Source: Meiothermus sp. (lineage in GTDB: Bacteria; Deinococcota; Deinococci; Deinococcales; Thermaceae). From it: a stretch of 64,000 bases of DNA. Position 1 is the first letter of the stretch, and the number at the start of each line of letters is the position of its first letter. Shown here piece by piece: positions 1 to 64,000 of this stretch. A model generated the notes under the pieces. That model ran no database searches. It was given only the letters and a program-made list of their open reading frames with translations, and had not been told where the DNA came from. Location of the stretch: positions 1,488,001 through 1,552,000 of the forward strand of contig NZ_BPIM01000001.1 in assembly GCF_026004115.1 (NCBI RefSeq). The letters are read 5' to 3'. The translations under genes and the position numbers were made by a program.

Positions 1-846
1 GTGGGGCAGGCGGCTTTTATGGGGGTGGGGGCCTACACCGTGGCCCTGAGCGCGCCCAACCTGCCCTTCTGGCTCACCATTCCCCTGGGGGGTATCACCG
101 CGGCCATCATCGGATTCATCGTGGGGATTCCCAGCCTCCGGGTCAAGCACCTTTACCTGGCCCTGGCTACCCTTGCGTTTCAGGAGATTTTCGTCTGGGT
201 GGTGGGGCGCAGTCCGGCGCTGGCCCAGGGGGCTGCGATTCCGGTGGAGATGCGTAACTTCCTGGGCCTCGAGATTGGCTTTCGCAACCACAACTACTTC
301 TGGTACTACGTCATTCTGTTTGTGCTGGTGCTGATGGTAATCGCCTGGCGTAACCTGCTGCGGGGCAAATATGGTCGCGCCCTCATTGCGGTGCGTGACA
401 ACGACCGTGCCGCCGATGCGATGGGCATGGACCCGGGTCGTACCAAACTCTTTGCATTTGCCTTGGGTGCTTTTTATGGTGGTATCGCCGGGGGGTTGTT
501 GGCCTACATGCAGCGGGCCGTGGTGGTGGAAGAGTTTACCCTGACCCGTTCGGTGGCGCTTCTGGCCATGGCCATTGTGGGCGGTCTGGGAACCGTAGTG
601 GGAAGCCTGCTGGGCCCGGCTTTTATCGAGTTTTTGCGGCTCTATATGGAGCGGCTGTCGGAATGGATGAAAGCCAATCCCTTCGTTCAGAGTATTACCC
701 CAGCCGGTGTGGACGTGGCCTCAGCCTTGTTGCCCCTTTCCTTTGGCCTGGTAATTGTGCTGTTCCTGGTCTTTGAGCCAAGGGGGCTATACAACTGGTG
801 GCGGCTCTTGCGAAGTTATTTCCGAACGTGGCCGTTCAAGTATTGA
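1..846 (+). CDS. livM: Branched-chain amino-acid ABC transporter permease LivM (5' partial)
   Basis: Inner-membrane permease of a LIV-type (HAAT) ABC importer. The visible 281 residues are mostly hydrophobic segments. They begin with the GQAAFMGVGAY stretch, which in LivM proteins follows one or two N-terminal membrane helices, so the gene starts upstream of the window; the GTG at base 1 is unlikely to be the true start. The permease loop that contacts the ATPase (around GRALIAVRDNDRAADAMG, residues 126-143) is intact. The binding protein and LivF-type ATPase follow on the same strand. Family assignment is firm; the exact substrate is inferred. Confidence 0.93.
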   Translation: MGQAAFMGVGAYTVALSAPNLPFWLTIPLGGITAAIIGFIVGIPSLRVKHLYLALATLAFQEIFVWVVGRSPALAQGAAIPVEMRNFLGLEIGFRNHNYFWYYVILFVLVLMVIAWRNLLRGKYGRALIAVRDNDRAADAMGMDPGRTKLFAFALGAFYGGIAGGLLAYMQRAVVVEEFTLTRSVALLAMAIVGGLGTVVGSLLGPAFIEFLRLYMERLSEWMKANPFVQSITPAGVDVASALLPLSFGLVIVLFLVFEPRGLYNWWRLLRSYFRTWPFKY

Positions 847-938
847 GGCCGATGGCCGGTAGCTAAGAAAACCTGGGCAACATCGCGTGATGCGCGTTGC
901 AATCAAACAGTGAAGTGTTGAGAGGAACAGGAGGAGTC

Positions 939-2147
939 ATGAAGCGAGCGATTATTTTAGGGATGATGGCCATGCTGGGACTGGTTATGGCCCAAGGACG
1001 CACGGTGAACCTGCTGTGGTCGGGGGCCGTGACCGGGCCTACCTCGGACGTGGGGGGGCCGTATGGGGCCGGCATCGAGGATTACTGCAAATATGCCAAC
1101 GATCAGAAGCTGATTCCGGGTGTCACCCTCAACTGCACCGTGCGCGACGACCAGTACCAGAACCCCAACACCCAGCGCATCTTCGAGGAAGCGCTGGATC
1201 GGGCCAAGCCGGCCATGTACCTGGGCTACTCCACCGGCGCCATGCTACAACTGAAGCCCCTGATTAACGAGGTCAAGATGCCTACCCTACCGGCCTCGGC
1301 GCACATCGGGCTAATTGACCCGCCCAACAATCAGTACATGTTCCTGCCGGTGAGCAGCTACTCCGAGCAGGTGGTAGCGCTGATGGAATACATCAACCGC
1401 ACCGACAAGAACGCCAAGATTGCCCTGGTGGTGAACCCCAGCCCCTTCGGGCGGGCGGTGGTGGATCATGCCCGTCGGGCTGCCCAGCGGCTCGGCCAGA
1501 GCATTGTGGATGTGCGGGAAGTGGGTGGAGGCAACCTGGACAATACCGCACTACTGCGGGCGTTGGATGCAGCAGGTGCGCAGTACATCATCCACCAGAA
1601 CGTGGCCGGGCCGGTAGCCAACATTCTAAAGGATGCCAAACGCCTGGGCCTGGACAAAAAGATTAAGCAGATGGGGGCGGTGTACACCGGTGGTGCCGAC
1701 CTAATTCGCCTGGCGGGCGATGCTGCTGAAGGCTTTTTGTGGGCGAGCAGCTACTATACCCTGGACGAGAACGCCCCCGGCATCAATTTGCAAAAACAAC
1801 TGGCTGCCAAGTACAACCGTAGCGCCGACATCCTCAACTCTACCAACTACACCGCCGGTATGCTGGCGGCGGCCATCGCGGTGGAGGCCATGAAGCGGGC
1901 CGCGCAGCGCTTCAGTGGACGTATTGACAACGAGACGGTTTATCAGGCCCTGATTGGAATGAACGGGCCCAACGCCTTCAAGCCCGGATTCGCGGTTTCT
2001 ACCAAGGCCGGCATCGAGATTGACTTTACCCGTACCGAACAGACCGGGGCCGAGGGCCTGCGGGTGCTGGAAGCCAAGGGGGGCAAGTTTGTTCCAGTAA
2101 CCGATCCCTTTACCTCCGCGCTGTTCCGCCAGGTGCGGAATCCGTAG
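939..2147 (+). CDS. Branched-chain amino-acid-type ABC transporter substrate-binding protein
   Basis: Periplasmic binding protein of the LIV type (Peripla_BP_6 fold), 402 residues. It has a typical signal peptide (MKRAIILGMMAMLGLVMAQ, cleavage near residue 19). A strong AGGAGGAG Shine-Dalgarno sits just upstream of the ATG at 939, which is why this start is preferred over an in-frame one at 897. It lies 92 bp after livM and 66 bp before livF, consistent with one transport operon. The ligand could be branched-chain amino acids, other amino acids or amides; the sequence does not settle this. Confidence 0.9.
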   Translation: MKRAIILGMMAMLGLVMAQGRTVNLLWSGAVTGPTSDVGGPYGAGIEDYCKYANDQKLIPGVTLNCTVRDDQYQNPNTQRIFEEALDRAKPAMYLGYSTGAMLQLKPLINEVKMPTLPASAHIGLIDPPNNQYMFLPVSSYSEQVVALMEYINRTDKNAKIALVVNPSPFGRAVVDHARRAAQRLGQSIVDVREVGGGNLDNTALLRALDAAGAQYIIHQNVAGPVANILKDAKRLGLDKKIKQMGAVYTGGADLIRLAGDAAEGFLWASSYYTLDENAPGINLQKQLAAKYNRSADILNSTNYTAGMLAAAIAVEAMKRAAQRFSGRIDNETVYQALIGMNGPNAFKPGFAVSTKAGIEIDFTRTEQTGAEGLRVLEAKGGKFVPVTDPFTSALFRQVRNP

Positions 2148-2213
2148 AGGAAGCAAAAGCTGAGGGCCTATGGCCGACTGCTGCTTCTAACGCTCGGCTT
2201 TGTGCGAGGTGAT

Positions 2214-3032
2214 ATGCATCCTGAAGACCTGGGCCCCATTCTGCTGGAAGTCAACAACATAGAGGTGGTGTATAAGGACATCATCCAGGTGTTGCGGGGG
2301 GTGTCGCTGAAGGTGCCGGAGGGCCAGGTGACTGCGCTGCTTGGCCCCAATGGAGCCGGAAAGACCACCACCTTGCGGGCCATCTCGGGGTTGCTGGTGC
2401 CCGAGGATGGCAAGGTCGTCTCGGGTTCCATCCTGTACCGAGGCGAAAATATCGCCAACAAACCGCCCGAGCAGATTGTGCTCAAAGGTATCGTGCAGGT
2501 GCCGGAAGGGCGGCGGGTTTTCAAACACCTCACGGTGGAAGAAAATTTGCGGGTCGGTTCGGCCACCCGGCGAGACGGGGCCAAGGTCAAAGAAGACCTC
2601 GAGCGCATCTACCACTACTTTCCCAAGCTGGCCTTGATCAAGACCCGCCTGGCAGGCTACTGCTCCGGGGGCGAGCAGCAGATGCTGGCCATTGGGCGGG
2701 CTCTGCTGGCCAACCCCCGGCTCTTGCTGCTGGACGAACCCAGCCTGGGGCTGGCGCCCATGCTGGTGCGGGAAATTTTCGACATCGTGGCCCAGATCAA
2801 CGCCGAGGAAGGCGTGACGGTACTGGTGGTGGAGCAGAACGCCCGGGTGGCCCTCTCGGTGGCCCACTATGGCTACATCATGGAGTCCGGGCGGATTGCC
2901 CTGGAAGGCACCAGGGAGTACCTCGAGTCCAACCCTGACGTCAAGGAATTTTATCTGGGGGTGGCCAAGTCGGGGGGACGCAAGAGTTTCAAGGATGTCA
3001 AGAGCTACCGCCGTCGCAAGCGGTTCATGTGA
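2214..3032 (+). CDS. livF: Branched-chain amino-acid ABC transporter ATP-binding protein LivF
   Basis: Cytoplasmic ATPase that powers the LIV importer. Walker A GPNGAGKTT is at residues 44-52, an unusual signature CSGGEQQ (family usual LSGGEQQ) near 150-156, and Walker B LLLLDEP near 168-175. The LivF-specific VPEGRRVF segment is present near 96-103. At 272 residues it is about 35 longer than a typical LivF, with a basic C-terminal tail. The ATG at 2214 is preceded by GAGGTGAT; an upstream GTG at 2202 has no comparable site. A rho-independent terminator follows the stop. Confidence 0.93.
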   Translation: MHPEDLGPILLEVNNIEVVYKDIIQVLRGVSLKVPEGQVTALLGPNGAGKTTTLRAISGLLVPEDGKVVSGSILYRGENIANKPPEQIVLKGIVQVPEGRRVFKHLTVEENLRVGSATRRDGAKVKEDLERIYHYFPKLALIKTRLAGYCSGGEQQMLAIGRALLANPRLLLLDEPSLGLAPMLVREIFDIVAQINAEEGVTVLVVEQNARVALSVAHYGYIMESGRIALEGTREYLESNPDVKEFYLGVAKSGGRKSFKDVKSYRRRKRFM

Positions 3033-3049
3033 AGTGCGCGGACTTCCCG

Positions 3050-3081
3050 GAGGAGCGAGCTCGTTTTCGCTCCTCTTTTTT
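3050..3081 (+). terminator. Rho-independent terminator after the liv operon
   Basis: An 8-bp stem GAGGAGCG/CGCTCCTC (3050-3057 with 3068-3075) is followed directly by six T residues. It lies 17 bases after the livF stop and separates the liv operon from the next gene. Confidence 0.85.
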
Positions 3082-3130
3082 GCAACACAAGACAGGATGT
3101 ACAAAACCGGCCTGAAGTACCATATAAATC

Positions 3131-3460
3131 ATGAGCGAGACGACACTGCCTACCAAAGAGCAGGTTTTGGAAGCCCTCAAGGTTGTGCGGGACCCGGAGA
3201 TTCCTGTTAACGTGGTGGATTTGGGGCTGGTTTACGACGCCGAAGTCAAAGAAGGGGGCGTGGTGGACATCACCATGACCCTGACCTCCATCGGTTGTCC
3301 CGCACAGGATATTGTCAAGGCCGACGCCGAAATTGCCGTAATGCGCCTGGAGGGTGTAAATGCGGTCAACGTAGACTTTGTATGGACCCCGCCCTGGACG
3401 CCTGCCAAGATGACTGAAGATGGTAAGCGTCAGATGCGGATGTTTGGTTTCAACGTTTGA
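3131..3460 (+). CDS. MIP18/PaaD-like (DUF59) iron-sulfur assembly protein
   Basis: Small 109-residue protein of the MIP18/DUF59 family, related to SufT and PaaD, which help mature or insert Fe-S clusters. Family marks are the N-terminal VLEALKVVRDPEIPVNVVDLG segment, the MTLTSIGCPAQD segment with its conserved Cys near residue 57, and the C-terminal VWTPPWTPAKMTEDG stretch. It stands alone between the liv terminator and a convergent gene, without other paa or suf genes, so a general Fe-S role (SufT-like) is more likely than phenylacetate degradation. Confidence 0.87.
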   Translation: MSETTLPTKEQVLEALKVVRDPEIPVNVVDLGLVYDAEVKEGGVVDITMTLTSIGCPAQDIVKADAEIAVMRLEGVNAVNVDFVWTPPWTPAKMTEDGKRQMRMFGFNV

Positions 3461-3469
3461 TGGTCGGCA

Positions 3470-3880
3470 TTACATGCGGCTGGTAAACTCGCGCTTGATG
3501 TAAAGCATGGGATCGGTGGGGTTGGCTGCCGCCCGGATGAGCTTTTCGGCTTCTGCATCCTCGAGCTCAAACAACGCTCCGTACTCCGAAGGGGCAATTA
3601 CAGCTTCCTTAAAGTCGGTCACGCCGCGCTCAAGCAGCCAGATGGTCAGCTCTTTCAGTGCTGCATCGCCCTGGGGGCCAAACCTGGGCCCGAAGGCATC
3701 CAGGCTCAAAATGCGGTGCTGGCCCTGGCGTACAAATACGGCAAAGCGGGCTTGGGCCCGCTGGTCTTGCCAGTCGGTGATATAGAAAACTGCGGCCTCG
3801 GGAAAGTCTACGCCCTTCAGGGCTTCCTTGAGGTCTGAAAGAGTTTCTTGGGGAGCGCCACGAAGACCTACGAGTTCCAT
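3470..3880 (-). CDS. Hypothetical protein, 136 aa
   Basis: I do not recognise a family. The protein is soluble, acidic and without signal peptide or membrane helices. The start is set at the second ATG (3880) because a TAGAAT -10 box ends six bases upstream, matching the leaderless spacing seen at other genes here. An ATG two codons upstream would fall inside the promoter spacer. It converges with the MIP18-like gene, with 9 bp between the stops. Confidence 0.7.
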   Translation of the reverse strand: MELVGLRGAPQETLSDLKEALKGVDFPEAAVFYITDWQDQRAQARFAVFVRQGQHRILSLDAFGPRFGPQGDAALKELTIWLLERGVTDFKEAVIAPSEYGALFELEDAEAEKLIRAAANPTDPMLYIKREFTSRM

Positions 3881-3886
3881 GCCCAT

Positions 3887-3892
3887 ATTCTA
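3887..3892 (-). promoter_or_regulatory. -10 box of a leaderless promoter (TAGAAT)
   Basis: On the minus strand TAGAAT is followed by six bases and the ATG at 3880, with no Shine-Dalgarno between, so the mRNA probably starts at or very near the start codon. Confidence 0.55.
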
Positions 3893-3946
3893 ACCAAGCG
3901 CTGTTTTTACTTCCGTTGGGCATGAACTGGCGAAGAAGTGTTTTCG

Positions 3947-4228
3947 CTAGGGCTCTACCCTTACGCCCTTCCAGAAAGCGATGCGCCCCCGGATCTGCTT
4001 TGCGGCTTCTTTGGGCTCGGGATAGTACCAGGCCGCATCCTTGTTGATCTGGCCATCGACCTCGAGGCTGTAGTAGCTCGCCACGCCCTTCCAGGGGCAG
4101 GTGGTGTGGGTAGAGGACTCGCGCAAAAATTCCCGTTTTACCGATTCGGCAGGGAAGTAATGGTTTCCTTCGACCACCACGGTATCGTTGCTCTCTGCGA
4201 TGACCCGACCGTTCCAGATGGCTTTCAT
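3947..4228 (-). CDS. DUF427 domain protein
   Basis: A 93-residue protein of the DUF427 family. The typical opening MKAIWNGRVIAES, the HYFPAESVKREFL segment, the TCPWKGVASYYSL core and the AAWYYPEPKEAAKQIRGRIAFWKGV ending are all present, so it is full length. The biochemical role of the family is unknown to me. An in-frame ORF extends 35 codons upstream but shows no family similarity, so the ATG at 4228 is preferred. Confidence 0.88.
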   Translation of the reverse strand: MKAIWNGRVIAESNDTVVVEGNHYFPAESVKREFLRESSTHTTCPWKGVASYYSLEVDGQINKDAAWYYPEPKEAAKQIRGRIAFWKGVRVEP

Positions 4229-4323
4229 GGTGTCAGGGTAGCGCGGGAGGCAGGGGGACGAAGTATTGCGGAATACAGAAAGAAAACCGGTGCTGGTAGG
4301 GTTTGTTGACTCCAATCCCCCGA

Positions 4324-4352
4324 CCCCTTTCACCCATCAAGGGTGAAAGGGG
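4324..4352. terminator. Perfect 12-bp hairpin between genes
   Basis: CCCCTTTCACCC (4324-4335), five-base loop, GGGTGAAAGGGG (4341-4352). It lies between the aldehyde dehydrogenase 3' end and the DUF427 gene, both on the minus strand. There is no clear T-run, so terminator function is only likely; a small mobile palindrome is the alternative. Confidence 0.5.
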
Positions 4353-4372
4353 TGGTTGAGGGTCTGGTTTTT

Positions 4373-4654
4373 ATACCAGATTCGGTTAGTACAGCGTTGT
4401 AGAGATGGCTGTACCTGGGGATTTGCCCTTCCATGGCAACCCCACCCTTGCCCTCCCCTGCTAGGGGAGGGTAGGCAGTGTATGGGGTCTATACGAACTA
4501 ACCCGACCGAAGTTATCCGCGTAGCGGAGGGCGATACCGCCCCTTGGAAGGGAGACGCTTTCTTCGCCGACCGACAGGGAGGGGTGTGCTCTAGGATTCA
4601 AAAAGACAACCTATGGGTTTTTGGTTTTTTGAACTGTCTTTTTGAATCCGGTAT
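4373..4654 (+). mobile_element. MITE-like repeat, copy 1 (long, with inner insertion)
   Basis: It begins ATACCAGATTCGG and ends TTTGAATCCGGTAT, like five other copies in the window. It contains the long-form block GTTATCCGCGTAGCGGAGG and the segment GAGGGGTGTGCTCTAGG before the terminal hairpin. About 100 bp of unrelated sequence (roughly 4391-4493) interrupts the first palindrome; that insert carries its own hairpin CCCTCCCC/GGGGAGGG (4451-4471). The last base is the T of the stop codon of the neighbouring aldehyde dehydrogenase gene. No transposase is encoded. Confidence 0.82.
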
Positions 4655-6096
4655 TACGGGAGCATAAAGGAGATGAGCTTGGTCTCCAGAAACTCCTCCA
4701 TGCCCCAGTGGCCTCCCTCGCGGCCCAGGCCCGAGTTTTTATAGCCGCCAAAGGGCAGGTTAGAGCCCATGGCGCTGGGGACAGGGTCGTTAACGCCCAC
4801 AATGCCGTACTCGAGGGCCTCGGCTACCCGGAAGGCGCGGCTCAAATCCTTCGTCCAGATGTAGGCGGCCAGCCCGTAGTCGGTATTGTTGGCCCAGGCA
4901 ATGGCCTGTTCTTCGTCCTCAAAGGGCATCAGGGGGGCAACCGGCCCAAAGGTTTCTTCCTCCAAAATTTTCATACCCGGCTGGATACCGGTGAGCACGG
5001 TGGGGGCGTACAAAAGCCCACCCAGGGGCTTGCCCCCGGCGGCTACCTTGGCGCCTTTAGAGAGAGCATCCTCCACATGCGAGACCACTTTGTCCAGGCC
5101 CTGTTGCTCCACCAGGGGCCCCACGTTGGTGTTGGTATCGAGGGGGTCGCCCACCTTGAGCTGGCTCACCGCCTCGGCCAACGCTCCGGCGTAGTCGGCC
5201 TCGAGCTTCTTGTGCACATAGATGCGGTTGGTGGTTACGCAGGTCTGTCCGGCGTTGCGGTACTTGGAGAGCAGGGTAAACTGCACGGCTTTTTCGATGT
5301 CGGCATCCTCAAAGATGATGAACGGTGCATTGCCGCCGAGCTCGAGCGAGACCCGCTTCATGGTGTCGGCGCCCTGGCGGTAGAGAATCTTGCCCACAGG
5401 CGTGGAGCCGGTAAAGGTAATCTTGCGGATGCGCATGTCCTCCATCAAGACCCTGGACACCGGAACCGGGTCGGAGGCGGGCAGCACCTGCAGGGTGCCG
5501 GCAGGGCCCCCAGCTTCCTCCCAGAGCTTGGCCAGGTAGAGGGCGCACAATGGGGTTTGCTCGGCGGGCTTGACAATGATGGCGCAGCCCGCGGCCAGCG
5601 CAGGAGCGGCCTTGCGGGTAATCATGCTGGTGGGGAAGTTCCAGGGGGTCACGGCGTACACCGGCCCTACCGGCTCGTAGACGGCCATCTGGCGTTTGTT
5701 CGGGAAACGCGAGTGAATGAGCTCTCCGTTCACCCTGGTGGCTTCTTCGGCGCACCATTCCACAAAGCTGGCCGCATACAGGACTTCTCCCTTGGCCTCG
5801 GTGATGGGTTTACCCATTTCCAAAGCGGTCAGGCGCCCGAGCTCCTCCTGGTGGGCAATGAGCAGGTCGTTCCATTTGCGCAGGATTTTCCCACGCTCGA
5901 AGCCGGTGAGCTTTTTCCACTCCTTGAAGGCGGCTACCGCAGCATCGGCGGCCATTCGGGCTTCAGCTTCGCCACAGTCGGCTACCTGGGCCAGCAGTTC
6001 GCCGCTGTAGGGGCTCTTAACCGCAAAAGTTCTGGGGGTCTGGTGCCACTTGCCGCCTACATAGGCGCTGCTGGGAAAATCGAAGTCTTTGACCAT
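4654..6096 (-). CDS. gabD: NAD(P)-dependent aldehyde dehydrogenase, succinate-semialdehyde type
   Basis: Aldehyde dehydrogenase of 480 residues, most like succinate-semialdehyde dehydrogenases, which oxidise the product of GABA transamination to succinate. The cofactor-binding TPWNFPTSM and FTGSTPVGK segments, the catalytic Glu in SLELGGNAPF and the catalytic Cys in NAGQTCVTTNR are present. The start is taken at the second ATG (6096), which has AAGGG upstream. The setting with GabT-type aminotransferases and polyamine genes supports the GABA role; other semialdehyde substrates are possible. A MITE copy abuts its stop codon. Confidence 0.85.
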   Translation of the reverse strand: MVKDFDFPSSAYVGGKWHQTPRTFAVKSPYSGELLAQVADCGEAEARMAADAAVAAFKEWKKLTGFERGKILRKWNDLLIAHQEELGRLTALEMGKPITEAKGEVLYAASFVEWCAEEATRVNGELIHSRFPNKRQMAVYEPVGPVYAVTPWNFPTSMITRKAAPALAAGCAIIVKPAEQTPLCALYLAKLWEEAGGPAGTLQVLPASDPVPVSRVLMEDMRIRKITFTGSTPVGKILYRQGADTMKRVSLELGGNAPFIIFEDADIEKAVQFTLLSKYRNAGQTCVTTNRIYVHKKLEADYAGALAEAVSQLKVGDPLDTNTNVGPLVEQQGLDKVVSHVEDALSKGAKVAAGGKPLGGLLYAPTVLTGIQPGMKILEEETFGPVAPLMPFEDEEQAIAWANNTDYGLAAYIWTKDLSRAFRVAEALEYGIVGVNDPVPSAMGSNLPFGGYKNSGLGREGGHWGMEEFLETKLISFMLP

Positions 6097-6213
6097 AGCA
6101 GCCCTTAGCATACTCCGGCGCTACCAGACTGCGGGTAGGGGGAACCTTGCAATTACAGGGTCGCTAAGCGAACCCTCACAAACCTCAACCAGGGGCTCTT
6201 TAGTGCACAGGTA

Positions 6214-6342
6214 ATACCAGATTCGGTTAGTTCGCCACTGTTTAGTGACGAACTAACCCGACTGAAAGGAGTGCTCTAGGATTCAAAAAGATAGCCTCTG
6301 GGGGATCTTTGGATTGGATGATTATCTTTTTGAATCCGGTAT
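6214..6342 (+). mobile_element. MITE-like repeat, copy 2 (short form)
   Basis: A 129-bp short copy. ATACCAGATTCGG at the left end, the palindrome TTAGTTCG...CGAACTAA, then GTGCTCTAGG and the terminal hairpin GGATTCAAAAAGATA/TATCTTTTTGAATCC ending in CCGGTAT. It lacks the internal block found in copies 1, 4, 5 and 6. It lies between the divergent aldehyde dehydrogenase and LysR genes, where it could influence their promoters. Confidence 0.85.
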
Positions 6343-6408
6343 GAGGGGTCGCTCGAGCAGTTACACTTGAGTCATCTAAATCATCGATTTTGCCGATGGG
6401 AGCCTGTG

Positions 6409-7347
6409 GTGCAAATCTCGCTCAAACAACTGGTCTACTTTATAGCCGTGGCCGAGTCGGGCTCGATTTCCAAAGCCCTGACCTCCCTGAACGTAACCCA
6501 GTCGGTGGTCACGGAGGCCATCAAGAAGCTAGAAGATACCCTGGGAGCCGAGCTTTTTACCCGGCACGCCAGGGGCATGATGTTGACCCATGCCGGGCAT
6601 CAGTTTTTGCGCCATGCCCACCAAGTGCTGGCTGCACTGCGCAACGCCGAGCAGGCCATCCGCGAACGCCCGGACGCCACCACCGGCCAGCTTAACCTGG
6701 GCGTAACCAGCCTGGTGACGGCCTACTACCTGCCCTATTTGCTCGACCGCTTCGAGCGGGTTTTCCCGGGCATTCAGGTGGTCGTGGTGGAAGACCGGCG
6801 GGGGTACATCGAGCACCTGCTGATTAACGGCGAGCTCGACGTGGCGGTGATGAATGTTTCGGTGGTGGATAAGCAGGCCCTCGAGACCCGCACCCTGCTG
6901 TGGGCTCCCTGGCGGGTCTGGCTGCCCACCAACCACCCCCTGGTGCAGCGGGAGGCGGTGTCGTTGGGGGAGTTGCGCGAGGAACGCTTTTTATACCTGA
7001 AGAATGATGAGCTCGAGGAAGTCACCCAGCAAATCTACCGCCTAAGCGGCTTTCCCCAAGTGGCTGTGCGTACCGATTCTATCGAGGCCATGCGCAGCCT
7101 GGTGGCGGTGGGTATTGGCGTGGCGGTTTTGCCCAACCTGATGTATAGGCCCTGGAGCCTGGAGGGCGACCGGCTGGAGTCGAGGCCCTTGCTCGAGGAT
7201 TTACCACGCTTAGAGATAGGCGTGGCCTGGCGCCGGGGGAGTGTGCTGAGCGAGGCCGCCCGGCAGTTCTTGGTGGTGGTGGGGGAGCACAGCCGGGTGC
7301 AGGTCTACGGCATGAGCTACGCCGAGCTCCCCGGTGTCGCCGAATAA
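6409..7347 (+). CDS. LysR-family transcriptional regulator
   Basis: DNA-binding regulator of 312 residues. The N-terminal winged helix-turn-helix is clear (LKQLVYFIAVAESGSISKAL, then NVTQSVVTEAIKKLEDTLG), followed by the LysR effector-binding domain. The GTG at 6409 is chosen because GGGAG lies just upstream and the protein then begins like other LysR members; a TTG at 6367 would add 14 unrelated residues. It is divergent from the aldehyde dehydrogenase and upstream of the polyamine transporter operon, so either may be its target. The inducer cannot be read from the sequence. Confidence 0.9.
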   Translation: MQISLKQLVYFIAVAESGSISKALTSLNVTQSVVTEAIKKLEDTLGAELFTRHARGMMLTHAGHQFLRHAHQVLAALRNAEQAIRERPDATTGQLNLGVTSLVTAYYLPYLLDRFERVFPGIQVVVVEDRRGYIEHLLINGELDVAVMNVSVVDKQALETRTLLWAPWRVWLPTNHPLVQREAVSLGELREERFLYLKNDELEEVTQQIYRLSGFPQVAVRTDSIEAMRSLVAVGIGVAVLPNLMYRPWSLEGDRLESRPLLEDLPRLEIGVAWRRGSVLSEAARQFLVVVGEHSRVQVYGMSYAELPGVAE

Positions 7348-7420
7348 CACCATGCGGAGTACGAACGCCCAATGAAATAACCTATCTCTTTTACCGATAT
7401 CTCCCATTACCGCAGGTTGC

Positions 7421-7450
7421 TTGTTGAAAGCAAACCGGGTCCGCTATTGT
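7421..7450 (+). promoter_or_regulatory. Candidate promoter of the first polyamine transporter operon
   Basis: TTGTTG (7421-7426), 18-base spacer, TATTGT (7445-7450), about 75 bp upstream of the substrate-binding protein start. Both boxes are close to sigma-70-type consensus; the assignment is by eye. Confidence 0.4.
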
Positions 7451-7525
7451 AGGGAGCAGTTCGACAGCTGGAGACGCCTGCGTGAATGTGGCCAGGCCCC
7501 GGGCTGTCGTATTTAAGGAGGGAGC

Positions 7526-8695
7526 ATGCGCACACGATGGTTCATGGCAGTGATTTGTCTGGCAATGCTGACGGGTTTGGCGCTAGCACAGCTTCCGGCC
7601 AGCCGGGCTAAGCAGTCCCTGGGGCCCAACGAGGGCCAGCTCAACATCCTGGCCTGGCCGGGTTATGTAGAAAACGGCTCCACTGACAAGAGCGCCGACT
7701 GGGTTACGGGCTTCGAGAAAGAAACCGGCTGCAAGGTGACCGTCAAGGTCTTTAGCAGCTCGGACGAAGCGGTGCGCCTGATGAATCAGGGCGGCTACGA
7801 CCTGGTCACCGCCTCGGGCGATGCCACCCAGCGCCTGATTGCCGGCAATGTGGTAGCCCCCATCAACTGGAACCTGATTCCCAACACCCGCAACATCGAC
7901 CGTCGCCTGCTGAATGCACCCTGGTATGTGGTCAATGGGGTGCGCTACGGGGTGCCCTACCAGTTTGGCGTGAACGTGCTGGCCTACAACACCAACGTCT
8001 TCAAGACCCCCCCGGATAGCTGGAAGGTGGTTTTCGAGGAGATGACGCTCCCCGACGGGAAAAGCAATAAGGGCCGCATCCAGGCCTACTACGGCCCCAT
8101 CTACGTGGCCGACGCTGCGCTGTACCTGATGCGTACCCGGCCCGAACTCGGCATCAAAGACCCCTACGAGCTCAACGAGCGGCAGTACCAGGAGGTGCTC
8201 AAACTGTTGCGCCAGCAACGCACGCTGCTCCAGCGCTACTGGAACGACGCCAACGCCCAAGTGCAGGACTTCACCAACGAAGGTGTGGTGGCCTCGACAA
8301 CCTGGATTTTCCAGGTCAACACCCTCAAGGCCAATAAGCGCCCCATTGACTGGGTGGTGCCCAAAGAAGGGGCTACCGGCTGGGCCGATACCACCATGCT
8401 GGCGGCCAACTCCAAAAACTCCAACTGCGCTTACCGCTGGCTTAACTGGCAGCTTACCAACAAGGTGCAGGCCGACATTGCGGGCTGGTTCGGTTCCAAC
8501 CCCGTGGTACCGGCAGCCTGCAACACCCCCGGCTCCTTGCTGTCTGCCGATGGCTGCAAGAACCAGGGCTTCAACGACTTCGACAAGATATTCTTCTGGC
8601 GTACTCCGACTGTCCAGTGCCGTACCCAGAACAACCAGTGTGTGCCCTATAGCCGCTGGGTAAGCGACTACATTGCCATTCAGGGGGGCCGCTGA
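7526..8695 (+). CDS. Spermidine/putrescine-type ABC transporter substrate-binding protein
   Basis: Extracytoplasmic binding protein of the PotD/PotF type, 389 residues, with signal peptide MRTRWFMAVICLAMLTGLALAQ. The family opening (LNILAWPGYVENG) and the YDLVTASGDA segment are present. AAGGAGGGAGC precedes the ATG. The C-terminal part carries several cysteines (near SNCAYRW, PAACNTP, DGCKNQG, VQCRTQNNQC), unusual for PotD and suggesting disulfides in a heat-stable secreted protein. It is followed by ATPase and two permease genes, forming a whole transporter. The ligand is probably a polyamine or related cation. Confidence 0.88.
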   Translation: MRTRWFMAVICLAMLTGLALAQLPASRAKQSLGPNEGQLNILAWPGYVENGSTDKSADWVTGFEKETGCKVTVKVFSSSDEAVRLMNQGGYDLVTASGDATQRLIAGNVVAPINWNLIPNTRNIDRRLLNAPWYVVNGVRYGVPYQFGVNVLAYNTNVFKTPPDSWKVVFEEMTLPDGKSNKGRIQAYYGPIYVADAALYLMRTRPELGIKDPYELNERQYQEVLKLLRQQRTLLQRYWNDANAQVQDFTNEGVVASTTWIFQVNTLKANKRPIDWVVPKEGATGWADTTMLAANSKNSNCAYRWLNWQLTNKVQADIAGWFGSNPVVPAACNTPGSLLSADGCKNQGFNDFDKIFFWRTPTVQCRTQNNQCVPYSRWVSDYIAIQGGR

Positions 8696-8854
8696 GGGTT
8701 TGCAAAGAAAGCCAGACTGCTCATGAACCGCGCCGCGGTCGGTCGGGTTCTCAAGGAAAGATACAGGCCGGAATGTTAGAAGATGGCCTCTGGGTTTACA
8801 GGAGGACTATCTTTTGAAGGCGGTCTGAGCAGAGGCTACCACAGACCTCAAACA

Positions 8855-8897
8855 GGGTAGGGTTGGGGTTCAGGAAAGCCCGCCCCAACCCTAACCC
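8855..8897 (+). terminator. Intra-operon hairpin between binding protein and ATPase genes
   Basis: Imperfect inverted repeat: the arm GGGTAGGGTTGGGG (8855-8868) pairs with CCCCAACCC plus TAACCC (8883-8897). There is no T-run. Hairpins after a binding-protein gene often lower expression of downstream transporter genes or protect the upstream mRNA; that role is inferred. Confidence 0.45.
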
Positions 8898-8911
8898 GAG
8901 ACCACGCTACG

Positions 8912-9943
8912 ATGGTACAGATGCTGCAAGAACCCCAAAACCAATCCACTCAGGCGGCCGTGATCCTGCACGGGGTGTCGTGTTACTTCGGTGCGGTAAA
9001 GGCCGTGGATGGAGTAGACCTGGAAATCTTTCCGGGTGAATTCTTCTCCATGCTGGGGCCATCGGGCTCGGGCAAGACCACCTGTTTGCGCCTCATCGGT
9101 GGGTTCGAGCAGCCTACCTCGGGGCATATTGTGCTGTTCGGGCAGGATGCCTCCCGGCTGCCGCCCTACGCCCGCGACGTGAACACGGTGTTTCAGGACT
9201 ATGCGCTTTTTCCACACATGAACGTACGCGACAACGTAGCGTATGCGCTCATGGTGCGGGGGGTGCCCCGGTCCGAACGCCACCGGCGGGCCGAGGAGAT
9301 GCTAGAACTGGTCAAGCTGGCAGGGTTAGGGGATCGGCGGCCTGGGCAACTCTCGGGGGGCCAGCGACAGCGTGTGGCCCTGGCTCGAGCGCTCATCAAC
9401 CAGCCCAAGCTGTTGTTGCTGGACGAGCCTTTGGGGGCACTGGACTTGAAGCTGCGCGAGGAAATGCAAATAGAGCTGAAGGCCCTGCAGCGCCAGCTCG
9501 GTATCACCTTCATCTACGTTACCCACGACCAGGGCGAGGCCCTTTCCATGTCGGATCGGGTGGCGGTGTTCAACCACGGAAAAATCGAGCAGCTCGACAC
9601 CCCCAAAGCCCTTTACGAATACCCTAAAACCGAGTTCGTAGCCCGCTTTGTGGGTAGCGCTAATGTGCTCGAGGGCCGCTTGTTGGGTCTTCGGGAAGGC
9701 AAGTATGCCTTGCGCCCGGAGCGCATCTCCATCGTGGTGGGTAGCCACTGCGGGGCCAACTGCCTCTGCGGTACCCTGCTGGACATCCACTACCTGGGGG
9801 CCCAGACCCGCTACGAGGTTCAAGTGGGCAGCGAGCGCCTGACGGCGGTGACATCCTCGGAAGAGCAGGATCTCCAGATTGGTAGCCCTGTCACCCTGCG
9901 CTGGGAAAGCGGTTCGCTGCGAGCCTTGCAGGAGGCCCCATGA
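8912..9943 (+). CDS. potA: Polyamine-type ABC transporter ATP-binding protein
   Basis: ATPase of the PotA/CUT1-like group, 343 residues. Walker A GPSGSGKTT (49-57), signature LSGGQRQRVALARAL, Walker B LLLLDEPLGALD, then a C-terminal TOBE-like regulatory domain from about residue 250. It overlaps the next permease gene by four bases (ATGA), indicating translational coupling. Together with 7526-8695 and the two permeases it forms a PotDABC-like importer. Confidence 0.92.
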   Translation: MVQMLQEPQNQSTQAAVILHGVSCYFGAVKAVDGVDLEIFPGEFFSMLGPSGSGKTTCLRLIGGFEQPTSGHIVLFGQDASRLPPYARDVNTVFQDYALFPHMNVRDNVAYALMVRGVPRSERHRRAEEMLELVKLAGLGDRRPGQLSGGQRQRVALARALINQPKLLLLDEPLGALDLKLREEMQIELKALQRQLGITFIYVTHDQGEALSMSDRVAVFNHGKIEQLDTPKALYEYPKTEFVARFVGSANVLEGRLLGLREGKYALRPERISIVVGSHCGANCLCGTLLDIHYLGAQTRYEVQVGSERLTAVTSSEEQDLQIGSPVTLRWESGSLRALQEAP

Positions 9944-10854
9944 CCCTGCGCCGACGCCTTTCCGATGTGCTGTATTTGCGGCCGCTCCTGCTGCTACTGC
10001 TGCTGCTGATACCGCCCGTACTGTGGCTGGGTGTCATCTACCTGGGCTCGCTCTTCAACCTGATGCTCTACAGCTTTTACTCCCTCAACGACTTTACCGG
10101 TCAGGTGGAGTATCGCTTCTCACTCTCGGCTTTTCGGCAGCTTTTTAGCTCTCCGGCCAATGTAGATATCGTGCTGCGCACCACCCTGATGGCCCTGGCG
10201 GTCACGCTGGCCTGCATCGCCATTGGCTTCCCGGTTGCCTATTACATCGCCTTTTACACCCAGGGCAATGCCAAGACCTTCTGGTATCTGATGGTGCTGT
10301 TGCCGTTGTGGTCGAGCTACCTGATCAAGGTGTATGCCTGGCGCTTAATTTTGGCGGGCGAAGGGGTGGTGAGCTGGTTTTTCAACCTGCTGGGGCTGGG
10401 CTGGCTTTTGCAGGGTATCCTGAGCCTGCCGGTGATAGGTGGCCCCAGTCTATCCAACAGCTACCTGGGCATGTTTTTGGTTTTTACCTACGTCTGGCTG
10501 CCTTACATGATTTTGCCCATCATCGCGGCGCTGGAGCGTGTCCCCAAATCGCTCATCCAGGCCTCGTCCGACCTGGGGGCCAGGCCCGCGCAGACCTTTC
10601 GCAAGGTGATCTGGCCGCTGGCCATTCCCGGTGTAGCAGCAGGTTCGATCTTTACCTTTTCCCTGACCCTGGGCGATTACATCATCCCCCAGGTGGTGGG
10701 GCAGCCAGGCTTTTTTATCGGGCAGATGGTCTATGTGCAACAAGGCACCGCAGGCAACCTGCCCCTGGCGGCGGCTTTCTCGGTGGTGCCGGTGGTCATC
10801 ATCGCTATTTACCTGCTCATCGTGCGGCGACTGGGGGCTTTTAATGCGCTGTGA
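9940..10854 (+). CDS. potB: Polyamine-type ABC transporter permease PotB-like
   Basis: Inner-membrane permease of 304 residues with about six predicted membrane helices and the ATPase-contact loop typical of the family ([25 protein letters not shown], about residues 206-230). It is coupled by ATGA overlap to the ATPase gene upstream and abuts the second permease. Best reading is the PotB subunit of a spermidine/putrescine-type importer. Confidence 0.9.
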
Positions 10855-10905
10855 GGGTCTTGAGTCTCGCGCAGGTCTTTGGGCCAGGAGCACGGCTCCA
10901 GACTG

Positions 10906-10926
10906 GCAACTTGCAACTTGCAATCT
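10906..10926 (+). repeat. Short heptanucleotide repeat GCAACTT before the second permease
   Basis: Two perfect GCAACTT heptads and a degenerate third (GCAATCT) lie just before the likely start of the PotC-like gene. The tract is short, but heptads also occur in the phase-variable leaders near 23.9, 25.5 and 32.6 kb. Confidence 0.6.
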
Positions 10927-10946
10927 GTGGCATGGGAGGGAGGGGT

Positions 10947-11756
10947 ATGCCGGGTAAGCCTTCGCTGGGCCTGCGCTTAGCGTTCTACCTGGGGATGCTT
11001 TTTTTGCACTTCCCCATTGCCATCATCGTTTTGTATGCCCTGACCACCGAAGATCGCACCTACCAGTTTCCACCCCCGGGCCTGACCCTGCGCTGGTTTG
11101 GCGAGGCCATGCAGCGGACTGATATGTGGGCTGCATTGTGGCTGTCGTTGCAGGTAGCCGCCATGGCCACGGCCATCGCCTTAGTACTGGGGACTATGGT
11201 GGCGGCGGCCATGTACCGCTTTCAGTTTTTGGGCAAGGACTTTCTCACCGTGCTGCTAATTTTGCCCATCGCCCTGCCGGGCATCCTGACCGGCATTGCC
11301 CTCCTTACTACCTTCAAGCGGCTGGCCCTCGAGCCAAGCTTCTGGACGATTGTTATCGGCCACGCTACCTTTTGTATCGTCACGGTGTACAACAACGTGG
11401 TCGCCCGCTTCCGCCGCATGGGCTCCTCCCAGATGGAAGCCTCCATGGATCTGGGCGCGGACTGGTTTGCCACCTGGCGCCATGTGGTGCTACCCAGCCT
11501 CGCCACGGCGTTGTTGGCGGGTGGCATGTTGTCGTTTGCGCTCTCGTTCGACGAAGTAATTGTGACCACTTTTACCGCCGCCGACCAGAAGACCCTGCCC
11601 ATCTGGTTCTTAAACGAGCTATTCCGCCCCCGCGAACGCCCCATCACCAATGTGGTGGCGGTTTTTGTGATGCTAGTCACCTTTTTGCCGATTGTGCTGG
11701 CTCAGTGGCTTACCCGCCACACCGACGACCTGCACGGGGGAGGTAAGACGGGCTAA
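10947..11756 (+). CDS. potC: Polyamine-type ABC transporter permease PotC-like
   Basis: Second inner-membrane permease of the importer, about six helices and the loop [23 protein letters not shown] that contacts the ATPase. The ORF is open from a GTG at 10851 that overlaps the potB stop, but the first 32 residues (including the heptad tract) look non-conserved. The ATG at 10947 has GGGAGGG six bases upstream and starts directly before the first helix, so I prefer it (269 residues). The 10851 start remains possible through coupling. Confidence 0.88.
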
Positions 11757-11938
11757 CAGTATAAGTAGCAAAGCAGAGGACTAAGTGGTCTGGTAACCAG
11801 GAACTCGGTATGAACTACAGTCCCTCCCAATGAACCACACATCGCAATTTGGGGCAATCAACGTGCTTCAAAACGTGCCGTAAAACAAGTTACCTGTGCA
11901 CTAAGCAACCCAAAACCGGACGAAAGTGAGGAAATAAT

Positions 11939-13381
11939 ATGGCCAAAACCCTTATAAGAGAGAGCAAGATGTTGATTGATGGAGAATTTGTCGCCGGGGA
12001 GAGCACCCCTCTGGACATCCTTAACCCGGCAACGGGCGAGGTACTCCTGAAGCTACCCGAGGCCTCGGCGGAACAGGTCAAACAGGCCGTGGCAGCTGCG
12101 GAAAAAGCCTTTGATTCCTGGTCGCAGACTACCCCTAAAGACCGTTCGCTGATGCTGCTCAAGCTGGCCGATAAGATCGATGCGCACGCCGAGGAGTTCG
12201 CCCGGCTGGAATCGCTCAACTGTGGGAAACCCTATCTGGCCGCGCTGAACGACGAGATCCCGGCCATCTCGGACTGCTTTCGTTTTTTTGCCGGGGCGGT
12301 GCGCTCGATGACCGGGGCCCTGGCCGGGGAGTACCTGGCCGGGCACACCAGCATGATTCGCCGCGATCCGGTGGGGGTGGTGGCCAGCATTGCCCCCTGG
12401 AACTACCCTTTGATGATGGCAGCCTGGAAACTGGCCCCGGCTCTGGCTGCGGGCAACACAGTGGTGCTAAAGCCCAGCGAGCAGACCCCCCTGACCACCC
12501 TCCGGTTGGCCGAACTGCTGGCTGAGATTTTCCCGCCGGGGGTGGTGAATGTGGTGACCGGGGTGGGGGAGACGGTGGGGGCCTCGCTGGTGGCGCACCC
12601 GGGGGTGCGGATGGTCTCACTCACGGGGGATGTGGCCACCGGCAGGCGGGTGCTCGAGGCCGCTTCGCAAAGCCTCAAGCGCACCCACTTAGAGCTCGGC
12701 GGTAAGGCCCCGGTCATCGTGATGGACGACGCCGACCTCGAGGCCGCCGTGCAGGGCATCAGAATCTTCGGCTACTACAACGCCGGGCAGGACTGCACCG
12801 CAGCCTGTCGGGTGTATGCGGGCAAGAAAATCTACGACAAGTTCGTGGCCGAGCTATCGGACGCGGTCAAGTCCATCAAGGTGGGCGCGCAAACCGACGA
12901 AGGGGTAGAGATGGGGCCCCTGATTACCGAGCGGCAGCGGGCGCGGGTGGCCAGCTTTGTGGAGCGGGCCAAGATGCAGAAGCATATCGAGGTGACCGCA
13001 GGGGGCCACCCCGCCGAGGGCAAGGGTTTCTTCTACGAGCCCACGGTGGTGGCCGGGGCCTTGCAGTCCGACGAAATCGTGCGGCGCGAGGTGTTTGGGC
13101 CGGTGGTCTCGGTCACCCGCTTCACAGACCCCGAGGAGGCCATCGCCTGGGCCAACGACTCCGACTACGGCCTGGCCAGCTCGGTCTGGACGCAGGATGT
13201 GGGTAAGGCCATGCGCATTGCCAGCCGTTTGCAGTACGGCTGCACCTGGATCAACACCCACTTCATGCTGGTGAACGAGATGCCGCACGGGGGGCTCAAG
13301 CAATCGGGCTACGGCAAGGACATGAGCCTGTATGCGCTCGAGGACTACACCGTAGCCCGGCACATCATGGTCAAGCACTAG
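11939..13381 (+). CDS. patD: Gamma-aminobutyraldehyde dehydrogenase (PatD-type)
   Basis: Aldehyde dehydrogenase of 480 residues, strikingly similar along its whole length to E. coli PatD (YdcW), which oxidises 4-aminobutyraldehyde from putrescine to GABA. Shared segments include SLNCGKP-like, [39 protein letters not shown], the catalytic Glu in [10 protein letters not shown], the catalytic Cys in [12 protein letters not shown] and the C-terminal [10 protein letters not shown]...RHIMVKH. GAGGAAA precedes the ATG. Its place directly after a polyamine importer strongly supports a putrescine-to-GABA role. Confidence 0.92.
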
Positions 13382-13424
13382 CGGCGATGGCTGCCCTCGG
13401 AGCCCTGGATCCGATTGCCTTGAA

Positions 13425-14801
13425 CTATAGCTGCGCAGTATCGCCCCAGTTTTGCAGCCCGGCCTGGTAGGCTGGGTTCTGGTAGCGCGATAGCAAAAAG
13501 GCCGGAGCATAGCCGGGCAATGCAGCGCCGGTCACATGAGCCGCAAGCAACTCTCCAGCCGCACAGGCGGCCATCACGCCAAAGCCCGATAGCGCCCCAA
13601 CGATGTAAGCCCCCTTAACCGGAAGGGGGCCAATCAGGGGACGGTTCTCCTGGGTTTTAAGGTAATAGCCCCCGTCTATCCAGGGCTTGGGGGCTTTCTC
13701 GAAATACCGTTGCATGCCCGGAACCATCACCGACAGGCCGCGCAGGGCCACCTCGGCGTAGTGGGGGTCTTTGGGAAGGGGGAAGACGGGCTCCACAGGC
13801 CCGGTGTGCAGGTTGTAGAGCACCAGCAGGGTGGTGCTGGCCTCCGGCCCATCGGGCCGGCAGTGGACACCCGAAGGAAGCTTTCCTAAGAGCCACCGGG
13901 TACTCTCCTCCTCGGCCAGCACGGCCCGTTCTTCGGGGCTCCAGGGCAGTTCTGTCTCGTCCATCCAGATGAGCATGGGGGCCTCGCGGGGTATAGCGCC
14001 CAGGGTCTCGCTGAAGCTCATCTTGAGATGCCGCTCGGCAAAGACGGGCAGTTCCACCCCCAGCAACTGGCCCACCTGTTTTTGCATGGGCCCGGCGGCG
14101 TTGATGAAGACCTGCGTCCCCAGGGTGTGCATGGAACCATCGGGGTATTTGACCTGCACAGACGCCACCGCCCCGCCCTTTAGATCCACCCCCACCACCT
14201 GGCCCCGTACCAGCCGAACCCCGCTTTCGCGGGCCTGTTCCAGCAGGTACATTCCCAGTTGCTGGGCCGAGAGCCAGCCCGCCCGGCGCACATGCAGTAC
14301 AGCCCGGGTGTGGGTGTTGAGGTAAGGAAAGTGCTGCTGAATCAGGGCTGGGTCGCTAATCAGGTCGGCTCCCTCGAGCCAGGGGTCGAAGCCCTGGGCA
14401 GGGGAGGGCCGGTAGGAACTGTGGCTGTGGTCGTGAACCCGCAGAGCCCCCGCGCCCTTCTGGGCAGCATCCAGGGCAGCCTGGGCCAGCATGGGAATTT
14501 TGCCTGCATCGCCAGAAGCGTAGAGGTAACCCCGGCGGTTTAGGTGGATGCGGTTGGAAGATTCGCGGGCGATGACCTCGAGCAGCTCGATGCTGCGGTT
14601 CATGAGGGCAATCATGTGCCCGTCCGGCCCCGGCCACCAGTTGCGGTAGGCCTCGGTAGACTTGTCGGAGGTGAGCGAAAGGGGGTCGCCTTGCTCCACA
14701 ATAACGATGTCCTTCAAGCCCTTTTTCCCCAGGTAATAGGCCGCCGCGACCCCGGCGATACCGGCTCCGCAGATAACGACTTCGGCTATGGGGTTGGTCA
14801 T
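13425..14801 (-). CDS. FAD-dependent amino-acid oxidase/dehydrogenase, DadA-like
   Basis: Flavoprotein of the DAO/DadA superfamily, 458 residues. The N-terminal dinucleotide-binding motif GAGIAGVAAAYYLG (about 12-25) and the FAD-contacting C-terminal GALSGFGVMAACAAGELLA are visible. Members oxidise amines or amino acids such as D-amino acids, glycine derivatives or gamma-glutamylputrescine. The substrate here is unknown, though the polyamine setting fits an amine. A perfect palindrome overlaps its promoter five bases upstream of the ATG. Confidence 0.85.
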   Translation of the reverse strand: MTNPIAEVVICGAGIAGVAAAYYLGKKGLKDIVIVEQGDPLSLTSDKSTEAYRNWWPGPDGHMIALMNRSIELLEVIARESSNRIHLNRRGYLYASGDAGKIPMLAQAALDAAQKGAGALRVHDHSHSSYRPSPAQGFDPWLEGADLISDPALIQQHFPYLNTHTRAVLHVRRAGWLSAQQLGMYLLEQARESGVRLVRGQVVGVDLKGGAVASVQVKYPDGSMHTLGTQVFINAAGPMQKQVGQLLGVELPVFAERHLKMSFSETLGAIPREAPMLIWMDETELPWSPEERAVLAEEESTRWLLGKLPSGVHCRPDGPEASTTLLVLYNLHTGPVEPVFPLPKDPHYAEVALRGLSVMVPGMQRYFEKAPKPWIDGGYYLKTQENRPLIGPLPVKGAYIVGALSGFGVMAACAAGELLAAHVTGAALPGYAPAFLLSRYQNPAYQAGLQNWGDTAQL

Positions 14802-14805
14802 AAAT

Positions 14806-14820
14806 TGTATACAGTATACA
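14806..14820. promoter_or_regulatory. Palindromic operator TGTATAC-N-GTATACA, GntR-like
   Basis: A perfect 15-bp palindrome directly upstream of the oxidase gene. On the minus strand it contains TATACT, a good -10 box, so a repressor bound here would block transcription. The core resembles operators of FadR-subfamily GntR regulators; no GntR gene lies in this window. Confidence 0.6.
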
Positions 14821-14883
14821 TCTAGAATCGGGCTGAGTTGGAAAGCCTGGCGCCAAAGGCCCAGGGCCGAAGGTAACAGCGAA

Positions 14884-16245
14884 TTAGCCCAGAAGCGCCT
14901 GCACCGCTTCCTCGAAGACCTCGGTGTGCCGCCGCACCTGCTCGGGGGTGGTCTCGGGCGAGATCAGGGTCATGTTGTGGAAGGGGGTGAGCAGAATGCC
15001 CCGGTTCAACATGAACAGATGAATAAAGGGGTCGAGGTCGGGGTCCTGGCCGGCCAGGGCCTCGGAACCATTCCGGGCCGGGTTGGGGCGGAAGAGGTAC
15101 TCCACCCGGCAGCCCACCCGGGTGACGTGCCAGGGCAGGCTGTGCTTTTTGATTACGTCCTGCACTTCGGCCTCGAGCTGCTCTCCCAGGGCCATCATGC
15201 GCCGGTAGGCGGCCTCGGTCAGGACGTGCTCGAGGGTAGCCCGCATGGCCGCCAGCGAGAGGGCGTTGGCCGCCAGGGTGCCCCCGATGCCTCCGGTATC
15301 AGCGTAGGGGGGTTGGATGACGCTGTGCGCTTTTTGCCCAACCTCCTCAGTGAAGCCATAGGCTGCGCTGGGAATACCGCTGCCCAGGGGTTTACCCACC
15401 GTCAGAATATCAGGCTCCAGGCCGTGTGCTTTGGTGTAGCCCCCCGGCCCTGCCGAGAGGGTGTGGGTTTCGTCGATGATGAGCAGCGTGCCGTAGCGGC
15501 GGGTAAGTTCGCGCAAGGCCTCGTGGTAGCCCGGCAGCGGCTGCACGATGCCCACGTTGGTCATCACCGGCTCGGCCAGCACCGCCGCCACGTCACCAGG
15601 GCGAAGGGCCTCTTCCAGGGCCGCCAGGTCGTTCCACTCCACCACTTTGGTGGTCAGGGTGGGGTCTACCTGGGGTCCGATGTTGCCGGGGCGGCTGGCG
15701 GGTTTTCCATCCACCAGCCAGGCGTAGGCCTCGTCCACCGTGCCGTGGTAGCAGCCGTGGAAGACCAGCACCTTGGGCCTGCCGGTAATGGCCCGCGCCA
15801 GCCGGAGCGAGAAGCGGTTGGCGTCGGTGGCCGAGAGAGCGAATTGCCAGTACTTGAGGCCAAAACGGCGCTGCAACTCCTCGGCTACCCAGAAGGCGTT
15901 CTCGGAGGGCAGCATGGTGGTGATACCCTTCTCTAGCTGCTGGGTGATGCTGGGCAGGGCAGCCTGGGGCGAGTGGCCGGTCATGGCCCCGGTGTCGCCC
16001 AGGCACAGGTCTATGTACTGAAGCCCGTCCACATCGCGAAATATGGCCCCCCTGGCCTCGGCCACAAAGATCGGGAAGCCCCCCGGCCAGCGGGTCATCC
16101 AGTGCATGGGCACCCCCGCCAGCAACGAGTTTTGCGCACGCTGATAGAGTTCAAACGACCTGGGGTGGCGCTCAGCAAAAAGCTGCTGCTCTGTTTGCAT
16201 CAGGGCTTTGACTTTGTTGCGATCAATGGTTGCGCTGGCGTTCAT
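14884..16245 (-). CDS. Class III PLP-dependent aminotransferase, glutamate-1-semialdehyde-like
   Basis: Aminotransferase of 453 residues. It has the class III core with the PLP-lysine in TVGKPLGSGIPSAAYG and the preceding acidic IIDETHTLSAGPGGY segment. The N-terminal RFP-type glycine-rich motif is replaced by HWMTRWPGGFPIFV, as in GSA-aminomutase-like aminotransferases of unknown substrate. The ATG at 16245 follows AGAGG. Its 3' end lies near the oxidase gene, and its start overlaps the acetyltransferase stop by four bases. Hence it is part of the operon running from 18888 down to 13425. Confidence 0.85.
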   Translation of the reverse strand: MNASATIDRNKVKALMQTEQQLFAERHPRSFELYQRAQNSLLAGVPMHWMTRWPGGFPIFVAEARGAIFRDVDGLQYIDLCLGDTGAMTGHSPQAALPSITQQLEKGITTMLPSENAFWVAEELQRRFGLKYWQFALSATDANRFSLRLARAITGRPKVLVFHGCYHGTVDEAYAWLVDGKPASRPGNIGPQVDPTLTTKVVEWNDLAALEEALRPGDVAAVLAEPVMTNVGIVQPLPGYHEALRELTRRYGTLLIIDETHTLSAGPGGYTKAHGLEPDILTVGKPLGSGIPSAAYGFTEEVGQKAHSVIQPPYADTGGIGGTLAANALSLAAMRATLEHVLTEAAYRRMMALGEQLEAEVQDVIKKHSLPWHVTRVGCRVEYLFRPNPARNGSEALAGQDPDLDPFIHLFMLNRGILLTPFHNMTLISPETTPEQVRRHTEVFEEAVQALLG

Positions 16246-16688
16246 GTTTCTACCTCTTGGAGGGGTTTGCGAAAGCACACGATGCGCTCGACTTCCTGGT
16301 AGCCCAGGCGGGCGTGGGCCAGGTGGCTCTGGGTATTCGAAATTTCACTATCGGAAGCCATCTCGGTACAACCCTGGGCCCGGGCCCAATCCTCGGCGGC
16401 CTCCACCAGCCGGCGCCCGACGCCGGTCTTGCGGTGGGTGGGTGCGACATACCAGCCCTCGAGGTAGCCCACCGGGCTGCTTTCGCAGCCCTCGGCGTAG
16501 GCCCGCAAGGAGACCTCCACAAAGCCCACCAGTGCCCCCTCCTGTTCGGCCACAAAACCCACCTGATGGTCGGACTGCAGGATTTCGGCCACCTCGAGCT
16601 CAAAATCCGAAGCGCTGTCGGGCCACAAGGCGGTGCGCAGCCGGAAGTAGGCCGGTAGGTCTTGAGGTTGCAAGCGCCGGATGGTCAA
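16242..16688 (-). CDS. GNAT-family N-acetyltransferase
   Basis: Small acetyltransferase of about 148 residues. The acetyl-CoA-binding loop is seen in YVAPTHRKTGVGRRLVEAAEDWA (Q/RxxGxG/A-type motif), followed by the ARLGYQEVERIVCFRK ending typical of aminoglycoside-type N-acetyltransferases. I place the start at a TTG (16688) preceded by GGGGAGGGG; this TTG overlaps the stop of the amidohydrolase gene (TTGA), and the 3' end overlaps the aminotransferase gene (ATGA). The acceptor is unknown; an amine of the local pathway is a fair guess. Confidence 0.82.
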   Translation of the reverse strand: MTIRRLQPQDLPAYFRLRTALWPDSASDFELEVAEILQSDHQVGFVAEQEGALVGFVEVSLRAYAEGCESSPVGYLEGWYVAPTHRKTGVGRRLVEAAEDWARAQGCTEMASDSEISNTQSHLAHARLGYQEVERIVCFRKPLQEVET

Positions 16689-18226
16689 GAGAACCCCTCC
16701 CCGCCCAGCACGGTGTGCTGTACACAAAGGCTGTAGGGGTCTTGTATATCACCCTCCAGCACTACAAAGTCGGCCCACTGGCCCATCTCCAGGCTGCCGC
16801 GGTTGCCCTCATCGCCCTGGGCGATGGCCCCGCCCTGCGTGTACGCCCAGAGGGCTTGCTCGAGGCCCACTTCGTTGCCCATCACCAGCGGCTCGTGCAG
16901 GGCGGCCTGCAAACCCTTGAGGGGCTCCACTTGATGCACCACCGGCCCGTCCGATGAAAAGGCTACCGTCAGGCCCGCTTCGAACATGGCCCGCAGGTTG
17001 AAGCAGCGCTTCAGCCACTCGTCGGGCACGTAGCGCTCGTAGTTGGCCCGCAGCTCGCGCAAAAAGATGGGCTGGGGTACGGCGATAACCCCCAGTTCGC
17101 GGGCTTTTTGCAGGTGCTCTGGGCCGGCCAGGCCAAAGTGCTCGAGGCGGTGGCGCGGGCCTGGGGTCTGCTGGTAGAGCCGCTCGTAGACCCGCAACAC
17201 CTGATCCAGGGCCCGGTCGCCGATGGCATGGGTGCCGATGCGAAAGCCTGCGCGGTGGGCCTCGAGCGCCAGAGCGAATAGCTCTTCCTCCTCGAAGCGC
17301 AGGATGCCGTACTGGGGAGGCTTTAGGGTCTTGTAGGGCTGGGAAATGGCGGCAGTAGCCCCGGAAAGCCCCCCATCGGCAAAAAACTTCACCGAGTCGC
17401 AACGCAGCCGGTCGGAAACGTGCTTCTCGGGCAGGGGGAAGGTCTCGGTGCCCCCGTCGGGGCGGCGGATGTAGAGCAGGTTGACCCGGATGGGGAGCTC
17501 GCCGCGTTCGTCCAAAGCCCGGTAGGCGGCGTAGAGCGGCGGGTCTACGGCGGGGTCGGTGGCGCTGGTGATGCCCAGGCTGCGCAGGTACGCGCATCCC
17601 GCCTTCACCCACAGCTCGTATTGGGCCTGGGTGGGCTCGCCCATAGCCCGAAAGACCAGCCCGTAGGCGGTTTCGTACAGGATGCCCTGGTCGTAGTGGA
17701 TCTCCCCACCGGGCACAGAGGTTTCTGGGGTAATGCCCGATAGCTGTAGGGCACGGGAATTCACCGCGTGAATGTGGGCGCAAGTACGGGTGAGCAGCAC
17801 CGGGTTATGGGGCGCAAGTTTGTCCAGGGCAGCTTTGGAAGGCATGGCCTTTTCGACCAGCATGGCCTCGTTCCAGCCCCGCCCCCACAACCACTCGCCG
17901 GGCTTCAGCGTCCTGGCCCGTTCTGCTACCCTGGCGTACACCTCGGCCAGCGAGGTAATGCCCCGCAAATCGAGCAGGGTGGTGCGCAGTTGCCCCACTT
18001 TCCAGATGTGCACGTGCGCGTCGTTGAAGCCGGGGAGCAGGGTGCGGCCTTCCAGGTGAAGCTGCGGAGTGCCCGGCGGGGCCAGCTTCAGAAGGTCGGA
18101 AAGGACGCCTGTAGCGGCAATCCTGCCGTTTTGCACGTAGAGGGCCTCGAGGGGCTCCAGGCGGTACACCCCCCCCCGCCTCGAGGGGTTCAGGATTTGG
18201 CCACCGTACAGGAGTAAACGGCTCAT
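16685..18226 (-). CDS. Amidohydrolase, YtcJ-like
   Basis: Metal-dependent amidohydrolase of 513 residues in the YtcJ group. The N-terminal metal site is GFNDAHVHIWK, the later metal ligands include IGTHAIGDRALDQVL, RHRLEHFGLA and FSSDGPVV. The family cleaves amide bonds in diverse small molecules; the substrate cannot be named. GGAAGGA precedes the ATG at 18226. It overlaps acetyltransferase genes by four bases on both sides, so the three are translated together. Confidence 0.88.
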   Translation of the reverse strand: MSRLLLYGGQILNPSRRGGVYRLEPLEALYVQNGRIAATGVLSDLLKLAPPGTPQLHLEGRTLLPGFNDAHVHIWKVGQLRTTLLDLRGITSLAEVYARVAERARTLKPGEWLWGRGWNEAMLVEKAMPSKAALDKLAPHNPVLLTRTCAHIHAVNSRALQLSGITPETSVPGGEIHYDQGILYETAYGLVFRAMGEPTQAQYELWVKAGCAYLRSLGITSATDPAVDPPLYAAYRALDERGELPIRVNLLYIRRPDGGTETFPLPEKHVSDRLRCDSVKFFADGGLSGATAAISQPYKTLKPPQYGILRFEEEELFALALEAHRAGFRIGTHAIGDRALDQVLRVYERLYQQTPGPRHRLEHFGLAGPEHLQKARELGVIAVPQPIFLRELRANYERYVPDEWLKRCFNLRAMFEAGLTVAFSSDGPVVHQVEPLKGLQAALHEPLVMGNEVGLEQALWAYTQGGAIAQGDEGNRGSLEMGQWADFVVLEGDIQDPYSLCVQHTVLGGEGFS

Positions 18227-18888
18227 GGATTCCTTCCTGGGGCCTGGGGATTGCGCCACACGATAAACACCCCGTAGTTGCCACAACTGGGGTCGTCGAG
18301 GTAGTCGGGCATAATGCCCCAGACGTTGTAGCCGCGTTTGAGCTGTACTGAGAGTACCGGGTCGAACATCTCGCCTTTGACCACCCGGGCCACGTACTGC
18401 TCGATGAAAAGGTCGCGCTGATAGCGGGCAAAGCCCTTGGGCATGGCCCCGGCCACGTGGCCCTTGAGGCCCAGGCGGCGCACCAGTTCCTGGCGGGCGG
18501 TGTAGAGCAGGGTGGAAAGCCCCAGCCCGCGAAATGCGGGGTGGACGCCGATATCAGCCCCGTAGAGCCAGTCGCCCTGGGGGTCGTGGGTGGTGAGCCA
18601 GTTGTGCCCCACGGCCTCCATGTACTTGTGCTGAAAGTGCAGAAAGTTGACCCGGGTGCGCAGGTCAGTGGAGCAGGCCACCACCTGGCCGGTCTCACGC
18701 TTCACTACCGCGTGCTGCCCCTCGGGGAAAACCCGCATATGGGCCTGGTAGTGCTCGGCGGTGATCAGCTCGTCTATGGCCAGCGAGGGAAAAGAAGCCC
18801 GCTGGATGGCCTCGAGCGCCTCGGCCATCCAGGGTTCCGACTGCACCACCGCAAAGCGGTGGTCGGGGCTTACCAGAAGTTCGCGCAT
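18223..18888 (-). CDS. GNAT-family acetyltransferase
   Basis: A 221-residue protein with a GNAT core: the acetyl-CoA loop is in DIGVHPAFRGLGLSTLLYTARQELVRRLGL (about residues 110-140). The extra N-terminal region and the C-terminal GYNVWGIMPDYLDDPSCGNYGVFIVW segment resemble acetyltransferases found beside amidohydrolases and aminotransferases. It is first in the operon with the YtcJ-like protein. The acceptor substrate is unknown. Confidence 0.82.
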   Translation of the reverse strand: MRELLVSPDHRFAVVQSEPWMAEALEAIQRASFPSLAIDELITAEHYQAHMRVFPEGQHAVVKRETGQVVACSTDLRTRVNFLHFQHKYMEAVGHNWLTTHDPQGDWLYGADIGVHPAFRGLGLSTLLYTARQELVRRLGLKGHVAGAMPKGFARYQRDLFIEQYVARVVKGEMFDPVLSVQLKRGYNVWGIMPDYLDDPSCGNYGVFIVWRNPQAPGRNP

Positions 18889-18929
18889 AAAGGTTTTTTA
18901 TAGCCCATAGCCATAGGTCGGGCTGCTTG

Positions 18930-19958
18930 TTAACGGCTTTTGAGTTGCGTCCAGGCTTCGTCCAGTACACGGTTTTTGTTGCCCTGATCCAGAATGAACT
19001 CGAGCACTTTCATCTGGGCTTCGCTGGGCCAGATGGCGGGGTTCCCCAGCATATCGGGCTTCAGGAGTTTTTTGGCGGCGGCGTTGGGGGTGGCCGACTG
19101 CTGGTACTCGGCCAGGCGGGCCCCAATTTTAGCGTCCAGGATGAAGTTGATGAACCGGTGCGCGGCCTCGGGGTTGGGGGCTTTGGCCGGAATGGCCATG
19201 CTATCGATGAAAAGCGTGCTGCCCTCCTTGGGAATGGTGAAGCCGTAGCGGGGGTTGCCCTCGGCCACCCGCAGCGCGTCCTGGTTGTAGACCACCGCCG
19301 CCACAATCTGGTTGGCCAGCAGCAGCTTGGTGGCCGAAACCCCACCCTGGAAGCCCTTGAAATTACGGCTCCGCTTGGCGGCGAGCATGGCCTCCAGGGC
19401 CTGCTTGACCTGGGCAGGTTCGGTGGTGTTAACCGAACGGCCCAGGTAGCGCAGGCCGATGCCCAGCATCTCGCGCGAAGAGTCCATTAAGGTAAAAGGC
19501 CCCTTCTGCTGCCGGGGGTCGAAGAGCACGCTCCAGGAGGCGGGCGGGGTCTTGAAAATATCGGTGCGGTACATCAGGCCCACCGTGCCCCACAAGTACC
19601 CCACGGTGTAGCGGTTACCGGGGTCGAAGGGGGGGTTGGTGAACTTGGGCTCGAGGTTTTTCAGGTTGGGAATTTTGCTCTTGTCCAGGGGTTGCAACAG
19701 CTTCAGGTTAATCAACACCGGCACAATGAAATCCGAGGGTACTACCAGGTCGAACTGGCTGACGCCGCCGGCCTGGAGCTTGGCCTGCATCTCCTCGTTG
19801 GACTCGTAGTAGGTGATGCGTACCTTGAGGCCGGTTTGTTTCTCAAAATCGGCCACGATGGCCGGGTCTATGTAGTCGGTCCAGGTGTAAAGCTGGAGGG
19901 TGTTGTTTTGTGCGAAAGCCAGCGCCAGAAAAATCATCAGCGCGAGGATATGTTTCAT
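18930..19958 (-). CDS. potD: Spermidine/putrescine ABC transporter substrate-binding protein, lone PotD
   Basis: Extracytoplasmic binding protein of 342 residues with signal peptide MKHILALMIFLALAFAQ and the PotD landmarks LYTWTDYIDPAIVADFEKQTG, YESNEEMQAKLQAGG, DLVVPSDFIV and FINFILDAKIGA. AAAAGGAGC precedes the ATG. It is a close paralogue of the binding protein at 28011-29042 but has no ATPase or permease beside it, so it may deliver a different ligand to one of the two nearby PotABC sets. Confidence 0.92.
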   Translation of the reverse strand: MKHILALMIFLALAFAQNNTLQLYTWTDYIDPAIVADFEKQTGLKVRITYYESNEEMQAKLQAGGVSQFDLVVPSDFIVPVLINLKLLQPLDKSKIPNLKNLEPKFTNPPFDPGNRYTVGYLWGTVGLMYRTDIFKTPPASWSVLFDPRQQKGPFTLMDSSREMLGIGLRYLGRSVNTTEPAQVKQALEAMLAAKRSRNFKGFQGGVSATKLLLANQIVAAVVYNQDALRVAEGNPRYGFTIPKEGSTLFIDSMAIPAKAPNPEAAHRFINFILDAKIGARLAEYQQSATPNAAAKKLLKPDMLGNPAIWPSEAQMKVLEFILDQGNKNRVLDEAWTQLKSR

Positions 19959-20002
19959 GATTTGCTCCTTTTGGCTCTTATCAACATACGGTTGTGGGTA
20001 CG

Positions 20003-20977
20003 CTACTGCAAGATAGCCTGGAGCATCGGAAGGCCGATATTGGCTCCGCAGATGACGATGACCACTGTTTGTCCCTGGTATTGCGCGGAATTCTGGAGAA
20101 AAGCCGCCAGTGCGACCCCTGCGGCCCCCTCCAGAAGCTGGTGTTGGGTCTCTAAAAAAAGCCGCATGGCCGCCTTGATTTCCTCTTCAGTGACCGTGAC
20201 CCAGCCGTCAACTAACTGCTGGCAGAGGCCAAGGGTGATGGCCCCCGGCTCCAAACCACCCGCACTGCCATCCGATAGGGTGGGCTTAGCCTCAACCGAG
20301 ACGATTTGTCCGGCCCGGATCGAGGCCAGCATGGCCGCGTCATTTTGGGGTTGGCAGCCGACCATTTGGGCCCGCGGCCAGACCGATTTGAGGTACGAGG
20401 CGATGCCAGCGATCATCCCGCCGCCCCCCACCGTCGCAAAGACTGCATCTGGGGATTGTGGCATCTGTTGGGCCATCTCTACCCCGATGGTGCCCTGCCC
20501 GGCAATCACCTCCGGGTCGTTGTAGGGCGAGATGTAGGTCATGTCGTTTTGCCGGGCATACTGCCTGGCATAAATCTCGGTATCTTCGCTGCTCTGCCCG
20601 TAGATGCGCACCTCGGCCCCATAGCGCCTGATGGCCTCCAACTTGGTCGGGCTGGCCCCTTCCGGTACAAAAACCACACCCCTGGCCCTCAGCTTATGGA
20701 GTCCGTAAGCCACCCCGGCCCCGTGGTTGCCGCTGCTGGCCGCCACCACGCCTTTTTGCAGGTGCTCGGGCGAGAGCGAAAGCAGCTTGTTCAGCGCCCC
20801 CCGCACCTTGAAGGAGCCGGTGTGCTGGAGGTTCTCGAGCTTCAGCCAGACCTGAGCCCCCGTGATCTGCGAGAGGGCCAGCGATAGGTCCAGTGGGGTC
20901 TCGCGCACGTGGGGCCGCAGGTGGGCGCGGGCCTGTAGGATGGCCCGGGGCAAATCCGAGGCGAGCAAACCGGCCAT
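20003..20977 (-). CDS. Threonine/serine dehydratase-like PLP enzyme
   Basis: Fold-type II PLP enzyme of 324 residues. The PLP lysine is in TGSFKVRGALNK, the phosphate-binding loop is SSGNHGAGVAYG, and the glycine-rich GGGGMIAGIA follows. It lacks a C-terminal ACT regulatory domain, so it is a catabolic or substrate-specific form such as the dehydratases of hydroxyectoine or hydroxyaspartate breakdown rather than biosynthetic IlvA. It lies eight bases after the GabT-like gene, in one operon. Exact substrate unknown. Confidence 0.86.
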   Translation of the reverse strand: MAGLLASDLPRAILQARAHLRPHVRETPLDLSLALSQITGAQVWLKLENLQHTGSFKVRGALNKLLSLSPEHLQKGVVAASSGNHGAGVAYGLHKLRARGVVFVPEGASPTKLEAIRRYGAEVRIYGQSSEDTEIYARQYARQNDMTYISPYNDPEVIAGQGTIGVEMAQQMPQSPDAVFATVGGGGMIAGIASYLKSVWPRAQMVGCQPQNDAAMLASIRAGQIVSVEAKPTLSDGSAGGLEPGAITLGLCQQLVDGWVTVTEEEIKAAMRLFLETQHQLLEGAAGVALAAFLQNSAQYQGQTVVIVICGANIGLPMLQAILQ

Positions 20978-20985
20978 GCGCTGCC

Positions 20986-22338
20986 CTAGGCCCCCACCGC
21001 CATGGCCTGGTAGGTCTCACGGATGGCCCCCGCCACCACCCCCAAAGCCTCGAGCAGCATCTCCTCGGGGATGTCCAGGGCAGGCAAAAAGCGGATGCAG
21101 TTGGTGTAAAGCCCGGCCCGGATCAGAATAACGCCCCGCCTCGAGGCCAGCTTGATGGTCTCCATGGCGAACTCCTGCCAGGGTTCTTTGGTCTGGGGGT
21201 CTTTGACGAACTCGAGCACCATCATGGCCCCCACCCCGCGCACATCGCCCAGCACCGGAATTTCGCCCTTCAGCGGCTCAAAGGTCTCGCGCACTATGCG
21301 TTCTATACGCTGGGCTTTGTCCAGGAAGCCGGGGGACTCGAGTATCTTCAGGGCTTCCAGAGCCGACACACAGGCCAGGGGGTTGCCGCCGTAGGTGCTG
21401 CCCACCCCGCCCACGTGGGGGGCATCCAGAATCTCGGCCCGGCCCGTCACGGCGCTAATGGGCATGCCCGCTCCCAGGCTCTTAGCGCTAATAATCAGGT
21501 CGGGTACCACCCCGCTGTGTTCGATGGCCCAGAGCTTCCCGGTGCGGCCCGAGCCACTCTGAATTTCATCGGCAATCATCACCGCACCCGTTGTGTCGCA
21601 GACCTCGCGGATCTTGCGCAGGAACTGGTGCGGCACCGGAATAAAGCCCCCCTCGCCGATCACCGGCTCAATCACGATGGCTGCCAGCGCCGAGGGGTCT
21701 ATGTGGGCGGTCAGGGCGTTTTCCAGGTTCCAGCAGGCCCAGTCCACGTATTCTTCGGGGGTCATGCCCTTGGGTGTGCGGTACAGGTTCGGCACCGGCA
21801 GGCGGTAGACCTCGGGAGCAAAGGGGCCAAAGCCCTTCTTGAAAAGGCCCCACTTGCTGGTCATGGCCATGGTCAGGTTGGTGCGCCCGTGGTAGGCCCC
21901 CTCGAAGACGATCACCCCACTGCGCCCGGTGTAGCGGCGGGCGAACTTGACGGCGTTTTCCACCGCCTCGGCCCCGCCGTTGGCCAGGAGGGTCTTTTTG
22001 GGGAAGTTGCCGGGGGTGAGCCGGTTCAGGGCCTCGCAAACGGCTACGTAGGGCTCGTAGTTGGCCACGATGCTACACATGTGCAACAGCTCGTCGGCCT
22101 GGGCTTTGATGGCTTCTACCACGCTTTGGGGCGTGTGCCCGACGGCCAGCACCCCGATGCCGCCTGCCAGGTCAATAAGGGTGTTGCCGTCCACGTCTTC
22201 TACCAGCGAGCCGTGGGCTTTCTTCACCGCGATGGGGTTGGCCTGGGCCAGCGCAGCGCTCACGGCGGCGGCCCGGCGCGATTGGAGTTCCTGGCTTTTG
22301 GGGCCGGGAATGGGGGTTTTGAGCTGGATATATGACAT
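20986..22338 (-). CDS. gabT: 4-aminobutyrate aminotransferase-type enzyme (first copy)
   Basis: Class III aminotransferase of 450 residues with GABA-transaminase features: GGIGVLAVGHTPQSVVEAI, GAEAVENAVKFAR, GAYHGRTNLTMAMT, MIADEIQSGSGRTG and the PLP-lysine in SAKSLGAGMPISAV. It would transfer the amino group of GABA (or another omega-amino acid) to 2-oxoglutarate, feeding the semialdehyde dehydrogenase at 4654. A GGAGGAAGTT site precedes the ATG. A second GabT-like gene is at 34020; the two probably differ in substrate range. Confidence 0.88.
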   Translation of the reverse strand: MSYIQLKTPIPGPKSQELQSRRAAAVSAALAQANPIAVKKAHGSLVEDVDGNTLIDLAGGIGVLAVGHTPQSVVEAIKAQADELLHMCSIVANYEPYVAVCEALNRLTPGNFPKKTLLANGGAEAVENAVKFARRYTGRSGVIVFEGAYHGRTNLTMAMTSKWGLFKKGFGPFAPEVYRLPVPNLYRTPKGMTPEEYVDWACWNLENALTAHIDPSALAAIVIEPVIGEGGFIPVPHQFLRKIREVCDTTGAVMIADEIQSGSGRTGKLWAIEHSGVVPDLIISAKSLGAGMPISAVTGRAEILDAPHVGGVGSTYGGNPLACVSALEALKILESPGFLDKAQRIERIVRETFEPLKGEIPVLGDVRGVGAMMVLEFVKDPQTKEPWQEFAMETIKLASRRGVILIRAGLYTNCIRFLPALDIPEEMLLEALGVVAGAIRETYQAMAVGA

Positions 22339-22473
22339 AACTTCCTCCAGGGAAGGTCTGGGGTTTGGGGCCGGTTATCACCGGCCAAGCGCAAAAACAA
22401 CGTACTGCTTGCAGCACCAAACAACCCCGGGCCCCGGAGGCGGAATGCAGGCCTTCTGCACGTCCATCTGGCC

Positions 22474-23736
22474 TTAGCTTAGCAGAACGTAAAGGGCGCT
22501 GAGAACCTCCTCCTCCCAGCGGGTATAGGCCGAGTAAATACCCCTGTGGGTGGTGGGGCCACGGCCCTGCCCACCCAGGATGTAGACGAGTGCGTTCTGT
22601 TCCTCTGGGTCGAAGAGCAGCCCGCTCAGCAGACCGTAGGCGTCGCCCAGGTGCCCATACCAGGGCCGCCCGTGACCCCCCACCGGACAATCCAGACCGG
22701 GGGTGTTGGTAAAACGCCACACCCCCAACCCCCAACTGAGGGCCTGCCCCTCCATCGTATCGCCGTTGTGTCCGTCCCATATCCACTGGGGTTGCAACAT
22801 CTGTTGTAGCGTGGCGGGTTGCAGGATGGGGGGTGCTTTCCCCATAAACAGCAGCGCCATCTGGGCCAGTTCCAAGGCCGAAGCCCGTAGGCCCCCCTGC
22901 GGCGAGAAAAAAGTGGCGTTGGTGCCAGGCTGGTAGGTGCTCAGGTTCACCACCACCAAACTGTCGTCGGGTTTATTGGGGTTCTGGGTCATGGGGCCAG
23001 GGGGTGCCACACCGCCGTAGTCATCTACCTGCGCTACCCAGGGGCCTGAAGGGTTCCACACGCCGCCCGCTTGCTTGCGATACAGCACCGCCAGGTTGCC
23101 GATCTCCTCCGGGGTGAACCGGCTCACGTTGAACCCACCTCCCAGCCCCAGAGGCCGCAGCACTGTTCGCTCCATAAACAGGTCGAAGCGCACCCCTGCA
23201 ACACATTCAATCAGGGTGCCCAGCACCCCCGTATTGAGGTTGGCGTACTGGGCGTAGGCGCCGGGGGCATGGCGGGGGTCAAAGTGCGCCCCGTCCTCAA
23301 AGAAGCGCCCCTCCGGTCTGAAGAAATCCTGTAGGGTGTAGGGGCTGGGAACGGCGTATCGGCTACCGTCCCGAATCGAAGAGGTGTGGCTAAGCAGATG
23401 CCAGACGCGAATGGGCGCCTTGGGGAAGGCCGGGTTCCGCAGGGTAAAGCCCAGGTACTCGCTTACGTCGGTCTCCAGGTCTATTGTGCCCTGCTCAACC
23501 AACCGCATTATCCCCAGGGCCACCGCCAGTTTGGAGATGGAGGCTACCCGGAAGCGGGTCTGGTTGTTTACCGGAAGGTTTTTGCCGGGGTCGTTCGGGT
23601 CAATATAGCGGTCTCCAAACGACTCGGCATAGACGATGTTCCCGGCCCGGATGACCACAACCTGAAGGCTGGGAATGGCGTGTAGGGGGTCTTGGAGAAG
23701 GGTTTGAAGCTTAGTCTGGAGACTTTGAAATGGCAT
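22474..23736 (-). CDS. Serine beta-lactamase-like hydrolase (class C/EstB type)
   Basis: Protein of 420 residues with the beta-lactamase/transpeptidase-like fold: the catalytic SxxK is SISK in FRVASISKLAVALG (about residue 67-70), and a YxN motif is in YAQYANLNTG. Late segments include VGGHGRPWYGHLGDAYG, equivalent to the HxG motif region. No signal peptide is seen, so it may act in the cytoplasm as an esterase or peptidase rather than as a drug-resistance enzyme. A TACAAT box lies eight bases before the ATG. Confidence 0.83.
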   Translation of the reverse strand: MPFQSLQTKLQTLLQDPLHAIPSLQVVVIRAGNIVYAESFGDRYIDPNDPGKNLPVNNQTRFRVASISKLAVALGIMRLVEQGTIDLETDVSEYLGFTLRNPAFPKAPIRVWHLLSHTSSIRDGSRYAVPSPYTLQDFFRPEGRFFEDGAHFDPRHAPGAYAQYANLNTGVLGTLIECVAGVRFDLFMERTVLRPLGLGGGFNVSRFTPEEIGNLAVLYRKQAGGVWNPSGPWVAQVDDYGGVAPPGPMTQNPNKPDDSLVVVNLSTYQPGTNATFFSPQGGLRASALELAQMALLFMGKAPPILQPATLQQMLQPQWIWDGHNGDTMEGQALSWGLGVWRFTNTPGLDCPVGGHGRPWYGHLGDAYGLLSGLLFDPEEQNALVYILGGQGRGPTTHRGIYSAYTRWEEEVLSALYVLLS

Positions 23737-23744
23737 CTGATTGC

Positions 23745-23750
23745 ATTGTA
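23745..23750 (-). promoter_or_regulatory. -10 box of a possible leaderless promoter (TACAAT)
   Basis: On the minus strand TACAAT is followed by eight bases and the ATG of the beta-lactamase-like gene at 23736. Confidence 0.45.
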
Positions 23751-23797
23751 GGGCTCGATAAGAATAATATACCTGAGTTTAAATACCGTTAGAATTG

Positions 23798-23827
23798 TTG
23801 ACATATTTTTTCAACCTGATTTACAGT
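23798..23827 (+). promoter_or_regulatory. Promoter of phase-variable locus A
   Basis: TTGACA (23798-23803), 18-base spacer, TACAGT (23822-23827). The same arrangement with identical spacing precedes locus C at 32481. Confidence 0.6.
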
Positions 23828-23880
23828 GCGGCTGGCTACTCCCCCAAACTGTAGCCCGGACTATGGAGGTGAATTCAGCT

Positions 23881-24554
23881 ATGCGTTTTTCATCTTTTGG
23901 TCGTTGGTCGCTGGTCGTTGGTCGTTGGTCGCTGGGCTAGTTTTGTTGCTTGTGGCTTGTGCTACAACCGACAATGCGAATCTCGATTATTGGCCAGAAT
24001 ATGAATCCGAAGGCGTCCTTTTCTATGCCGAGGGGGTGGAATCCAATGTCGGGTCAGAATCGGGGGATCTGGTCAATTCTCTGCAAATAAAAGCCTCAGC
24101 CACTAAATGCTCCATGAGGCTGGATTACCCCCATAAAACTACATGGAAAATCACCCTTTATAATCAACAGGATATAGTGAAAGCAAAAGCCAGTGGAAAC
24201 TGCGAAACATCACCCCCCTGGCCAGGCTTGCGCTACCATCTATACATGGTGTTGGAGCGAGGCGAGCCCACGATTGGCTTTGAGCCCAGATGGGTTGAGA
24301 TTGCCAGAGGGGGCCCCATAACACGAATTGCCCAAACCCTGGTTACTGCGCAAACAGGAATCTGGAGTGCATCTTCGACCTTCGTGGTTGCGCCATGCAC
24401 CCACAACGCCAGATACCGCGTTTGGGCATATATAGTGCGAGAAGCGCCCGGGCTTGCGGCTTCGACGCCCATCGTGTTTGGGCCCGTGGCGACTCCGGTT
24501 GAAATCAAATGCTTTGAAGATCCGAAGCCGAAACCTGATCCACCTACTAGGTAG
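23881..24554 (+). CDS. Putative phase-variable lipoprotein, locus A (OFF as sequenced)
   Basis: Paralogue of the lipoprotein at 32560. The conserved leader GGAGGTGA then ATG (23881) opens MRFSSF and runs into five heptads. With five, the ATG frame stops at TAG 23938-23940 after 19 residues. One more heptad would join the ATG to the long frame, which reads WSLVAGLVLLLVAC (lipobox LVAC) and continues to 24554. The mature part (about 200 residues, four or more Cys) shares YHLYMVLER, PRWVEI and the ARYRVW/REAPGL segments with locus C. A GTG at 23826 also opens the long frame but has no Shine-Dalgarno. Function unknown; probably a surface lipoprotein. Confidence 0.7.
23899..23933 (+). repeat. Heptanucleotide repeat GGTCGYT x5 in locus A signal peptide
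   Basis: Five tandem heptads (GGTCGTT, GGTCGCT, GGTCGTT, GGTCGTT, GGTCGCT) between the ATG leader and the lipobox. Thirty-five bases leave the ATG and the lipoprotein body out of frame; 42 bases would place them in frame. Confidence 0.92.
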
Positions 24555-24565
24555 TCGAGGTGCTT

Positions 24566-25345
24566 GTGAAAACCTCTCTGCAGGACGCTATACTCAAAAT
24601 GACGTATTTGAACGTGGGTCTTTATGGGTGGTATTACAAGATTCGTAGGAAGCTAAACCAGACTTTGTTCGGCTACTACTCGAGCTGGCGGCTTCCCAAC
24701 CAACCAGAGCCCAAGCCAACACCCGACGAGCTCGAGCACGCGCTGCTTCAACCAAGCTTTTTGGTCTCCGAGAGCGAGTTTTGGTGGCTCCCATACCTAG
24801 GCTTCAGAAAGCGGTTTAAGCTTATTCGGGGCGATGTTGAAGAACTGTATGACTCGGTGAACCACCATGGAGTAATAAAAGTGCTGCACCAAAACGGTGT
24901 ATATAAGGTGGCTGGCCGTAATCCCGTTGGGCGATGCGACTTTGAAAGATTGGATCCGATGGAATGTTTTTATTGTAACCCTGTGAATGATCTGGCTCGA
25001 GTCCCCGACTTATCGGGCATCGAAGAGCATTTTTACCTTCGACCCTTGCTGACGGTTCTCAGGCTAGAGGTTATGGATGAAACCACCCATCTAGGGCGGC
25101 CAGCAGTTTTGCTGCAGGGGGAGCCCAAATCCGAAGCCGAAATAGAGCGCTTGTACTACTTTTTGCCCACGCCAGAGGACTGGTGGAGAATAGCCGATCG
25201 GTATCACATCGCACTCGATATGCAATCGGGCTTGCTGCTTTACTACAAGGGCTTTGTAAAAGAAGGCATCCTGGTGGAGTCGGAGGTGCTCGAGCTAGAT
25301 TACTCAAACGATGACGCCAGCACTGAGCGCATATTCCAGGTGTAG
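24566..25345 (+). CDS. Conserved hypothetical protein of duplicated module, locus A
   Basis: A 259-residue protein without signal peptide or membrane helix. It is paralogous along its whole length to the product of 33216-34007: shared segments include FGYYSSWRLP, SESEFWWLP, FYCNPVN, PEDWW, VKEGILVES and the very end ERIFQV/ERVFQV. The GTG at 24566 aligns with the start of the paralogue and follows GAGGTG. It begins 11 bases after the lipoprotein stop, so both share one mRNA. I do not recognise a family; a cytoplasmic partner of the lipoprotein is a guess. Confidence 0.75.
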   Translation: MKTSLQDAILKMTYLNVGLYGWYYKIRRKLNQTLFGYYSSWRLPNQPEPKPTPDELEHALLQPSFLVSESEFWWLPYLGFRKRFKLIRGDVEELYDSVNHHGVIKVLHQNGVYKVAGRNPVGRCDFERLDPMECFYCNPVNDLARVPDLSGIEEHFYLRPLLTVLRLEVMDETTHLGRPAVLLQGEPKSEAEIERLYYFLPTPEDWWRIADRYHIALDMQSGLLLYYKGFVKEGILVESEVLELDYSNDDASTERIFQV

Positions 25346-25536
25346 GGTGCTATGGAACACGAGCCCAAGCGCTTTTCGGAGGCGCAGGGGACCTTGGAAA
25401 ATATGCTGCTGAAGCGGTAGCCCCTCATACACAGACGCTTACACATAAATCTAGACACGACCTATTTTTTCAACCTGATTTACACTGTGACTGGCTACCC
25501 CAAACTGTAGCCCGGGCTATGAAGGTGAATTCAGCT

Positions 25537-27272
25537 ATGCGTTTTTCATCTTTTGGTCGCTGGTCGCTGGGCTAGTTCTGCTGCTGGCGGCGTGCGGAAC
25601 CCAGCAGGCCAAACTGCCCCTTGAAACCTCTCCCTCGGACGGTGAACCGGTGCCCGTGGCCCTGGCCCAAGCCCTGGTCCTGGGGATGAAGGTCTCTGCT
25701 GGAGGAGTCAGCCTGCAAGAAGCAAAAACCTACAAGTTTGCCAACGAAACGGTTTATGACATGGCCGGAAAAGCCTTGCACCACCTGCTCCTAGTCGGGC
25801 CAGAGACCAGCGATTTTTGGGGCATTTTGAACAACCCCCAACCCAGCCATGCCCTCTACGCTGTTGGGGCCACCGATAAGCGCAGCTTCTTCACCTTCGT
25901 CATGCCCGCTGGTAGCTTCAGAAGCCTGACCGAAACCCGAACCAAAGCAGGTTCCTTCAAGCGCTTCCTGAGCCCCTCGCCTGGGATTCTCTACCTTGAA
26001 GACCAGCGTGGACGCATCTGGGATACCGCTACATCTACCGAGGTAAGCGCCGAACAGGCAAAACTCTGGCGACAGGCCCAGCAGGTACTCTTTGAACAGC
26101 GGCAGAAGGACGGTATCCTGGACAAGATCAAGGAAGACTGGGACAGGCTTCGCACCGAGGCCAATAAGAAGAGCCTGGCTCAAAGCGCTGGACTGCCCAC
26201 GCTGGACGAGGTAACCCTGCCCAATGGTATCCTGAATGTACCCAGACTGCTAACCGCGTTGGAGGCGCAGAAGGCTGCTCAAGGAGTAAGCCCCAGCTAC
26301 ACCAACGAGCGAACCTGGTGCATGGGCTGGTTCTGCGCTGGGATGGGCTACGCCAGCGTGGTACGGAAAAACCGTTACAACGGAGACCTGGCGAACAACA
26401 GCTTTTACAACCCCGACAACCCTCAGGACGCTAGCGACTGCCCCGCTGGTAACAAGTGTCGGATTGGGAGCGATATTCAGAATGCTGATCCGCTGGGAAA
26501 TAACCAGTGGATGAGTTTTTATCCTTATTCCAGAGTTCCACCTAATGGAGGCCAGTGGGGCGCCTGGGATTTTGGTAACAGCGGCTTAATGCCCCTAGAT
26601 GTTGTTGGTTGTGGCCCCATGTCCATAATTCGGGTTTTCGCCTGGTATGCCATCCAACGAAGTGCGTTTACAGGCGGCTCCAACGTTAATTTCGTAAATA
26701 CAGACGCTGTACCCCCTGCCACGGCAAGGGACGTAGCCTTCCTGATGTTTGAACCGGTGCACCTGGGCTCCAACTTTTACCAACCCAAAATTGGCCGTTA
26801 CACAGATGCCTGGCATTACAGGGGCTCGGGCTTGACCCGCGACACCAACATGATTCCCGGTGCAAACAACTGGATTAGAGATCACGCCAACACCGAAGGA
26901 CAAAACTGGGAGATGCGGGGTAGCCACAAGGCATTTATCAACCTAGTTTACTCGGCGGGAGCGTGGATCATTGTAGGTATGCCAATAACCTGGGTTGACT
27001 TTAGTCAACACACCTGGCGTGTACGGGACATTGCACGTGGAAAGATTGGTCGGGATAATGAGCCAGTCATCGCCCTTTACCCGACCGGTAGAGATAATGG
27101 CTTGGAAGGTCACTACGTTATGTCTCAAGCCTACATTGTGCACGAGGGATGGTTCTCGGCCACTGTGTTTTTGTGGATAACCAGAGACAAGGGCGACTTC
27201 AGGGAGGGTACGTTTGTCAACGTAACCGATATGGGCGCCTACTATAGCGGGGCCGGCATGTACCGGAGGTAG
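25537..27272 (+). CDS. Putative phase-variable secreted cysteine peptidase lipoprotein, locus B (OFF as sequenced)
   Basis: Leader GAAGGTGA, ATG (25537), MRFSSF, then only two heptads; the ATG frame stops at TAG 25573-25575. With three heptads it would join the long frame reading LVLLLAAC (lipobox LAAC) and then about 565 residues to 27272. There is no in-frame ATG, GTG or TTG between the stop at 25488 and the lipobox. The C-terminal half has VGCGPMSIIRVFAWY (Cys at 26610-26612) and LEGHYVMSQAY (His at 27111-27113), an arrangement like papain-fold C39-type peptidases. Catalysis is inferred; the promoter -35 is weaker than in loci A and C. Confidence 0.66.
25555..25568 (+). repeat. Heptanucleotide repeat GGTCGCT x2 in locus B signal peptide
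   Basis: Two perfect GGTCGCT heptads after the conserved ATG leader. Fourteen bases leave ATG and lipobox out of frame; a third heptad would restore it. Confidence 0.85.
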
Positions 27273-27277
27273 CTGCA

Positions 27278-27841
27278 ATGAAAGGACTCAGGTGGTCTAG
27301 GTGGCATCTGGTGGGCCTTACCTTGATACTTACGGCCTGCCCGTTTCCGTCCCCTGCTCCTGCAACCATGTACCTGTTCTATTTTCCCGATAACCCGGCC
27401 CTGTGCCCACAGGGTATCCAGGCCGAGGTCAGAGTTGAGTCAGGTGATCGCGAATATCTTTTTCGTAGGCTTTATTTCAACCCCGGGAACTACAGAGATC
27501 ACGATGAAGAGGAGGTTGCTGGAGACTGGGAGCCCAGGCCGGGTAGTGAAGGAACGTTTGTAGCGGTTCGATTCCAGATGACCCGATCCGCGACCAGCCC
27601 ATTGCGGAATGAAACCCTCAGCCCTCCCTTGCCTGCCTTGGAGATGTGGAAGGGCTTCTATGAACTGAAAATTCTTCCGTACGACAGACGGTTACCCCGC
27701 CTGCGGGTGCAATGCTCGGATGCGCCCGCATTAGAATTTGTAAGCCAACCAGGCAAGTTGATTTTTGTGATACTGGAAGATGCGACAGTTCCCAGCAAAC
27801 TACGGGTTTTGCAGTATGCTACATACGAATTTGGCCCGTAG
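27278..27841 (+). CDS. Hypothetical lipoprotein, 187 aa
   Basis: Begins MKGLRWSRWHLVGLTLILTAC, a lipoprotein signal peptide with lipobox LTAC (Cys about residue 21). The mature part is a small polar domain of beta-rich appearance with no family I recognise. It starts five bases after the locus B peptidase-like gene and must be co-transcribed with it, so it could be a partner, substrate-binding helper or protective protein for that enzyme. This role is a guess from position only. Confidence 0.68.
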   Translation: MKGLRWSRWHLVGLTLILTACPFPSPAPATMYLFYFPDNPALCPQGIQAEVRVESGDREYLFRRLYFNPGNYRDHDEEEVAGDWEPRPGSEGTFVAVRFQMTRSATSPLRNETLSPPLPALEMWKGFYELKILPYDRRLPRLRVQCSDAPALEFVSQPGKLIFVILEDATVPSKLRVLQYATYEFGP

Positions 27842-27855
27842 GGGGGCCTCCTTGT

Positions 27856-27886
27856 CCCCCTGGTAGTGAACCCTACTACCAGGGGG
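27856..27886 (+). terminator. Perfect 12-bp hairpin after the locus B genes
   Basis: CCCCCTGGTAGT (27856-27867), seven-base loop, ACTACCAGGGGG (27875-27886), 15 bases after the lipoprotein stop. No T-run follows, so it is a possible terminator or mRNA-stabilising stem. Confidence 0.5.
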
Positions 27887-28010
27887 TCTATTGTGGTGAA
27901 GTTGTGCAGCTTTGTCTGGGTTGTAATGCCCGGACTGGAATAGTGGAACGGCTGAACAACGCGACACCGGCGGCTTTGATTCGCTTTGCTTTGGGCCTGA
28001 ACCCGTACCT

Positions 28011-29042
28011 CTAGCGGCTCTTCACCGCTGTCCAGACCTCGTCGTAGAGGCGGGTATCGCGCCCCAAGTCGAGGACGAACTCGAGCTTCGCCATGGTGGC
28101 GGCATCGGGGTAGATGGCGGGGTTCTTGCGGTCGGCGGGGTTGATAAAAGGCAGGGCGGCCTTGTTGGGGGTGGCGTAGCGGTTGAAGTTGGAGAGCTGG
28201 GCCCCGATTTTAGCATCCAGAATAAAGTTGATGAACTGGTGGGCGGCCTCGGGGTTGGGGGCACGGGCAGGAATGGCCAGGTTGTCCAGGAAGAGCGCGG
28301 CCCCCTCCTTGGGCACCACAAAGCCCACGTTCTTGTTCTCGTCGGCGGCCTTGAGGGCATCGCCGTTGTAGACCACCGCGTAGGTAGCGGTTCCTGCGAC
28401 CAGCCGGTTCTTGGCCCCCACCCCGCCTTCAAAGCCCAGGAAGCGGGGGTTCTTTTTGGCGTTCAGGAGTACCTGCCCGGCAGCCCGCACCTCGGCGGGG
28501 TTTTTGCTGTTGATGGACTTGCCCTGGTAGCGCAGCGCGGCCCCCATCATCTCGCGGATGGAGTCCATCAGCACAAAGGGCTTCTCGGCCCCCGGCCCCA
28601 GAATTACGCTCCAACTGGTGGGGGTGGGCACACGGTCTTTGCGGTACATGATGCCCGACATGCCCCACTGGTAGGCCACACTGTAGCGGTTGCCGGGGTC
28701 GAAGGGCGGGTTGGCAAACTTGGGCTCGAGGTTCTTCAGGTTGGGGATTTTGCTCTTGTCCAGCGGCTGTACCAGCTTGAGCTGGATCAGGGTGGGGATG
28801 ATGTAGTCGCCCGGCACAATCACGTCGTATTGTGAGACCCCGCCAGCCTGGAGTTTGGCCAGCATATCTTCGTTGGACTCGTAGAGGTCGATGCGCACCC
28901 GCAGGTTGAACTTTTGTTCAAAGGCTTTGATGATGGCCGGATCCATGTACTCCGACCAGATAAAAAGCCGCATCTCGCGGGGCTGGGCCAGGGCCAGGGG
29001 CAAAACCATTAAGCCGAGTAGAGCCAGCAGGCGGTTCATCAT
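28011..29042 (-). CDS. potD: Spermidine/putrescine ABC transporter substrate-binding protein PotD
   Basis: Binding protein of 343 residues with signal peptide ending PLALAQ and PotD landmarks IWSEYMDPAIIKAFEQKF, YESNEDMLAKLQAGG, DVIVPGDYII and FINFILDAKIGA. Two ATG codons lie in tandem (29042 and 29039) after GGAGGAGAA; the second has the better spacing. It is last in the potABCD set transcribed leftwards from 32242 and is a close paralogue of 18930-19958. Confidence 0.93.
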   Translation of the reverse strand: MMNRLLALLGLMVLPLALAQPREMRLFIWSEYMDPAIIKAFEQKFNLRVRIDLYESNEDMLAKLQAGGVSQYDVIVPGDYIIPTLIQLKLVQPLDKSKIPNLKNLEPKFANPPFDPGNRYSVAYQWGMSGIMYRKDRVPTPTSWSVILGPGAEKPFVLMDSIREMMGAALRYQGKSINSKNPAEVRAAGQVLLNAKKNPRFLGFEGGVGAKNRLVAGTATYAVVYNGDALKAADENKNVGFVVPKEGAALFLDNLAIPARAPNPEAAHQFINFILDAKIGAQLSNFNRYATPNKAALPFINPADRKNPAIYPDAATMAKLEFVLDLGRDTRLYDEVWTAVKSR

Positions 29043-29120
29043 TTCTCCTCCAGGATGTACTTAGTTTACCGTAGGGGCTTACGTTTCTCCATGCGGGTTT
29101 GGGGCTCACTTTGAGCTAGC

Positions 29121-29906
29121 TCAGCGCCGGGTCAGGCGTTCGGAGGCCAGCACCAGGAACACCGTTATCAAAAAAATCAGCGTGGATAGGGCGTGAATCT
29201 CGGGGGTGACGCCCCGCCGCACCGAGGCGTAAATCAGGAGGGGCAGGGTTTGCGAGGTGGGGCCGGCGGTGAAAAAGCTAATCACAAAGTCGTCCAGCGA
29301 GAGGGTAAAGGCCAGCATGGCCCCGGCCACGATGCCGGGGGTGAGCAGGGGCAGCAGGACGCGGCGCACAAAGTAGCTGTAGCTGGCGTAGAGGTCGCGG
29401 GCGGCCTCGTCGAGGTCGTGCCCCAGGCTTTTGAGGCGGCTGCGCACAGTGAGGGCCACGAAGGCAATCTGGAAGGTCACGTGGCCCAGAATCATGGTGA
29501 AGAGGCCCGGCTCAAAGAGGCTCGAGACCATGCGAAAAGCCCCAAAGGCCACCACCAGCGCCACTGCAAAGATGATGTCGGGTGTGACCACCGGCAGGTA
29601 TAGGAGGTTCTCCAAAAAGCCCTGGCTGCGCCGGGGCCAGGGATAGCGCTCGAGGGCAATGGCAAAAAGCGTGCCCAGTACGGCAGCGATAACGGTGGAA
29701 ACCAGCGCCAGCACGAAGGTGTTGCGGGTGGCCTCGAGGATGTCCGGATTGTTCAGAAGCCGCACGTACCAGTCCCAGGTAAACCCCGACCAGGTGAGGC
29801 CGTAGCGGGTTTTATTGAAGGAAAGCACCCCCACCGCCAGCATGGGCAGGTACAAAAAGGCCAGCGTGGCGATGGCCGTAATGCCCACCCAGGGGTTCAG
29901 GCGCAT
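29121..29906 (-). CDS. potC: Spermidine/putrescine ABC transporter permease PotC
   Basis: Inner-membrane permease of 261 residues with about six helices. The opening MRLNPWVGITAIATLAFLYLPM and the ATPase-contact loop LDEAARDLYASYSYFVRRVLLPLL are typical of PotC. It lies between the PotB and PotD genes of the second polyamine transporter. Confidence 0.93.
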   Translation of the reverse strand: MRLNPWVGITAIATLAFLYLPMLAVGVLSFNKTRYGLTWSGFTWDWYVRLLNNPDILEATRNTFVLALVSTVIAAVLGTLFAIALERYPWPRRSQGFLENLLYLPVVTPDIIFAVALVVAFGAFRMVSSLFEPGLFTMILGHVTFQIAFVALTVRSRLKSLGHDLDEAARDLYASYSYFVRRVLLPLLTPGIVAGAMLAFTLSLDDFVISFFTAGPTSQTLPLLIYASVRRGVTPEIHALSTLIFLITVFLVLASERLTRR

Positions 29907-29988
29907 ATATGCCTCCTGTCAATAGCCGATAGTCTATGGTTTGTGACTTTTCGACTATGGATCATTGGCCATTGGCTACCGGCCCGCT

Positions 29989-30894
29989 TCATACCAGATC
30001 CACATCCTTCCCCCGGCGGCGGTAGAGGGCTAAACCAATAAGGGTCATGACCATCAGGCCCAGGCTAACCGCCGCTCCGTAAGGCCAGTCGCGGCTGGCG
30101 TAAAACTGCTGCTGGATCAGGTTGCCCACCAGAAGATACTTGGCTCCGCCCAGGAGGTCGGGGATGACGAACATCCCCATGGCCGGGATGAAGGTCAGGA
30201 TCACACCCACCGTAAGGCCCGGCAGGGTCTGGGGCCAGACGGCCTGAAAGAAGGTACGGATGCGGCTGGCGTAGAGGTCCTGGGCTGCTTCCACCAGGCT
30301 CCAGTCGAGCCGTTCGACCGAGGAGAACAGGGGCATCACCACAAACGGTAGAAAAGCCGTCACCATACCGATATAGACCGCCAGCGGGCTGGGGTACAGG
30401 CCCGCGTCCGGGGCCAGGAGGCCCAGGCCCTGGGCCAGCTTGGCGAAAGGGAGGTCGGGGGCCAGCAACATCTGCCAGGCGTAGGTGCGGATGACCAGGT
30501 TGGTCCAGAAGGGAATAATCACCAGCGCCAGCCAGAGGTAGCGGGTGCGGGGCGGCCTGCTGGCAATAAAGAAGGCCAGGGGGTAGGCCAGCACGATGCA
30601 GACCAGGGTGGTGACAAAAGCCACCCAGAGGCTCCGCAGCAAAATCAGGATGGTGTCGGGGCTCCAGCCGAAGATGCCATAGCCCAGCAGACGGGCGTAG
30701 TTTTCCAGATTGAAGCGCCAGACCACCTCGCCGTACTGGCCTCGTTCGGCAAAGGAGAGGGCCACCAGCGAGAGGCCCGGTATCACCAGCAAGCCCAGAA
30801 TCCAGATAACCGCAGGCAGCAAGAACCACAGCCCTCGGCGGTAGAGCTGGGCGGGGGTGGTGAGTTCACCGAACCAGACGATGAGCCTATTCAT
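29989..30894 (-). CDS. potB: Spermidine/putrescine ABC transporter permease PotB
   Basis: Inner-membrane permease of 301 residues. Helices begin at about residue 22 (LWFLLPAVIWILGLLVIPG) and the contact loop VEAAQDLYASRIRTFFQAVWPQTLPG is intact. The ATG at 30894 overlaps the end of potA by eight bases (ATGAATAG). The frame stays open much further upstream, but only because the 75-bp tandem repeat inside potA has no stops in this frame; those upstream residues are not part of PotB. Confidence 0.92.
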   Translation of the reverse strand: MNRLIVWFGELTTPAQLYRRGLWFLLPAVIWILGLLVIPGLSLVALSFAERGQYGEVVWRFNLENYARLLGYGIFGWSPDTILILLRSLWVAFVTTLVCIVLAYPLAFFIASRPPRTRYLWLALVIIPFWTNLVIRTYAWQMLLAPDLPFAKLAQGLGLLAPDAGLYPSPLAVYIGMVTAFLPFVVMPLFSSVERLDWSLVEAAQDLYASRIRTFFQAVWPQTLPGLTVGVILTFIPAMGMFVIPDLLGGAKYLLVGNLIQQQFYASRDWPYGAAVSLGLMVMTLIGLALYRRRGKDVDLV

Positions 30895-32242
30895 CCAGCA
30901 CCACCAGTGCATCTGCCGGTAGCTCGGCCCAGAGTTCCTGCCCGGCCTGAAAGGTGGGGTGGGGGGCGGTACGCACGCGAATATCGCAGGCCTCGAGCGA
31001 AGACGAAGCCATTGCACTGCTCGATAAACTTTCCCGCAATTCATCGGATGCTCGCGCCCTTTGGGCCTCGAGCGAAGACGAGGCCATTGCACTGCTCGAT
31101 AAACTTTCCCGCAATTCATCGGATGCTCGCGCCCTTTGGGCCTCGAGCGAAGACGAGGCCATTGCACTGCTCGATAAACTTTCCCGCAATTCATCGGATG
31201 CTCGCGCCCTTTGGGCCTCGAGCGAAGACGAGGCCATTGCACTGCTCGATAAACTTTCCCGCAATTCATCGGATGCTCGCGCCCTTTGGGCCTCGAGCCA
31301 GACCTCCTGATAGGCCCCCCGGTAGACCGCCTCGCGCACCCGCACCCTGAGGCCGTTCTGCTGCGGCTCGACCTCGGAAAGCCGCACCCGCTCGGGCCGG
31401 ATGGCCACGTAGCCCTCGTCCCAGGGGGGGGTGCGGTTCAGGGCCAGCTTGCCAAAAGAGGCCTCGAAACCCATGGGAAGCCGAAGGCCTTTGATGAGGT
31501 TGGCCGCGCCCAGAAACTCGGCGGCGTAGCGGGTGCGGGGCCGCTCGTAGACCTCGTCCGGGGTGCCGACCTGCTCGAGTTGGCCCATGCGCATCAGGGC
31601 GATGCGATCCGAGACCGCCATGGCCTCGTCCTGGTCGTGGGTGACCAGGATAAAGGTCAGGCCCAGTTGCTGTTGGAGCCGCCTTAGCTGCACCTGCACC
31701 TCGGCCCGCAGCTTGGCGTCCAGGGCGCTCATGGGCTCGTCCAGAAGCAGTACCTGCGGCTCGTTGACCAGGGCCCGGGCCAGGGCCACCCGCTGACGCT
31801 GCCCACCCGAAAGCTGGTGGGGCAGGCGGTCTTTGAAGCGCTCGAGCTGCAAAATCTCGAGGCCGTACTTGACCCGCCGCTCCACCTCGGCCTTGTCCAT
31901 GCGGCGGCTTTTAAGCCCAAAGGCGATGTTTTCCCAGACCGAAAGGTGGGGAAAAAGGGCATAGCTCTGGAAGACGGTATTGACCGGGCGCTGGTTGGCC
32001 GGTAGGGGGGTGATATCCTTGCCCAGGAGCACCACCCGGCCCTCGGTGGGCACCTCGAGGCCGGCAATAATCCGCAGCAGGGTGGTTTTGCCGCAGCCCG
32101 AGGGGCCTAAAAGGGTAAAAAACTCGCCGGAGGGCACCTCGAGGCTGACCCCGCCCAGCGCGGTAAAGTCGCCAAATTTTTTGACCACGTTCTGTATGGA
32201 AAGGGATTCGCTTGTGGCCGGGGGCCGTGCAGCGACGTTCAT
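30887..32242 (-). CDS. potA: Spermidine/putrescine ABC transporter ATP-binding protein PotA with inserted tandem repeat
   Basis: ATPase of 451 residues. Walker A GPSGCGKTT (46-54), signature LSGGQRQRVALARAL and Walker B LLLDEPMSALD are intact. The C-terminal TOBE-like domain is split by four copies of a 25-residue unit (about residues 318-418, containing ASDELRESLSSSAMASS). Without the 100 extra residues the length is 351, the usual PotA size and close to the 343 of the paralogue at 8912. The insert is in frame, so the ATPase may still work, possibly with changed regulation. Confidence 0.9.
   Translation of the reverse strand: MNVAARPPATSESLSIQNVVKKFGDFTALGGVSLEVPSGEFFTLLGPSGCGKTTLLRIIAGLEVPTEGRVVLLGKDITPLPANQRPVNTVFQSYALFPHLSVWENIAFGLKSRRMDKAEVERRVKYGLEILQLERFKDRLPHQLSGGQRQRVALARALVNEPQVLLLDEPMSALDAKLRAEVQVQLRRLQQQLGLTFILVTHDQDEAMAVSDRIALMRMGQLEQVGTPDEVYERPRTRYAAEFLGAANLIKGLRLPMGFEASFGKLALNRTPPWDEGYVAIRPERVRLSEVEPQQNGLRVRVREAVYRGAYQEVWLEAQRARASDELRESLSSSAMASSSLEAQRARASDELRESLSSSAMASSSLEAQRARASDELRESLSSSAMASSSLEAQRARASDELRESLSSSAMASSSLEACDIRVRTAPHPTFQAGQELWAELPADALVVLDE
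30991..31290 (-). repeat. Four tandem 75-bp repeats inside potA
   Basis: Units start at 30991, 31066, 31141 and 31216, each exactly 75 bp and nearly identical (the first differs at one base in the AGACGA(A/G)GCC stretch). The flank at 31291 begins CCTCGAGC like a unit. Seventy-five is a multiple of three, so copy number can change without breaking potA. Confidence 0.95.
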
Positions 32243-32480
32243 GGTTGGGCCTTAGATTACCAGAGGACACGGCGCTTTTGAACCGCTCGGGGATGTGTGT
32301 GCAGTTACCGAAGCAAGACACCTAAGGGCAGAAGCTACCTACCTTGGAGAAAGGTCAGGAAAAGCAAAGGATGCCCTCGTACTAGTGCCGGAGCGTTTGG
32401 CACCAATGACTGTGTTGCTGCATAGCGGCTAGGTATAGGAAGCAATAAATGTGTACTTAGTATAAATAAAATATTTGCTA

Positions 32481-32510
32481 TTGACCTCACTTGAAGCGCT
32501 AACCTACAAT
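32481..32510 (+). promoter_or_regulatory. Promoter of phase-variable locus C
   Basis: TTGACC (32481-32486), 18-base spacer, TACAAT (32505-32510). Same layout as locus A, about 50 bp upstream of the ATG. Confidence 0.65.
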
Positions 32511-32559
32511 GATTCTGGCTGCCCCAAATGTAGCCTGGACTATGGAGGTTAATTCAGCT

Positions 32560-33201
32560 ATGCGTTTCTCATCTTTTGGTTGCTGGTTGCTGGTTGCTGG
32601 TTGCTGGTTGCTGGTTGCTGGGCTGGGGTTACTGATTACGGCTTGTGGGGCGCATGACCCAGGGCATTCTCAGCATCAGCAGGGTAGTGTCATTTTTGAA
32701 GGAACCGCTGAGGAATCCAATGAGCTCAGCTCGCAACAAACTCGAGCCTCTAAAACTACCTGCACGATAAGGGTTGACTATCCACACGCTGCGTGGTGGG
32801 GTCAAGGATTCAACATGACGCGAATTGTGAAAGCAAAAGCAGAAGGTAAATGTACGACCGAACCACCCTGGCCCGGCTTGAAGTACCATTTATACATGGT
32901 TCTTGAGCGCGCCAAGCCTTCCATTGGCTTTGTACCAAGATGGGTTGAGATTGGTAGAGAAGGTCCCCTGACTCGCATTGCGCAGACTATCGGTGCTCAA
33001 CAATCAGCCGCTTGGAGTGTATCTTCGACATACATATTTGCCCCTTGCAGCGACGCTAGATACCGCGTTTGGGTTTACGTTTTGCGTGAAGCCCCGGGGC
33101 TTGTCGCTGCAACCCCCATAACTTTTGGTCCTATAGAGAATTTCGTCAAGTGTTTCCCTGATGAACCGCCACCATCCCCACCCTATTACCCTCCCCGGTA
33201 A
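32560..33201 (+). CDS. Putative phase-variable lipoprotein, locus C (ON as sequenced)
   Basis: Lipoprotein of 213 residues, paralogue of locus A. GGAGGTTA precedes the ATG at 32560. The signal peptide reads MRFSSF, then GCWLLVAG twice (six heptads, 42 bases), then GLGLLITAC with lipobox ITAC. Because 42 is a multiple of three the ATG joins the mature protein in frame. The mature domain has conserved YHLYMVLER, PRWVEI, LTRIAQT, ARYRVWVYVLREAPGL and several Cys, ending in a proline-rich tail. Function unknown; it leads a two-gene unit with 33216-34007. Confidence 0.8.
   Translation: MRFSSFGCWLLVAGCWLLVAGLGLLITACGAHDPGHSQHQQGSVIFEGTAEESNELSSQQTRASKTTCTIRVDYPHAAWWGQGFNMTRIVKAKAEGKCTTEPPWPGLKYHLYMVLERAKPSIGFVPRWVEIGREGPLTRIAQTIGAQQSAAWSVSSTYIFAPCSDARYRVWVYVLREAPGLVAATPITFGPIENFVKCFPDEPPPSPPYYPPR
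32578..32619 (+). repeat. Heptanucleotide repeat GGTTGCT x6 in locus C signal peptide
   Basis: Six perfect GGTTGCT heptads encode the hydrophobic core of the signal peptide as two GCWLLVA units. Loss or gain of one heptad would shift the frame and abolish the lipoprotein. Confidence 0.95.
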
Positions 33202-33215
33202 TTCTGCAGCTACCT

Positions 33216-34007
33216 ATGGCCATTACCCTTCAAGATGTCTTCATCAGGATGGTTTCGGGAAGTTTTCGCTTTGACTTTGGCTTGTATTTCAAAAGCCTTT
33301 GGCGGCTCAACGTACCCTTGTTTGGGTTTTACTCCAGTTGGCGTCTGCCATCGAAACACAGGCCTAAACTCGATCCAAAGTTGCTTCAACAGGAACTGTT
33401 GCAGCCCCGTTTTCAGATTGCAGAAAGTGAGTTCTGGTGGCTTCCGGGGGTGGGCTACCGAAAGAGGTACTGCTTGTATACACTTCCCAATAAACAAAGG
33501 GAGGAATGGTTCGATACGGTTAACTGGCGGGGAGTCAAAAAAGTGTGGGACAAAGGTACCTACCAAGTGGTCTCCTCTAAACCGATCCACGAGTATCGCT
33601 GTCTTAGCTCCGAAGGCGATGAATTTTATTGTAATCCTGTAAACGTAGATGCACGCATTCCCGATATGTCCGGTACAAACGAACTTTACCACTTCAGGCC
33701 CTTACTAGCCGAGGTGCAGATTGAGCTGGTAGGCGAGGACAGATATCTGGATCGCCCGGTAGTGCTGCTACGGGGGGTACCCAAACCTTTTCCAGAACGA
33801 GAAACCCCACCTTTTTTGGCGGGTTGGTCCGGGCCGGAAGATTGGTGGTTGGTTGCTGATTACTACGACCTGTCCTTGGACATGCGGGAAGGACTCTTGC
33901 TCAATTACCAAGGGCATGTAAAAGAGGGAATCCTGGTTGAATCGAAGATACTCGAGCTAGACACGTCAAACGAAGACGCCAGAAGTGAGCGCGTCTTCCA
34001 GGTGTAG
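33216..34007 (+). CDS. Conserved hypothetical protein of duplicated module, locus C
   Basis: A 263-residue soluble protein, paralogue of 24566-25345 (shared FGFYSSWRLP, ESEFWWLP, FYCNPVN, RIPDMSG, PEDWW, VKEGILVES, ERVFQV). It starts 14 bases after the lipoprotein stop. The pairing of this protein with the lipoprotein is preserved in both modules, which suggests the two act together. No known domain is recognised. It converges with gabT (12 bp between stops). Confidence 0.76.
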   Translation: MAITLQDVFIRMVSGSFRFDFGLYFKSLWRLNVPLFGFYSSWRLPSKHRPKLDPKLLQQELLQPRFQIAESEFWWLPGVGYRKRYCLYTLPNKQREEWFDTVNWRGVKKVWDKGTYQVVSSKPIHEYRCLSSEGDEFYCNPVNVDARIPDMSGTNELYHFRPLLAEVQIELVGEDRYLDRPVVLLRGVPKPFPERETPPFLAGWSGPEDWWLVADYYDLSLDMREGLLLNYQGHVKEGILVESKILELDTSNEDARSERVFQV

Positions 34008-34019
34008 CGGGAAGGTGTC

Positions 34020-35324
34020 TTACCTTGGCTCGCTCAGGGCCTGCTCGAGGCTCGCCTGCAAAATTTCCAGACCCTTCCTGGCTTCCTCTTCGCTCACCAC
34101 CAGCGGCACCAGGCAGCGGATCACGTTGGCATGCATTCCGGCCTTGAATAAGAGCAGCCCTTTCTCGCGGGCGATATCCAGCAAGCGGTTGGTGAGTTGT
34201 GGGTCGGGGGCCTTGCTCTGGGGGTCTTTGACCAGCTCCATAGCAATCATGGGCCCCAGGCCGCGCACATCGCCCACAGCTTGAGGGAAGCGGGCCTGAA
34301 TCTGACGGAAGCCCTCGTGCAAAATTTCCCCCAGCCTTTGAGCTTTTTCTAGCAGGTTCTCCTGCTCAAAGATGTCCAGAACCGCCAGGGCTGCCGCGCA
34401 CGAGAGGGGGTTGCCGCCGAAGGTGCTGCCCAGGCCGCCCACGGTGGGTGCGTCCATGATCTCGGCCTTGCCCAGCACCCCGCCGATGGGCAGGCCGCCA
34501 CCAATGCTCTTGGCGAAGCAGATCAGGTCGGGCTCCACCTCGGCATGCTCGATGGCCCAGAACCTGCCGGTGCGGCCTATGCCGGTTTGGACCTCGTCGT
34601 CAATAAACACGATACCGTGCTTCTGGGTAAGGCTGCGCAGGGCTTTGAGGAAGGGTTTGGGTGCGGGTACAAAGCCCCCCTCGCCGAGCTGCGGCTCGAT
34701 GATGATGGCGGCCACGCGGTCGGGCTGAATCTGGGTATCGAATACCTCGTGCAGCCCGTCCAGGGCCTTGCGGGTGTCCACGCCGTGGTACTCGCTCGGG
34801 TAAGGCGCGTGGTAGACCTCGGGGGCAAAGGGGCCGAAATTCTGGCGGTAGGGGTTGGACTTGCCGGTAAGGGTCATGCCCATCAGGGTGCGCCCGTGGA
34901 AGCTGCCCCGGAAGGCAATCACGCCGGGCCGATTGGTGAACGAGCGGGCAATCTTGATGGCGTTCTCGGTGGCCTCCACGCCGGTATTGAGGAAGAAAGC
35001 TTTTTTATCGCCGCCGATGGGCGCGGTGGCCGTAAGCCGCTCGGCCAGCTCGATGTAGGGCTCGTAGGCCACGCCGGGAAAGCAGGTATGCATGTACTGG
35101 TGCAGTTGCCTTTCGACCGCCTCTACCACCTTGGGGTGGTTGTGCCCCACATTGAGCACCCCAATCCCCCCAAACCAGTCGAGATATTCCTTGCCCTCGA
35201 CATCCCAAATTTTGCCGCCCTGAGCGCGGGCAATCACGATGGGGTGTACCTGCGAGACGCCTCGGGGCACCACTTTGTGCCGCCGTTCGATCAAGGCCTG
35301 GTTTTTGGAAGGGGCTTGAATCAT
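34020..35324 (-). CDS. gabT: 4-aminobutyrate aminotransferase-type enzyme (second copy)
   Basis: Class III aminotransferase of 434 residues. Landmarks are WDVEGKEYLDWFGGIGVLNVGH, TGVEATENAIKIAR, FRGSFHGRTLMGM, FIDDEVQTGIGRTG and the PLP-lysine in FAKSIGGGLP. The ATG at 35324 follows GGAGGAAA; the longer ORF upstream has no family similarity. It probably transaminates GABA or another omega-amino acid, alongside the copy at 20986. Confidence 0.9.
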   Translation of the reverse strand: MIQAPSKNQALIERRHKVVPRGVSQVHPIVIARAQGGKIWDVEGKEYLDWFGGIGVLNVGHNHPKVVEAVERQLHQYMHTCFPGVAYEPYIELAERLTATAPIGGDKKAFFLNTGVEATENAIKIARSFTNRPGVIAFRGSFHGRTLMGMTLTGKSNPYRQNFGPFAPEVYHAPYPSEYHGVDTRKALDGLHEVFDTQIQPDRVAAIIIEPQLGEGGFVPAPKPFLKALRSLTQKHGIVFIDDEVQTGIGRTGRFWAIEHAEVEPDLICFAKSIGGGLPIGGVLGKAEIMDAPTVGGLGSTFGGNPLSCAAALAVLDIFEQENLLEKAQRLGEILHEGFRQIQARFPQAVGDVRGLGPMIAMELVKDPQSKAPDPQLTNRLLDIAREKGLLLFKAGMHANVIRCLVPLVVSEEEARKGLEILQASLEQALSEPR

Positions 35325-35591
35325 AGATTTCCTCCGATAGTCCGACCTCGAGTGTATCCCGCCCGCTCTCGCTTGTGTACCCCTTGGGCGAGGAGTCAGG
35401 GCTGGTGCATAAAGCAAACCACTTCTTCCTCCCCAACGGGGGAGGCTAGCTGGGGGCCTGATACCCAGGTAGGTCGCCTGCCTACGAGCACAATACCGAC
35501 TGTCTAAAGCGCACCTGGCAAATGTTTGCGCGGGTTCACACACCGACCCTGGCGAGGAGTGGGCGATTTTGGGCTGGGTGACAGCTTGAGT

Positions 35592-35597
35592 TAGACT
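35592..35597 (+). promoter_or_regulatory. -10 box of a leaderless promoter (TAGACT)
   Basis: TAGACT, six bases, then GTG at 35604. There is no Shine-Dalgarno. Confidence 0.5.
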
Positions 35598-35603
35598 TAT
35601 GAC

Positions 35604-35846
35604 GTGCTGAATAAAGTAGCTGTCACGCTGGGTTTGTTGCTACTGACCGGTCTGCTGGTGTATACATCTGCGTATTTTTTCGCCTTGGGCCAGGCACTGT
35701 TGAATGGGTTTCATATAGTGCTACTGGGTTTGATGCTTTGGGGATGGTGGGGGGTGTGGCGGGGGCCTAGAGCCTGGGCAGGCTGGGCTTTGGGGGTGCA
35801 AGTGTTGCTCACCATGGGCCTGTACATCATCTATTTGTACAACTAG
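35604..35846 (+). CDS. Small membrane protein, 80 aa
   Basis: Short protein with three hydrophobic segments (about 4-26, 30-49 and 55-78). No family recognised. The GTG start fits the leaderless pattern. It is 17 bases upstream of the oxygenase-like gene and may be co-transcribed with it. Confidence 0.6.
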   Translation: MLNKVAVTLGLLLLTGLLVYTSAYFFALGQALLNGFHIVLLGLMLWGWWGVWRGPRAWAGWALGVQVLLTMGLYIIYLYN

Positions 35847-35863
35847 AGGGTAGTGTATGGAGC

Positions 35864-36550
35864 ATGAACCAGTCGGCCGTACAACTCTTGTGGCCCACCC
35901 CGATCCTGGTGCGCAAGTTCGACCAAGCGGAAGAAGTTAATGCTGAACTGCTTCGGCTGTTTTATGGTGAGTTGCAAGCCAAAGGGGGCTTGAAGGGCAC
36001 GGTATATAGCAGCTCAGATGATATCTTGCAGCGCTATCAGAGCCCGGCCCTACAGGCCCTGTTTGGCTTTATTTCCAACGCGGTATTCGAAGCCGCCAGC
36101 GCCATGAACGGGCCCATCTGGAAGCAGGTTGGGGTGCGCAACTTGCAGATGCGGGTGGTGGGGGCCTGGTTCCAGATTCAAAACCGCTTTGGCTTCCACG
36201 ACATCCATAACCACGGCAACTGTTCGTGGTCGGGGGTGTACTATGTGCAGCTCGACCCTGCCGAGCGACGCCAACAGCACCCGGTTCTGGGTGCGCTCAA
36301 TGGCATTACCCGGTTTTATGCCCCACATCTGAACCTGTTGGGGGGCGCCCACATGGACATGGGCAACGCCTACATGCAGCAGTCCACCTTTGATGTAACC
36401 CCCGAGGAAGGGGTGCTGGTGGTGTTTCCGAGCTGGCTGCTACACAAAGCCATGCCCTACGATGGTGAACGCGACCGGGTAATCATTTCCTTCAATGCCC
36501 AGGTGCATGGCGAGCAAGGAAACCAGGCTTTCGAGTACGGCTTTCATTGA
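35864..36550 (+). CDS. Putative 2OG-Fe(II) oxygenase (TIGR02466/2OG-FeII_Oxy_5 type)
   Basis: Protein of 228 residues that fits the TIGR02466 family: an opening LLWPTPILVRKFD, the iron-binding HNHGNCSWSGVYYVQ segment (about 115-129), and FPSWLLHKAMPYDGERDRVIISFN near the C-terminus with the distal His and the 2-oxoglutarate-binding Arg. Members are thought to be non-haem iron dioxygenases of unknown substrate. GGAGC lies just before the ATG. Confidence 0.8.
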   Translation: MNQSAVQLLWPTPILVRKFDQAEEVNAELLRLFYGELQAKGGLKGTVYSSSDDILQRYQSPALQALFGFISNAVFEAASAMNGPIWKQVGVRNLQMRVVGAWFQIQNRFGFHDIHNHGNCSWSGVYYVQLDPAERRQQHPVLGALNGITRFYAPHLNLLGGAHMDMGNAYMQQSTFDVTPEEGVLVVFPSWLLHKAMPYDGERDRVIISFNAQVHGEQGNQAFEYGFH

Positions 36551-36885
36551 AAGTTGATGGTAAAGGAGGCTGGGACGCCGTAGCGGAAGGTACAGCGATA
36601 GGGCTGCCGGATACTGGCGCTTCGGTCGGTGGTGTCTACAAACGACTCGAGGCTTTGTGTGCCGTTCTCGGATTTGAGGGCGCGTAGATCGCGCCAGAAG
36701 CCTGGAAACAGGAGGTTGACCGATGACCCCAGCTCTGCGCGTATGCTGCTGTAGTAGGTCTGGATGGCCTGGTAGCGGGGGAAGAGAAACGCCAGGGCGA
36801 CCCCTAAAAAAAGCACCAGCACCACCCCAAACACCACCAGCGGCTCGAGGCGGGCGCGCGTCTCCATGGGGGTTTCTTCGGGCAT
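36544..36885 (-). CDS. Hypothetical single-pass membrane protein, about 113 aa
   Basis: One strong membrane segment (EPLVVFGVVLVLFLGVALAFLFPRY, about 13-37) followed by a polar domain. Family not recognised. The start at 36885 has AGGAA upstream; an ATG at 36924 would add 13 residues. Its 3' end overlaps the oxygenase gene end by seven bases in convergent orientation. Confidence 0.6.
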   Translation of the reverse strand: MPEETPMETRARLEPLVVFGVVLVLFLGVALAFLFPRYQAIQTYYSSIRAELGSSVNLLFPGFWRDLRALKSENGTQSLESFVDTTDRSASIRQPYRCTFRYGVPASFTINFQ

Positions 36886-37010
36886 GGGTTCCTGAATGAG
36901 ATAGCGGCACTTGACCTTGCACAATCAAGGCCGCTTGAGTTCTGATTATGAATCATGCCCGGGCGATGGAAAATCCCCTAAAGGAGCCAACAGGCCCGTA
37001 ACGCAAAACT

Positions 37011-38243
37011 TTACGGCAAGGGGAACTGGGATGCGAAAGCTTTAACCTCCGCCTTCAGGGCCTGAGCGTCTTCACCCTTGAGAGCGCGGTCAATGAACTC
37101 GGCGATCTGGGGCATATGCTCTTCGGTCATACCCCGGGTGGTGATGGCCGGGGTGCCGATGCGGATGCCCCCGCCGTGGATGATTTTCTCGGTGTCGTAG
37201 GGCAGGGTGCTCTTGGAGATGGTGATGTGGGCAGCATCTAAGAGCCGGGTGGCCTTGGTGCCGTTGAGGCCCTGGGGGCGCAGGTCAACCACAAAGAGGT
37301 GGTTGTCGGTGCCGCCCGAAACGATGCGGTAGCCGCGCTTTTGCATCTCGGCGGCCAGGGTTTGGGCGTTTTTGATAATCTGGGCCGAGTAGGTTTTGAA
37401 CTCGGGGCGCAAGGCTTCGCCAAAAGCGACCGCTTTCCCGGCGATGACATGCTCCAGAGGCCCTCCCTGAGTTCCGGGGAAGATGGAGCGATCCAGGATG
37501 GCGGCTACCTCCAGGTCGTTTGACAAAATCAGGCCCGAGCGCGGCCCCCGCAGGGTCTTGTGGGTGGTGGAGGTGACCACGTGGGCGTAGGGCAGGGGCG
37601 AGGGGTGCAGACCTGCGGCCACCAGCCCCGCGATGTGGGCGATGTCGGCCATCAGGTAGGCCCCCACTTCGTCGGCAATCTCGCGGAAGGCTTTGAAGTC
37701 GAGGATGCGGCTATAGGCGCTGGCCCCGCAGATGATCATTTTGGGCTTGTGCTCCAGCGCCAGGGCGCGCACATCCTCCATGTGCAGCAGCTCGTCTTCC
37801 TGGCGCACCTTGTAGCCAAAGAAGTGGTAGTTGAGGCCCGAGAAGTTGACCGGGGAACCGTGGGTCAGGTGGCCGCCGTGCGACAGATCCATGCCCAGCA
37901 CGGTGTCGCCGGGCTTGAGCAGGGCGGCATACACCGCGATGTTGGCGCTGCTGCCCGAGTGCGGCTGCACGTTGGCCCAGGCCGCCCCAAAGAGCTGCTT
38001 GGCCCGCTCGATGGCCAGGGTCTCGATCTGGTCTACAATCTCGCAGCCACCATACCAGCGCTTACCGGGGTAGCCCTCGGCATATTTGTTGGTGAGCACA
38101 CTGCCTACCGCCTCGCGCACCGCCGCCGAGGTAAAGTTTTCCGAGGCGATGAGTTCCAGGCCGTTGCGCTGCCGCTCTTCTTCCTGACGGATCAGGTCGA
38201 AGACCAGCTCGTCGCGGGGGAGATTTTCGGGAGCCTTGATCAC
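37011..38243 (-). CDS. glyA: Serine hydroxymethyltransferase
   Basis: PLP enzyme of 410 residues that interconverts serine and glycine with transfer of a one-carbon unit to tetrahydrofolate. [36 protein letters not shown] and the PLP-lysine in [17 protein letters not shown] are diagnostic, and the length is normal. The GTG start lies six bases after TATACT, so the mRNA may be leaderless. It is divergent from a small membrane protein gene. Confidence 0.97.
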
Positions 38244-38249
38244 CCTTCA

Positions 38250-38255
38250 AGTATA
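38250..38255 (-). promoter_or_regulatory. -10 box of a leaderless promoter for glyA (TATACT)
   Basis: On the minus strand TATACT, six bases (TGAAGG), then GTG of glyA. Confidence 0.55.
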
Positions 38256-38282
38256 GCAATATCCAAGCGGCCCCCAATCCGG

Positions 38283-38288
38283 TACACT
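38283..38288 (+). promoter_or_regulatory. -10 box of a short-leader promoter (TACACT)
   Basis: TACACT, seven bases (TAGGAGT), then ATG at 38296. It lies 28 bp from the divergent glyA -10 box. Confidence 0.5.
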
Positions 38289-38295
38289 TAGGAGT

Positions 38296-38550
38296 ATGAG
38301 CGTTTTAGGGCGTATCTCTTTGATTCTCGGGCTTATCCTGCTCTTGGTAGCGATTATCCTGGCCACGCTGAATTTCATCACCATCCGCGACTACCTGGTA
38401 GCCCTCACGGCCCAGCGCAGCCGGGACTTTTACAACGTGAACCCCCGCCTCTGGATTACCTACCTGGTGGTTTTTGGCTCGGGTCTGTTTTTGGGCCTGG
38501 GGATGGTCTGGAGCGTGATGGCCCGGCGCCAGCACCGGGCTGCTGAGTAA
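38296..38550 (+). CDS. Small membrane protein, 84 aa
   Basis: Two hydrophobic helices (about 8-30 and 52-74) separated by a polar loop. No family recognised. It ends four bases before the DMT exporter start, so both are in one transcript divergent from glyA. Confidence 0.65.
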   Translation: MSVLGRISLILGLILLLVAIILATLNFITIRDYLVALTAQRSRDFYNVNPRLWITYLVVFGSGLFLGLGMVWSVMARRQHRAAE

Positions 38551-38554
38551 AACC

Positions 38555-39424
38555 TTGGCTGGCTACCTCTACGTTTTAGCCGCCGCTTGCCTGTGGGGCC
38601 TCTTGGGGGTGGTCTCGAGGTGGGCCTTCGAACAAGGGGTGAGCCCCCTCGAGGTGGCCTTCTGGCGGGCTGCTTTGGGTGCGGGGCTGTTCGGTGCCCA
38701 GGCCTTGCTAATGCAACAGGTGCGCCTCGAGCGCCCCGACCGCTGGGCGGTGCTGGGCTTTGGCCTGGTGGGCATCTCGCTTTTTTACGGGGCTTATCAG
38801 CTGGCCATCGAGAGCGGCGGGGCGGCTTTGGCGGCGGTGCTTTTGTACACCGCCCCGGCCATTGTGGCTTTGTTGTCCTGGCTTTTCCTGCGCGAGCCGA
38901 TGGACGCCCAAAAGCTCGCGGCGGTGGGCCTGACCCTGCTGGGCGTGGCGCTGGTGAGCCTGCAAGGGGGCGGGGTGAAGGTGAGCCTGGCAGCCCTTTT
39001 CTGGGGGTTGCTGTCGGCCCTGACCTACGCCACCTATTACCTCTTTGGCAAGCTCTACCTGCATAGATACACCACCCCTACGGTGTTTTTGTATGCGCTG
39101 CCGGTGGGGGCACTGGGGCTCTTGCCTTTTGTGGATTTTGTGCCCAAAAACGCCGAGGCCTGGGCGGCCATTGCCTTCCTTACGGTGGCCTCGACCTTTT
39201 TCGCGGTCACGCTTTACTTTGCCGGGCTCAGGCGCTTAGAGGCCACCCGCGCTTCGGTGGTGGCGACCATCGAGCCCGTGGTGGCGGCCTTTGCGGCCTG
39301 GCTGTGGTGGGGCGAGCGCTTCAGCCTGCTGGGGTATCTGGGGGCCGGTTTGGTGCTTTTGGGGGTGTTGTGGATGGTTTTGAAGCCGCCCAAAGCTGTT
39401 CTCGAGGTTCCACGCTCGACCTGA
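38555..39424 (+). CDS. DMT-superfamily (EamA) transporter
   Basis: Inner-membrane protein of 289 residues with about ten helices in two EamA repeats. The first repeat begins YLYVLAAACLWGLLGVVSRWAFEQG and the second near LAALFWGLLSALTYATYYLFGK. The LEATRASVVATIEPVVAAFAAWLWWGE segment is typical of the family. It starts with TTG. The family exports amino acids or metabolites; the substrate is unknown. Confidence 0.88.
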   Translation: MAGYLYVLAAACLWGLLGVVSRWAFEQGVSPLEVAFWRAALGAGLFGAQALLMQQVRLERPDRWAVLGFGLVGISLFYGAYQLAIESGGAALAAVLLYTAPAIVALLSWLFLREPMDAQKLAAVGLTLLGVALVSLQGGGVKVSLAALFWGLLSALTYATYYLFGKLYLHRYTTPTVFLYALPVGALGLLPFVDFVPKNAEAWAAIAFLTVASTFFAVTLYFAGLRRLEATRASVVATIEPVVAAFAAWLWWGERFSLLGYLGAGLVLLGVLWMVLKPPKAVLEVPRST

Positions 39425-39506
39425 ACCACTGCTCACCTGCCTGCTGGGGTCGGATTGTAGACTGAGATAAGTCTTATAACGCTCAGGAACGGGCTGGAGG
39501 TGGCGG

Positions 39507-41657
39507 GTGCATGGATTGAGGCAGTGGATTTTAGGGGTGTTGCTCCTGCTGGGCTTTGCGTGGGCCCAGCAGAAAATGGCCGTTATCTTCACCTACGACC
39601 CTCCCTATGGCCTCGAGGTGCGCTCGGTGAGCCTGCGCGGGAGCTTTAACAACTGGGCCGAACTGCCCATGCAAAAAACCGAAGAAGGGGTCTGGCAGGT
39701 AGCGGTAGAACTGCCCCCGGGTTCGGTGCAGTACAAGTTCTTTATCAACGGGCAGTGGCCCCGCAACATGTGCGAGGACGAGACCTTCGGCACCCCGCAG
39801 GTAGACCTCGAGGCCCAGGGCTGTGTGGACGACGGTCAGGGGGGGCAGAACGCCCTGCGCGAGGTGGGCCGGGTTGCCGACCAACCGCCCGATACCGGCG
39901 GGCTGGCCCTGGTGCATGAACCCAGCCAACCGCAGTTCGTCTCGCAGGCAGCAGGCCGCCTTTCGGTGCGCTTCCAGGTGCCCCCGGGCAGCATCCAGGG
40001 GGCGGTGCTGATGGCCGACAAACCCTACCCCGTGGCTTTGCAGCTCACCGCACCGGAGGGGGAGATGTGGCGGGCGGCGCTACCGCTCGCGGTGAGGGCC
40101 TACCGTATTCAGGTGGTGGACAAAGAAGGTAAAGAACAGACCTTTGGCCCCTACCAAATCCCCGCGAAGCCCTTCCGTGCGGTGGACTGGGTGGCGGGGC
40201 GGGTGGGCTACCAGATTTTCCCCGACCGCTTTTGGAACGGCGACCCCAAGAACGACCGCCGGGCCCTGGAAACCAGCCAGGCCCGCTTCGACCAGACCTG
40301 GACAGGCAGGCTGCCCTATCTGTCGCGCTGGAACGATCCGCCGGACGATTACCACTGCTGCCAGCAGTACTACGGTGGCGACCTGGCCGGGGTGCTGGCG
40401 CGTCTGTCGCACCTGCGGGCGCTGGGGGTGAACCTGATCTACTTCAACCCCCTCTTCGATTCCGGCTCGGCCCACGGCTACGACACCCACGACTACGTGC
40501 GGGTAGCCCCCCGCCTGGGCGACAACGCTCTCCTAAAGCAACTCCTGGCCGAGCTAAAGCGCCAGGGTATCAAGGTTATCTTCGACTTCGTGCCCAACCA
40601 CACCGGCCTGGGGCACTGGGCCTTTCAGGACGTGGTGAAGAAAGGGCGAGCCTCCCGCTACTGGAACTGGTACTTCATCCGTCGGTGGCCCTTCACCCCC
40701 GGCGATGGGCGGGCTTATGTGGGCTGGGCCGACCTGGGTAGTCTGCCCAAGCTCAACACCGCCAACCCCGAAGTCCAGGACTATTTGATCCGGGTCTCCA
40801 AGTTCTGGCTCAACTTTGGCTTCGATGGGATTCGGGTGGATGTGGCGAATGAAATAGCTCCCGAGTTTGTGCAGAAGTGGCGGGCCGAGCTCAAGGCCCT
40901 GAAGCCCGAGGTGTACCTGGTGGGCGAGGTCTGGGATTTGCGCCCGCAGTACCTGCAAGGCGATCAGTTCGACTCGCTGATGAACTACACCGTGGGACGG
41001 GGGGGCTCGCCCCCGGCTTTTGGGGGCGTGCTGGGCTTTGCCCGGGGCGGGCCTTTGCAAAATGGACGGCGGGTGCTTTCCGAGCTGGCGCGGGTCTATG
41101 CGGCCTACCCCGAAGCGGTAGCGGCCATGGGCTTCAACCTGATCGGTTCGCACGATACCCAACGGGTACTCACCGACCTGGGGGGTGGGGGGCTGCGCGA
41201 TGCCCCATCGCCCGAAGCCCTGGCCCGGCTCAGGCTGGCCTCGGCCATGCTCTACGCCCTGCCGGGGGCTTCGGTATTTTTCCAGGGCGAGGAATGCGGT
41301 TTTACCGGTGAGCGGGGGCAGTGGCCGGTGAACGAGCTGTATCGGTATCCACTTCAGTGGGAGAAGTGCCGGGCCGAGGTGCTGCGCCACTATCAGTTGC
41401 TGGGCCGGCTCAAGGGCCAAATCAAAGCGTTCCAGAGCCCGCTCTTCCGCACCTATCTGGGCGAGGGCTCATTGCTGGCTTTCCTGCGGGGTGAGCCGGG
41501 GGTGGGCGAGGTGCTGGCGGCTTTCAACAACGGCACCGATCAGATAAACCTGCGCTTGCCCGAGGGCCGGTGGCGCGATGCGGTGGAAGGGCGTGTCTAC
41601 CAGGCGCAGGTGGGGCTGCCTGGGCTGGGGTGGCGGTATCTGGAGCGGATGCAGTAA
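39507..41657 (+). CDS. Secreted GH13 alpha-amylase/neopullulanase-like enzyme
   Basis: Exported starch-active enzyme of 716 residues. A signal peptide (MHGLRQWILGVLLLLGFAWAQ) is followed by a CBM48-like domain (about 23-100, with SLRGSFNNWAELPM and YKFFINGQW), an N-terminal beta domain and a GH13 barrel. Conserved regions are DFVPNHTG, GFDGIRVDVANE (nucleophile Asp about 445), VYLVGEVWD (acid Glu about 474) and IGSHDTQR (Asp about 550). This set fits cyclomaltodextrinase/neopullulanase-type hydrolases. GGAGGTGG precedes the GTG. Confidence 0.92.
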   Translation: MHGLRQWILGVLLLLGFAWAQQKMAVIFTYDPPYGLEVRSVSLRGSFNNWAELPMQKTEEGVWQVAVELPPGSVQYKFFINGQWPRNMCEDETFGTPQVDLEAQGCVDDGQGGQNALREVGRVADQPPDTGGLALVHEPSQPQFVSQAAGRLSVRFQVPPGSIQGAVLMADKPYPVALQLTAPEGEMWRAALPLAVRAYRIQVVDKEGKEQTFGPYQIPAKPFRAVDWVAGRVGYQIFPDRFWNGDPKNDRRALETSQARFDQTWTGRLPYLSRWNDPPDDYHCCQQYYGGDLAGVLARLSHLRALGVNLIYFNPLFDSGSAHGYDTHDYVRVAPRLGDNALLKQLLAELKRQGIKVIFDFVPNHTGLGHWAFQDVVKKGRASRYWNWYFIRRWPFTPGDGRAYVGWADLGSLPKLNTANPEVQDYLIRVSKFWLNFGFDGIRVDVANEIAPEFVQKWRAELKALKPEVYLVGEVWDLRPQYLQGDQFDSLMNYTVGRGGSPPAFGGVLGFARGGPLQNGRRVLSELARVYAAYPEAVAAMGFNLIGSHDTQRVLTDLGGGGLRDAPSPEALARLRLASAMLYALPGASVFFQGEECGFTGERGQWPVNELYRYPLQWEKCRAEVLRHYQLLGRLKGQIKAFQSPLFRTYLGEGSLLAFLRGEPGVGEVLAAFNNGTDQINLRLPEGRWRDAVEGRVYQAQVGLPGLGWRYLERMQ

Positions 41658-41663
41658 GTTTCT

Positions 41664-42686
41664 CTAAGGGAAAGCCCGCACCCCTAAAACTATATTGAGC
41701 ACGGTGCGTTCATTACTGAGTAAAACGTTCAGGTTGCTGCTGAGTTCATAGTTGGAAAAGAGGTAAATGTAACTGGCGCTGAGCTGGGCCCGCAGGGGAT
41801 GGTTCAACAGCAGGTAAGTACTCAGGTTCCAACGGGCGTCCTCCCCCTGGGTAAAGACCCACTGCCCGGCCAGGAAATGGCTTGCAGCCAAGAGAGGCAA
41901 GGTGCTGGCGTAGCCCCCCTCGAGCGCCCACCAACCCTCGCCCAGGCTACCGCTCAGGCCCAGCGCGTAGCGGGCCTCGGGGGGGTCGAGCAAAAGCCAG
42001 CCTTCCCCGTAGACCACCAGCCCCGCCACGGTGCCGCTCCCGCCCAGGCCCAGCACGGGGCGGGCGGGGTAGAGGGCGTAGGCCTCGAGTTCAAGCCCAC
42101 CAAACTCTCGCCTCAGGCTCAGGACGGGAACCAGCCGGCCTGCCTCTTCCAGCACCGCCAGGCGCAGCCGGGTGGCTTCGGGGTTCCAGCCTAACCGCAC
42201 ACCCCAGCGGCCCTGGCGGCTGCCCAGCGAACCGACGGTCTCCAGGCTATAGGGTAGCGCGAGGCGGGCGACTTCCAGCGGCAGGCGCTCGAGCCCCGCG
42301 CTTACGTCCAGCTCGCCTTCGCGGTAGAGCATGTACAGCTCGGTTAGACCCGCATCGGTGGTAACTGCAGTAGAAAAGCGCACCCCAGGATCCAGCACCA
42401 GTTGAAAGCGCAGGGGGCTCAGGTCGTAGCGGGCCTCGAGGTGGGCCCCAAGGCTCCAGCTTGTGGTCAGGGGTGTATGGCTGATGGCCAGGGCAGTGCT
42501 ATAGCGAAACTCGAGCCGGGTCTCCAGGTTTTGTGCCAGGGTGGGCTGAAGGCAAACCGCAACTTCGTGGCTAACCTGGCCCAGACGCAACGCAGGCCAG
42601 CGTGCTACCCCGCTTCGCAGCGAAGAAAGCGTATCAATGGGGTGTGACACACTTCTTTGTCCCTTCTCGTTTTTGCGGGCGGCCAC
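41664..42686 (-). CDS. Hypothetical protein, possible outer-membrane beta-barrel
   Basis: The 340-residue ORF is rich in alternating polar and hydrophobic stretches with many Tyr, Leu and Gly (for example LEARYDLSPLRFQLVLDPGVRFS, YALGLSGSLGEGWWALEGGY, LSASYIYLFSNYELSS) and ends near an aromatic residue, which suggests a beta-barrel. Family not recognised. The N-terminus lacks any signal peptide in all three frames, so the gene may have lost its original 5' end or start later. It converges with the amylase gene (six bases apart). Confidence 0.55.
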   Translation of the reverse strand: MAARKNEKGQRSVSHPIDTLSSLRSGVARWPALRLGQVSHEVAVCLQPTLAQNLETRLEFRYSTALAISHTPLTTSWSLGAHLEARYDLSPLRFQLVLDPGVRFSTAVTTDAGLTELYMLYREGELDVSAGLERLPLEVARLALPYSLETVGSLGSRQGRWGVRLGWNPEATRLRLAVLEEAGRLVPVLSLRREFGGLELEAYALYPARPVLGLGGSGTVAGLVVYGEGWLLLDPPEARYALGLSGSLGEGWWALEGGYASTLPLLAASHFLAGQWVFTQGEDARWNLSTYLLLNHPLRAQLSASYIYLFSNYELSSNLNVLLSNERTVLNIVLGVRAFP

Positions 42687-42788
42687 GTCCGTGAAGAACG
42701 CGATAAGGCTCGCAGGAAAAACCTGTGTTCGAATAGAGCAATGCTGCTGTACAGTGACGCTTCCATCGATTATCTGCCATGAACTGTA

Positions 42789-42916
42789 ATACCAGATTCG
42801 GTTAGTTCGGCGCCGGATGGCGGCGAACTAACCCGACCGAAGGGAGTGCTCTAGGATTCAAAAAGATAGCCTCTGGGGGTCTTTGGTTTGGATGATTATC
42901 TTTTTGAATCCGGTAT
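42789..42916 (+). mobile_element. MITE-like repeat, copy 3 (short form)
   Basis: A 128-bp copy with both ends intact (ATACCAGATTCGG and GAATCCGGTAT), the palindrome around GCGCCGGATGGCGGC, GTGCTCTAGG and the terminal hairpin. Like copy 2 it lacks the internal block. It lies about 100 bp upstream of the beta-barrel-like gene. Confidence 0.88.
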
Positions 42917-42957
42917 AAACTCACAGCCACCACTGTCCAGCACAGGTCAAACACAGC

Positions 42958-42989
42958 GAAACGGGGCGAGTGTGGTTCCGCCCCGTTTC
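42958..42989 (-). terminator. Strong 11-bp hairpin downstream of the membrane protein gene
   Basis: GAAACGGGGCG (42958-42968) and CGCCCCGTTTC (42979-42989), perfect pairing, ten-base loop, 18 bases after the stop of the minus-strand gene at 43008. Only a short GT-rich tail follows. Confidence 0.65.
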
Positions 42990-43007
42990 AAGCGATGGGT
43001 TTGCCCC

Positions 43008-43361
43008 TCAAGTGGCGGTTCTGGGGGTGCCCAGCCAGTCGTAGATCAGCACCACCGCAGCAATCAGGTTCACCACGATGTTCCAGCCGCCCGTGGGCAG
43101 GCCCAAGAAGCTGCTGTTAAAGAACCCGATGATGGCCAACGCGGCATACACCACACCGATCACCGCCGATACCAGGTGGGCCATCTGGTCGCTGGTGAAA
43201 TAGCCATAAAGCAGCACCACGGCGGTAATCAAGTACACCAGTGCCATCCCGGTGGTGCTGGGAATGAAGCCCAGGATGAGGCCGTCGGGCGCAAAGAACA
43301 AACCCAGTACCGCCAGCAGGGCAAACACCAGCCCCATGAACAGATCAATCTTTTGGGCCAT
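43008..43361 (-). CDS. Four-helix membrane protein, DUF4383-like
   Basis: A 117-residue protein with four hydrophobic helices and little else. The pattern LFMGLVFALLAVLGLF, MALVYLITAVVLLYGYF, HLVSAVIGVVYAALAIIGFF and WNIVVNLIAAVVLIYDWLG resembles DUF4383 membrane proteins, though I am not sure of the family. A GGAGGTAGC site precedes the ATG. It follows hsp20 in a stress-related gene group. Confidence 0.72.
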   Translation of the reverse strand: MAQKIDLFMGLVFALLAVLGLFFAPDGLILGFIPSTTGMALVYLITAVVLLYGYFTSDQMAHLVSAVIGVVYAALAIIGFFNSSFLGLPTGGWNIVVNLIAAVVLIYDWLGTPRTAT

Positions 43362-43416
43362 AGCTACCTCCTGTCCGCTAACTGCCTTATGGTCAGGCTT
43401 GGCAAACCACCCTAGC

Positions 43417-43872
43417 TCAAACCTTGGCCGGGGTCTTGATCGGGATGGCTTTGGCCTTGGCCACCTCGCTCTTGGGGAGCGTCAGGGTTAGCACACCGTT
43501 TTCAAATACGGCCTCGGCCTTATCGGTCAGCACCTCACTGGGCAGCATCACCGAACGCTCAAAACGGCTGTAGCGGTGTTCGCGCAGGTGGTAGTTGCGT
43601 TCTTTCTTTTCTTCCTCCTTCTTGGTTTCGCCGTAGATCCGCAGCACATCGCCACGTACCTCGATCTTGATGTCTTCGGGCTTGAGACCGGGAATCGAGG
43701 CTTTCACCACGATGTTGTTGCCCTCTTCGTAGATGTCGAGCGGCATGGCCGCCACCTCTTTATCGAGGAATGGAAACTCCCGACGGAACAGGCTTTCGTC
43801 AAACAAGCGCTCGATTTCCCTCCGCATGGTATCCATTTCGCGCCAGGGGTCGAAACGAGCCAACATACGCAT
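43417..43872 (-). CDS. Small heat-shock protein Hsp20
   Basis: Alpha-crystallin-type chaperone of 151 residues that binds unfolding proteins without ATP. The N-terminal FDPWREMDTMRREIERLFDE arm, the core (PLDIYEEGNNIVVKASIPGLKPEDIKIEV), the GVLTLTLPKSE segment and the C-terminal IPIK (I-x-I-like) anchor are all present. ATG codons at 43872 and 43866 are both possible. AAGGAGGAAT lies upstream. Confidence 0.95.
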   Translation of the reverse strand: MRMLARFDPWREMDTMRREIERLFDESLFRREFPFLDKEVAAMPLDIYEEGNNIVVKASIPGLKPEDIKIEVRGDVLRIYGETKKEEEKKERNYHLREHRYSRFERSVMLPSEVLTDKAEAVFENGVLTLTLPKSEVAKAKAIPIKTPAKV

Positions 43873-43978
43873 TCCTCCTTTATTTGTGGCGTGGGTGGCT
43901 GCACGCCAGGTAAGATTTTGAGCCTATCCTCTTGAGTTCCGAACTGCCACCTAGCTCAGAACCCAGAGGTTTTGACGC

Positions 43979-44446
43979 TCAAGCCTGGGCTGCTTCAGCC
44001 CCAGCTTGATTCTCATCGGATGCTGCCGGAACAGGACGAACCAGCAGCAAGGGCACCGGTGCGTGGTGAGCAACCCCTTCGGCCACGCTGCCCAAAAGCA
44101 TCCGCCCCAGCCCCTCGCGCCCGTGCATACCCATCACGATCAGATCGCACTGGCTGCGGTTGGCCAGGTAGACGATGCCCTCGGCAATGTCTTCGTCGTG
44201 CATGGGTTCGGTGTGGAGGTCGAGCTGCATCTGCTGACCCAGCAACGCCCAGGGCTCCAGAATTTCCTGAGCATGTCGTTTCATGGTGTCCGACGGCGCA
44301 GCCAACCCCCAGTAGGTTGGGGGCGCCTTCATCACATGAGTCGCCACCACCTGGGCATTCAGCTTTTTAGCGAAGGCCAGTCCTACCCGCCCAGCCCGTT
44401 CACTGCAGGATGATTCATCCACCGCGATCAGGATTTTGCGGAACAT
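43979..44446 (-). CDS. Universal stress protein UspA family, ATP-binding type
   Basis: UspA domain of 155 residues. KILIAVDESSCSERA opens the fold and the ATP-binding motif G-2x-G-9x-G(S) is seen in MGMHGREGLGRMLLGSVAEG. GGAGGGTGCC precedes the ATG at 44446. It sits between hsp20 and the VLRF1-like gene, consistent with a stress regulon. Confidence 0.92.
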   Translation of the reverse strand: MFRKILIAVDESSCSERAGRVGLAFAKKLNAQVVATHVMKAPPTYWGLAAPSDTMKRHAQEILEPWALLGQQMQLDLHTEPMHDEDIAEGIVYLANRSQCDLIVMGMHGREGLGRMLLGSVAEGVAHHAPVPLLLVRPVPAASDENQAGAEAAQA

Positions 44447-44496
44447 GGCACCCTCCTTCTCAAACGAGAGGATAAACTGCACCCGTTACGAAAGCA

Positions 44497-45633
44497 TTAC
44501 CACCGCGGCAGCCCAGCCAGACCGCCAAAGGCTTTGATGAGGCGCTCTTCAGCCGGCCCCCGCACGAACTCGAGGCGGGTTCCATAGGTGGCGGCCAGCT
44601 CGGGCAAGACCTGCCTGAGTTCCACGTCCTCGATGCGTCCGGCTCCATGCGCCACGGCGCCCTCCATGCTGCCGCCCACCCAGCCGTCCGGGGCGCGGTA
44701 GACCTTGCCCTGGGGGTTCCAGGGAGCCACCAGCAGGTGCAGCCCACCTTGCTGCAAGAGCTCTAGGGTCTGATCCAGCCCAGTTACCCCGCGCTCGGCC
44801 AGTTCGTCCAGGAGACGGTTTTCCCGTTCGCGCTCGAGGGGTTCTAGCACTTCTTGCACCCGCTTCAGCACCTCGCCGGCCTGGATCAGGGGGGTGGGCA
44901 GGGAGGGCAGGGTAGCCAGTATCTGTTCGCGCAGCCGGCGGGGCAGGAGTTCTTTGAACACCTGCACCTCGACCCTGGGCCCCATTAGCACCAGCCGCTG
45001 GATGTTGCGCTCGCGCAGGGTTTGCTCGAGCAGGCCGGCCAGGCGCTTGTAGAAGCGGTGGGTCCAGGCATCCAGCCGGCGCTCGAAGCGGTCGGTGTTG
45101 GCCGCCGCCCGATGAATGCCGCCCTGGCTATAGCGCCGCCCGGAGCTATCCTGGGTGAGCCGGTTCCACTCCTGGGTGGGTACCGCCCTGAAGGCCCCCG
45201 GCAACTCCTCAATCTCGCCCAGATACACCTCGAACATGCGCCATTTCTCGCTATCGAGGTAGACCACCCCCACCCGGTCGTATTCGTCCAGCACATAAAA
45301 AATGGGGGTCAGGTAGGGCTCGCCCCAGTGCGCCTCGACGCCCTCTACCAGGGGCAGATCCACCTGCAGGTCGTAGATTTCCATCCAGCTCCCGGTGGCA
45401 AAGAGCACCCGGCTGTGGGCCTGGGGCAGGTTGTGCTCGAGCGCCTCCAGCACTTTTTGGCGTACTTCAGGCGGCGTTTTTGAAGCTTCCAGCGCTTCTT
45501 TAGCCCTCAGCATATAAGCCTTGCCCTGGTTGCTGGGGTTGGCCGGGTTTACATCCAGGTACAGCGACAAGACCGGAGCTACCCTCGGAGCTACAAACTC
45601 GCGTATGTAGCGAGTACCTTCCTGGGTCAACAT
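44497..45633 (-). CDS. VLRF1/baeRF-like (eRF1-related) protein
   Basis: A 378-residue protein that resembles the bacterial baeRF/VLRF1 families, relatives of release factor eRF1 thought to act on stalled ribosomes or hibernation. Marks are the N-terminal LSLYLDVNPANPSNQGKAYMLRAKEAL, the GVVYLDSEKWRMFEVYLGEIEEL segment, the long helical linker with RRLDAWTHRFYKRLAGLLEQ and the C-terminal EERLIKAFGGLAGLPRW. Family assignment is by eye. A GGAGGTTGCC site precedes the ATG. Part of the stress cluster. Confidence 0.75.
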   Translation of the reverse strand: MLTQEGTRYIREFVAPRVAPVLSLYLDVNPANPSNQGKAYMLRAKEALEASKTPPEVRQKVLEALEHNLPQAHSRVLFATGSWMEIYDLQVDLPLVEGVEAHWGEPYLTPIFYVLDEYDRVGVVYLDSEKWRMFEVYLGEIEELPGAFRAVPTQEWNRLTQDSSGRRYSQGGIHRAAANTDRFERRLDAWTHRFYKRLAGLLEQTLRERNIQRLVLMGPRVEVQVFKELLPRRLREQILATLPSLPTPLIQAGEVLKRVQEVLEPLERERENRLLDELAERGVTGLDQTLELLQQGGLHLLVAPWNPQGKVYRAPDGWVGGSMEGAVAHGAGRIEDVELRQVLPELAATYGTRLEFVRGPAEERLIKAFGGLAGLPRW

Positions 45634-45780
45634 GGCAACCTCCTTACATTATTTCTCCTGAACCTTGTGCCGGGAGGTTAGGTGGCTACCTCCGCCTCCT
45701 GGTTTGATTCAAATCCAGGCCAATTACCTATCCATTACAGTTGTTGGAATGCCTGCTTGTGGGCGAGCGGGCCTACTGCA

Positions 45781-46599
45781 TCAAGCCTGTGGGCTTCTGG
45801 AGCCCAGGCCATGAACCTCGTGATAGGGAGCGATGGGATCCCCCTGCTTGATGTGCTCGGCCAGCGCTTTGGTTTCGGGCATGGGGGTATCGCCCAGTTC
45901 TTCATGCAAAAATTTCACGAAGCGACGGTAATGCTCGATGGCCCCGTACCGGTCGCCGGCAGCAGCCAGGCACCACATCAGGCGCTGATGGTAGTTCTCG
46001 CCGATGTAGGGATCGGCCTTCAGGGCCCGCTCGAGATACTCCGCAGTGGCCCGCCAGTCTTCCCGGTCATAATGGATCAGGGCAACCTCCAGCAGCGCTT
46101 GTACATAGGCTGCCTTGTGCTCCTCGCGGGCTTGAGAAACCCAGTTGGTTGAGAAACCCGGCAGATAATCGCCCCGATAAAGCGAAATGGCTTTGTTGTA
46201 GCTTTCCAGACGGGCCGTTTCACAAGTGGCATGGTGGCCCTGGGCCAGAGCCTGATAGAAACCATACAGATCGGTGCTGTGCAAAATCTCCTCGGCTAGA
46301 CGATAACGCCCATGGTCTTCCTGGATGGCCTCGGGGTTTTTCAGGGCTGTACGGACACGAAAAACCGTTACCCTAAAGCGGTTGTTGGCGATAGGGTCGG
46401 GGTCGAGACCCCACAGCGTCTCGAGGATCTCTTCTTTGCTGCGACCCTCGGGATAAGAAAGTAGATAGAAGAAGAGTTCTTCCGCCGTGTGGGCGTGCCA
46501 GACGGCAGGCCGTCCGGCCACCAATACCTCCACCTGGCCCAGGGTGCGCACCCGGAGCGCAGGCGTAGCCTGTTCTGAACGGGATGGCATCCTTTTCAT
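45781..46599 (-). CDS. SARP-like regulator with BTAD domain
   Basis: Protein of 272 residues. The N-terminal region (LRVRTLGQVEVLVAGRPAVWHAHTAEELFFYLLSYPEGRSKEEILETLWG) is a winged helix of the OmpR/SARP kind, followed by a bacterial transcriptional activator domain made of TPR-like helices (ALLEVALIHYDREDWRATAEYLERALKADPY). Such proteins switch on nearby genes. It lies in the stress cluster and may control the downstream minus-strand genes. Confidence 0.85.
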   Translation of the reverse strand: MKRMPSRSEQATPALRVRTLGQVEVLVAGRPAVWHAHTAEELFFYLLSYPEGRSKEEILETLWGLDPDPIANNRFRVTVFRVRTALKNPEAIQEDHGRYRLAEEILHSTDLYGFYQALAQGHHATCETARLESYNKAISLYRGDYLPGFSTNWVSQAREEHKAAYVQALLEVALIHYDREDWRATAEYLERALKADPYIGENYHQRLMWCLAAAGDRYGAIEHYRRFVKFLHEELGDTPMPETKALAEHIKQGDPIAPYHEVHGLGSRSPQA

Positions 46600-46880
46600 G
46601 CCCTAATTTTGTTACAAATCCATTACCGCTTCATCCGCCATTTGGAGTAGAAGCGCCGGTATCAATATTTGAAAGCGTGAAAGTTTTGTCCGGGCATGGG
46701 TTGCGCGAAGAGGAAGTAAGGCAGAACGCTGGCCAATGACTGAAGATGAGCAATGAGTGGTGGCTTACTGCGTGCCGTTATAGCTCTCGAGCCTTGACCC
46801 AGAGCAGCGGTAATACCCTGGTAATGGCCTGGGCCCATTCTGAACTCAGATGTGCTGGATTGAACCAACAGGAGGTGCTT

Positions 46881-47318
46881 GTGTTTCGTCACATCTTGGT
46901 TCCTGTGGGCCTGGGAGCGGGTAGCCAGGCTGCTGCCCAACATGCCCTCAACCTTTCCCGCTGGCTGGGCTGTAAGGTGACGTTGGTGCATGTGCTCGAG
47001 AACGCCGAGGGCGCGGTCTACGAGACTTTTGCCCAAATGGTGCAGGGGGCACGCCGCAAACCGACAGTATTGCTGGTGGAGCCCCACGGCCAGACCGTGG
47101 GCGCGGTGGTGGCCCAGACCGCCCAGCAAACCCACGCCGACCTGATTGTCATAGGTTGCCACGATGCCGCCCCGCAGACCTCGGAGGTGCTGGGGCCTAC
47201 AGCCCAGAGCGTTGTGGCTGAATCCAAAGTACCTGTTCAGGTGGTTCCCACTGCGGTATGGGGACAGAGTAAACCCTGGCTGCAACGCTTTCTGGGTCGA
47301 GCGGTACAAGAGATTTGA
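46881..47318 (+). CDS. Universal stress protein UspA family, degenerate ATP site
   Basis: UspA domain of 145 residues beginning VFRHILVPVGLGAGSQAAAQHALNLSRWLG. The second and third glycines of the ATP-binding motif are poorly kept (IGCHDAAPQTSEVLGPTAQS), so it may not bind ATP. GGAGGTG lies before the GTG at 46881; in-frame sequence upstream is not UspA-like. It is divergent from the BTAD regulator. Confidence 0.86.
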   Translation: MFRHILVPVGLGAGSQAAAQHALNLSRWLGCKVTLVHVLENAEGAVYETFAQMVQGARRKPTVLLVEPHGQTVGAVVAQTAQQTHADLIVIGCHDAAPQTSEVLGPTAQSVVAESKVPVQVVPTAVWGQSKPWLQRFLGRAVQEI

Positions 47319-47511
47319 TCCTGGCTATGGGATGATTCGGTATGGCCTGATAAGGAATCTGCTTATTCCGTTTCCAAATTTCCAGAGCACTTACCCAAAA
47401 TACCGCTGTGCGGAAGAAGAGGTCTTGATAAAGGGTTCCGCTCCAGATGCGCACTCCCCCACCCGATCTCCCCCGCTGGGGGAGGAAAAAGAGGCTTTTC
47501 GTTAGCGGGTG

Positions 47512-47709
47512 ATACCGGATTCAAAAAGATAATCATCCAAACCAAAGATCCCCCAGAGGCTATTTTTTTGAATCCTAGAGCACACCCCTCCCGAACGGTC
47601 GGCGAAGAAAGCGTCTCCCTTCCAAAGGGGCTTACGCCCTCCGCTACGCGGATAACTTCGGCCCTGGTAGTTCGCCGCCATCCGGCGCCGAACTAACCGA
47701 ATCTGGTAT
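47512..47709 (-). mobile_element. MITE-like repeat, copy 4 (long form, reversed)
   Basis: A 198-bp copy in the opposite orientation: it begins ATACCGGATTCAAAAAG and ends CGAATCTGGTAT on the plus strand. It has one internal GTTATCCGCGTAGCGGAGG-type unit, the GACGCTTTCTTCGCCGACC block and both hairpins. It fills much of the gap between the UspA gene and the DMT transporter; I see no gene in that gap. Confidence 0.9.
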
Positions 47710-47795
47710 GAGGCAGGTCTGCTTATCCCTTCTGATTTTCGCGGCCAGGTCTGTGAAGCCCACCCTAAGCTCGGGGCAAAAGTACTAGAACTCGG

Positions 47796-47801
47796 TAGAC
47801 T
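47796..47801 (+). promoter_or_regulatory. -10 box of a leaderless promoter (TAGACT)
   Basis: TAGACT, seven bases, then GTG at 47809. Confidence 0.5.
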
Positions 47802-47808
47802 CTTCTTT

Positions 47809-48675
47809 GTGCGCCGAGACCAGCTTTTAGGACTGCTTTACCTCAACCTGGCTACGCTCTTTTGGGGCAGCACGTTTGTGCTGGTGAAGGATGGTCTGCA
47901 AACCCTGGGGCCGGGCCAGATCAATTTTGTGCGCTTCGCCATCGCTACGTTGGTCTTTGCGCCCTTCCTGTTCCGGCGCGACCCCAGCTTGTGGCGGGCA
48001 GGCCTCGAGCTTGGAGCGGTGCTTTTTGTGGCCTACTTGACTCAGACCGTGGGCCTGCAATACACCACTGCCAGCCGCAGCGCCTTCATCACCACGCTCT
48101 ATGTGGTGGCGTTGCCTTTGCTGCTGGGGGTTCTGGGGCACCGCCTGGGCTGGCCCATCTGGCTGGCGGCAGGGCTGGCAGTGGGGGGCGTGGGGCTATT
48201 GTCCTACGACGGCTCGCCCCCCAACCTGGGCGATGCCTGGACGCTCATCACGGCGCTTTCGTATGCCTTTTACATCTGGCGATTAGAACACTTTGCTCAG
48301 CGCTTTTCGGCCCTGCCGCTCACCGGTATTCAGATGCTTATGGTCACCCTGCTCTCGCTTGTCTGGATGCTTGGCGAAGGGCCTACCTGGAATCCCAGCA
48401 ATTTCCCCTTCCTTTCGCTCTTGTACCTGGGCCTGGTGGCCTCGGCGCTGTGCATCTGGCTGCAGGCCCTGGGCCAGCGGCTGGTACCAGCACCCCAGGC
48501 GGCGGTGATTTTCACCCTCGAGCCGGTCTACGCAGCCGCTTTTGCCTATGTGCTGCTGGGCGAGCGATTGGGCTGGCAGGGGATGCTGGGGGCGGCCCTG
48601 ATTATTGCCGCGACCCTCATTAGCCAGCTCAGGAGCACAAAGCCCCACCCCGAGCAGGTCACCCCGGAGGTGTAG
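47809..48675 (+). CDS. DMT-superfamily (EamA) transporter
   Basis: Inner-membrane exporter-type protein of 288 residues with about ten helices in two EamA repeats; LLYLNLATLFWGSTFVLVKDGLQ opens the first, DAWTLITALSYAFYIWRLEHF the second, and AAVIFTLEPVYAAAFAYVLLGERLG is a family signature. The GTG start is leaderless-type. The substrate is unknown. It converges with the ComEA-like gene. Confidence 0.9.
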   Translation: MRRDQLLGLLYLNLATLFWGSTFVLVKDGLQTLGPGQINFVRFAIATLVFAPFLFRRDPSLWRAGLELGAVLFVAYLTQTVGLQYTTASRSAFITTLYVVALPLLLGVLGHRLGWPIWLAAGLAVGGVGLLSYDGSPPNLGDAWTLITALSYAFYIWRLEHFAQRFSALPLTGIQMLMVTLLSLVWMLGEGPTWNPSNFPFLSLLYLGLVASALCIWLQALGQRLVPAPQAAVIFTLEPVYAAAFAYVLLGERLGWQGMLGAALIIAATLISQLRSTKPHPEQVTPEV

Positions 48676-48681
48676 CCGAGC

Positions 48682-48957
48682 CTAGCGGAAGCGCACGTAG
48701 CGTTTGATTTCTTCCCAGGTTTTAGGGCCAATCCCCTTGACCTTGGCCTGGAGCTCTTTGCCATCGCGGTAGGGGCGGTTGCGGATGATCTCGCGGGCAA
48801 TTTTCGGGCCGATGCCAGGAAGGGCCTCGAGCTGGCTTTGGGTAGCGGTATTGATGTTGATAACCCGTGGGGCACTTTGGCTCTGAGCCCAGGTGAGGGG
48901 CAGGGTAGCCGGGCCCAAAAGGGTCAACAAAAGAAGAATGCTCTGCAGTGCTTTCAA
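48682..48957 (-). CDS. ComEA-like helix-hairpin-helix protein
   Basis: A 91-residue secreted or membrane-anchored protein: hydrophobic leader (ALQSILLLLTLLGPATLPLTWAQ) then a double helix-hairpin-helix DNA-binding domain (INTATQSQLEALPGIGPKIAREIIRNRPY). ComEA homologues bind incoming DNA during natural transformation. A TTG start at 48957 is chosen because GGAGGAAGC is seven bases upstream. No comEC lies next to it, so a competence role is likely but not proven. Confidence 0.85.
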   Translation of the reverse strand: MKALQSILLLLTLLGPATLPLTWAQSQSAPRVININTATQSQLEALPGIGPKIAREIIRNRPYRDGKELQAKVKGIGPKTWEEIKRYVRFR

Positions 48958-49026
48958 GATGCTTCCTCCCGGGATTGCGTTCTGCGAACAACTTACCAAA
49001 AAGCCCACCTGGGCAGCAAGCTCGGG

Positions 49027-49032
49027 TATATT
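49027..49032 (+). promoter_or_regulatory. -10 box of a leaderless promoter (TATATT)
   Basis: TATATT, six bases, then ATG of the prolyl oligopeptidase gene at 49039. It lies in the short space divergent from the ComEA-like gene. Confidence 0.6.
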
Positions 49033-49038
49033 GGCGGA

Positions 49039-51087
49039 ATGAAGTTTTCATATCCCCCAGCTCCTACCGCCCAGGTTGTGGAGGACTTACACGGTGTGCC
49101 GATTCCCGATCCCTACCGGCCCCTGGAAGACCCCCACGCGCCCGAGACCCGGGCCTGGATTGAGGCCCAGAACCGCCTTACCTTTGACTACCTGGCCCAA
49201 ATCCCCCTGCGCGGGGCCCTGAAGGGCCGGCTCGAGGAGCTGTGGAACTACCCCCGTGTGGTCAGCTTTTTCAAACGGGGTGGGCGCTATTTCAGCCTGC
49301 GTAACAATGGCCTGCAAAACCAGAACGTGCTCCACGTGCAGGAGAGCCTGGAGGCGGCCCCCCGGGTGCTGCTCGACCCCAACACCCTCTCCGAGGACGG
49401 CACGGTGGCCCTGAACAACTACGCGGTGAGCCGGGATGGGCGCTACCTGGCCTATGCCCTGAGCCAGAGCGGCTCGGACTGGCTTGTCTGGAAGGTGCGC
49501 GAGGTGGAAAGCGGGCAAGACCTACCCGACGAAATCAGGTGGAGCAAGTTCAGCACCGCGGCCTGGCTACCCGACAGCAGCGGGTTTTTCTATAGCCGCT
49601 ACGACCCCCCCGCCGAAGGCGCCGACTACACCGGGGCCAACTACTTCCAGAAGGTCTACCTGCACCGCCTGGGCACGCCCCAGGGCGAAGATGTGCTGAT
49701 CTACGAGCGGCCCGACCAAAAGGAGTGGGGCTTTCATGCCTTTGTGACCCACGACGGGCGGTACGAATGCCTGCACGTGTGGCGGGGCACCCACCGGGAG
49801 AACCTGTTTTTCTACCGCTTGCATGGCTCGGAGGAGCCTTTTGCCCCGCTGGTGGGTGAGTTTGTGGCCTCGTTTGCCTTCATTCGCAACCAGGGTTCCC
49901 GCTTTTTCTTCCAAACCAACCTCGAGGCCCCCAGGGGCCGTGTGATTGCGCTGGACGTGGCCCAGGGGGGCCTCGAGGCCCACCAGACCGTCGTGCCCGA
50001 GGGCGAGGACACTCTGATCTTCGCCGAAGCCGCAGCAGACTGTCTGGTGCTGGGCTACCTGCACCACGCCAGCCAGCGGTTGGAGGTGCTGGATCTCGAG
50101 GGACAGTCCAGGGGCCGCCTGCCCTTGCCCACCCTGGGCATGGTGCCCACCCTTGCCGGGGAGGAAGACGACCCGGAGCTCTTTTACGGCTTTACCTCGT
50201 TCCTGTACCCCACCACCCTGTACCACCATCACCTTGCCACCGGCCAGACCCGAACCCTTTTTGCCCCGCCCCTGAATTTTGACCCGGGCCACTACGAGAC
50301 CCACCAGGTGTTCGTAACCAGCAAGGACGGCACCCAGGTGCCGCTGTTCCTGGTACACAGAAAGGGGCTCGAGCATAGTGGCCAGAACCCCACCCTGCTC
50401 TATGGCTATGGGGGCTTCAACATCCCCATGACCCCGGCTTTCAACCCTGGGCGCCTGGTCTGGCTCGAGCAGGGCGGCGTATTCGCTCAGGCTTGCTTGC
50501 GCGGGGGTGGCGAATACGGTGAGGACTGGTACCGGGCCGGCACCCTGGAGCGCAAACAAAACGTGTTCGACGACTTTATCGCCTGCGCCGAGTGGCTTAT
50601 CGCGCAGGGCTATACCCAGCCCAAGCGACTGGCCATCCAGGGTGGCTCCAACGGCGGGCTTCTGGTAGGGGCGGCCCTCACCCAGCGCCCGGAGCTGTTT
50701 GGCGTAGCGCTGCCTGCGGTGGGGGTGCTGGATATGCTGCGCTTCCACAAGTTCACCATTGGCTGGGCCTGGGTCTCGGACTACGGCTCACCCGACGACC
50801 CGGCGCAGTTCCGCTATCTGTTGCCCTACTCCCCGCTGCACAACCTGAAGCCCGGCGTTCACTACCCGGCCACCCTCATTACTACCGCCGACCACGACGA
50901 CCGGGTGGTGCCGGCCCACTCCTTCAAGTTTGCGGCGGCCCTGCAGGCAGCCCAGGGGGGCCCTGCGCCGGTGCTCATCCGCATCCAGACCAAAGCCGGA
51001 CACGGCCTGGGCAAACCCACCCGGATATTAATTGAAGAACAGGCCGATATATACGCTTTTACCCTGCATCAGATTGGGCTGGCCTAG
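49039..51087 (+). CDS. Prolyl oligopeptidase (S9A family)
   Basis: Serine peptidase of 682 residues that cleaves short peptides after proline. The N-terminal YPPAPTAQVVEDLHGVPIPDPYRPLEDP, a seven-bladed propeller region and the C-terminal hydrolase domain are complete. The catalytic Ser is in QGGSNGGLLVGA (about 538), the Asp in TTADHDDRVVPAHSFKFAAAL and the His in AGHGLGKPT. The ATG at 49039 is leaderless. The gene end overlaps the convergent phosphoribosyltransferase gene by 29 bp. Confidence 0.95.
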   Translation: MKFSYPPAPTAQVVEDLHGVPIPDPYRPLEDPHAPETRAWIEAQNRLTFDYLAQIPLRGALKGRLEELWNYPRVVSFFKRGGRYFSLRNNGLQNQNVLHVQESLEAAPRVLLDPNTLSEDGTVALNNYAVSRDGRYLAYALSQSGSDWLVWKVREVESGQDLPDEIRWSKFSTAAWLPDSSGFFYSRYDPPAEGADYTGANYFQKVYLHRLGTPQGEDVLIYERPDQKEWGFHAFVTHDGRYECLHVWRGTHRENLFFYRLHGSEEPFAPLVGEFVASFAFIRNQGSRFFFQTNLEAPRGRVIALDVAQGGLEAHQTVVPEGEDTLIFAEAAADCLVLGYLHHASQRLEVLDLEGQSRGRLPLPTLGMVPTLAGEEDDPELFYGFTSFLYPTTLYHHHLATGQTRTLFAPPLNFDPGHYETHQVFVTSKDGTQVPLFLVHRKGLEHSGQNPTLLYGYGGFNIPMTPAFNPGRLVWLEQGGVFAQACLRGGGEYGEDWYRAGTLERKQNVFDDFIACAEWLIAQGYTQPKRLAIQGGSNGGLLVGAALTQRPELFGVALPAVGVLDMLRFHKFTIGWAWVSDYGSPDDPAQFRYLLPYSPLHNLKPGVHYPATLITTADHDDRVVPAHSFKFAAALQAAQGGPAPVLIRIQTKAGHGLGKPTRILIEEQADIYAFTLHQIGLA

Positions 51088-51745
51088 CCGGGCTATCCGA
51101 CCGACGGGCGGCCTGGAGCAGGGCCAGCACCTCTTCGTCGGAGGTTTGGGGGAAGTGTTCATACCACAGACCCACCGCCTGAAAAAAAGCGGGCGTCTGC
51201 AAGCAAACCACCTCGTCCACCAGGGCCTGTATTTCCGCCACCGTATCCGGGGGCGCCACCGGTACGGCTACCACCAGGCGTTTGGGGTGTTGTGCCTGGG
51301 CCGCCGCGATGGCCGCTTTCATGGTAGCGCCGGTGGCCAGTCCATCGTCTACCAGCAAGACGGTCTGGCCGCTCAGGTTGGGGAACGGCCTGTTGCCGCG
51401 GTACAGCTGCTCGCGGCGCTGTAGTTCGGCCCGCTGCTGCTGCTCCGCGGCAGCGATGGTATCCGCTGATATTTGCAAACTTTCCACAATTTCCTGGTTG
51501 AGTACCCGCCCCCCGCCCGAGGCAATGGCCCCCATGGCCAGCTCTTCATGGCCGGGGGTGCCCAGTTTGCGCACCACCCAGACATCCAGGGGGGCCCTGA
51601 GCCGCAAGGCCACCGGATAGGCCACCGGTACACCTCCCCGGGGCAAGCCAAATACCAGTAGATGAGGCTCCTGGTCATACCCCAGCTCCACCAGCCTTTG
51701 GGCCAGCAGTTCGCCAGCCTGGTTGCGGTCTTTGAAGGGTTTCAT
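51059..51745 (-). CDS. Phosphoribosyltransferase-domain protein
   Basis: Protein of 228 residues with the PRTase fold: the PRPP-binding motif is VLLVDDGLATGATMKAA. The N-terminal FKDRNQAGELLAQRL and VFGLPRGGVPVAYPVALRL segments match a family of stand-alone phosphoribosyltransferase-like proteins often found near dienelactone-type hydrolases. The true substrate is unknown. The ATG at 51745 follows AAGGAGGTCGC. Confidence 0.86.
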   Translation of the reverse strand: MKPFKDRNQAGELLAQRLVELGYDQEPHLLVFGLPRGGVPVAYPVALRLRAPLDVWVVRKLGTPGHEELAMGAIASGGGRVLNQEIVESLQISADTIAAAEQQQRAELQRREQLYRGNRPFPNLSGQTVLLVDDGLATGATMKAAIAAAQAQHPKRLVVAVPVAPPDTVAEIQALVDEVVCLQTPAFFQAVGLWYEHFPQTSDEEVLALLQAARRSDSPARPAQSDAG

Positions 51746-51985
51746 GCGACCTCCTTGGGTCTCTTGCAAGTTTGTACCTTTATAAGCGCCCAAAGCCCAA
51801 GGCTGAGGGCTGGGTTTCCCCAACATCAAGGAACACACACCCACAGACAGAAAATGGTCTTGGCTGCCCCCATGTGCCTTTTTCTATCTTCCACTATAGA
51901 ATTGGGGCATTACCAGACGGTTACAAGTGCTACTTGAAGCTTCTTAGATGTAGATAGCGCACCATTCGGGGCCTGGCCTGCCGGC

Positions 51986-51991
51986 TATACT
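51986..51991 (+). promoter_or_regulatory. -10 box of a leaderless promoter (TATACT)
   Basis: TATACT, seven bases, then GTG at 51999. Confidence 0.6.
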
Positions 51992-51998
51992 GCTTCAA

Positions 51999-53003
51999 GT
52001 GAGCCAAATTCGGGCCCAGAACCTATCCAAGTTCTATCCGGTAGCCCTTAAAGCGCCTGGATTTGTGGGTACCCTGCGGCATTTCTTCCAGCGCAAATAC
52101 AAGCAGGTGGAGGCCGTCAAGGGTGTTTCGTTTCAGATAGCCCCAGGCGAAGTGGTGGGCTTCCTGGGGCCCAACGGGGCCGGCAAAACCACCACCCTCA
52201 AGCTCTTGTCGGGTCTAATCTACCCCAGCGCGGGGCAGGTGGAGGTGGCCGGACACCAGCCCTTCAAGCGCGAACATGCGTTTTTGCGCAAGATTACCCT
52301 GGTAATGGGCAACAAACAGCAGCTCATCTGGGATCTGCCGGCTGCCGATAGTTTTCGGGTCAACGCTGCCGTCTACGAAATTCCCGAAGCCGATTTCAAA
52401 AAGCGGGTGGGCGAACTGAGCGAGATGCTGGCCCTGGAGGGCAAGCTGAACCAGCCTGTGCGCAAGTTGAGCCTGGGCGAGCGCATGAAGGCCGAGCTGC
52501 TGGCGGCGCTTTTGCACCGGCCCCAGGTCCTGTTCCTGGACGAGCCCACCCTGGGGCTGGACGTGAATGCCCAGGTAGCGGTGCGCGAATTTTTGCGCGA
52601 GTACAATCGGCGCTACCAGGCCACCATTCTGCTCACCAGCCACTACATGACCGACATCACCGCCCTGTGCGAGCGCGTCTTGATGATTCATCAGGGGAGC
52701 CTTGTATACGATGGTGGGTTGGAGGGGTTGTTGGGGCGCTTTGCCCCCTACCGCGAGGTGCACATCCAGCTGGGGCAACCGGTGGAGAAAGACCGACTGG
52801 AGCAGTTCGGCGAGGTGCGCGAACAGGAGGGCCTCGAGGCCCGACTCCTGGTACGGCGTGAACAACTGGTAGGCGGGGTCAGCCAGATACTCCGTGAGCT
52901 GCCCATTGCAGACCTCGAGGTGCGGGATCCGGCCATCGAAGAGGTGATTGGGCAGGTGTTTGCCGATACCCGGCTGATTGCTGGGTCAATAACCGATGGC
53001 TAA
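51999..53003 (+). CDS. ABC-2-type transporter ATP-binding protein (orphan)
   Basis: ATPase of 334 residues of the ABC-2 export type. Walker A GPNGAGKTT (about 57-65), a divergent signature LSLGERMKAEL, Walker B VLFLDEPTLGLD and the H-loop LTSHYM are present. The N-terminal FVGTLRHFFQRKYKQVEAVKGVSF extension is typical of the COG4586 group, which normally has two membrane-protein genes next to it. None follow here: the next gene is glpD after 223 bp. Confidence 0.9.
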   Translation: MSQIRAQNLSKFYPVALKAPGFVGTLRHFFQRKYKQVEAVKGVSFQIAPGEVVGFLGPNGAGKTTTLKLLSGLIYPSAGQVEVAGHQPFKREHAFLRKITLVMGNKQQLIWDLPAADSFRVNAAVYEIPEADFKKRVGELSEMLALEGKLNQPVRKLSLGERMKAELLAALLHRPQVLFLDEPTLGLDVNAQVAVREFLREYNRRYQATILLTSHYMTDITALCERVLMIHQGSLVYDGGLEGLLGRFAPYREVHIQLGQPVEKDRLEQFGEVREQEGLEARLLVRREQLVGGVSQILRELPIADLEVRDPAIEEVIGQVFADTRLIAGSITDG

Positions 53004-53226
53004 ATGCTGAGGGCCAGAGCTAAAGGCAGAGTAGCAATGGGGGCTCGCCTTTGCGGATGATGGGCAACCTATGCGCTCGGAACCGGGTGCTGGACTATGT
53101 TGGCAGGATACCTGCCGGAGAATATACGAAACCCACAGTTTTTGCCAGCAGGAGACAGTCCCCCACCTATCGGCCAGACGGCTCTTGGTTGCAGTTCCCC
53201 ATCTGCGTTAGGCTAGGTGCAAAGCT

Positions 53227-54825
53227 ATGGAACGTGCCCAATTGCTAGAAAGACTTGCTTCCGAAACCTTCGACCTGCTGGTAATTGGGGGTGGTGCTAC
53301 CGGGGCAGGGGTAGCCCTGGAAGCGGCCAGCCGGGGCCTCAAAACCGCCCTGCTCGAGCGATACGATTTTTCTGAAGGCACCTCGAGCCGCAGCACCAAA
53401 CTGATCCACGGTGGGGTGCGCTACCTGGAAATCGCCGTCAAGACCTTCGACCGGGTGCAGCTTAACCTGGTGCGCGACGCGCTGCACGAGCGGGCCATCA
53501 TGCTAAGGAACGCGCCCCATCTATCCCGCCCCTTGTGGCTCCTGACCCCCCTGTACAAGTTTTGGGAAGCGCCCTACTACTACACCGGCCTGAAGATATA
53601 CGACCTCCTGGCCGGAAAGGCCCGCCTGCAACCCGCGCAGTACATCGATGCCAAAGGAACCCTGGAACGCTTTCCCTCGATCAATCCGGGGGGGCTCAAA
53701 GGTTCGGTGGCCTATCAGGACGGCCAGTTCGACGACGCTCGCTTTAACGTAGAGCTGGCCCTTACTGCAGCGCAGCAAGGGGCGGTGGTGCTCAACTACG
53801 CCGAGGTGAAGGGGTTGCTCAAGCAGAATGGCCAGCTAGGGGGGGTAGTGGTCAGGGATGGCCTGAGCAAAAAGGAAGTGGAGGTGGCCGCCCGGGTGGT
53901 GGTCAATGCTACCGGTCCCTTCTCCGATACGATTCGGCGCATGGACGACCCCGACGCCCCCCCTTTGCTGAAAGCCAGCTCGGGTATTCACATTGTGCTG
54001 GACAAAAAATACAGCCCCCTCGATACCGGCCTGCTGATTCCCAAAACTGAGGACGGACGGGTGGTGTTCGTGTTGCCCTGGTTGGGAGGTACCCTGGTGG
54101 GTACGACCGACGACCCAGCCCCGATAGTCGATCACCCCAGGGTAACGGAAGAGGAGATTGGTTATGTGCTCCGGCAGGTTAAGCCTTACCTGGGCGAGAT
54201 TCCACGGGAGGCTGTGCGGGCTAGCTGGTCGGGCCTGCGCCCGCTGGTTTCGCGCCCCGAGGCCGACACGGCCCGGCTGGCCCGCGACCACCTGATTCAG
54301 AAAAGCCCTTCGGGCTTACTTACCCTGACGGGGGGCAAGTGGACCACCTACCGCAAAATGGCCCTGGACTTGGTGAACTATGCCGTGCGGCAGTTTGAAC
54401 TGCAAGCAGGCCCCTCTCGAACCGAGCAGCTTCCGCTCTTGGGCGGGCAAGGCTTTGAGCCGGATGGAGCGAAAAAACTCGAGCAGATGGGTTGGTCTTC
54501 GGACATCGCCCAACACCTCCACCGGTCCTATGGCGCCCGCGCCACAGTGGTGGCCCAGATTGCGGCGGAAGGCTATCGGACGCGATTGGCGGTGGAGTGG
54601 CCGATCATTGAAGCCGAAGTGATTTACGCGGCCCGCCACGAGATGGCTTACTCTCCGCTCGATGTGCTGGCCCGCCGAACCCGCCTGGCCTTCCTGGACA
54701 CGCTGGCTGCCCTCGCGGCAGCCCCACGGGTGTCCGAACTGATGGGCCGGGAACTGGGTTGGAGCGCGGACCGTGTGGCGCTGGAAGCCGAAAAAGCCAG
54801 GGCGCAAATTCTAAGCGCAATTTGA
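53227..54825 (+). CDS. glpD: Glycerol-3-phosphate dehydrogenase (FAD, aerobic type)
   Basis: Flavoprotein of 532 residues that oxidises glycerol-3-phosphate to dihydroxyacetone phosphate and passes electrons to the membrane quinone pool. FAD-binding GGGATGAGVALEAASRGLKTALLE (about 20-43), TSSRSTKLIHGGVRYLE, the TLVGTTDDPA segment and LTGGKWTTYRKMA are all family marks, and length is normal. No glpF or glpK is beside it. A MITE copy begins 15 bp after the stop. Confidence 0.95.
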   Translation: MERAQLLERLASETFDLLVIGGGATGAGVALEAASRGLKTALLERYDFSEGTSSRSTKLIHGGVRYLEIAVKTFDRVQLNLVRDALHERAIMLRNAPHLSRPLWLLTPLYKFWEAPYYYTGLKIYDLLAGKARLQPAQYIDAKGTLERFPSINPGGLKGSVAYQDGQFDDARFNVELALTAAQQGAVVLNYAEVKGLLKQNGQLGGVVVRDGLSKKEVEVAARVVVNATGPFSDTIRRMDDPDAPPLLKASSGIHIVLDKKYSPLDTGLLIPKTEDGRVVFVLPWLGGTLVGTTDDPAPIVDHPRVTEEEIGYVLRQVKPYLGEIPREAVRASWSGLRPLVSRPEADTARLARDHLIQKSPSGLLTLTGGKWTTYRKMALDLVNYAVRQFELQAGPSRTEQLPLLGGQGFEPDGAKKLEQMGWSSDIAQHLHRSYGARATVVAQIAAEGYRTRLAVEWPIIEAEVIYAARHEMAYSPLDVLARRTRLAFLDTLAALAAAPRVSELMGRELGWSADRVALEAEKARAQILSAI

Positions 54826-54839
54826 ACAGGTGTTGTGTT

Positions 54840-55112
54840 ATACCAGATTCGGTTAGTTCGGCGCCGGATGGCGGCGAACTAACAGGGCCGAAGTTATCCG
54901 CGTTGCGGAGGGCGATACCGCCCCTTGGAAGTTATCCGCGTAGCGGAGGGCGTAAGCCCCTTTGGAAGTTATCCGCGTAGCGGAGGGCGTAAGCCCCTTT
55001 GGAAGGGAGACGCTTTCTTCGCCGACCGTTCGGGAGGGGTGTGCTCTAGGATTCAAAAAAATAGCCTCTGGGGGATCTTTGGTTTGGATGATTATCTTTT
55101 TGAATCCGGTAT
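54840..55112 (+). mobile_element. MITE-like repeat, copy 5 (long form with triplicated unit)
   Basis: A 273-bp copy with both ends intact. Between the two hairpins it holds three tandem units of 37-38 bp (see separate entry), then the GACGCTTTCTTCGCCGACC block and GGGGTGTGCTCTAGG. No protein is encoded. Confidence 0.9.
54890..55001 (+). repeat. Three tandem 37/38-bp units inside MITE copy 5
   Basis: Units at 54890-54927, 54928-54964 and 54965-55001, each starting GAAGTTATCCGCGT and ending with a CCCCTT(T)G stretch. The first unit has TTGCGG and GATACCGCC variants; the other two are identical. Other long copies hold one unit. Confidence 0.88.
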
Positions 55113-55260
55113 AAGTTCCCCTGGGCCAGCATACGTGATGGAAGCCAGTAATGCAGACATCTATAGTATCTGGAGTATCTGGCTATGCAAAAAGGATAAA
55201 ACCCAAACCGAGTTTGTCAAATGGCGGAAGTCCATCCTGGCTGGGCCGATGGCGCGATAA

Positions 55261-56073
55261 CTACCAGTACAACCTCATGCCTAGCTCGTGCAGGGCCTGG
55301 TGACGGGCTTTGTAGTTGGGCATGATCTGCTCGACCAGGGCCCAGAAGCGAGGGCTGTGGTTGAGCACCTTGAGGTGGGCCATCTCATGCACCACCACAT
55401 AGTCCAGCACCGGCAAGGGCAGCATCACCAGCCGCCAGTTGAAACGTAACTCGCCCTTGGCGTTGCAACTCCCCCAGCGCTTTTTCTGGTTGCGGATGAG
55501 CACCTTGGGCATGCGCCAGCCCAGTTGATCGGCATAGTGCTGTACCCGGCGCGTAATTACCTCCTCGGCGCGGGCCTTATACCATTCCTCGAGAATCTCC
55601 CGTACCTCTTTGGTGCTCTGCTTTGAGGAGGCATCGGCCTGTACATGTAAAACATTGCCTTTGAGGGCCACTGCTGCTTTGGGCCTGGCTCTGGGTAAAA
55701 AGTTAAAATCAAACAACTCGGGCTGCATCGAGGAACCGGGTTTGTGGCTCCCCCGCTTTGGGTGAGGGGATAAACCTTCGGACTGAATCTGAAGGCTCAC
55801 CCGGCGGCCCAGGTACAAAAACTCTTCCCCACTGACAAATCGCTTGCGCGGCTCCAGTCGACTCTTGAATTCGGTGTGTTTTTCGGCAATCCAGCGGGCT
55901 TTGGTGTTCACCAGAGCGATAACCTGCTCGAGGGGCATACGTTTGGGGGCGGCGACCCGCACCCCCTGAACATCGATGGTAATTCCCACCGTCCGGCGGC
56001 GGGCACTGCGGCGGATGGTATAGCGAATGGTTTTGTTTTGGTAGTAAAGGGTAGCTTTCTCCGTGTCTGACAT
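55261..56073 (-). CDS. YgjP-like metallopeptidase (M48-type, DUF45)
   Basis: Protein of 270 residues of the YgjP/DUF45 family. The zinc site HExxH is in VVHEMAHLKVLNHSPRFWALV, with further ligand region near KKRWGSCNAKGELRFNWRL, which is a family signature. The N-terminal RRTVGITIDVQGVRVAAPKRM segment is also typical. The role is not well known; some relatives are encoded next to restriction enzymes, but none are here. Confidence 0.88.
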   Translation of the reverse strand: MSDTEKATLYYQNKTIRYTIRRSARRRTVGITIDVQGVRVAAPKRMPLEQVIALVNTKARWIAEKHTEFKSRLEPRKRFVSGEEFLYLGRRVSLQIQSEGLSPHPKRGSHKPGSSMQPELFDFNFLPRARPKAAVALKGNVLHVQADASSKQSTKEVREILEEWYKARAEEVITRRVQHYADQLGWRMPKVLIRNQKKRWGSCNAKGELRFNWRLVMLPLPVLDYVVVHEMAHLKVLNHSPRFWALVEQIMPNYKARHQALHELGMRLYW

Positions 56074-56199
56074 CCGGCCTTAATCCTATCCAGAACACGC
56101 AAATCAGATGGTGAGATGAGGGCTTGCAAAATTAATCAAATGGCTATTTGTGAGAATAGTTTTCTTTCATTTACATAACGTAACTCTTAATGTTGCGAC

Positions 56200-56832
56200 T
56201 CAAGGAGCCAGCCGTTCAATTGTCCATCCCCCATCCGGCTGAAGGCGGTAGACCAGCCGGTCATGCAGGCGGCTGGGGCGGCCCTGCCAGAACTCGAAGG
56301 TATCGGGCTTCAAGCGGTAGCCCCCCCAGTGGGCCGGGCGGGGTACGGCTTCGGGGTAGCGGGCCTTGAGCTCGGCGATGCGTTGCGCCAGTACCTCCCG
56401 ACTGGCAATCACCTGGCTCTGGGGGCTGGCCGCCGAGCCAATCTGGCTGTCGTAGGGGCGGCTGGCAAAATATTCGTCGGACAGCTGCGGCTCTACTTTT
56501 TCAACCCGCCCCTCGATGCGCACCTGGCGCTCCATGGGGGGCCACCAGAAGTTGAGGCAGGCCCAGGGGTTGGCCTCGAGCTCTTGTCCCTTGCGGCTGT
56601 GGTAGTTGCTGAAAAACACCAGGCCTTCCTCGTCCAGGCCCCGCAGCAGCACTACCCGGCTGCTGGGCCGTCCATTCGTGCCCACCGTGGAGAGGGTCAT
56701 GCCGTGGGGTTCGTAGAGATGGGTCTCGATGGCTTCCGAAAGCCAGCGTTCGAGCTGCCGAAAGGGGTTGGGATCGGCGTCCTGCTCGCTTAAGGTGCCG
56801 TAGGTGTAGTCGCTGCGGAGGTCGCGGAGCAT
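56200..56832 (-). CDS. pdxH: Pyridoxamine 5'-phosphate oxidase
   Basis: FMN enzyme of 210 residues that makes the active vitamin B6 cofactor PLP. LRSDYTYGTLSEQDADPNPFRQLERWLSEA, SSRVVLLRGLDEEGLVFFSNYHSRKGQELEANP, FWWPPMERQVRIEG and the C-terminal WGGYRLKPDTFEFWQGRPSRLHDRLVY are all diagnostic. PLP is used by the many aminotransferases in this window. The ATG is six bases after CATAAT, a leaderless-type layout. Confidence 0.96.
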   Translation of the reverse strand: MLRDLRSDYTYGTLSEQDADPNPFRQLERWLSEAIETHLYEPHGMTLSTVGTNGRPSSRVVLLRGLDEEGLVFFSNYHSRKGQELEANPWACLNFWWPPMERQVRIEGRVEKVEPQLSDEYFASRPYDSQIGSAASPQSQVIASREVLAQRIAELKARYPEAVPRPAHWGGYRLKPDTFEFWQGRPSRLHDRLVYRLQPDGGWTIERLAP

Positions 56833-56838
56833 ATTTGA

Positions 56839-56844
56839 ATTATG
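56839..56844 (-). promoter_or_regulatory. -10 box of a leaderless promoter for pdxH (CATAAT)
   Basis: On the minus strand CATAAT, six bases, then the ATG of pdxH at 56832. Confidence 0.5.
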
Positions 56845-56873
56845 CGATTTTGAATCAACCCCAATTGAGGCCC

Positions 56874-57677
56874 TTACTCCCCTCGAGGGTGCACAATATA
56901 GCCCCCCGAGCGCTCGTCGCGCTCCAGGCGCAAAAGCCCCCGCCGCTGGGCTTCCTCCAGCAAGGCGCTAAAGGAACGGAAGCCGTAGGAGGCTTCGTTG
57001 AAACCCGGCTTGCGCCGCTTAAGGGTTTGCTTGACCAACGAACTCAGGATGCGCTCCTCCTCGCCGCGCTCGGCTTGCAGGGCCATGAGGGTCTCGAGCA
57101 CAAGTTGTAAGGCCTCCTGCTGCTGATCCTGGGGCTTCTCGGGGGTTTTGCTCTTGGGCGCCGGCCTGCTGGCTTTGACGGCCCGCTTTTGGGCCAGTTC
57201 CTCCTGGATCAGGTCATCGTAGAAGATGAACTCGTCGCAGGCTGCGGTCAACAGATCCGAGGTGGACTTTTTTACGCCTACTCCGATTACCAGCCGGTTG
57301 TTTTCGCGCAGCTTGGACACCAGGGGCGAGAAGTCGGAGTCGCCGCTGATGATCACAAAAGTATCCACGTGGGACTTGGTATAGCAGAGGTCGAGGGCAT
57401 CTACCACCAGCCTGATATCGGCCGAGTTCTTACCCGAGAGGCGGGTATGGGGAATCTCGATAAGCTCGAAGCCGGCTTCGTGCATGGAGGCCTTGAAATC
57501 CTTGTAGCGCTCCCAGTCGCAATAGGCCTTGCGCACCACGATACTGCCTTTGAGCAGAAGCCGCTCGAGGATTTTCTGGATGTCGAACTGGGGGTACTTG
57601 GCCTCCCGAACCCCCAGGGCAATGTTTTCGAAGTCGCAGAAAAGCGCCATGTTTTTGATATCGGATCGGCCTGCCAT
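56874..57677 (-). CDS. NYN-domain (LabA/DUF88) putative RNase with C-terminal LOTUS/OST-HTH domain
   Basis: Protein of about 267 residues. The NYN nuclease core has its acidic residues in MALFCDFENIALG, SADIRLVVDALDL and FVIISGDSDFSPLVSKLRE (about 10-140), and a linker rich in Lys/Pro/Gln leads to an OST-HTH/LOTUS-like domain (KPGFNEASYGFRSFSALLEEAQRRGLLRLERD). NYN proteins are PIN-like RNases; the LOTUS domain binds RNA, so an RNA-processing role is likely. An upstream extension to 57782 is possible but not conserved-looking. Confidence 0.88.
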   Translation of the reverse strand: MAGRSDIKNMALFCDFENIALGVREAKYPQFDIQKILERLLLKGSIVVRKAYCDWERYKDFKASMHEAGFELIEIPHTRLSGKNSADIRLVVDALDLCYTKSHVDTFVIISGDSDFSPLVSKLRENNRLVIGVGVKKSTSDLLTAACDEFIFYDDLIQEELAQKRAVKASRPAPKSKTPEKPQDQQQEALQLVLETLMALQAERGEEERILSSLVKQTLKRRKPGFNEASYGFRSFSALLEEAQRRGLLRLERDERSGGYIVHPRGE

Positions 57678-57871
57678 AGTTTCACCACGCGGTAGGGGAG
57701 TGTCCTGCTCAAGTATAGAGGCCAAGCGCTCTGTGTTACGGACTACGGGGGTTTGGCGCACAGGCTCAGGTCTTGCATCCATTGGTAACGCCTTGGTAAT
57801 TGAGCCGGTTCAAGCTAGAGGGGAGCCCGCGAAAGAGGTGGCTCCCCCGGAACCGGCAAGCGAGGTTGAAC

Positions 57872-58288
57872 ATGGCGATGCCGCAAAACTTTCCGTCCAA
57901 AGTCGTCTATATTCCGCTGGAGAACCTGGGTGCGCTCGAGGGTGACCTCTGCGTCCCTCCCGGGGCGGAGGGGGTGGTTCTTTTCGCCCACGGCAGCGGC
58001 AGCAGTCGGCACAGCCCGCGCAACCGCTACATTGCCCAGGAACTGCAACAAGCCGGTCTGGCCACCTTACTCTTTGATTTGCTGACCCCTGAAGAAGAGC
58101 AACTGGACGAGTACACCCGTCGGTACCGCTTCGATATTGGCTGGCTGGCCGACCGCCTGGTGGCCGAGGTGCTGGGTCTTTTCCTGGAAGACCCCCGCCT
58201 GTTGCGCTGGGCCCGCCTGCCGGTTGCCCGCCAGGTAACCCCCTGGGGGGGTACTCTGGACGAGGGGCTCGAACTGATGGTGCGATGA
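57872..58288 (+). CDS. Dienelactone hydrolase-family fragment, internally truncated
   Basis: The first 90 residues match alpha/beta hydrolases of the dienelactone type (VVYIPLENLGALEGDLCVPPGAEGVVLFAHGSGSSRHSPRNRYIAQ and GLATLLFDLLTPEEEQLDEYTRRYRFDIGWLADRL). The section that should follow, with the GxSxG nucleophile, is missing; after LVAEVLG the last 45 residues look unrelated. At 138 residues it is about 70-80 short of the family norm and probably inactive. The ATG at 57872 follows GAGGTTG; it overlaps polX by four bases. Confidence 0.7.
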   Translation: MAMPQNFPSKVVYIPLENLGALEGDLCVPPGAEGVVLFAHGSGSSRHSPRNRYIAQELQQAGLATLLFDLLTPEEEQLDEYTRRYRFDIGWLADRLVAEVLGLFLEDPRLLRWARLPVARQVTPWGGTLDEGLELMVR

Positions 58289-60012
58289 AAAACGCCGAAA
58301 TTGCCCGTATTTTTCAGGAAATGGCCGATATGCTGGCCTTCCTGGGCGAGAACCCCTTCCGGGTGCGGGCCTACGCCCAGGCCGCCCGCACCCTGGCCGA
58401 CCTCGAGGCCCCCATCGAGGCGGTGGCGGCCCAGGGAACTGAAGCCCTGGAGGCCCTGCCCGCCATCGGCCCCGACCTGGCCGCCAAAATCCAGGAGTAC
58501 CTGCGCACCGGTGCCATCCAGGCCCACGCCCGGCTAGCCCAGCAGGTGCCCCAGGGCATCCTGGAGGTGCTGCGGGTGCCGGGGGTGGGGCCCAAGACCG
58601 CCAAACTGCTGTGGGACAGGCTGGGGGTGAACTCGCTGGAAACGCTGCAGGCCGCGCTGGCCTCGGGCCAGGTGCGGGGGCTGCCCGGTTTTGGCGAGAA
58701 AAAACGCCGGCATCTGCTGGAAAACCTGGCCCTGGCCGAAACCGCCACCCAGCGCCGGCCCCTGGGCGCGGTGCTGGGGCAGGCCCGGGCCTTGCTTGAG
58801 CAAGTGCGGGCCCAGCCGGGGGTGGTGCAGGCCGAAGTCTGCGGCTCGCTCAGGCGCTACCGCGAGACGGTGGGCGACCTCGATTTTCTGATTGCCACCG
58901 AAAAGCCAGCCGAGGTGCTGGCGGCCCTGGTGCGCCTGCCGGGCATTGCCGATGTGGAAGCGGTAGGGGAGAACCGGGCTACGGTCTTTTTGCGTGAAGG
59001 CTTGCAGGTGGACTTCAAGACCGTGCCCCCGGCGGCCTGGGGTAGCGGCTTGCAGTACCTGACCGGCTCCAAAGCCCACAGCATCAAGCTGCGCACCCTG
59101 GCCCAGAAACAGGGCCTCAAGCTCAACGAGTACGGGGTCTGGCGCGGGAAAATCCGCCTGGCCGGCGAGGACGAGGAAAGCGTCTACCGAGCCCTGGGCC
59201 TGCCCTGGATTCCGCCCCCCTTGCGGGAAGACGGTGGTGAAATCGAGGCGGCCCAGGCCGGGCGGCTGCCCCGGCTGGTCACCCTTCAGGAGATTCGTGG
59301 CGACCTCCAGGTGCACTCCAGGTGGTCGGACGGCAAGGCCAGTTTGCTCGAGCTGGCCCAGGCCGCAGCAAAGCTGGGCTACGAGTACCTGGCCGTCACC
59401 GACCACTCCCAGAGCCTCAAGGTGGCCCATGGGGTGCCGCTGGACAAGGTACAGGCCCGCCTGAAGGAGATACGCCAGGTCAACGAACAAACCGGCGGCA
59501 AGCCCTATTTGCTGGCCGGGGCCGAGGTGGAGGTTCTGGCCGATGGTTCCCTGGACTACCCCGAGAAAGTGCTGCGGGGGCTCGAGGTGGTGCTGGTGGC
59601 CGTGCACTCCCACTTCCACCTGAGCCGCGCCCAGCAGACTGAGCGCATCCTGCGGGCGCTGGAGCACCCCGCCGTACACATCCTGGCCCACCCCACCGCC
59701 CGCATGCTGGGGGTGCGCAAGGAGCTCGAGGCCAATTGGGAGAAGATTTTCCGGCGGGCCCAGGCCCTGGGGAAGGCCCTGGAAATCGACGGCTACCACG
59801 ACCGCATGGACCTGCCCGATACCCTGGCCCGCCAGGCTGGCGGAATGGGCCTCCTTTTTTCCCTCTCCACCGATGCCCACCAGCTCGATCACCTGCGCTT
59901 CATGGAGCTGGCGGTGGGTACGGCCCAGCGGGCCTGGTTGGGGCCTCGGCAGATTCTCAACACCCGCTCCCTGGCGGCCCTTCTGGACTGGCTCCAGGGC
60001 GTGCGGGGGTAA
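58285..60012 (+). CDS. polX: DNA polymerase X family with PHP domain
   Basis: Repair polymerase of 575 residues. It has N-terminal helix-hairpin-helix segments (LPAIGPDLAAKIQEYL, VPGVGPKTAKLLWDRLG), the nucleotidyltransferase core with catalytic acids in CGSLRRYRETVGDLDFLI and LQVDFKTVP, and a C-terminal PHP phosphoesterase domain (LQVHSRWSDGKASLLELAQAA, YLAVTDHSQSLK, VHSHFHLS, STDAHQLDHL) with metal-binding His and Asp. It fills gaps in base-excision repair and carries 3' exonuclease activity in related thermophile enzymes. Coupled (ATGA) to the truncated hydrolase gene. Confidence 0.95.
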   Translation: MKNAEIARIFQEMADMLAFLGENPFRVRAYAQAARTLADLEAPIEAVAAQGTEALEALPAIGPDLAAKIQEYLRTGAIQAHARLAQQVPQGILEVLRVPGVGPKTAKLLWDRLGVNSLETLQAALASGQVRGLPGFGEKKRRHLLENLALAETATQRRPLGAVLGQARALLEQVRAQPGVVQAEVCGSLRRYRETVGDLDFLIATEKPAEVLAALVRLPGIADVEAVGENRATVFLREGLQVDFKTVPPAAWGSGLQYLTGSKAHSIKLRTLAQKQGLKLNEYGVWRGKIRLAGEDEESVYRALGLPWIPPPLREDGGEIEAAQAGRLPRLVTLQEIRGDLQVHSRWSDGKASLLELAQAAAKLGYEYLAVTDHSQSLKVAHGVPLDKVQARLKEIRQVNEQTGGKPYLLAGAEVEVLADGSLDYPEKVLRGLEVVLVAVHSHFHLSRAQQTERILRALEHPAVHILAHPTARMLGVRKELEANWEKIFRRAQALGKALEIDGYHDRMDLPDTLARQAGGMGLLFSLSTDAHQLDHLRFMELAVGTAQRAWLGPRQILNTRSLAALLDWLQGVRG

Positions 60013-60047
60013 TGGACCGGGAACGCCGAAGGCCCAAGCTGATATAG

Positions 60048-61028
60048 ATGGAAGGCATGGTTTGCCTTTGCCTGACCGGCGACCTGATGCTGGGCCGGCT
60101 GGTGAATGAGGCCTTGCTGCGCTACGGGCCAGCCTATCCCTTTGGCAACGTGCTGGACGAGTTTTACCGGGCCGACTTGCGGCTGGTGAACCTCGAGTGT
60201 GTCATCTCGGACCGGGGCCGGCCCTTTAGCCGCTGGGAAAAGGCTTTTCACTTCCGCGCCCATCCCCAGGCCCTGGGGGCGCTCCAACTGGCCCGCATAG
60301 ACTGCGTGGTGCTGGCCAATAACCACGTGCTGGACTACGAGGAGGAAGCCTTCCTGCAGATGCTGGAACTGCTTCAGGGGGCCCACATTCCCTACGTGGG
60401 GGCCGGGCGCAACCTGGCCGAAGCCTGCCGCCCGGTGCTTTTGCCAACCCAAAGCGGCCCGGTGGGGGTGGTGGCCTTCACCGACAACGAGCCGGGCTGG
60501 AAGGCGGGCCCCCACACCCCCGGCACCCACTACCTACCCGTAGCGCCGGAATCGCTGCCGGTGCTAAAGGAGCAGATTGGCCAGGCCCGCGCCCAAGGAG
60601 CCCGCTGGGTGGTGGTCTCGGCCCACTGGGGGCCCAACATGCGCTTGCGTCCTCCGCCTTACTTCCGGGCTTTTGCCCATGCGCTTATAGAGGCTGGGGT
60701 CGACGTGTTCCACGGGCACAGCGCCCATGTTTTCCAGGGCCTCGAGGTCTACCGGGGCAAGTCCATCCTCTACGACTGCGGCGAGTTTGTGGACGACTAC
60801 GCGGTAGACCCGATTTTGCGCAACGACTGGGGCCTTTTATACCGGGTGGAGCTCGAGGAAAAACGCATTGGGGAAGTGGAGCTAATGCCCCTCTACATTG
60901 ATAACTGCCAGGTCAACCTGGCTACCGGCCCCACCTGGGAGGCCGTTGCAGAACGGGTGCAAATGCTCTCGGCGGAACTGGGTACCCCGGTCTCGCGCGA
61001 AGGTACGCGATTGTGGGTAACCTGCTAG
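60048..61028 (+). CDS. CapA-family protein (poly-gamma-glutamate synthesis type)
   Basis: Metallophosphatase-like protein of 326 residues in the CapA/PgsA family. LTGDLMLGRLVNEALL opens the fold, then LVNLECVIS, VVLANNHVLDY, VSAHWGPNMR and FHGHSAHVFQGLEVYRGKSILYDCGEFVDDY carry the expected metal-site residues. There is no signal peptide and no capB/C neighbour, so a capsule role is doubtful; an enzymatic role in the cytoplasm is possible. Confidence 0.86.
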   Translation: MEGMVCLCLTGDLMLGRLVNEALLRYGPAYPFGNVLDEFYRADLRLVNLECVISDRGRPFSRWEKAFHFRAHPQALGALQLARIDCVVLANNHVLDYEEEAFLQMLELLQGAHIPYVGAGRNLAEACRPVLLPTQSGPVGVVAFTDNEPGWKAGPHTPGTHYLPVAPESLPVLKEQIGQARAQGARWVVVSAHWGPNMRLRPPPYFRAFAHALIEAGVDVFHGHSAHVFQGLEVYRGKSILYDCGEFVDDYAVDPILRNDWGLLYRVELEEKRIGEVELMPLYIDNCQVNLATGPTWEAVAERVQMLSAELGTPVSREGTRLWVTC

Positions 61029-61039
61029 AGGAGGCCACC

Positions 61040-63598
61040 ATGCGCCAGCATTCGCATCATCCCAGGGCCCCCACCCCCTACTGGGCGGAAGCGCTGGAGG
61101 GCCTTTGGACTCGGCTGAAAAGCCAACCCGATGGACTAAACCCTGCTGAGGCCCGTCGCCGCTTGCAACAGTGGGGTCCCAATACCCTGCAAACCCGGCG
61201 GCGCACCACGGCTCTGGCGGTTTTGCTGGCCCAGTTCAAGAGCCCCCTGGTGCTGATGCTGGTCTTTGCGGCCTCGGTCTCGGCACTGGTGCAGGAATGG
61301 CTGGATGCCTTCATTGTGCTCCTGATTGTGCTGGGCAGCGCGTTGCTTTCTTTCGTGCAGGAGTACAGCGCCAGCCGGGCGGTGGAGAAGCTACTGGCCA
61401 GGGTTCAGGTTCGGGTTTGGCTGTTGCGCGGGGGCCAGACCCTGCACCTCCCCGCCGAGGAGGTAGTTCCGGGCGATGTGGTGCTGCTCTCGGCGGGCAG
61501 CCTGATTCCTGCTGATGGTCGGGTGCTCGAGGCCAAGGACTTCTTCGTCAGTCAGGCGGCCCTCACCGGCGAGACCTTCCCGGTAGAGAAGCTCCCAGGG
61601 GTGGTGCCACCGGAAGCCAGCCTGAGCGAGCGCACCAACTGCGTTTTTATGGGTACTAGCGTGCGTAGCGGTACTGCCCGCGTGTTGGTGGTCGAGACCG
61701 GGGCCAGTACGGCTTTTGGAAAGATTGCCGACCGGCTGGCCCTGCGCCCCCCCGAGACCGAGTTCGAGCGGGGGATTCGGCAGTTTGGCTTTTTGCTGAC
61801 CCAGGTCATGTTGCTTATGGTGCTACTGGTTTTTGCGGTCAACGTGTTTGGCGAGAAGCCGCCCATCGACTCGCTGCTTTTTGCCATTGCGCTGGCGGTG
61901 GGCCTGACCCCCGAACTGCTGCCAGCCATCATCGGGGTGAACCTGGCCAAGGGCGCCCAGCGCATGGCCCGCCACGGGGTGATTGTGCGCCGCTTGAGTG
62001 CCATCGAGAACCTGGGCAGCATGGACGTGCTCTGCACCGACAAAACCGGCACCCTGACCGAAGGGGTGGTACGGCTAGACGGTGCGCTGGACTCGGGGGG
62101 GCGGCCCTCATCCCAGGTCCTGCGACAGGCCTTCTGGAACGCTTACTTCCAGACCGGGCTGGCCAACCCCCTCGACCAGGCCATTGTGCAGGCGGCTTCC
62201 CGGGCGGGCCTGGATGCCGCCCAAGCGCAAAAAGTGGACGAGATTCCCTACGACTTCAGCCGCAAGCGCCTGAGCGTGGTGGTGGAGCAGTCGGGGAAGC
62301 GGCTTTTGGTGACCAAAGGAGCGCTGGAGCAGCTCCTCGAGGTCTGCACCGACCTCGAGGAGGAAGGCCAGGTTCGGCCTCTGGACGACGCCGACCTCGT
62401 GCGCCTCGAGGCGCTCTACAGCCATTACAGCGAGCAGGGCTACCGGGTGCTGGGGTTGGCCTGTAAGCTGGTCTCTACTCAGCAGGCCGTCTTCACCCGC
62501 GATGATGAGCAAGACCTTACCTTCCAGGGGTTTTTGCTCTTCTTCGACCCCCCCAAAGCGGGTGTGCAGGACACCCTGATCCAACTGGCCCGCCTGGGCG
62601 TGAACCTCAAGATCATTACCGGCGACAACCGTAAGGTAGCGGCCCACCTGGCTGCCCGGGTGGGGATGGAGGTGCGGGGGCTGCTGACCGGGCGGGAGCT
62701 CGCCACCCTCCCCGACGAAGCCCTTTGGCACCAGGCCGAGCGCTGCAACTTGTTTGTGGAGGTAGACCCTACTCAGAAGGAGCGCCTGATTCTGGCCCTG
62801 CAAAAAACCGGCCACGTGGTGGGCTATATGGGCGATGGCATCAACGATGCCCCAGCCCTGCACGCAGCCGATGTGGGCATCTCGGTGGATCAGGCGGTGG
62901 ACGTGGCAAAAGAAGCCGCCGACCTGGTGCTGCTCGAGTCCGACCTGGATGTCCTGCGGGAAGGCATCGAGGAAGGGCGCAAGACCTTCGCCAACACCCT
63001 CAAGTACATCTTCACCACCACCAGCGCCAACTTCGGCAACATGTTCAGCATGGCCGGGGCCTCGGCTTTTTTGCCCTTCTTGCCCTTGCTGGCCAAGCAA
63101 ATTCTGCTCAACAACTTTCTCTCCGACCTACCGGCGGTGGGCCTGGCTACCGATAATGTAGACCGCGAATGGCTGGAAAAACCCCACCGCCTGAATATGC
63201 GCTTCATTCGCAATTTTATGGTGGTGTTTGGCCTGATCAGTTCGGTCTTCGACTACCTGACCTTTGGCTTGCTGCTATGGGTTTTTCGTGCCAGTTCGGA
63301 GCAGTTTCGCACCGGCTGGTTCATAGAATCCCTGCTCACCGAGCTCTTGGTAGCGCTGGTCGTGCGTACCCGCCGTCCCTTCTTCCAGAGCCGACCCGGT
63401 CGCCTGTTGCTCTGGTCCACCCTGCTGCTGACCGTGCTGGCCGTGCTGATGCCGTATCTCCCTTTTAGCGGTGTTTTTGGGTTCGTGCCCTTGCCCTATC
63501 CACTGCTGCTGGGGCTCCTGGACCTGACCTTGCTGTACGTTTTGCTGGTGGAGTGGGTCAAAGGGATTTTCCACCGGCGTTTCTCGAGCCAGGTGTAA
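61040..63598 (+). CDS. mgtA: P-type ATPase, magnesium-translocating MgtA type
   Basis: Membrane ATPase of 852 residues. The actuator TGE is in AALTGETFPVEK, the phosphorylated Asp in DVLCTDKTGTLTEG, the hinge in GYMGDGINDAPAL, and about ten helices are present. The membrane motif VGLTPELLPAIIGVNLAKGAQRMA and the C-terminal FLSDLPAVGLATDNVD segment match Mg2+ importers. It is slightly shorter than MgtA of enterobacteria (about 900). GAGGAGGCC precedes the ATG at 61040. The TAA stop is the first base of a MITE copy. Confidence 0.92.
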   Translation: MRQHSHHPRAPTPYWAEALEGLWTRLKSQPDGLNPAEARRRLQQWGPNTLQTRRRTTALAVLLAQFKSPLVLMLVFAASVSALVQEWLDAFIVLLIVLGSALLSFVQEYSASRAVEKLLARVQVRVWLLRGGQTLHLPAEEVVPGDVVLLSAGSLIPADGRVLEAKDFFVSQAALTGETFPVEKLPGVVPPEASLSERTNCVFMGTSVRSGTARVLVVETGASTAFGKIADRLALRPPETEFERGIRQFGFLLTQVMLLMVLLVFAVNVFGEKPPIDSLLFAIALAVGLTPELLPAIIGVNLAKGAQRMARHGVIVRRLSAIENLGSMDVLCTDKTGTLTEGVVRLDGALDSGGRPSSQVLRQAFWNAYFQTGLANPLDQAIVQAASRAGLDAAQAQKVDEIPYDFSRKRLSVVVEQSGKRLLVTKGALEQLLEVCTDLEEEGQVRPLDDADLVRLEALYSHYSEQGYRVLGLACKLVSTQQAVFTRDDEQDLTFQGFLLFFDPPKAGVQDTLIQLARLGVNLKIITGDNRKVAAHLAARVGMEVRGLLTGRELATLPDEALWHQAERCNLFVEVDPTQKERLILALQKTGHVVGYMGDGINDAPALHAADVGISVDQAVDVAKEAADLVLLESDLDVLREGIEEGRKTFANTLKYIFTTTSANFGNMFSMAGASAFLPFLPLLAKQILLNNFLSDLPAVGLATDNVDREWLEKPHRLNMRFIRNFMVVFGLISSVFDYLTFGLLLWVFRASSEQFRTGWFIESLLTELLVALVVRTRRPFFQSRPGRLLLWSTLLLTVLAVLMPYLPFSGVFGFVPLPYPLLLGLLDLTLLYVLLVEWVKGIFHRRFSSQV

Positions 63599-63792
63599 TA
63601 CCAGATTCGGTTAGTTCGGCGCCGGATGGCGGCGAACTAACAGGGCGAAGTTATCCGCGTAGCGGAGGGCGTAAGCCCCTTTGGAAGGGAGACGCTTTCT
63701 TCGCCGACCGTTCGGGAGGGGTGTGCTCTAGGATTCAAAAAGATAGCCTCTGGGGGCTTTTGGTTTGGATGATTATCTTTTGAATCCGGTAT
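63598..63792 (+). mobile_element. MITE-like repeat, copy 6 (long form)
   Basis: A 195-bp copy that begins with the last A of the mgtA stop codon (ATACCAGATTCGG) and ends CCGGTAT. One internal GTTATCCGCGTAGCGGAGG unit, the GACGCTTTCTTCGCCGACC block, GGGGTGTGCTCTAGG and a terminal hairpin with one T fewer than the other copies. Its right end plus flank makes TATAAT. Confidence 0.9.
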
Positions 63793-63846
63793 AATATCTA
63801 CATCCCACCCTAAAGCTGATGGTGCAGTAACGAAAGGGGTGAGTTT

Positions 63847-64000
63847 GTGCGGTGGTTGCTGCTGGGCCTGCTGGAGGCGGCCGTGGTCAAGTGGCCTGGT
63901 AGTTACCCGGCCGGCCGAACTATCCCTGGGGACAAACACCCCTTGGCAAGGTTGCCACACAGGACTACCCTGAAGATGAAAGGAGGCAAGTCGGCAACGG
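63847..64000 (+). CDS. Possible 5' end of an unidentified gene (partial)
   Basis: A frame open from GTG 63847 to the window edge encodes MRWLLLGLLEAAVVKWPGS and a basic continuation. No family is recognised. Alternatively the real gene starts just past the edge, since AAAGGAGG at 63978-63985 looks like a Shine-Dalgarno. The TATAAT formed at the MITE end (63790-63795) could be its promoter. Confidence 0.25.
   Translation, partial: MRWLLLGLLEAAVVKWPGSYPAGRTIPGDKHPLARLPHRTTLKMKGGKSAT

Follow-up and report, generated by a model that had tools for sequence, protein, structure and literature searches.

How could a lipoprotein be made from a long, intact reading frame that offers no usable start codon? 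The question is raised by locus B, which lies in the stretch of DNA analysed here (64,000 nucleotides, hereafter the window), taken from a 3.27-Mb contig in a Meiothermus-like genome of 3.35 Mb. Our answer, to which we assign a probability of about 0.83, is that locus B is a slipped-strand phase-variable (contingency) lipoprotein gene, whose start and body would come into frame, or lose it, with the number of copies of a 7-bp unit.

A lipoprotein frame without a usable start

The ATG at 25537 is well formed: it follows a ribosome site (GAAGGTGA, 25521-25528, where most sister cassettes have GGAGGTGA), opens a leader of fixed length (25537-25553, 17 nt) and leads into a heptad array (25554-25570) of two TGGTCGC units plus TGG, all on the forward strand, as are the other features of the locus. 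As the original prediction held, with two heptads this ATG reads only 12 residues (MRFSSFGRWSLG*) before a stop, and the array thus leaves the frame closed. The long frame, which extends from 25491 to 27272 behind a TGA at 25488-25490, was said to have no ATG, GTG or TTG between that stop and the lipobox; the first is indeed the GTG at 25650, beyond the codon for the lipobox Cys (25593). The lipoprotein frame is nevertheless intact over 559 codons (25593-27272). Ahead of the body lie the end of the hydrophobic segment and the lipobox LLLAAC (25571-25595, with the lipid-bearing Cys codon at 25593-25595), a lipobox kept in nearly all sisters, and within the body the Cys and His that had been placed at 26610 and 27111 are residues 340 (26610-26612) and 507 (27111-27113). 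The expectation that one more heptad would give a perfect lipoprotein signal peptide also agrees with the arithmetic, the frame being open if the number of heptads (n) is a multiple of three and B having n = 2.

Upstream of the ribosome site, the 5'UTR contains a small hairpin (GGCTAC-loop-GTAGCC, 25493-25512), which most sister leaders share with varied loop length (-6 to -16 kcal/mol); apart from it, folding the entire leader as a consensus RNA yielded no convincing shared structure. Putative promoter boxes, assigned by consensus, lie at 25457-25486 (degenerate -35 ACGACC, 18-nt spacer, -10 TACACT). Most of the 17 aligned leaders have TTGAC-N17/18-TA(C/A)A(N)T, also a consensus assignment, and in locus B ACGACC stands in the place of the -35 TTGAC of the sisters. 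At this position the cassette adjoins an insertion sequence end (TACACATAAATCTAGACACGACC, 25440-25462), which occurs elsewhere as six pairs about 1.2 kb apart in genome G017 and once in G020. The copy at locus B is a solo end; the homologue in T. arciformis is preceded by a similar end and has lost its start. Since the -35 box is disrupted by the insertion sequence end, B may be poorly transcribed. This, together with the shortness of its array, favours an explanation that we regard as improbable, namely that B is recently dead, contracted to n = 2 and locked off with its frame still undecayed.

Taken by itself, the 2.4-copy array of B (TRF score 34) is within chance, unrelated 7-mer arrays of the window at 10902 and 22721 scoring 37 and 32, so that its reality rests on membership in a cassette family. 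Other repeats of the window are a 75-bp unit (25 codons) in 4.1 copies, 99% identical (30989-31298), which lies in the overlap of two ABC-transporter genes (29989-31269 and 30887-32242) and apparently has fewer copies in M. hypogaeus, G005 and others; a 37-bp tandem repeat of 3.1 copies (54890-55005); and a dispersed element of 56-136 bp (at about 4579, 6214, 42789, 47512, 54838, 55034 and 63716), found also in G016 and G005.

The heptad cassette in Meiothermus

The cassette that combines this leader with heptads is present in 17 copies in Meiothermus, each with 1-7 heptads, and follows one order: promoter-like boxes, small hairpin, GGAGGTGA, ATG and 17-nt leader, (TGGTYGY)n, TGGGCT or similar, and lipobox. 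The pattern of heptads plus lipobox junction was found in 10 of 18 Meiothermus genomes and in none of 32 other Thermaceae, while a reversed control pattern matched twice across all 50 genomes. Behind the cassette stand bodies of two families, the B type (about 560 aa) and the A/C type (about 200 aa), and a distinct companion gene goes with each. The window holds two sister loci on the forward strand, both of the latter type: locus A (23881-24554; n = 5, at 23898-23932; closed), followed by a partner gene at 24560-25345, and locus C (32560-33201; n = 6, at 32577-32618; open, 213 aa), followed by one at 33216-34007. In the open frame of C the lipoprotein features (n-region, hydrophobic segment and lipobox) are present (MRFSSFGCWLLVAG...ITAC).

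None of the 17 copies departs from a leader of 17 nt, so an open frame requires n to be a multiple of three, and since 7 leaves a remainder of 1 on division by 3, every unit gained or lost shifts the reading frame. In the proposed mechanism, slipped-strand mispairing or unequal recombination would alter the number of units between the fixed leader and the lipobox. With n divisible by three a full lipoprotein precursor would result, three heptads adding one 7-residue turn to the hydrophobic segment; any other n would give an abortive peptide of 12-38 aa. As assembled here, two heptads in B and five in A would accordingly keep these loci off, and the six in C would put it on. The short array of B may switch rarely.

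In the genome under study n is 5, 2 and 6 for A, B and C and 1 for a paralogue near 800 kb (a second B body, internally deleted, with a 355-codon frame and closed). In the remaining 13 cassettes it is 5, 2, 2, 2, 5, 2, 4, 3, 7, 2, 5, 2 and 1, with n = 2 in all three cassettes of G009, a uniformity that would also suit a dead gene. Locus C is the sole open cassette among the 17, a share (below a third, P ~0.01, the copies being related and not independent) that counts against the proposed switch; G017f is closed despite n = 3, having lost the normal junction after the array. The class n = 2 mod 3 holds 11 of 16 copies (P ~0.004 if random), which is what could be expected if the closed frame were translated after all, through programmed frameshifting, transcript slippage or an unusual start codon. 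We consider this very unlikely: both offsets (n = 1 and 2 mod 3) occur among the closed copies and further offsets in other genera, slippage-capable T-runs are not conserved across the leaders, the other frame of G009c stops just ahead of the array, and B has no in-frame ATG, GTG or TTG ahead of the lipobox. Programmed frameshifting and transcript slippage were rejected on the mixed offsets and the unconserved T-runs. We likewise rejected, as hardly credible, an assembly or sequencing error in the heptad number. Arrays can break assemblies, and two G019 contigs do terminate within heptad arrays of at least 7 units, a finding that also favours the switch, but the B array, at 17 bp, is well within any read, and closed copies are also present in the single-contig G009 (3,097,457 bp).

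The mostly closed state could mean either that expression is costly under ordinary growth or that many copies are locked off. Across all 17 cassettes, no explanation accounts fully for the excess of n = 2 mod 3 together with the single open copy.

Orthologous sites, constraint and repeats in other genera

Comparisons of orthologous sites, made between species with one genome per species and with 1-kb upstream flanks 86-97% identical, show that n differs: 2/4/7 at the G009a/G017/G018 site, 6/5/2 at the C/G005/G009b site and 1/5 at the site shared by the 800-kb paralogue and G020 (upstream 1 kb 91% identical). At the first of these, a nearly identical leader precedes three different bodies in the three species. 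Three syntenic places in the window are involved: 14.8 kb, which has no module here; 23.8-28.0 kb, with A and B; and 32.3-34.0 kb, with C. The unlike bodies behind a near-identical leader imply that modules occupy these places in changing combinations. A close relative, M. hypogaeus, with flanks 93-97% identical, has no complete modules at 23.8-28.0 and 32.3-34.0 kb, where its junctions are 23792|27001 and 32266|34026.

The B body is under strong purifying selection, though closed in the Meiothermus copies compared. Among B and the orthologues from G013, G020 and G009, all of them closed, dN/dS for the finite pairs is 0.07-0.15 (rough values, synonymous sites being near saturation), and of 2000 runs simulated under neutrality, none stayed free of stops even at distance 0.3. 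Together, these two results indicate that the B-type product is made at least sometimes on an evolutionary time scale. The original prediction had named many stops or frameshifts in orthologues as the sign of a dead gene; the full-length copies have no stops, whereas breaks, truncations or frameshifts affect much of the wider family, with many members concerned (G007, G009b, G012a, G016, G017f, the 800-kb paralogue and the copy on plasmid pTT8). These broken relatives speak for recent death of B; its intact frame of about 560 codons and the strongly constrained closed orthologues speak against it. The two explanations are also compatible, as the switch can be lost in the B copy alone.

A profile search with a 12-member alignment extended the comparison to other Thermales. 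Between a good ATG and the lipobox, homologues in G059, G060 and G061 (one genus) have (TC)4-5 and two homologues in G070 (another genus) have (GGAA)4-6, and in all five the ATG is out of frame with the lipoprotein frame. Neither run occurs again in 60.5 kb of homologue stretches, on both strands. The G050, G094 and G108 homologues lack a repeat, and all of them have an in-frame ATG ahead of the lipobox. Three kinds of repeat at one position, which argue further against a dead gene, are hard to explain except by selection for an on/off switch, and from these sequences the repeat switch apparently arose on several separate occasions.

Relatives were absent from the viral contigs, where TTGGTCG runs are unrelated, and from the phage records; the only one on plasmids is a broken copy on T. 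thermophilus pTT8. There (9.3 kb, strain HB8, positions 2264-3954) the broken B-type body is accompanied by an intact small companion lipoprotein.

Judged from these comparisons, locus B appears to combine the properties of a contingency gene: a repeat unit that is not a multiple of three ahead of the body, differences in n between species that would set the frame, and a constrained, closed body. Real-time switching, export, enzymatic activity and a role for B are inferred.

The protein, its companion and known systems

Cys340 (in GCGP/A) and His507 (in HY/HF) show no variation in 12 divergent homologues; the same holds for C243, C248 and several Gly, Asn, Trp, Pro and Tyr residues, and the Cys340-His507 pair fits a papain-like dyad. 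The part of the original prediction that saw a C39-type peptidase is thereby supported in part, through the invariant pair, and membership in C39 itself stays putative. The body has no match in Pfam, the C39 and C10 peptidases to which the prediction had pointed included, none in NCBIfam and no sequence match in the PDB. Compared with C39_2 profiles (26 C39_2 domains), it gave a weak local match of 16-18 columns, confined to the Cys-helix. AlphaFold2 models of the body and of its C-terminal part, with a four-sequence input, had mean pLDDT of 35 and 31. Peptidase_C39_2 (PF13529), which is papain-like, shares with B the GCGP motif followed by a helix and a later GHY, with Cys and His invariant; B differs in having no Pfam match and in a Cys-His spacing of about 167 residues. 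We put the chance that the B body is a papain-like enzyme at about even.

Locus B is followed by a companion gene on the same strand (27278-27841) for a small lipoprotein of 187 aa, with a normal start and no repeat. Such a lipoprotein, of 139-187 aa, directly trails all 16 B-type bodies or remnants examined, usually at 20 nt or less. The B-type companions have a lipobox and two further conserved Cys, and most have a C-terminal EDxxxPSxLR-like motif. G019 has three companion lipoproteins in tandem. The companion of B is of the G005/G016 type, unlike those of its body orthologues, which implies that bodies and companions have been exchanged. Constant pairing, tandem copies and exchange resemble effector-immunity or enzyme-inhibitor pairs, to which this module may thus be analogous. 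The companion family of A and C (24560-25345 and 33216-34007) has no evident signal peptide and accompanies A/C-type bodies in further species as well; these two genes have no confident family match (best, DUF6980 at E 0.013 and Drt3a at E 0.025), and the sole PADLOC match, also weak, was Drt3a (E 0.025) for the gene after locus A.

With B open, a lipid-anchored protein bearing the invariant Cys/His pair would be exported alongside the adjacent small lipoprotein, and the two could act at the cell surface, as a papain-like enzyme and its partner or inhibitor, when phages or competitors are encountered. More tentatively, and with considerable doubt, the whole family may consist of lipoprotein effectors at the surface, with small lipoproteins as their cognate inhibitors or immunity proteins, in thermophiles that have no animal hosts. 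They would be mostly off, under stochastic repeat switches gained independently at least three times (7-mer, 4-mer and 2-mer), and bodies and companions would be reshuffled between three sites on the chromosome.

Most known cases of slipped-strand phase variation come from host-adapted bacteria. Phase variation at locus B and its relatives would mean that hot-spring Thermales use a switch of this type, in a module with no confident match in Pfam, NCBIfam or PADLOC. Host immunity is unlikely as the selective agent here, which makes phages or competing bacteria the testable candidates. Three repeat types at one position of one protein family would serve as a natural, replicated experiment on the kinds of protein that select for stochastic switching. 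Copies of the cassette are likely to be misannotated, because 16 of 17 have their start out of frame. In the papers searched, phase variation was not reported for Meiothermus or Thermus.

We know of no counterpart to the repeat switch in the SitA/SitI polymorphic lipoprotein toxins of Myxococcus. These toxins are alike in combining a lipoprotein of variable body with an adjacent gene (PMC5562445, PMC8546572), and companions can stand in tandem, as the three in G019 do; the likeness is one of gene arrangement. The type of mechanism is already known from neuO and Haemophilus; unreported in the literature searched are the use of it by thermophiles as a shared lipoprotein-leader cassette, the repeated invention of the switch and the protein family itself. 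In E. coli K1, the acetyltransferase gene neuO varies in phase through 3-53 units of the heptanucleotide AAGACTC and is closed in 65.6% of 64 complete genomes (PMC13001214). There too 7-bp units lie in the 5' coding region and the full product is obtained only if their number is divisible by 3, whereas the Meiothermus array has 1-7 units, lies in a lipoprotein signal peptide and belongs to a multi-copy cassette common to unrelated bodies, in a thermophile (PMC13001214). In Haemophilus influenzae, different repeat classes at simple-repeat contingency loci may control related genes, and surface-related genes are likewise switched by repeats; that species belongs to another phylum, and the heptads of hmw act in promoters, whereas those of Meiothermus lie in signal peptide code (PMC2651432).
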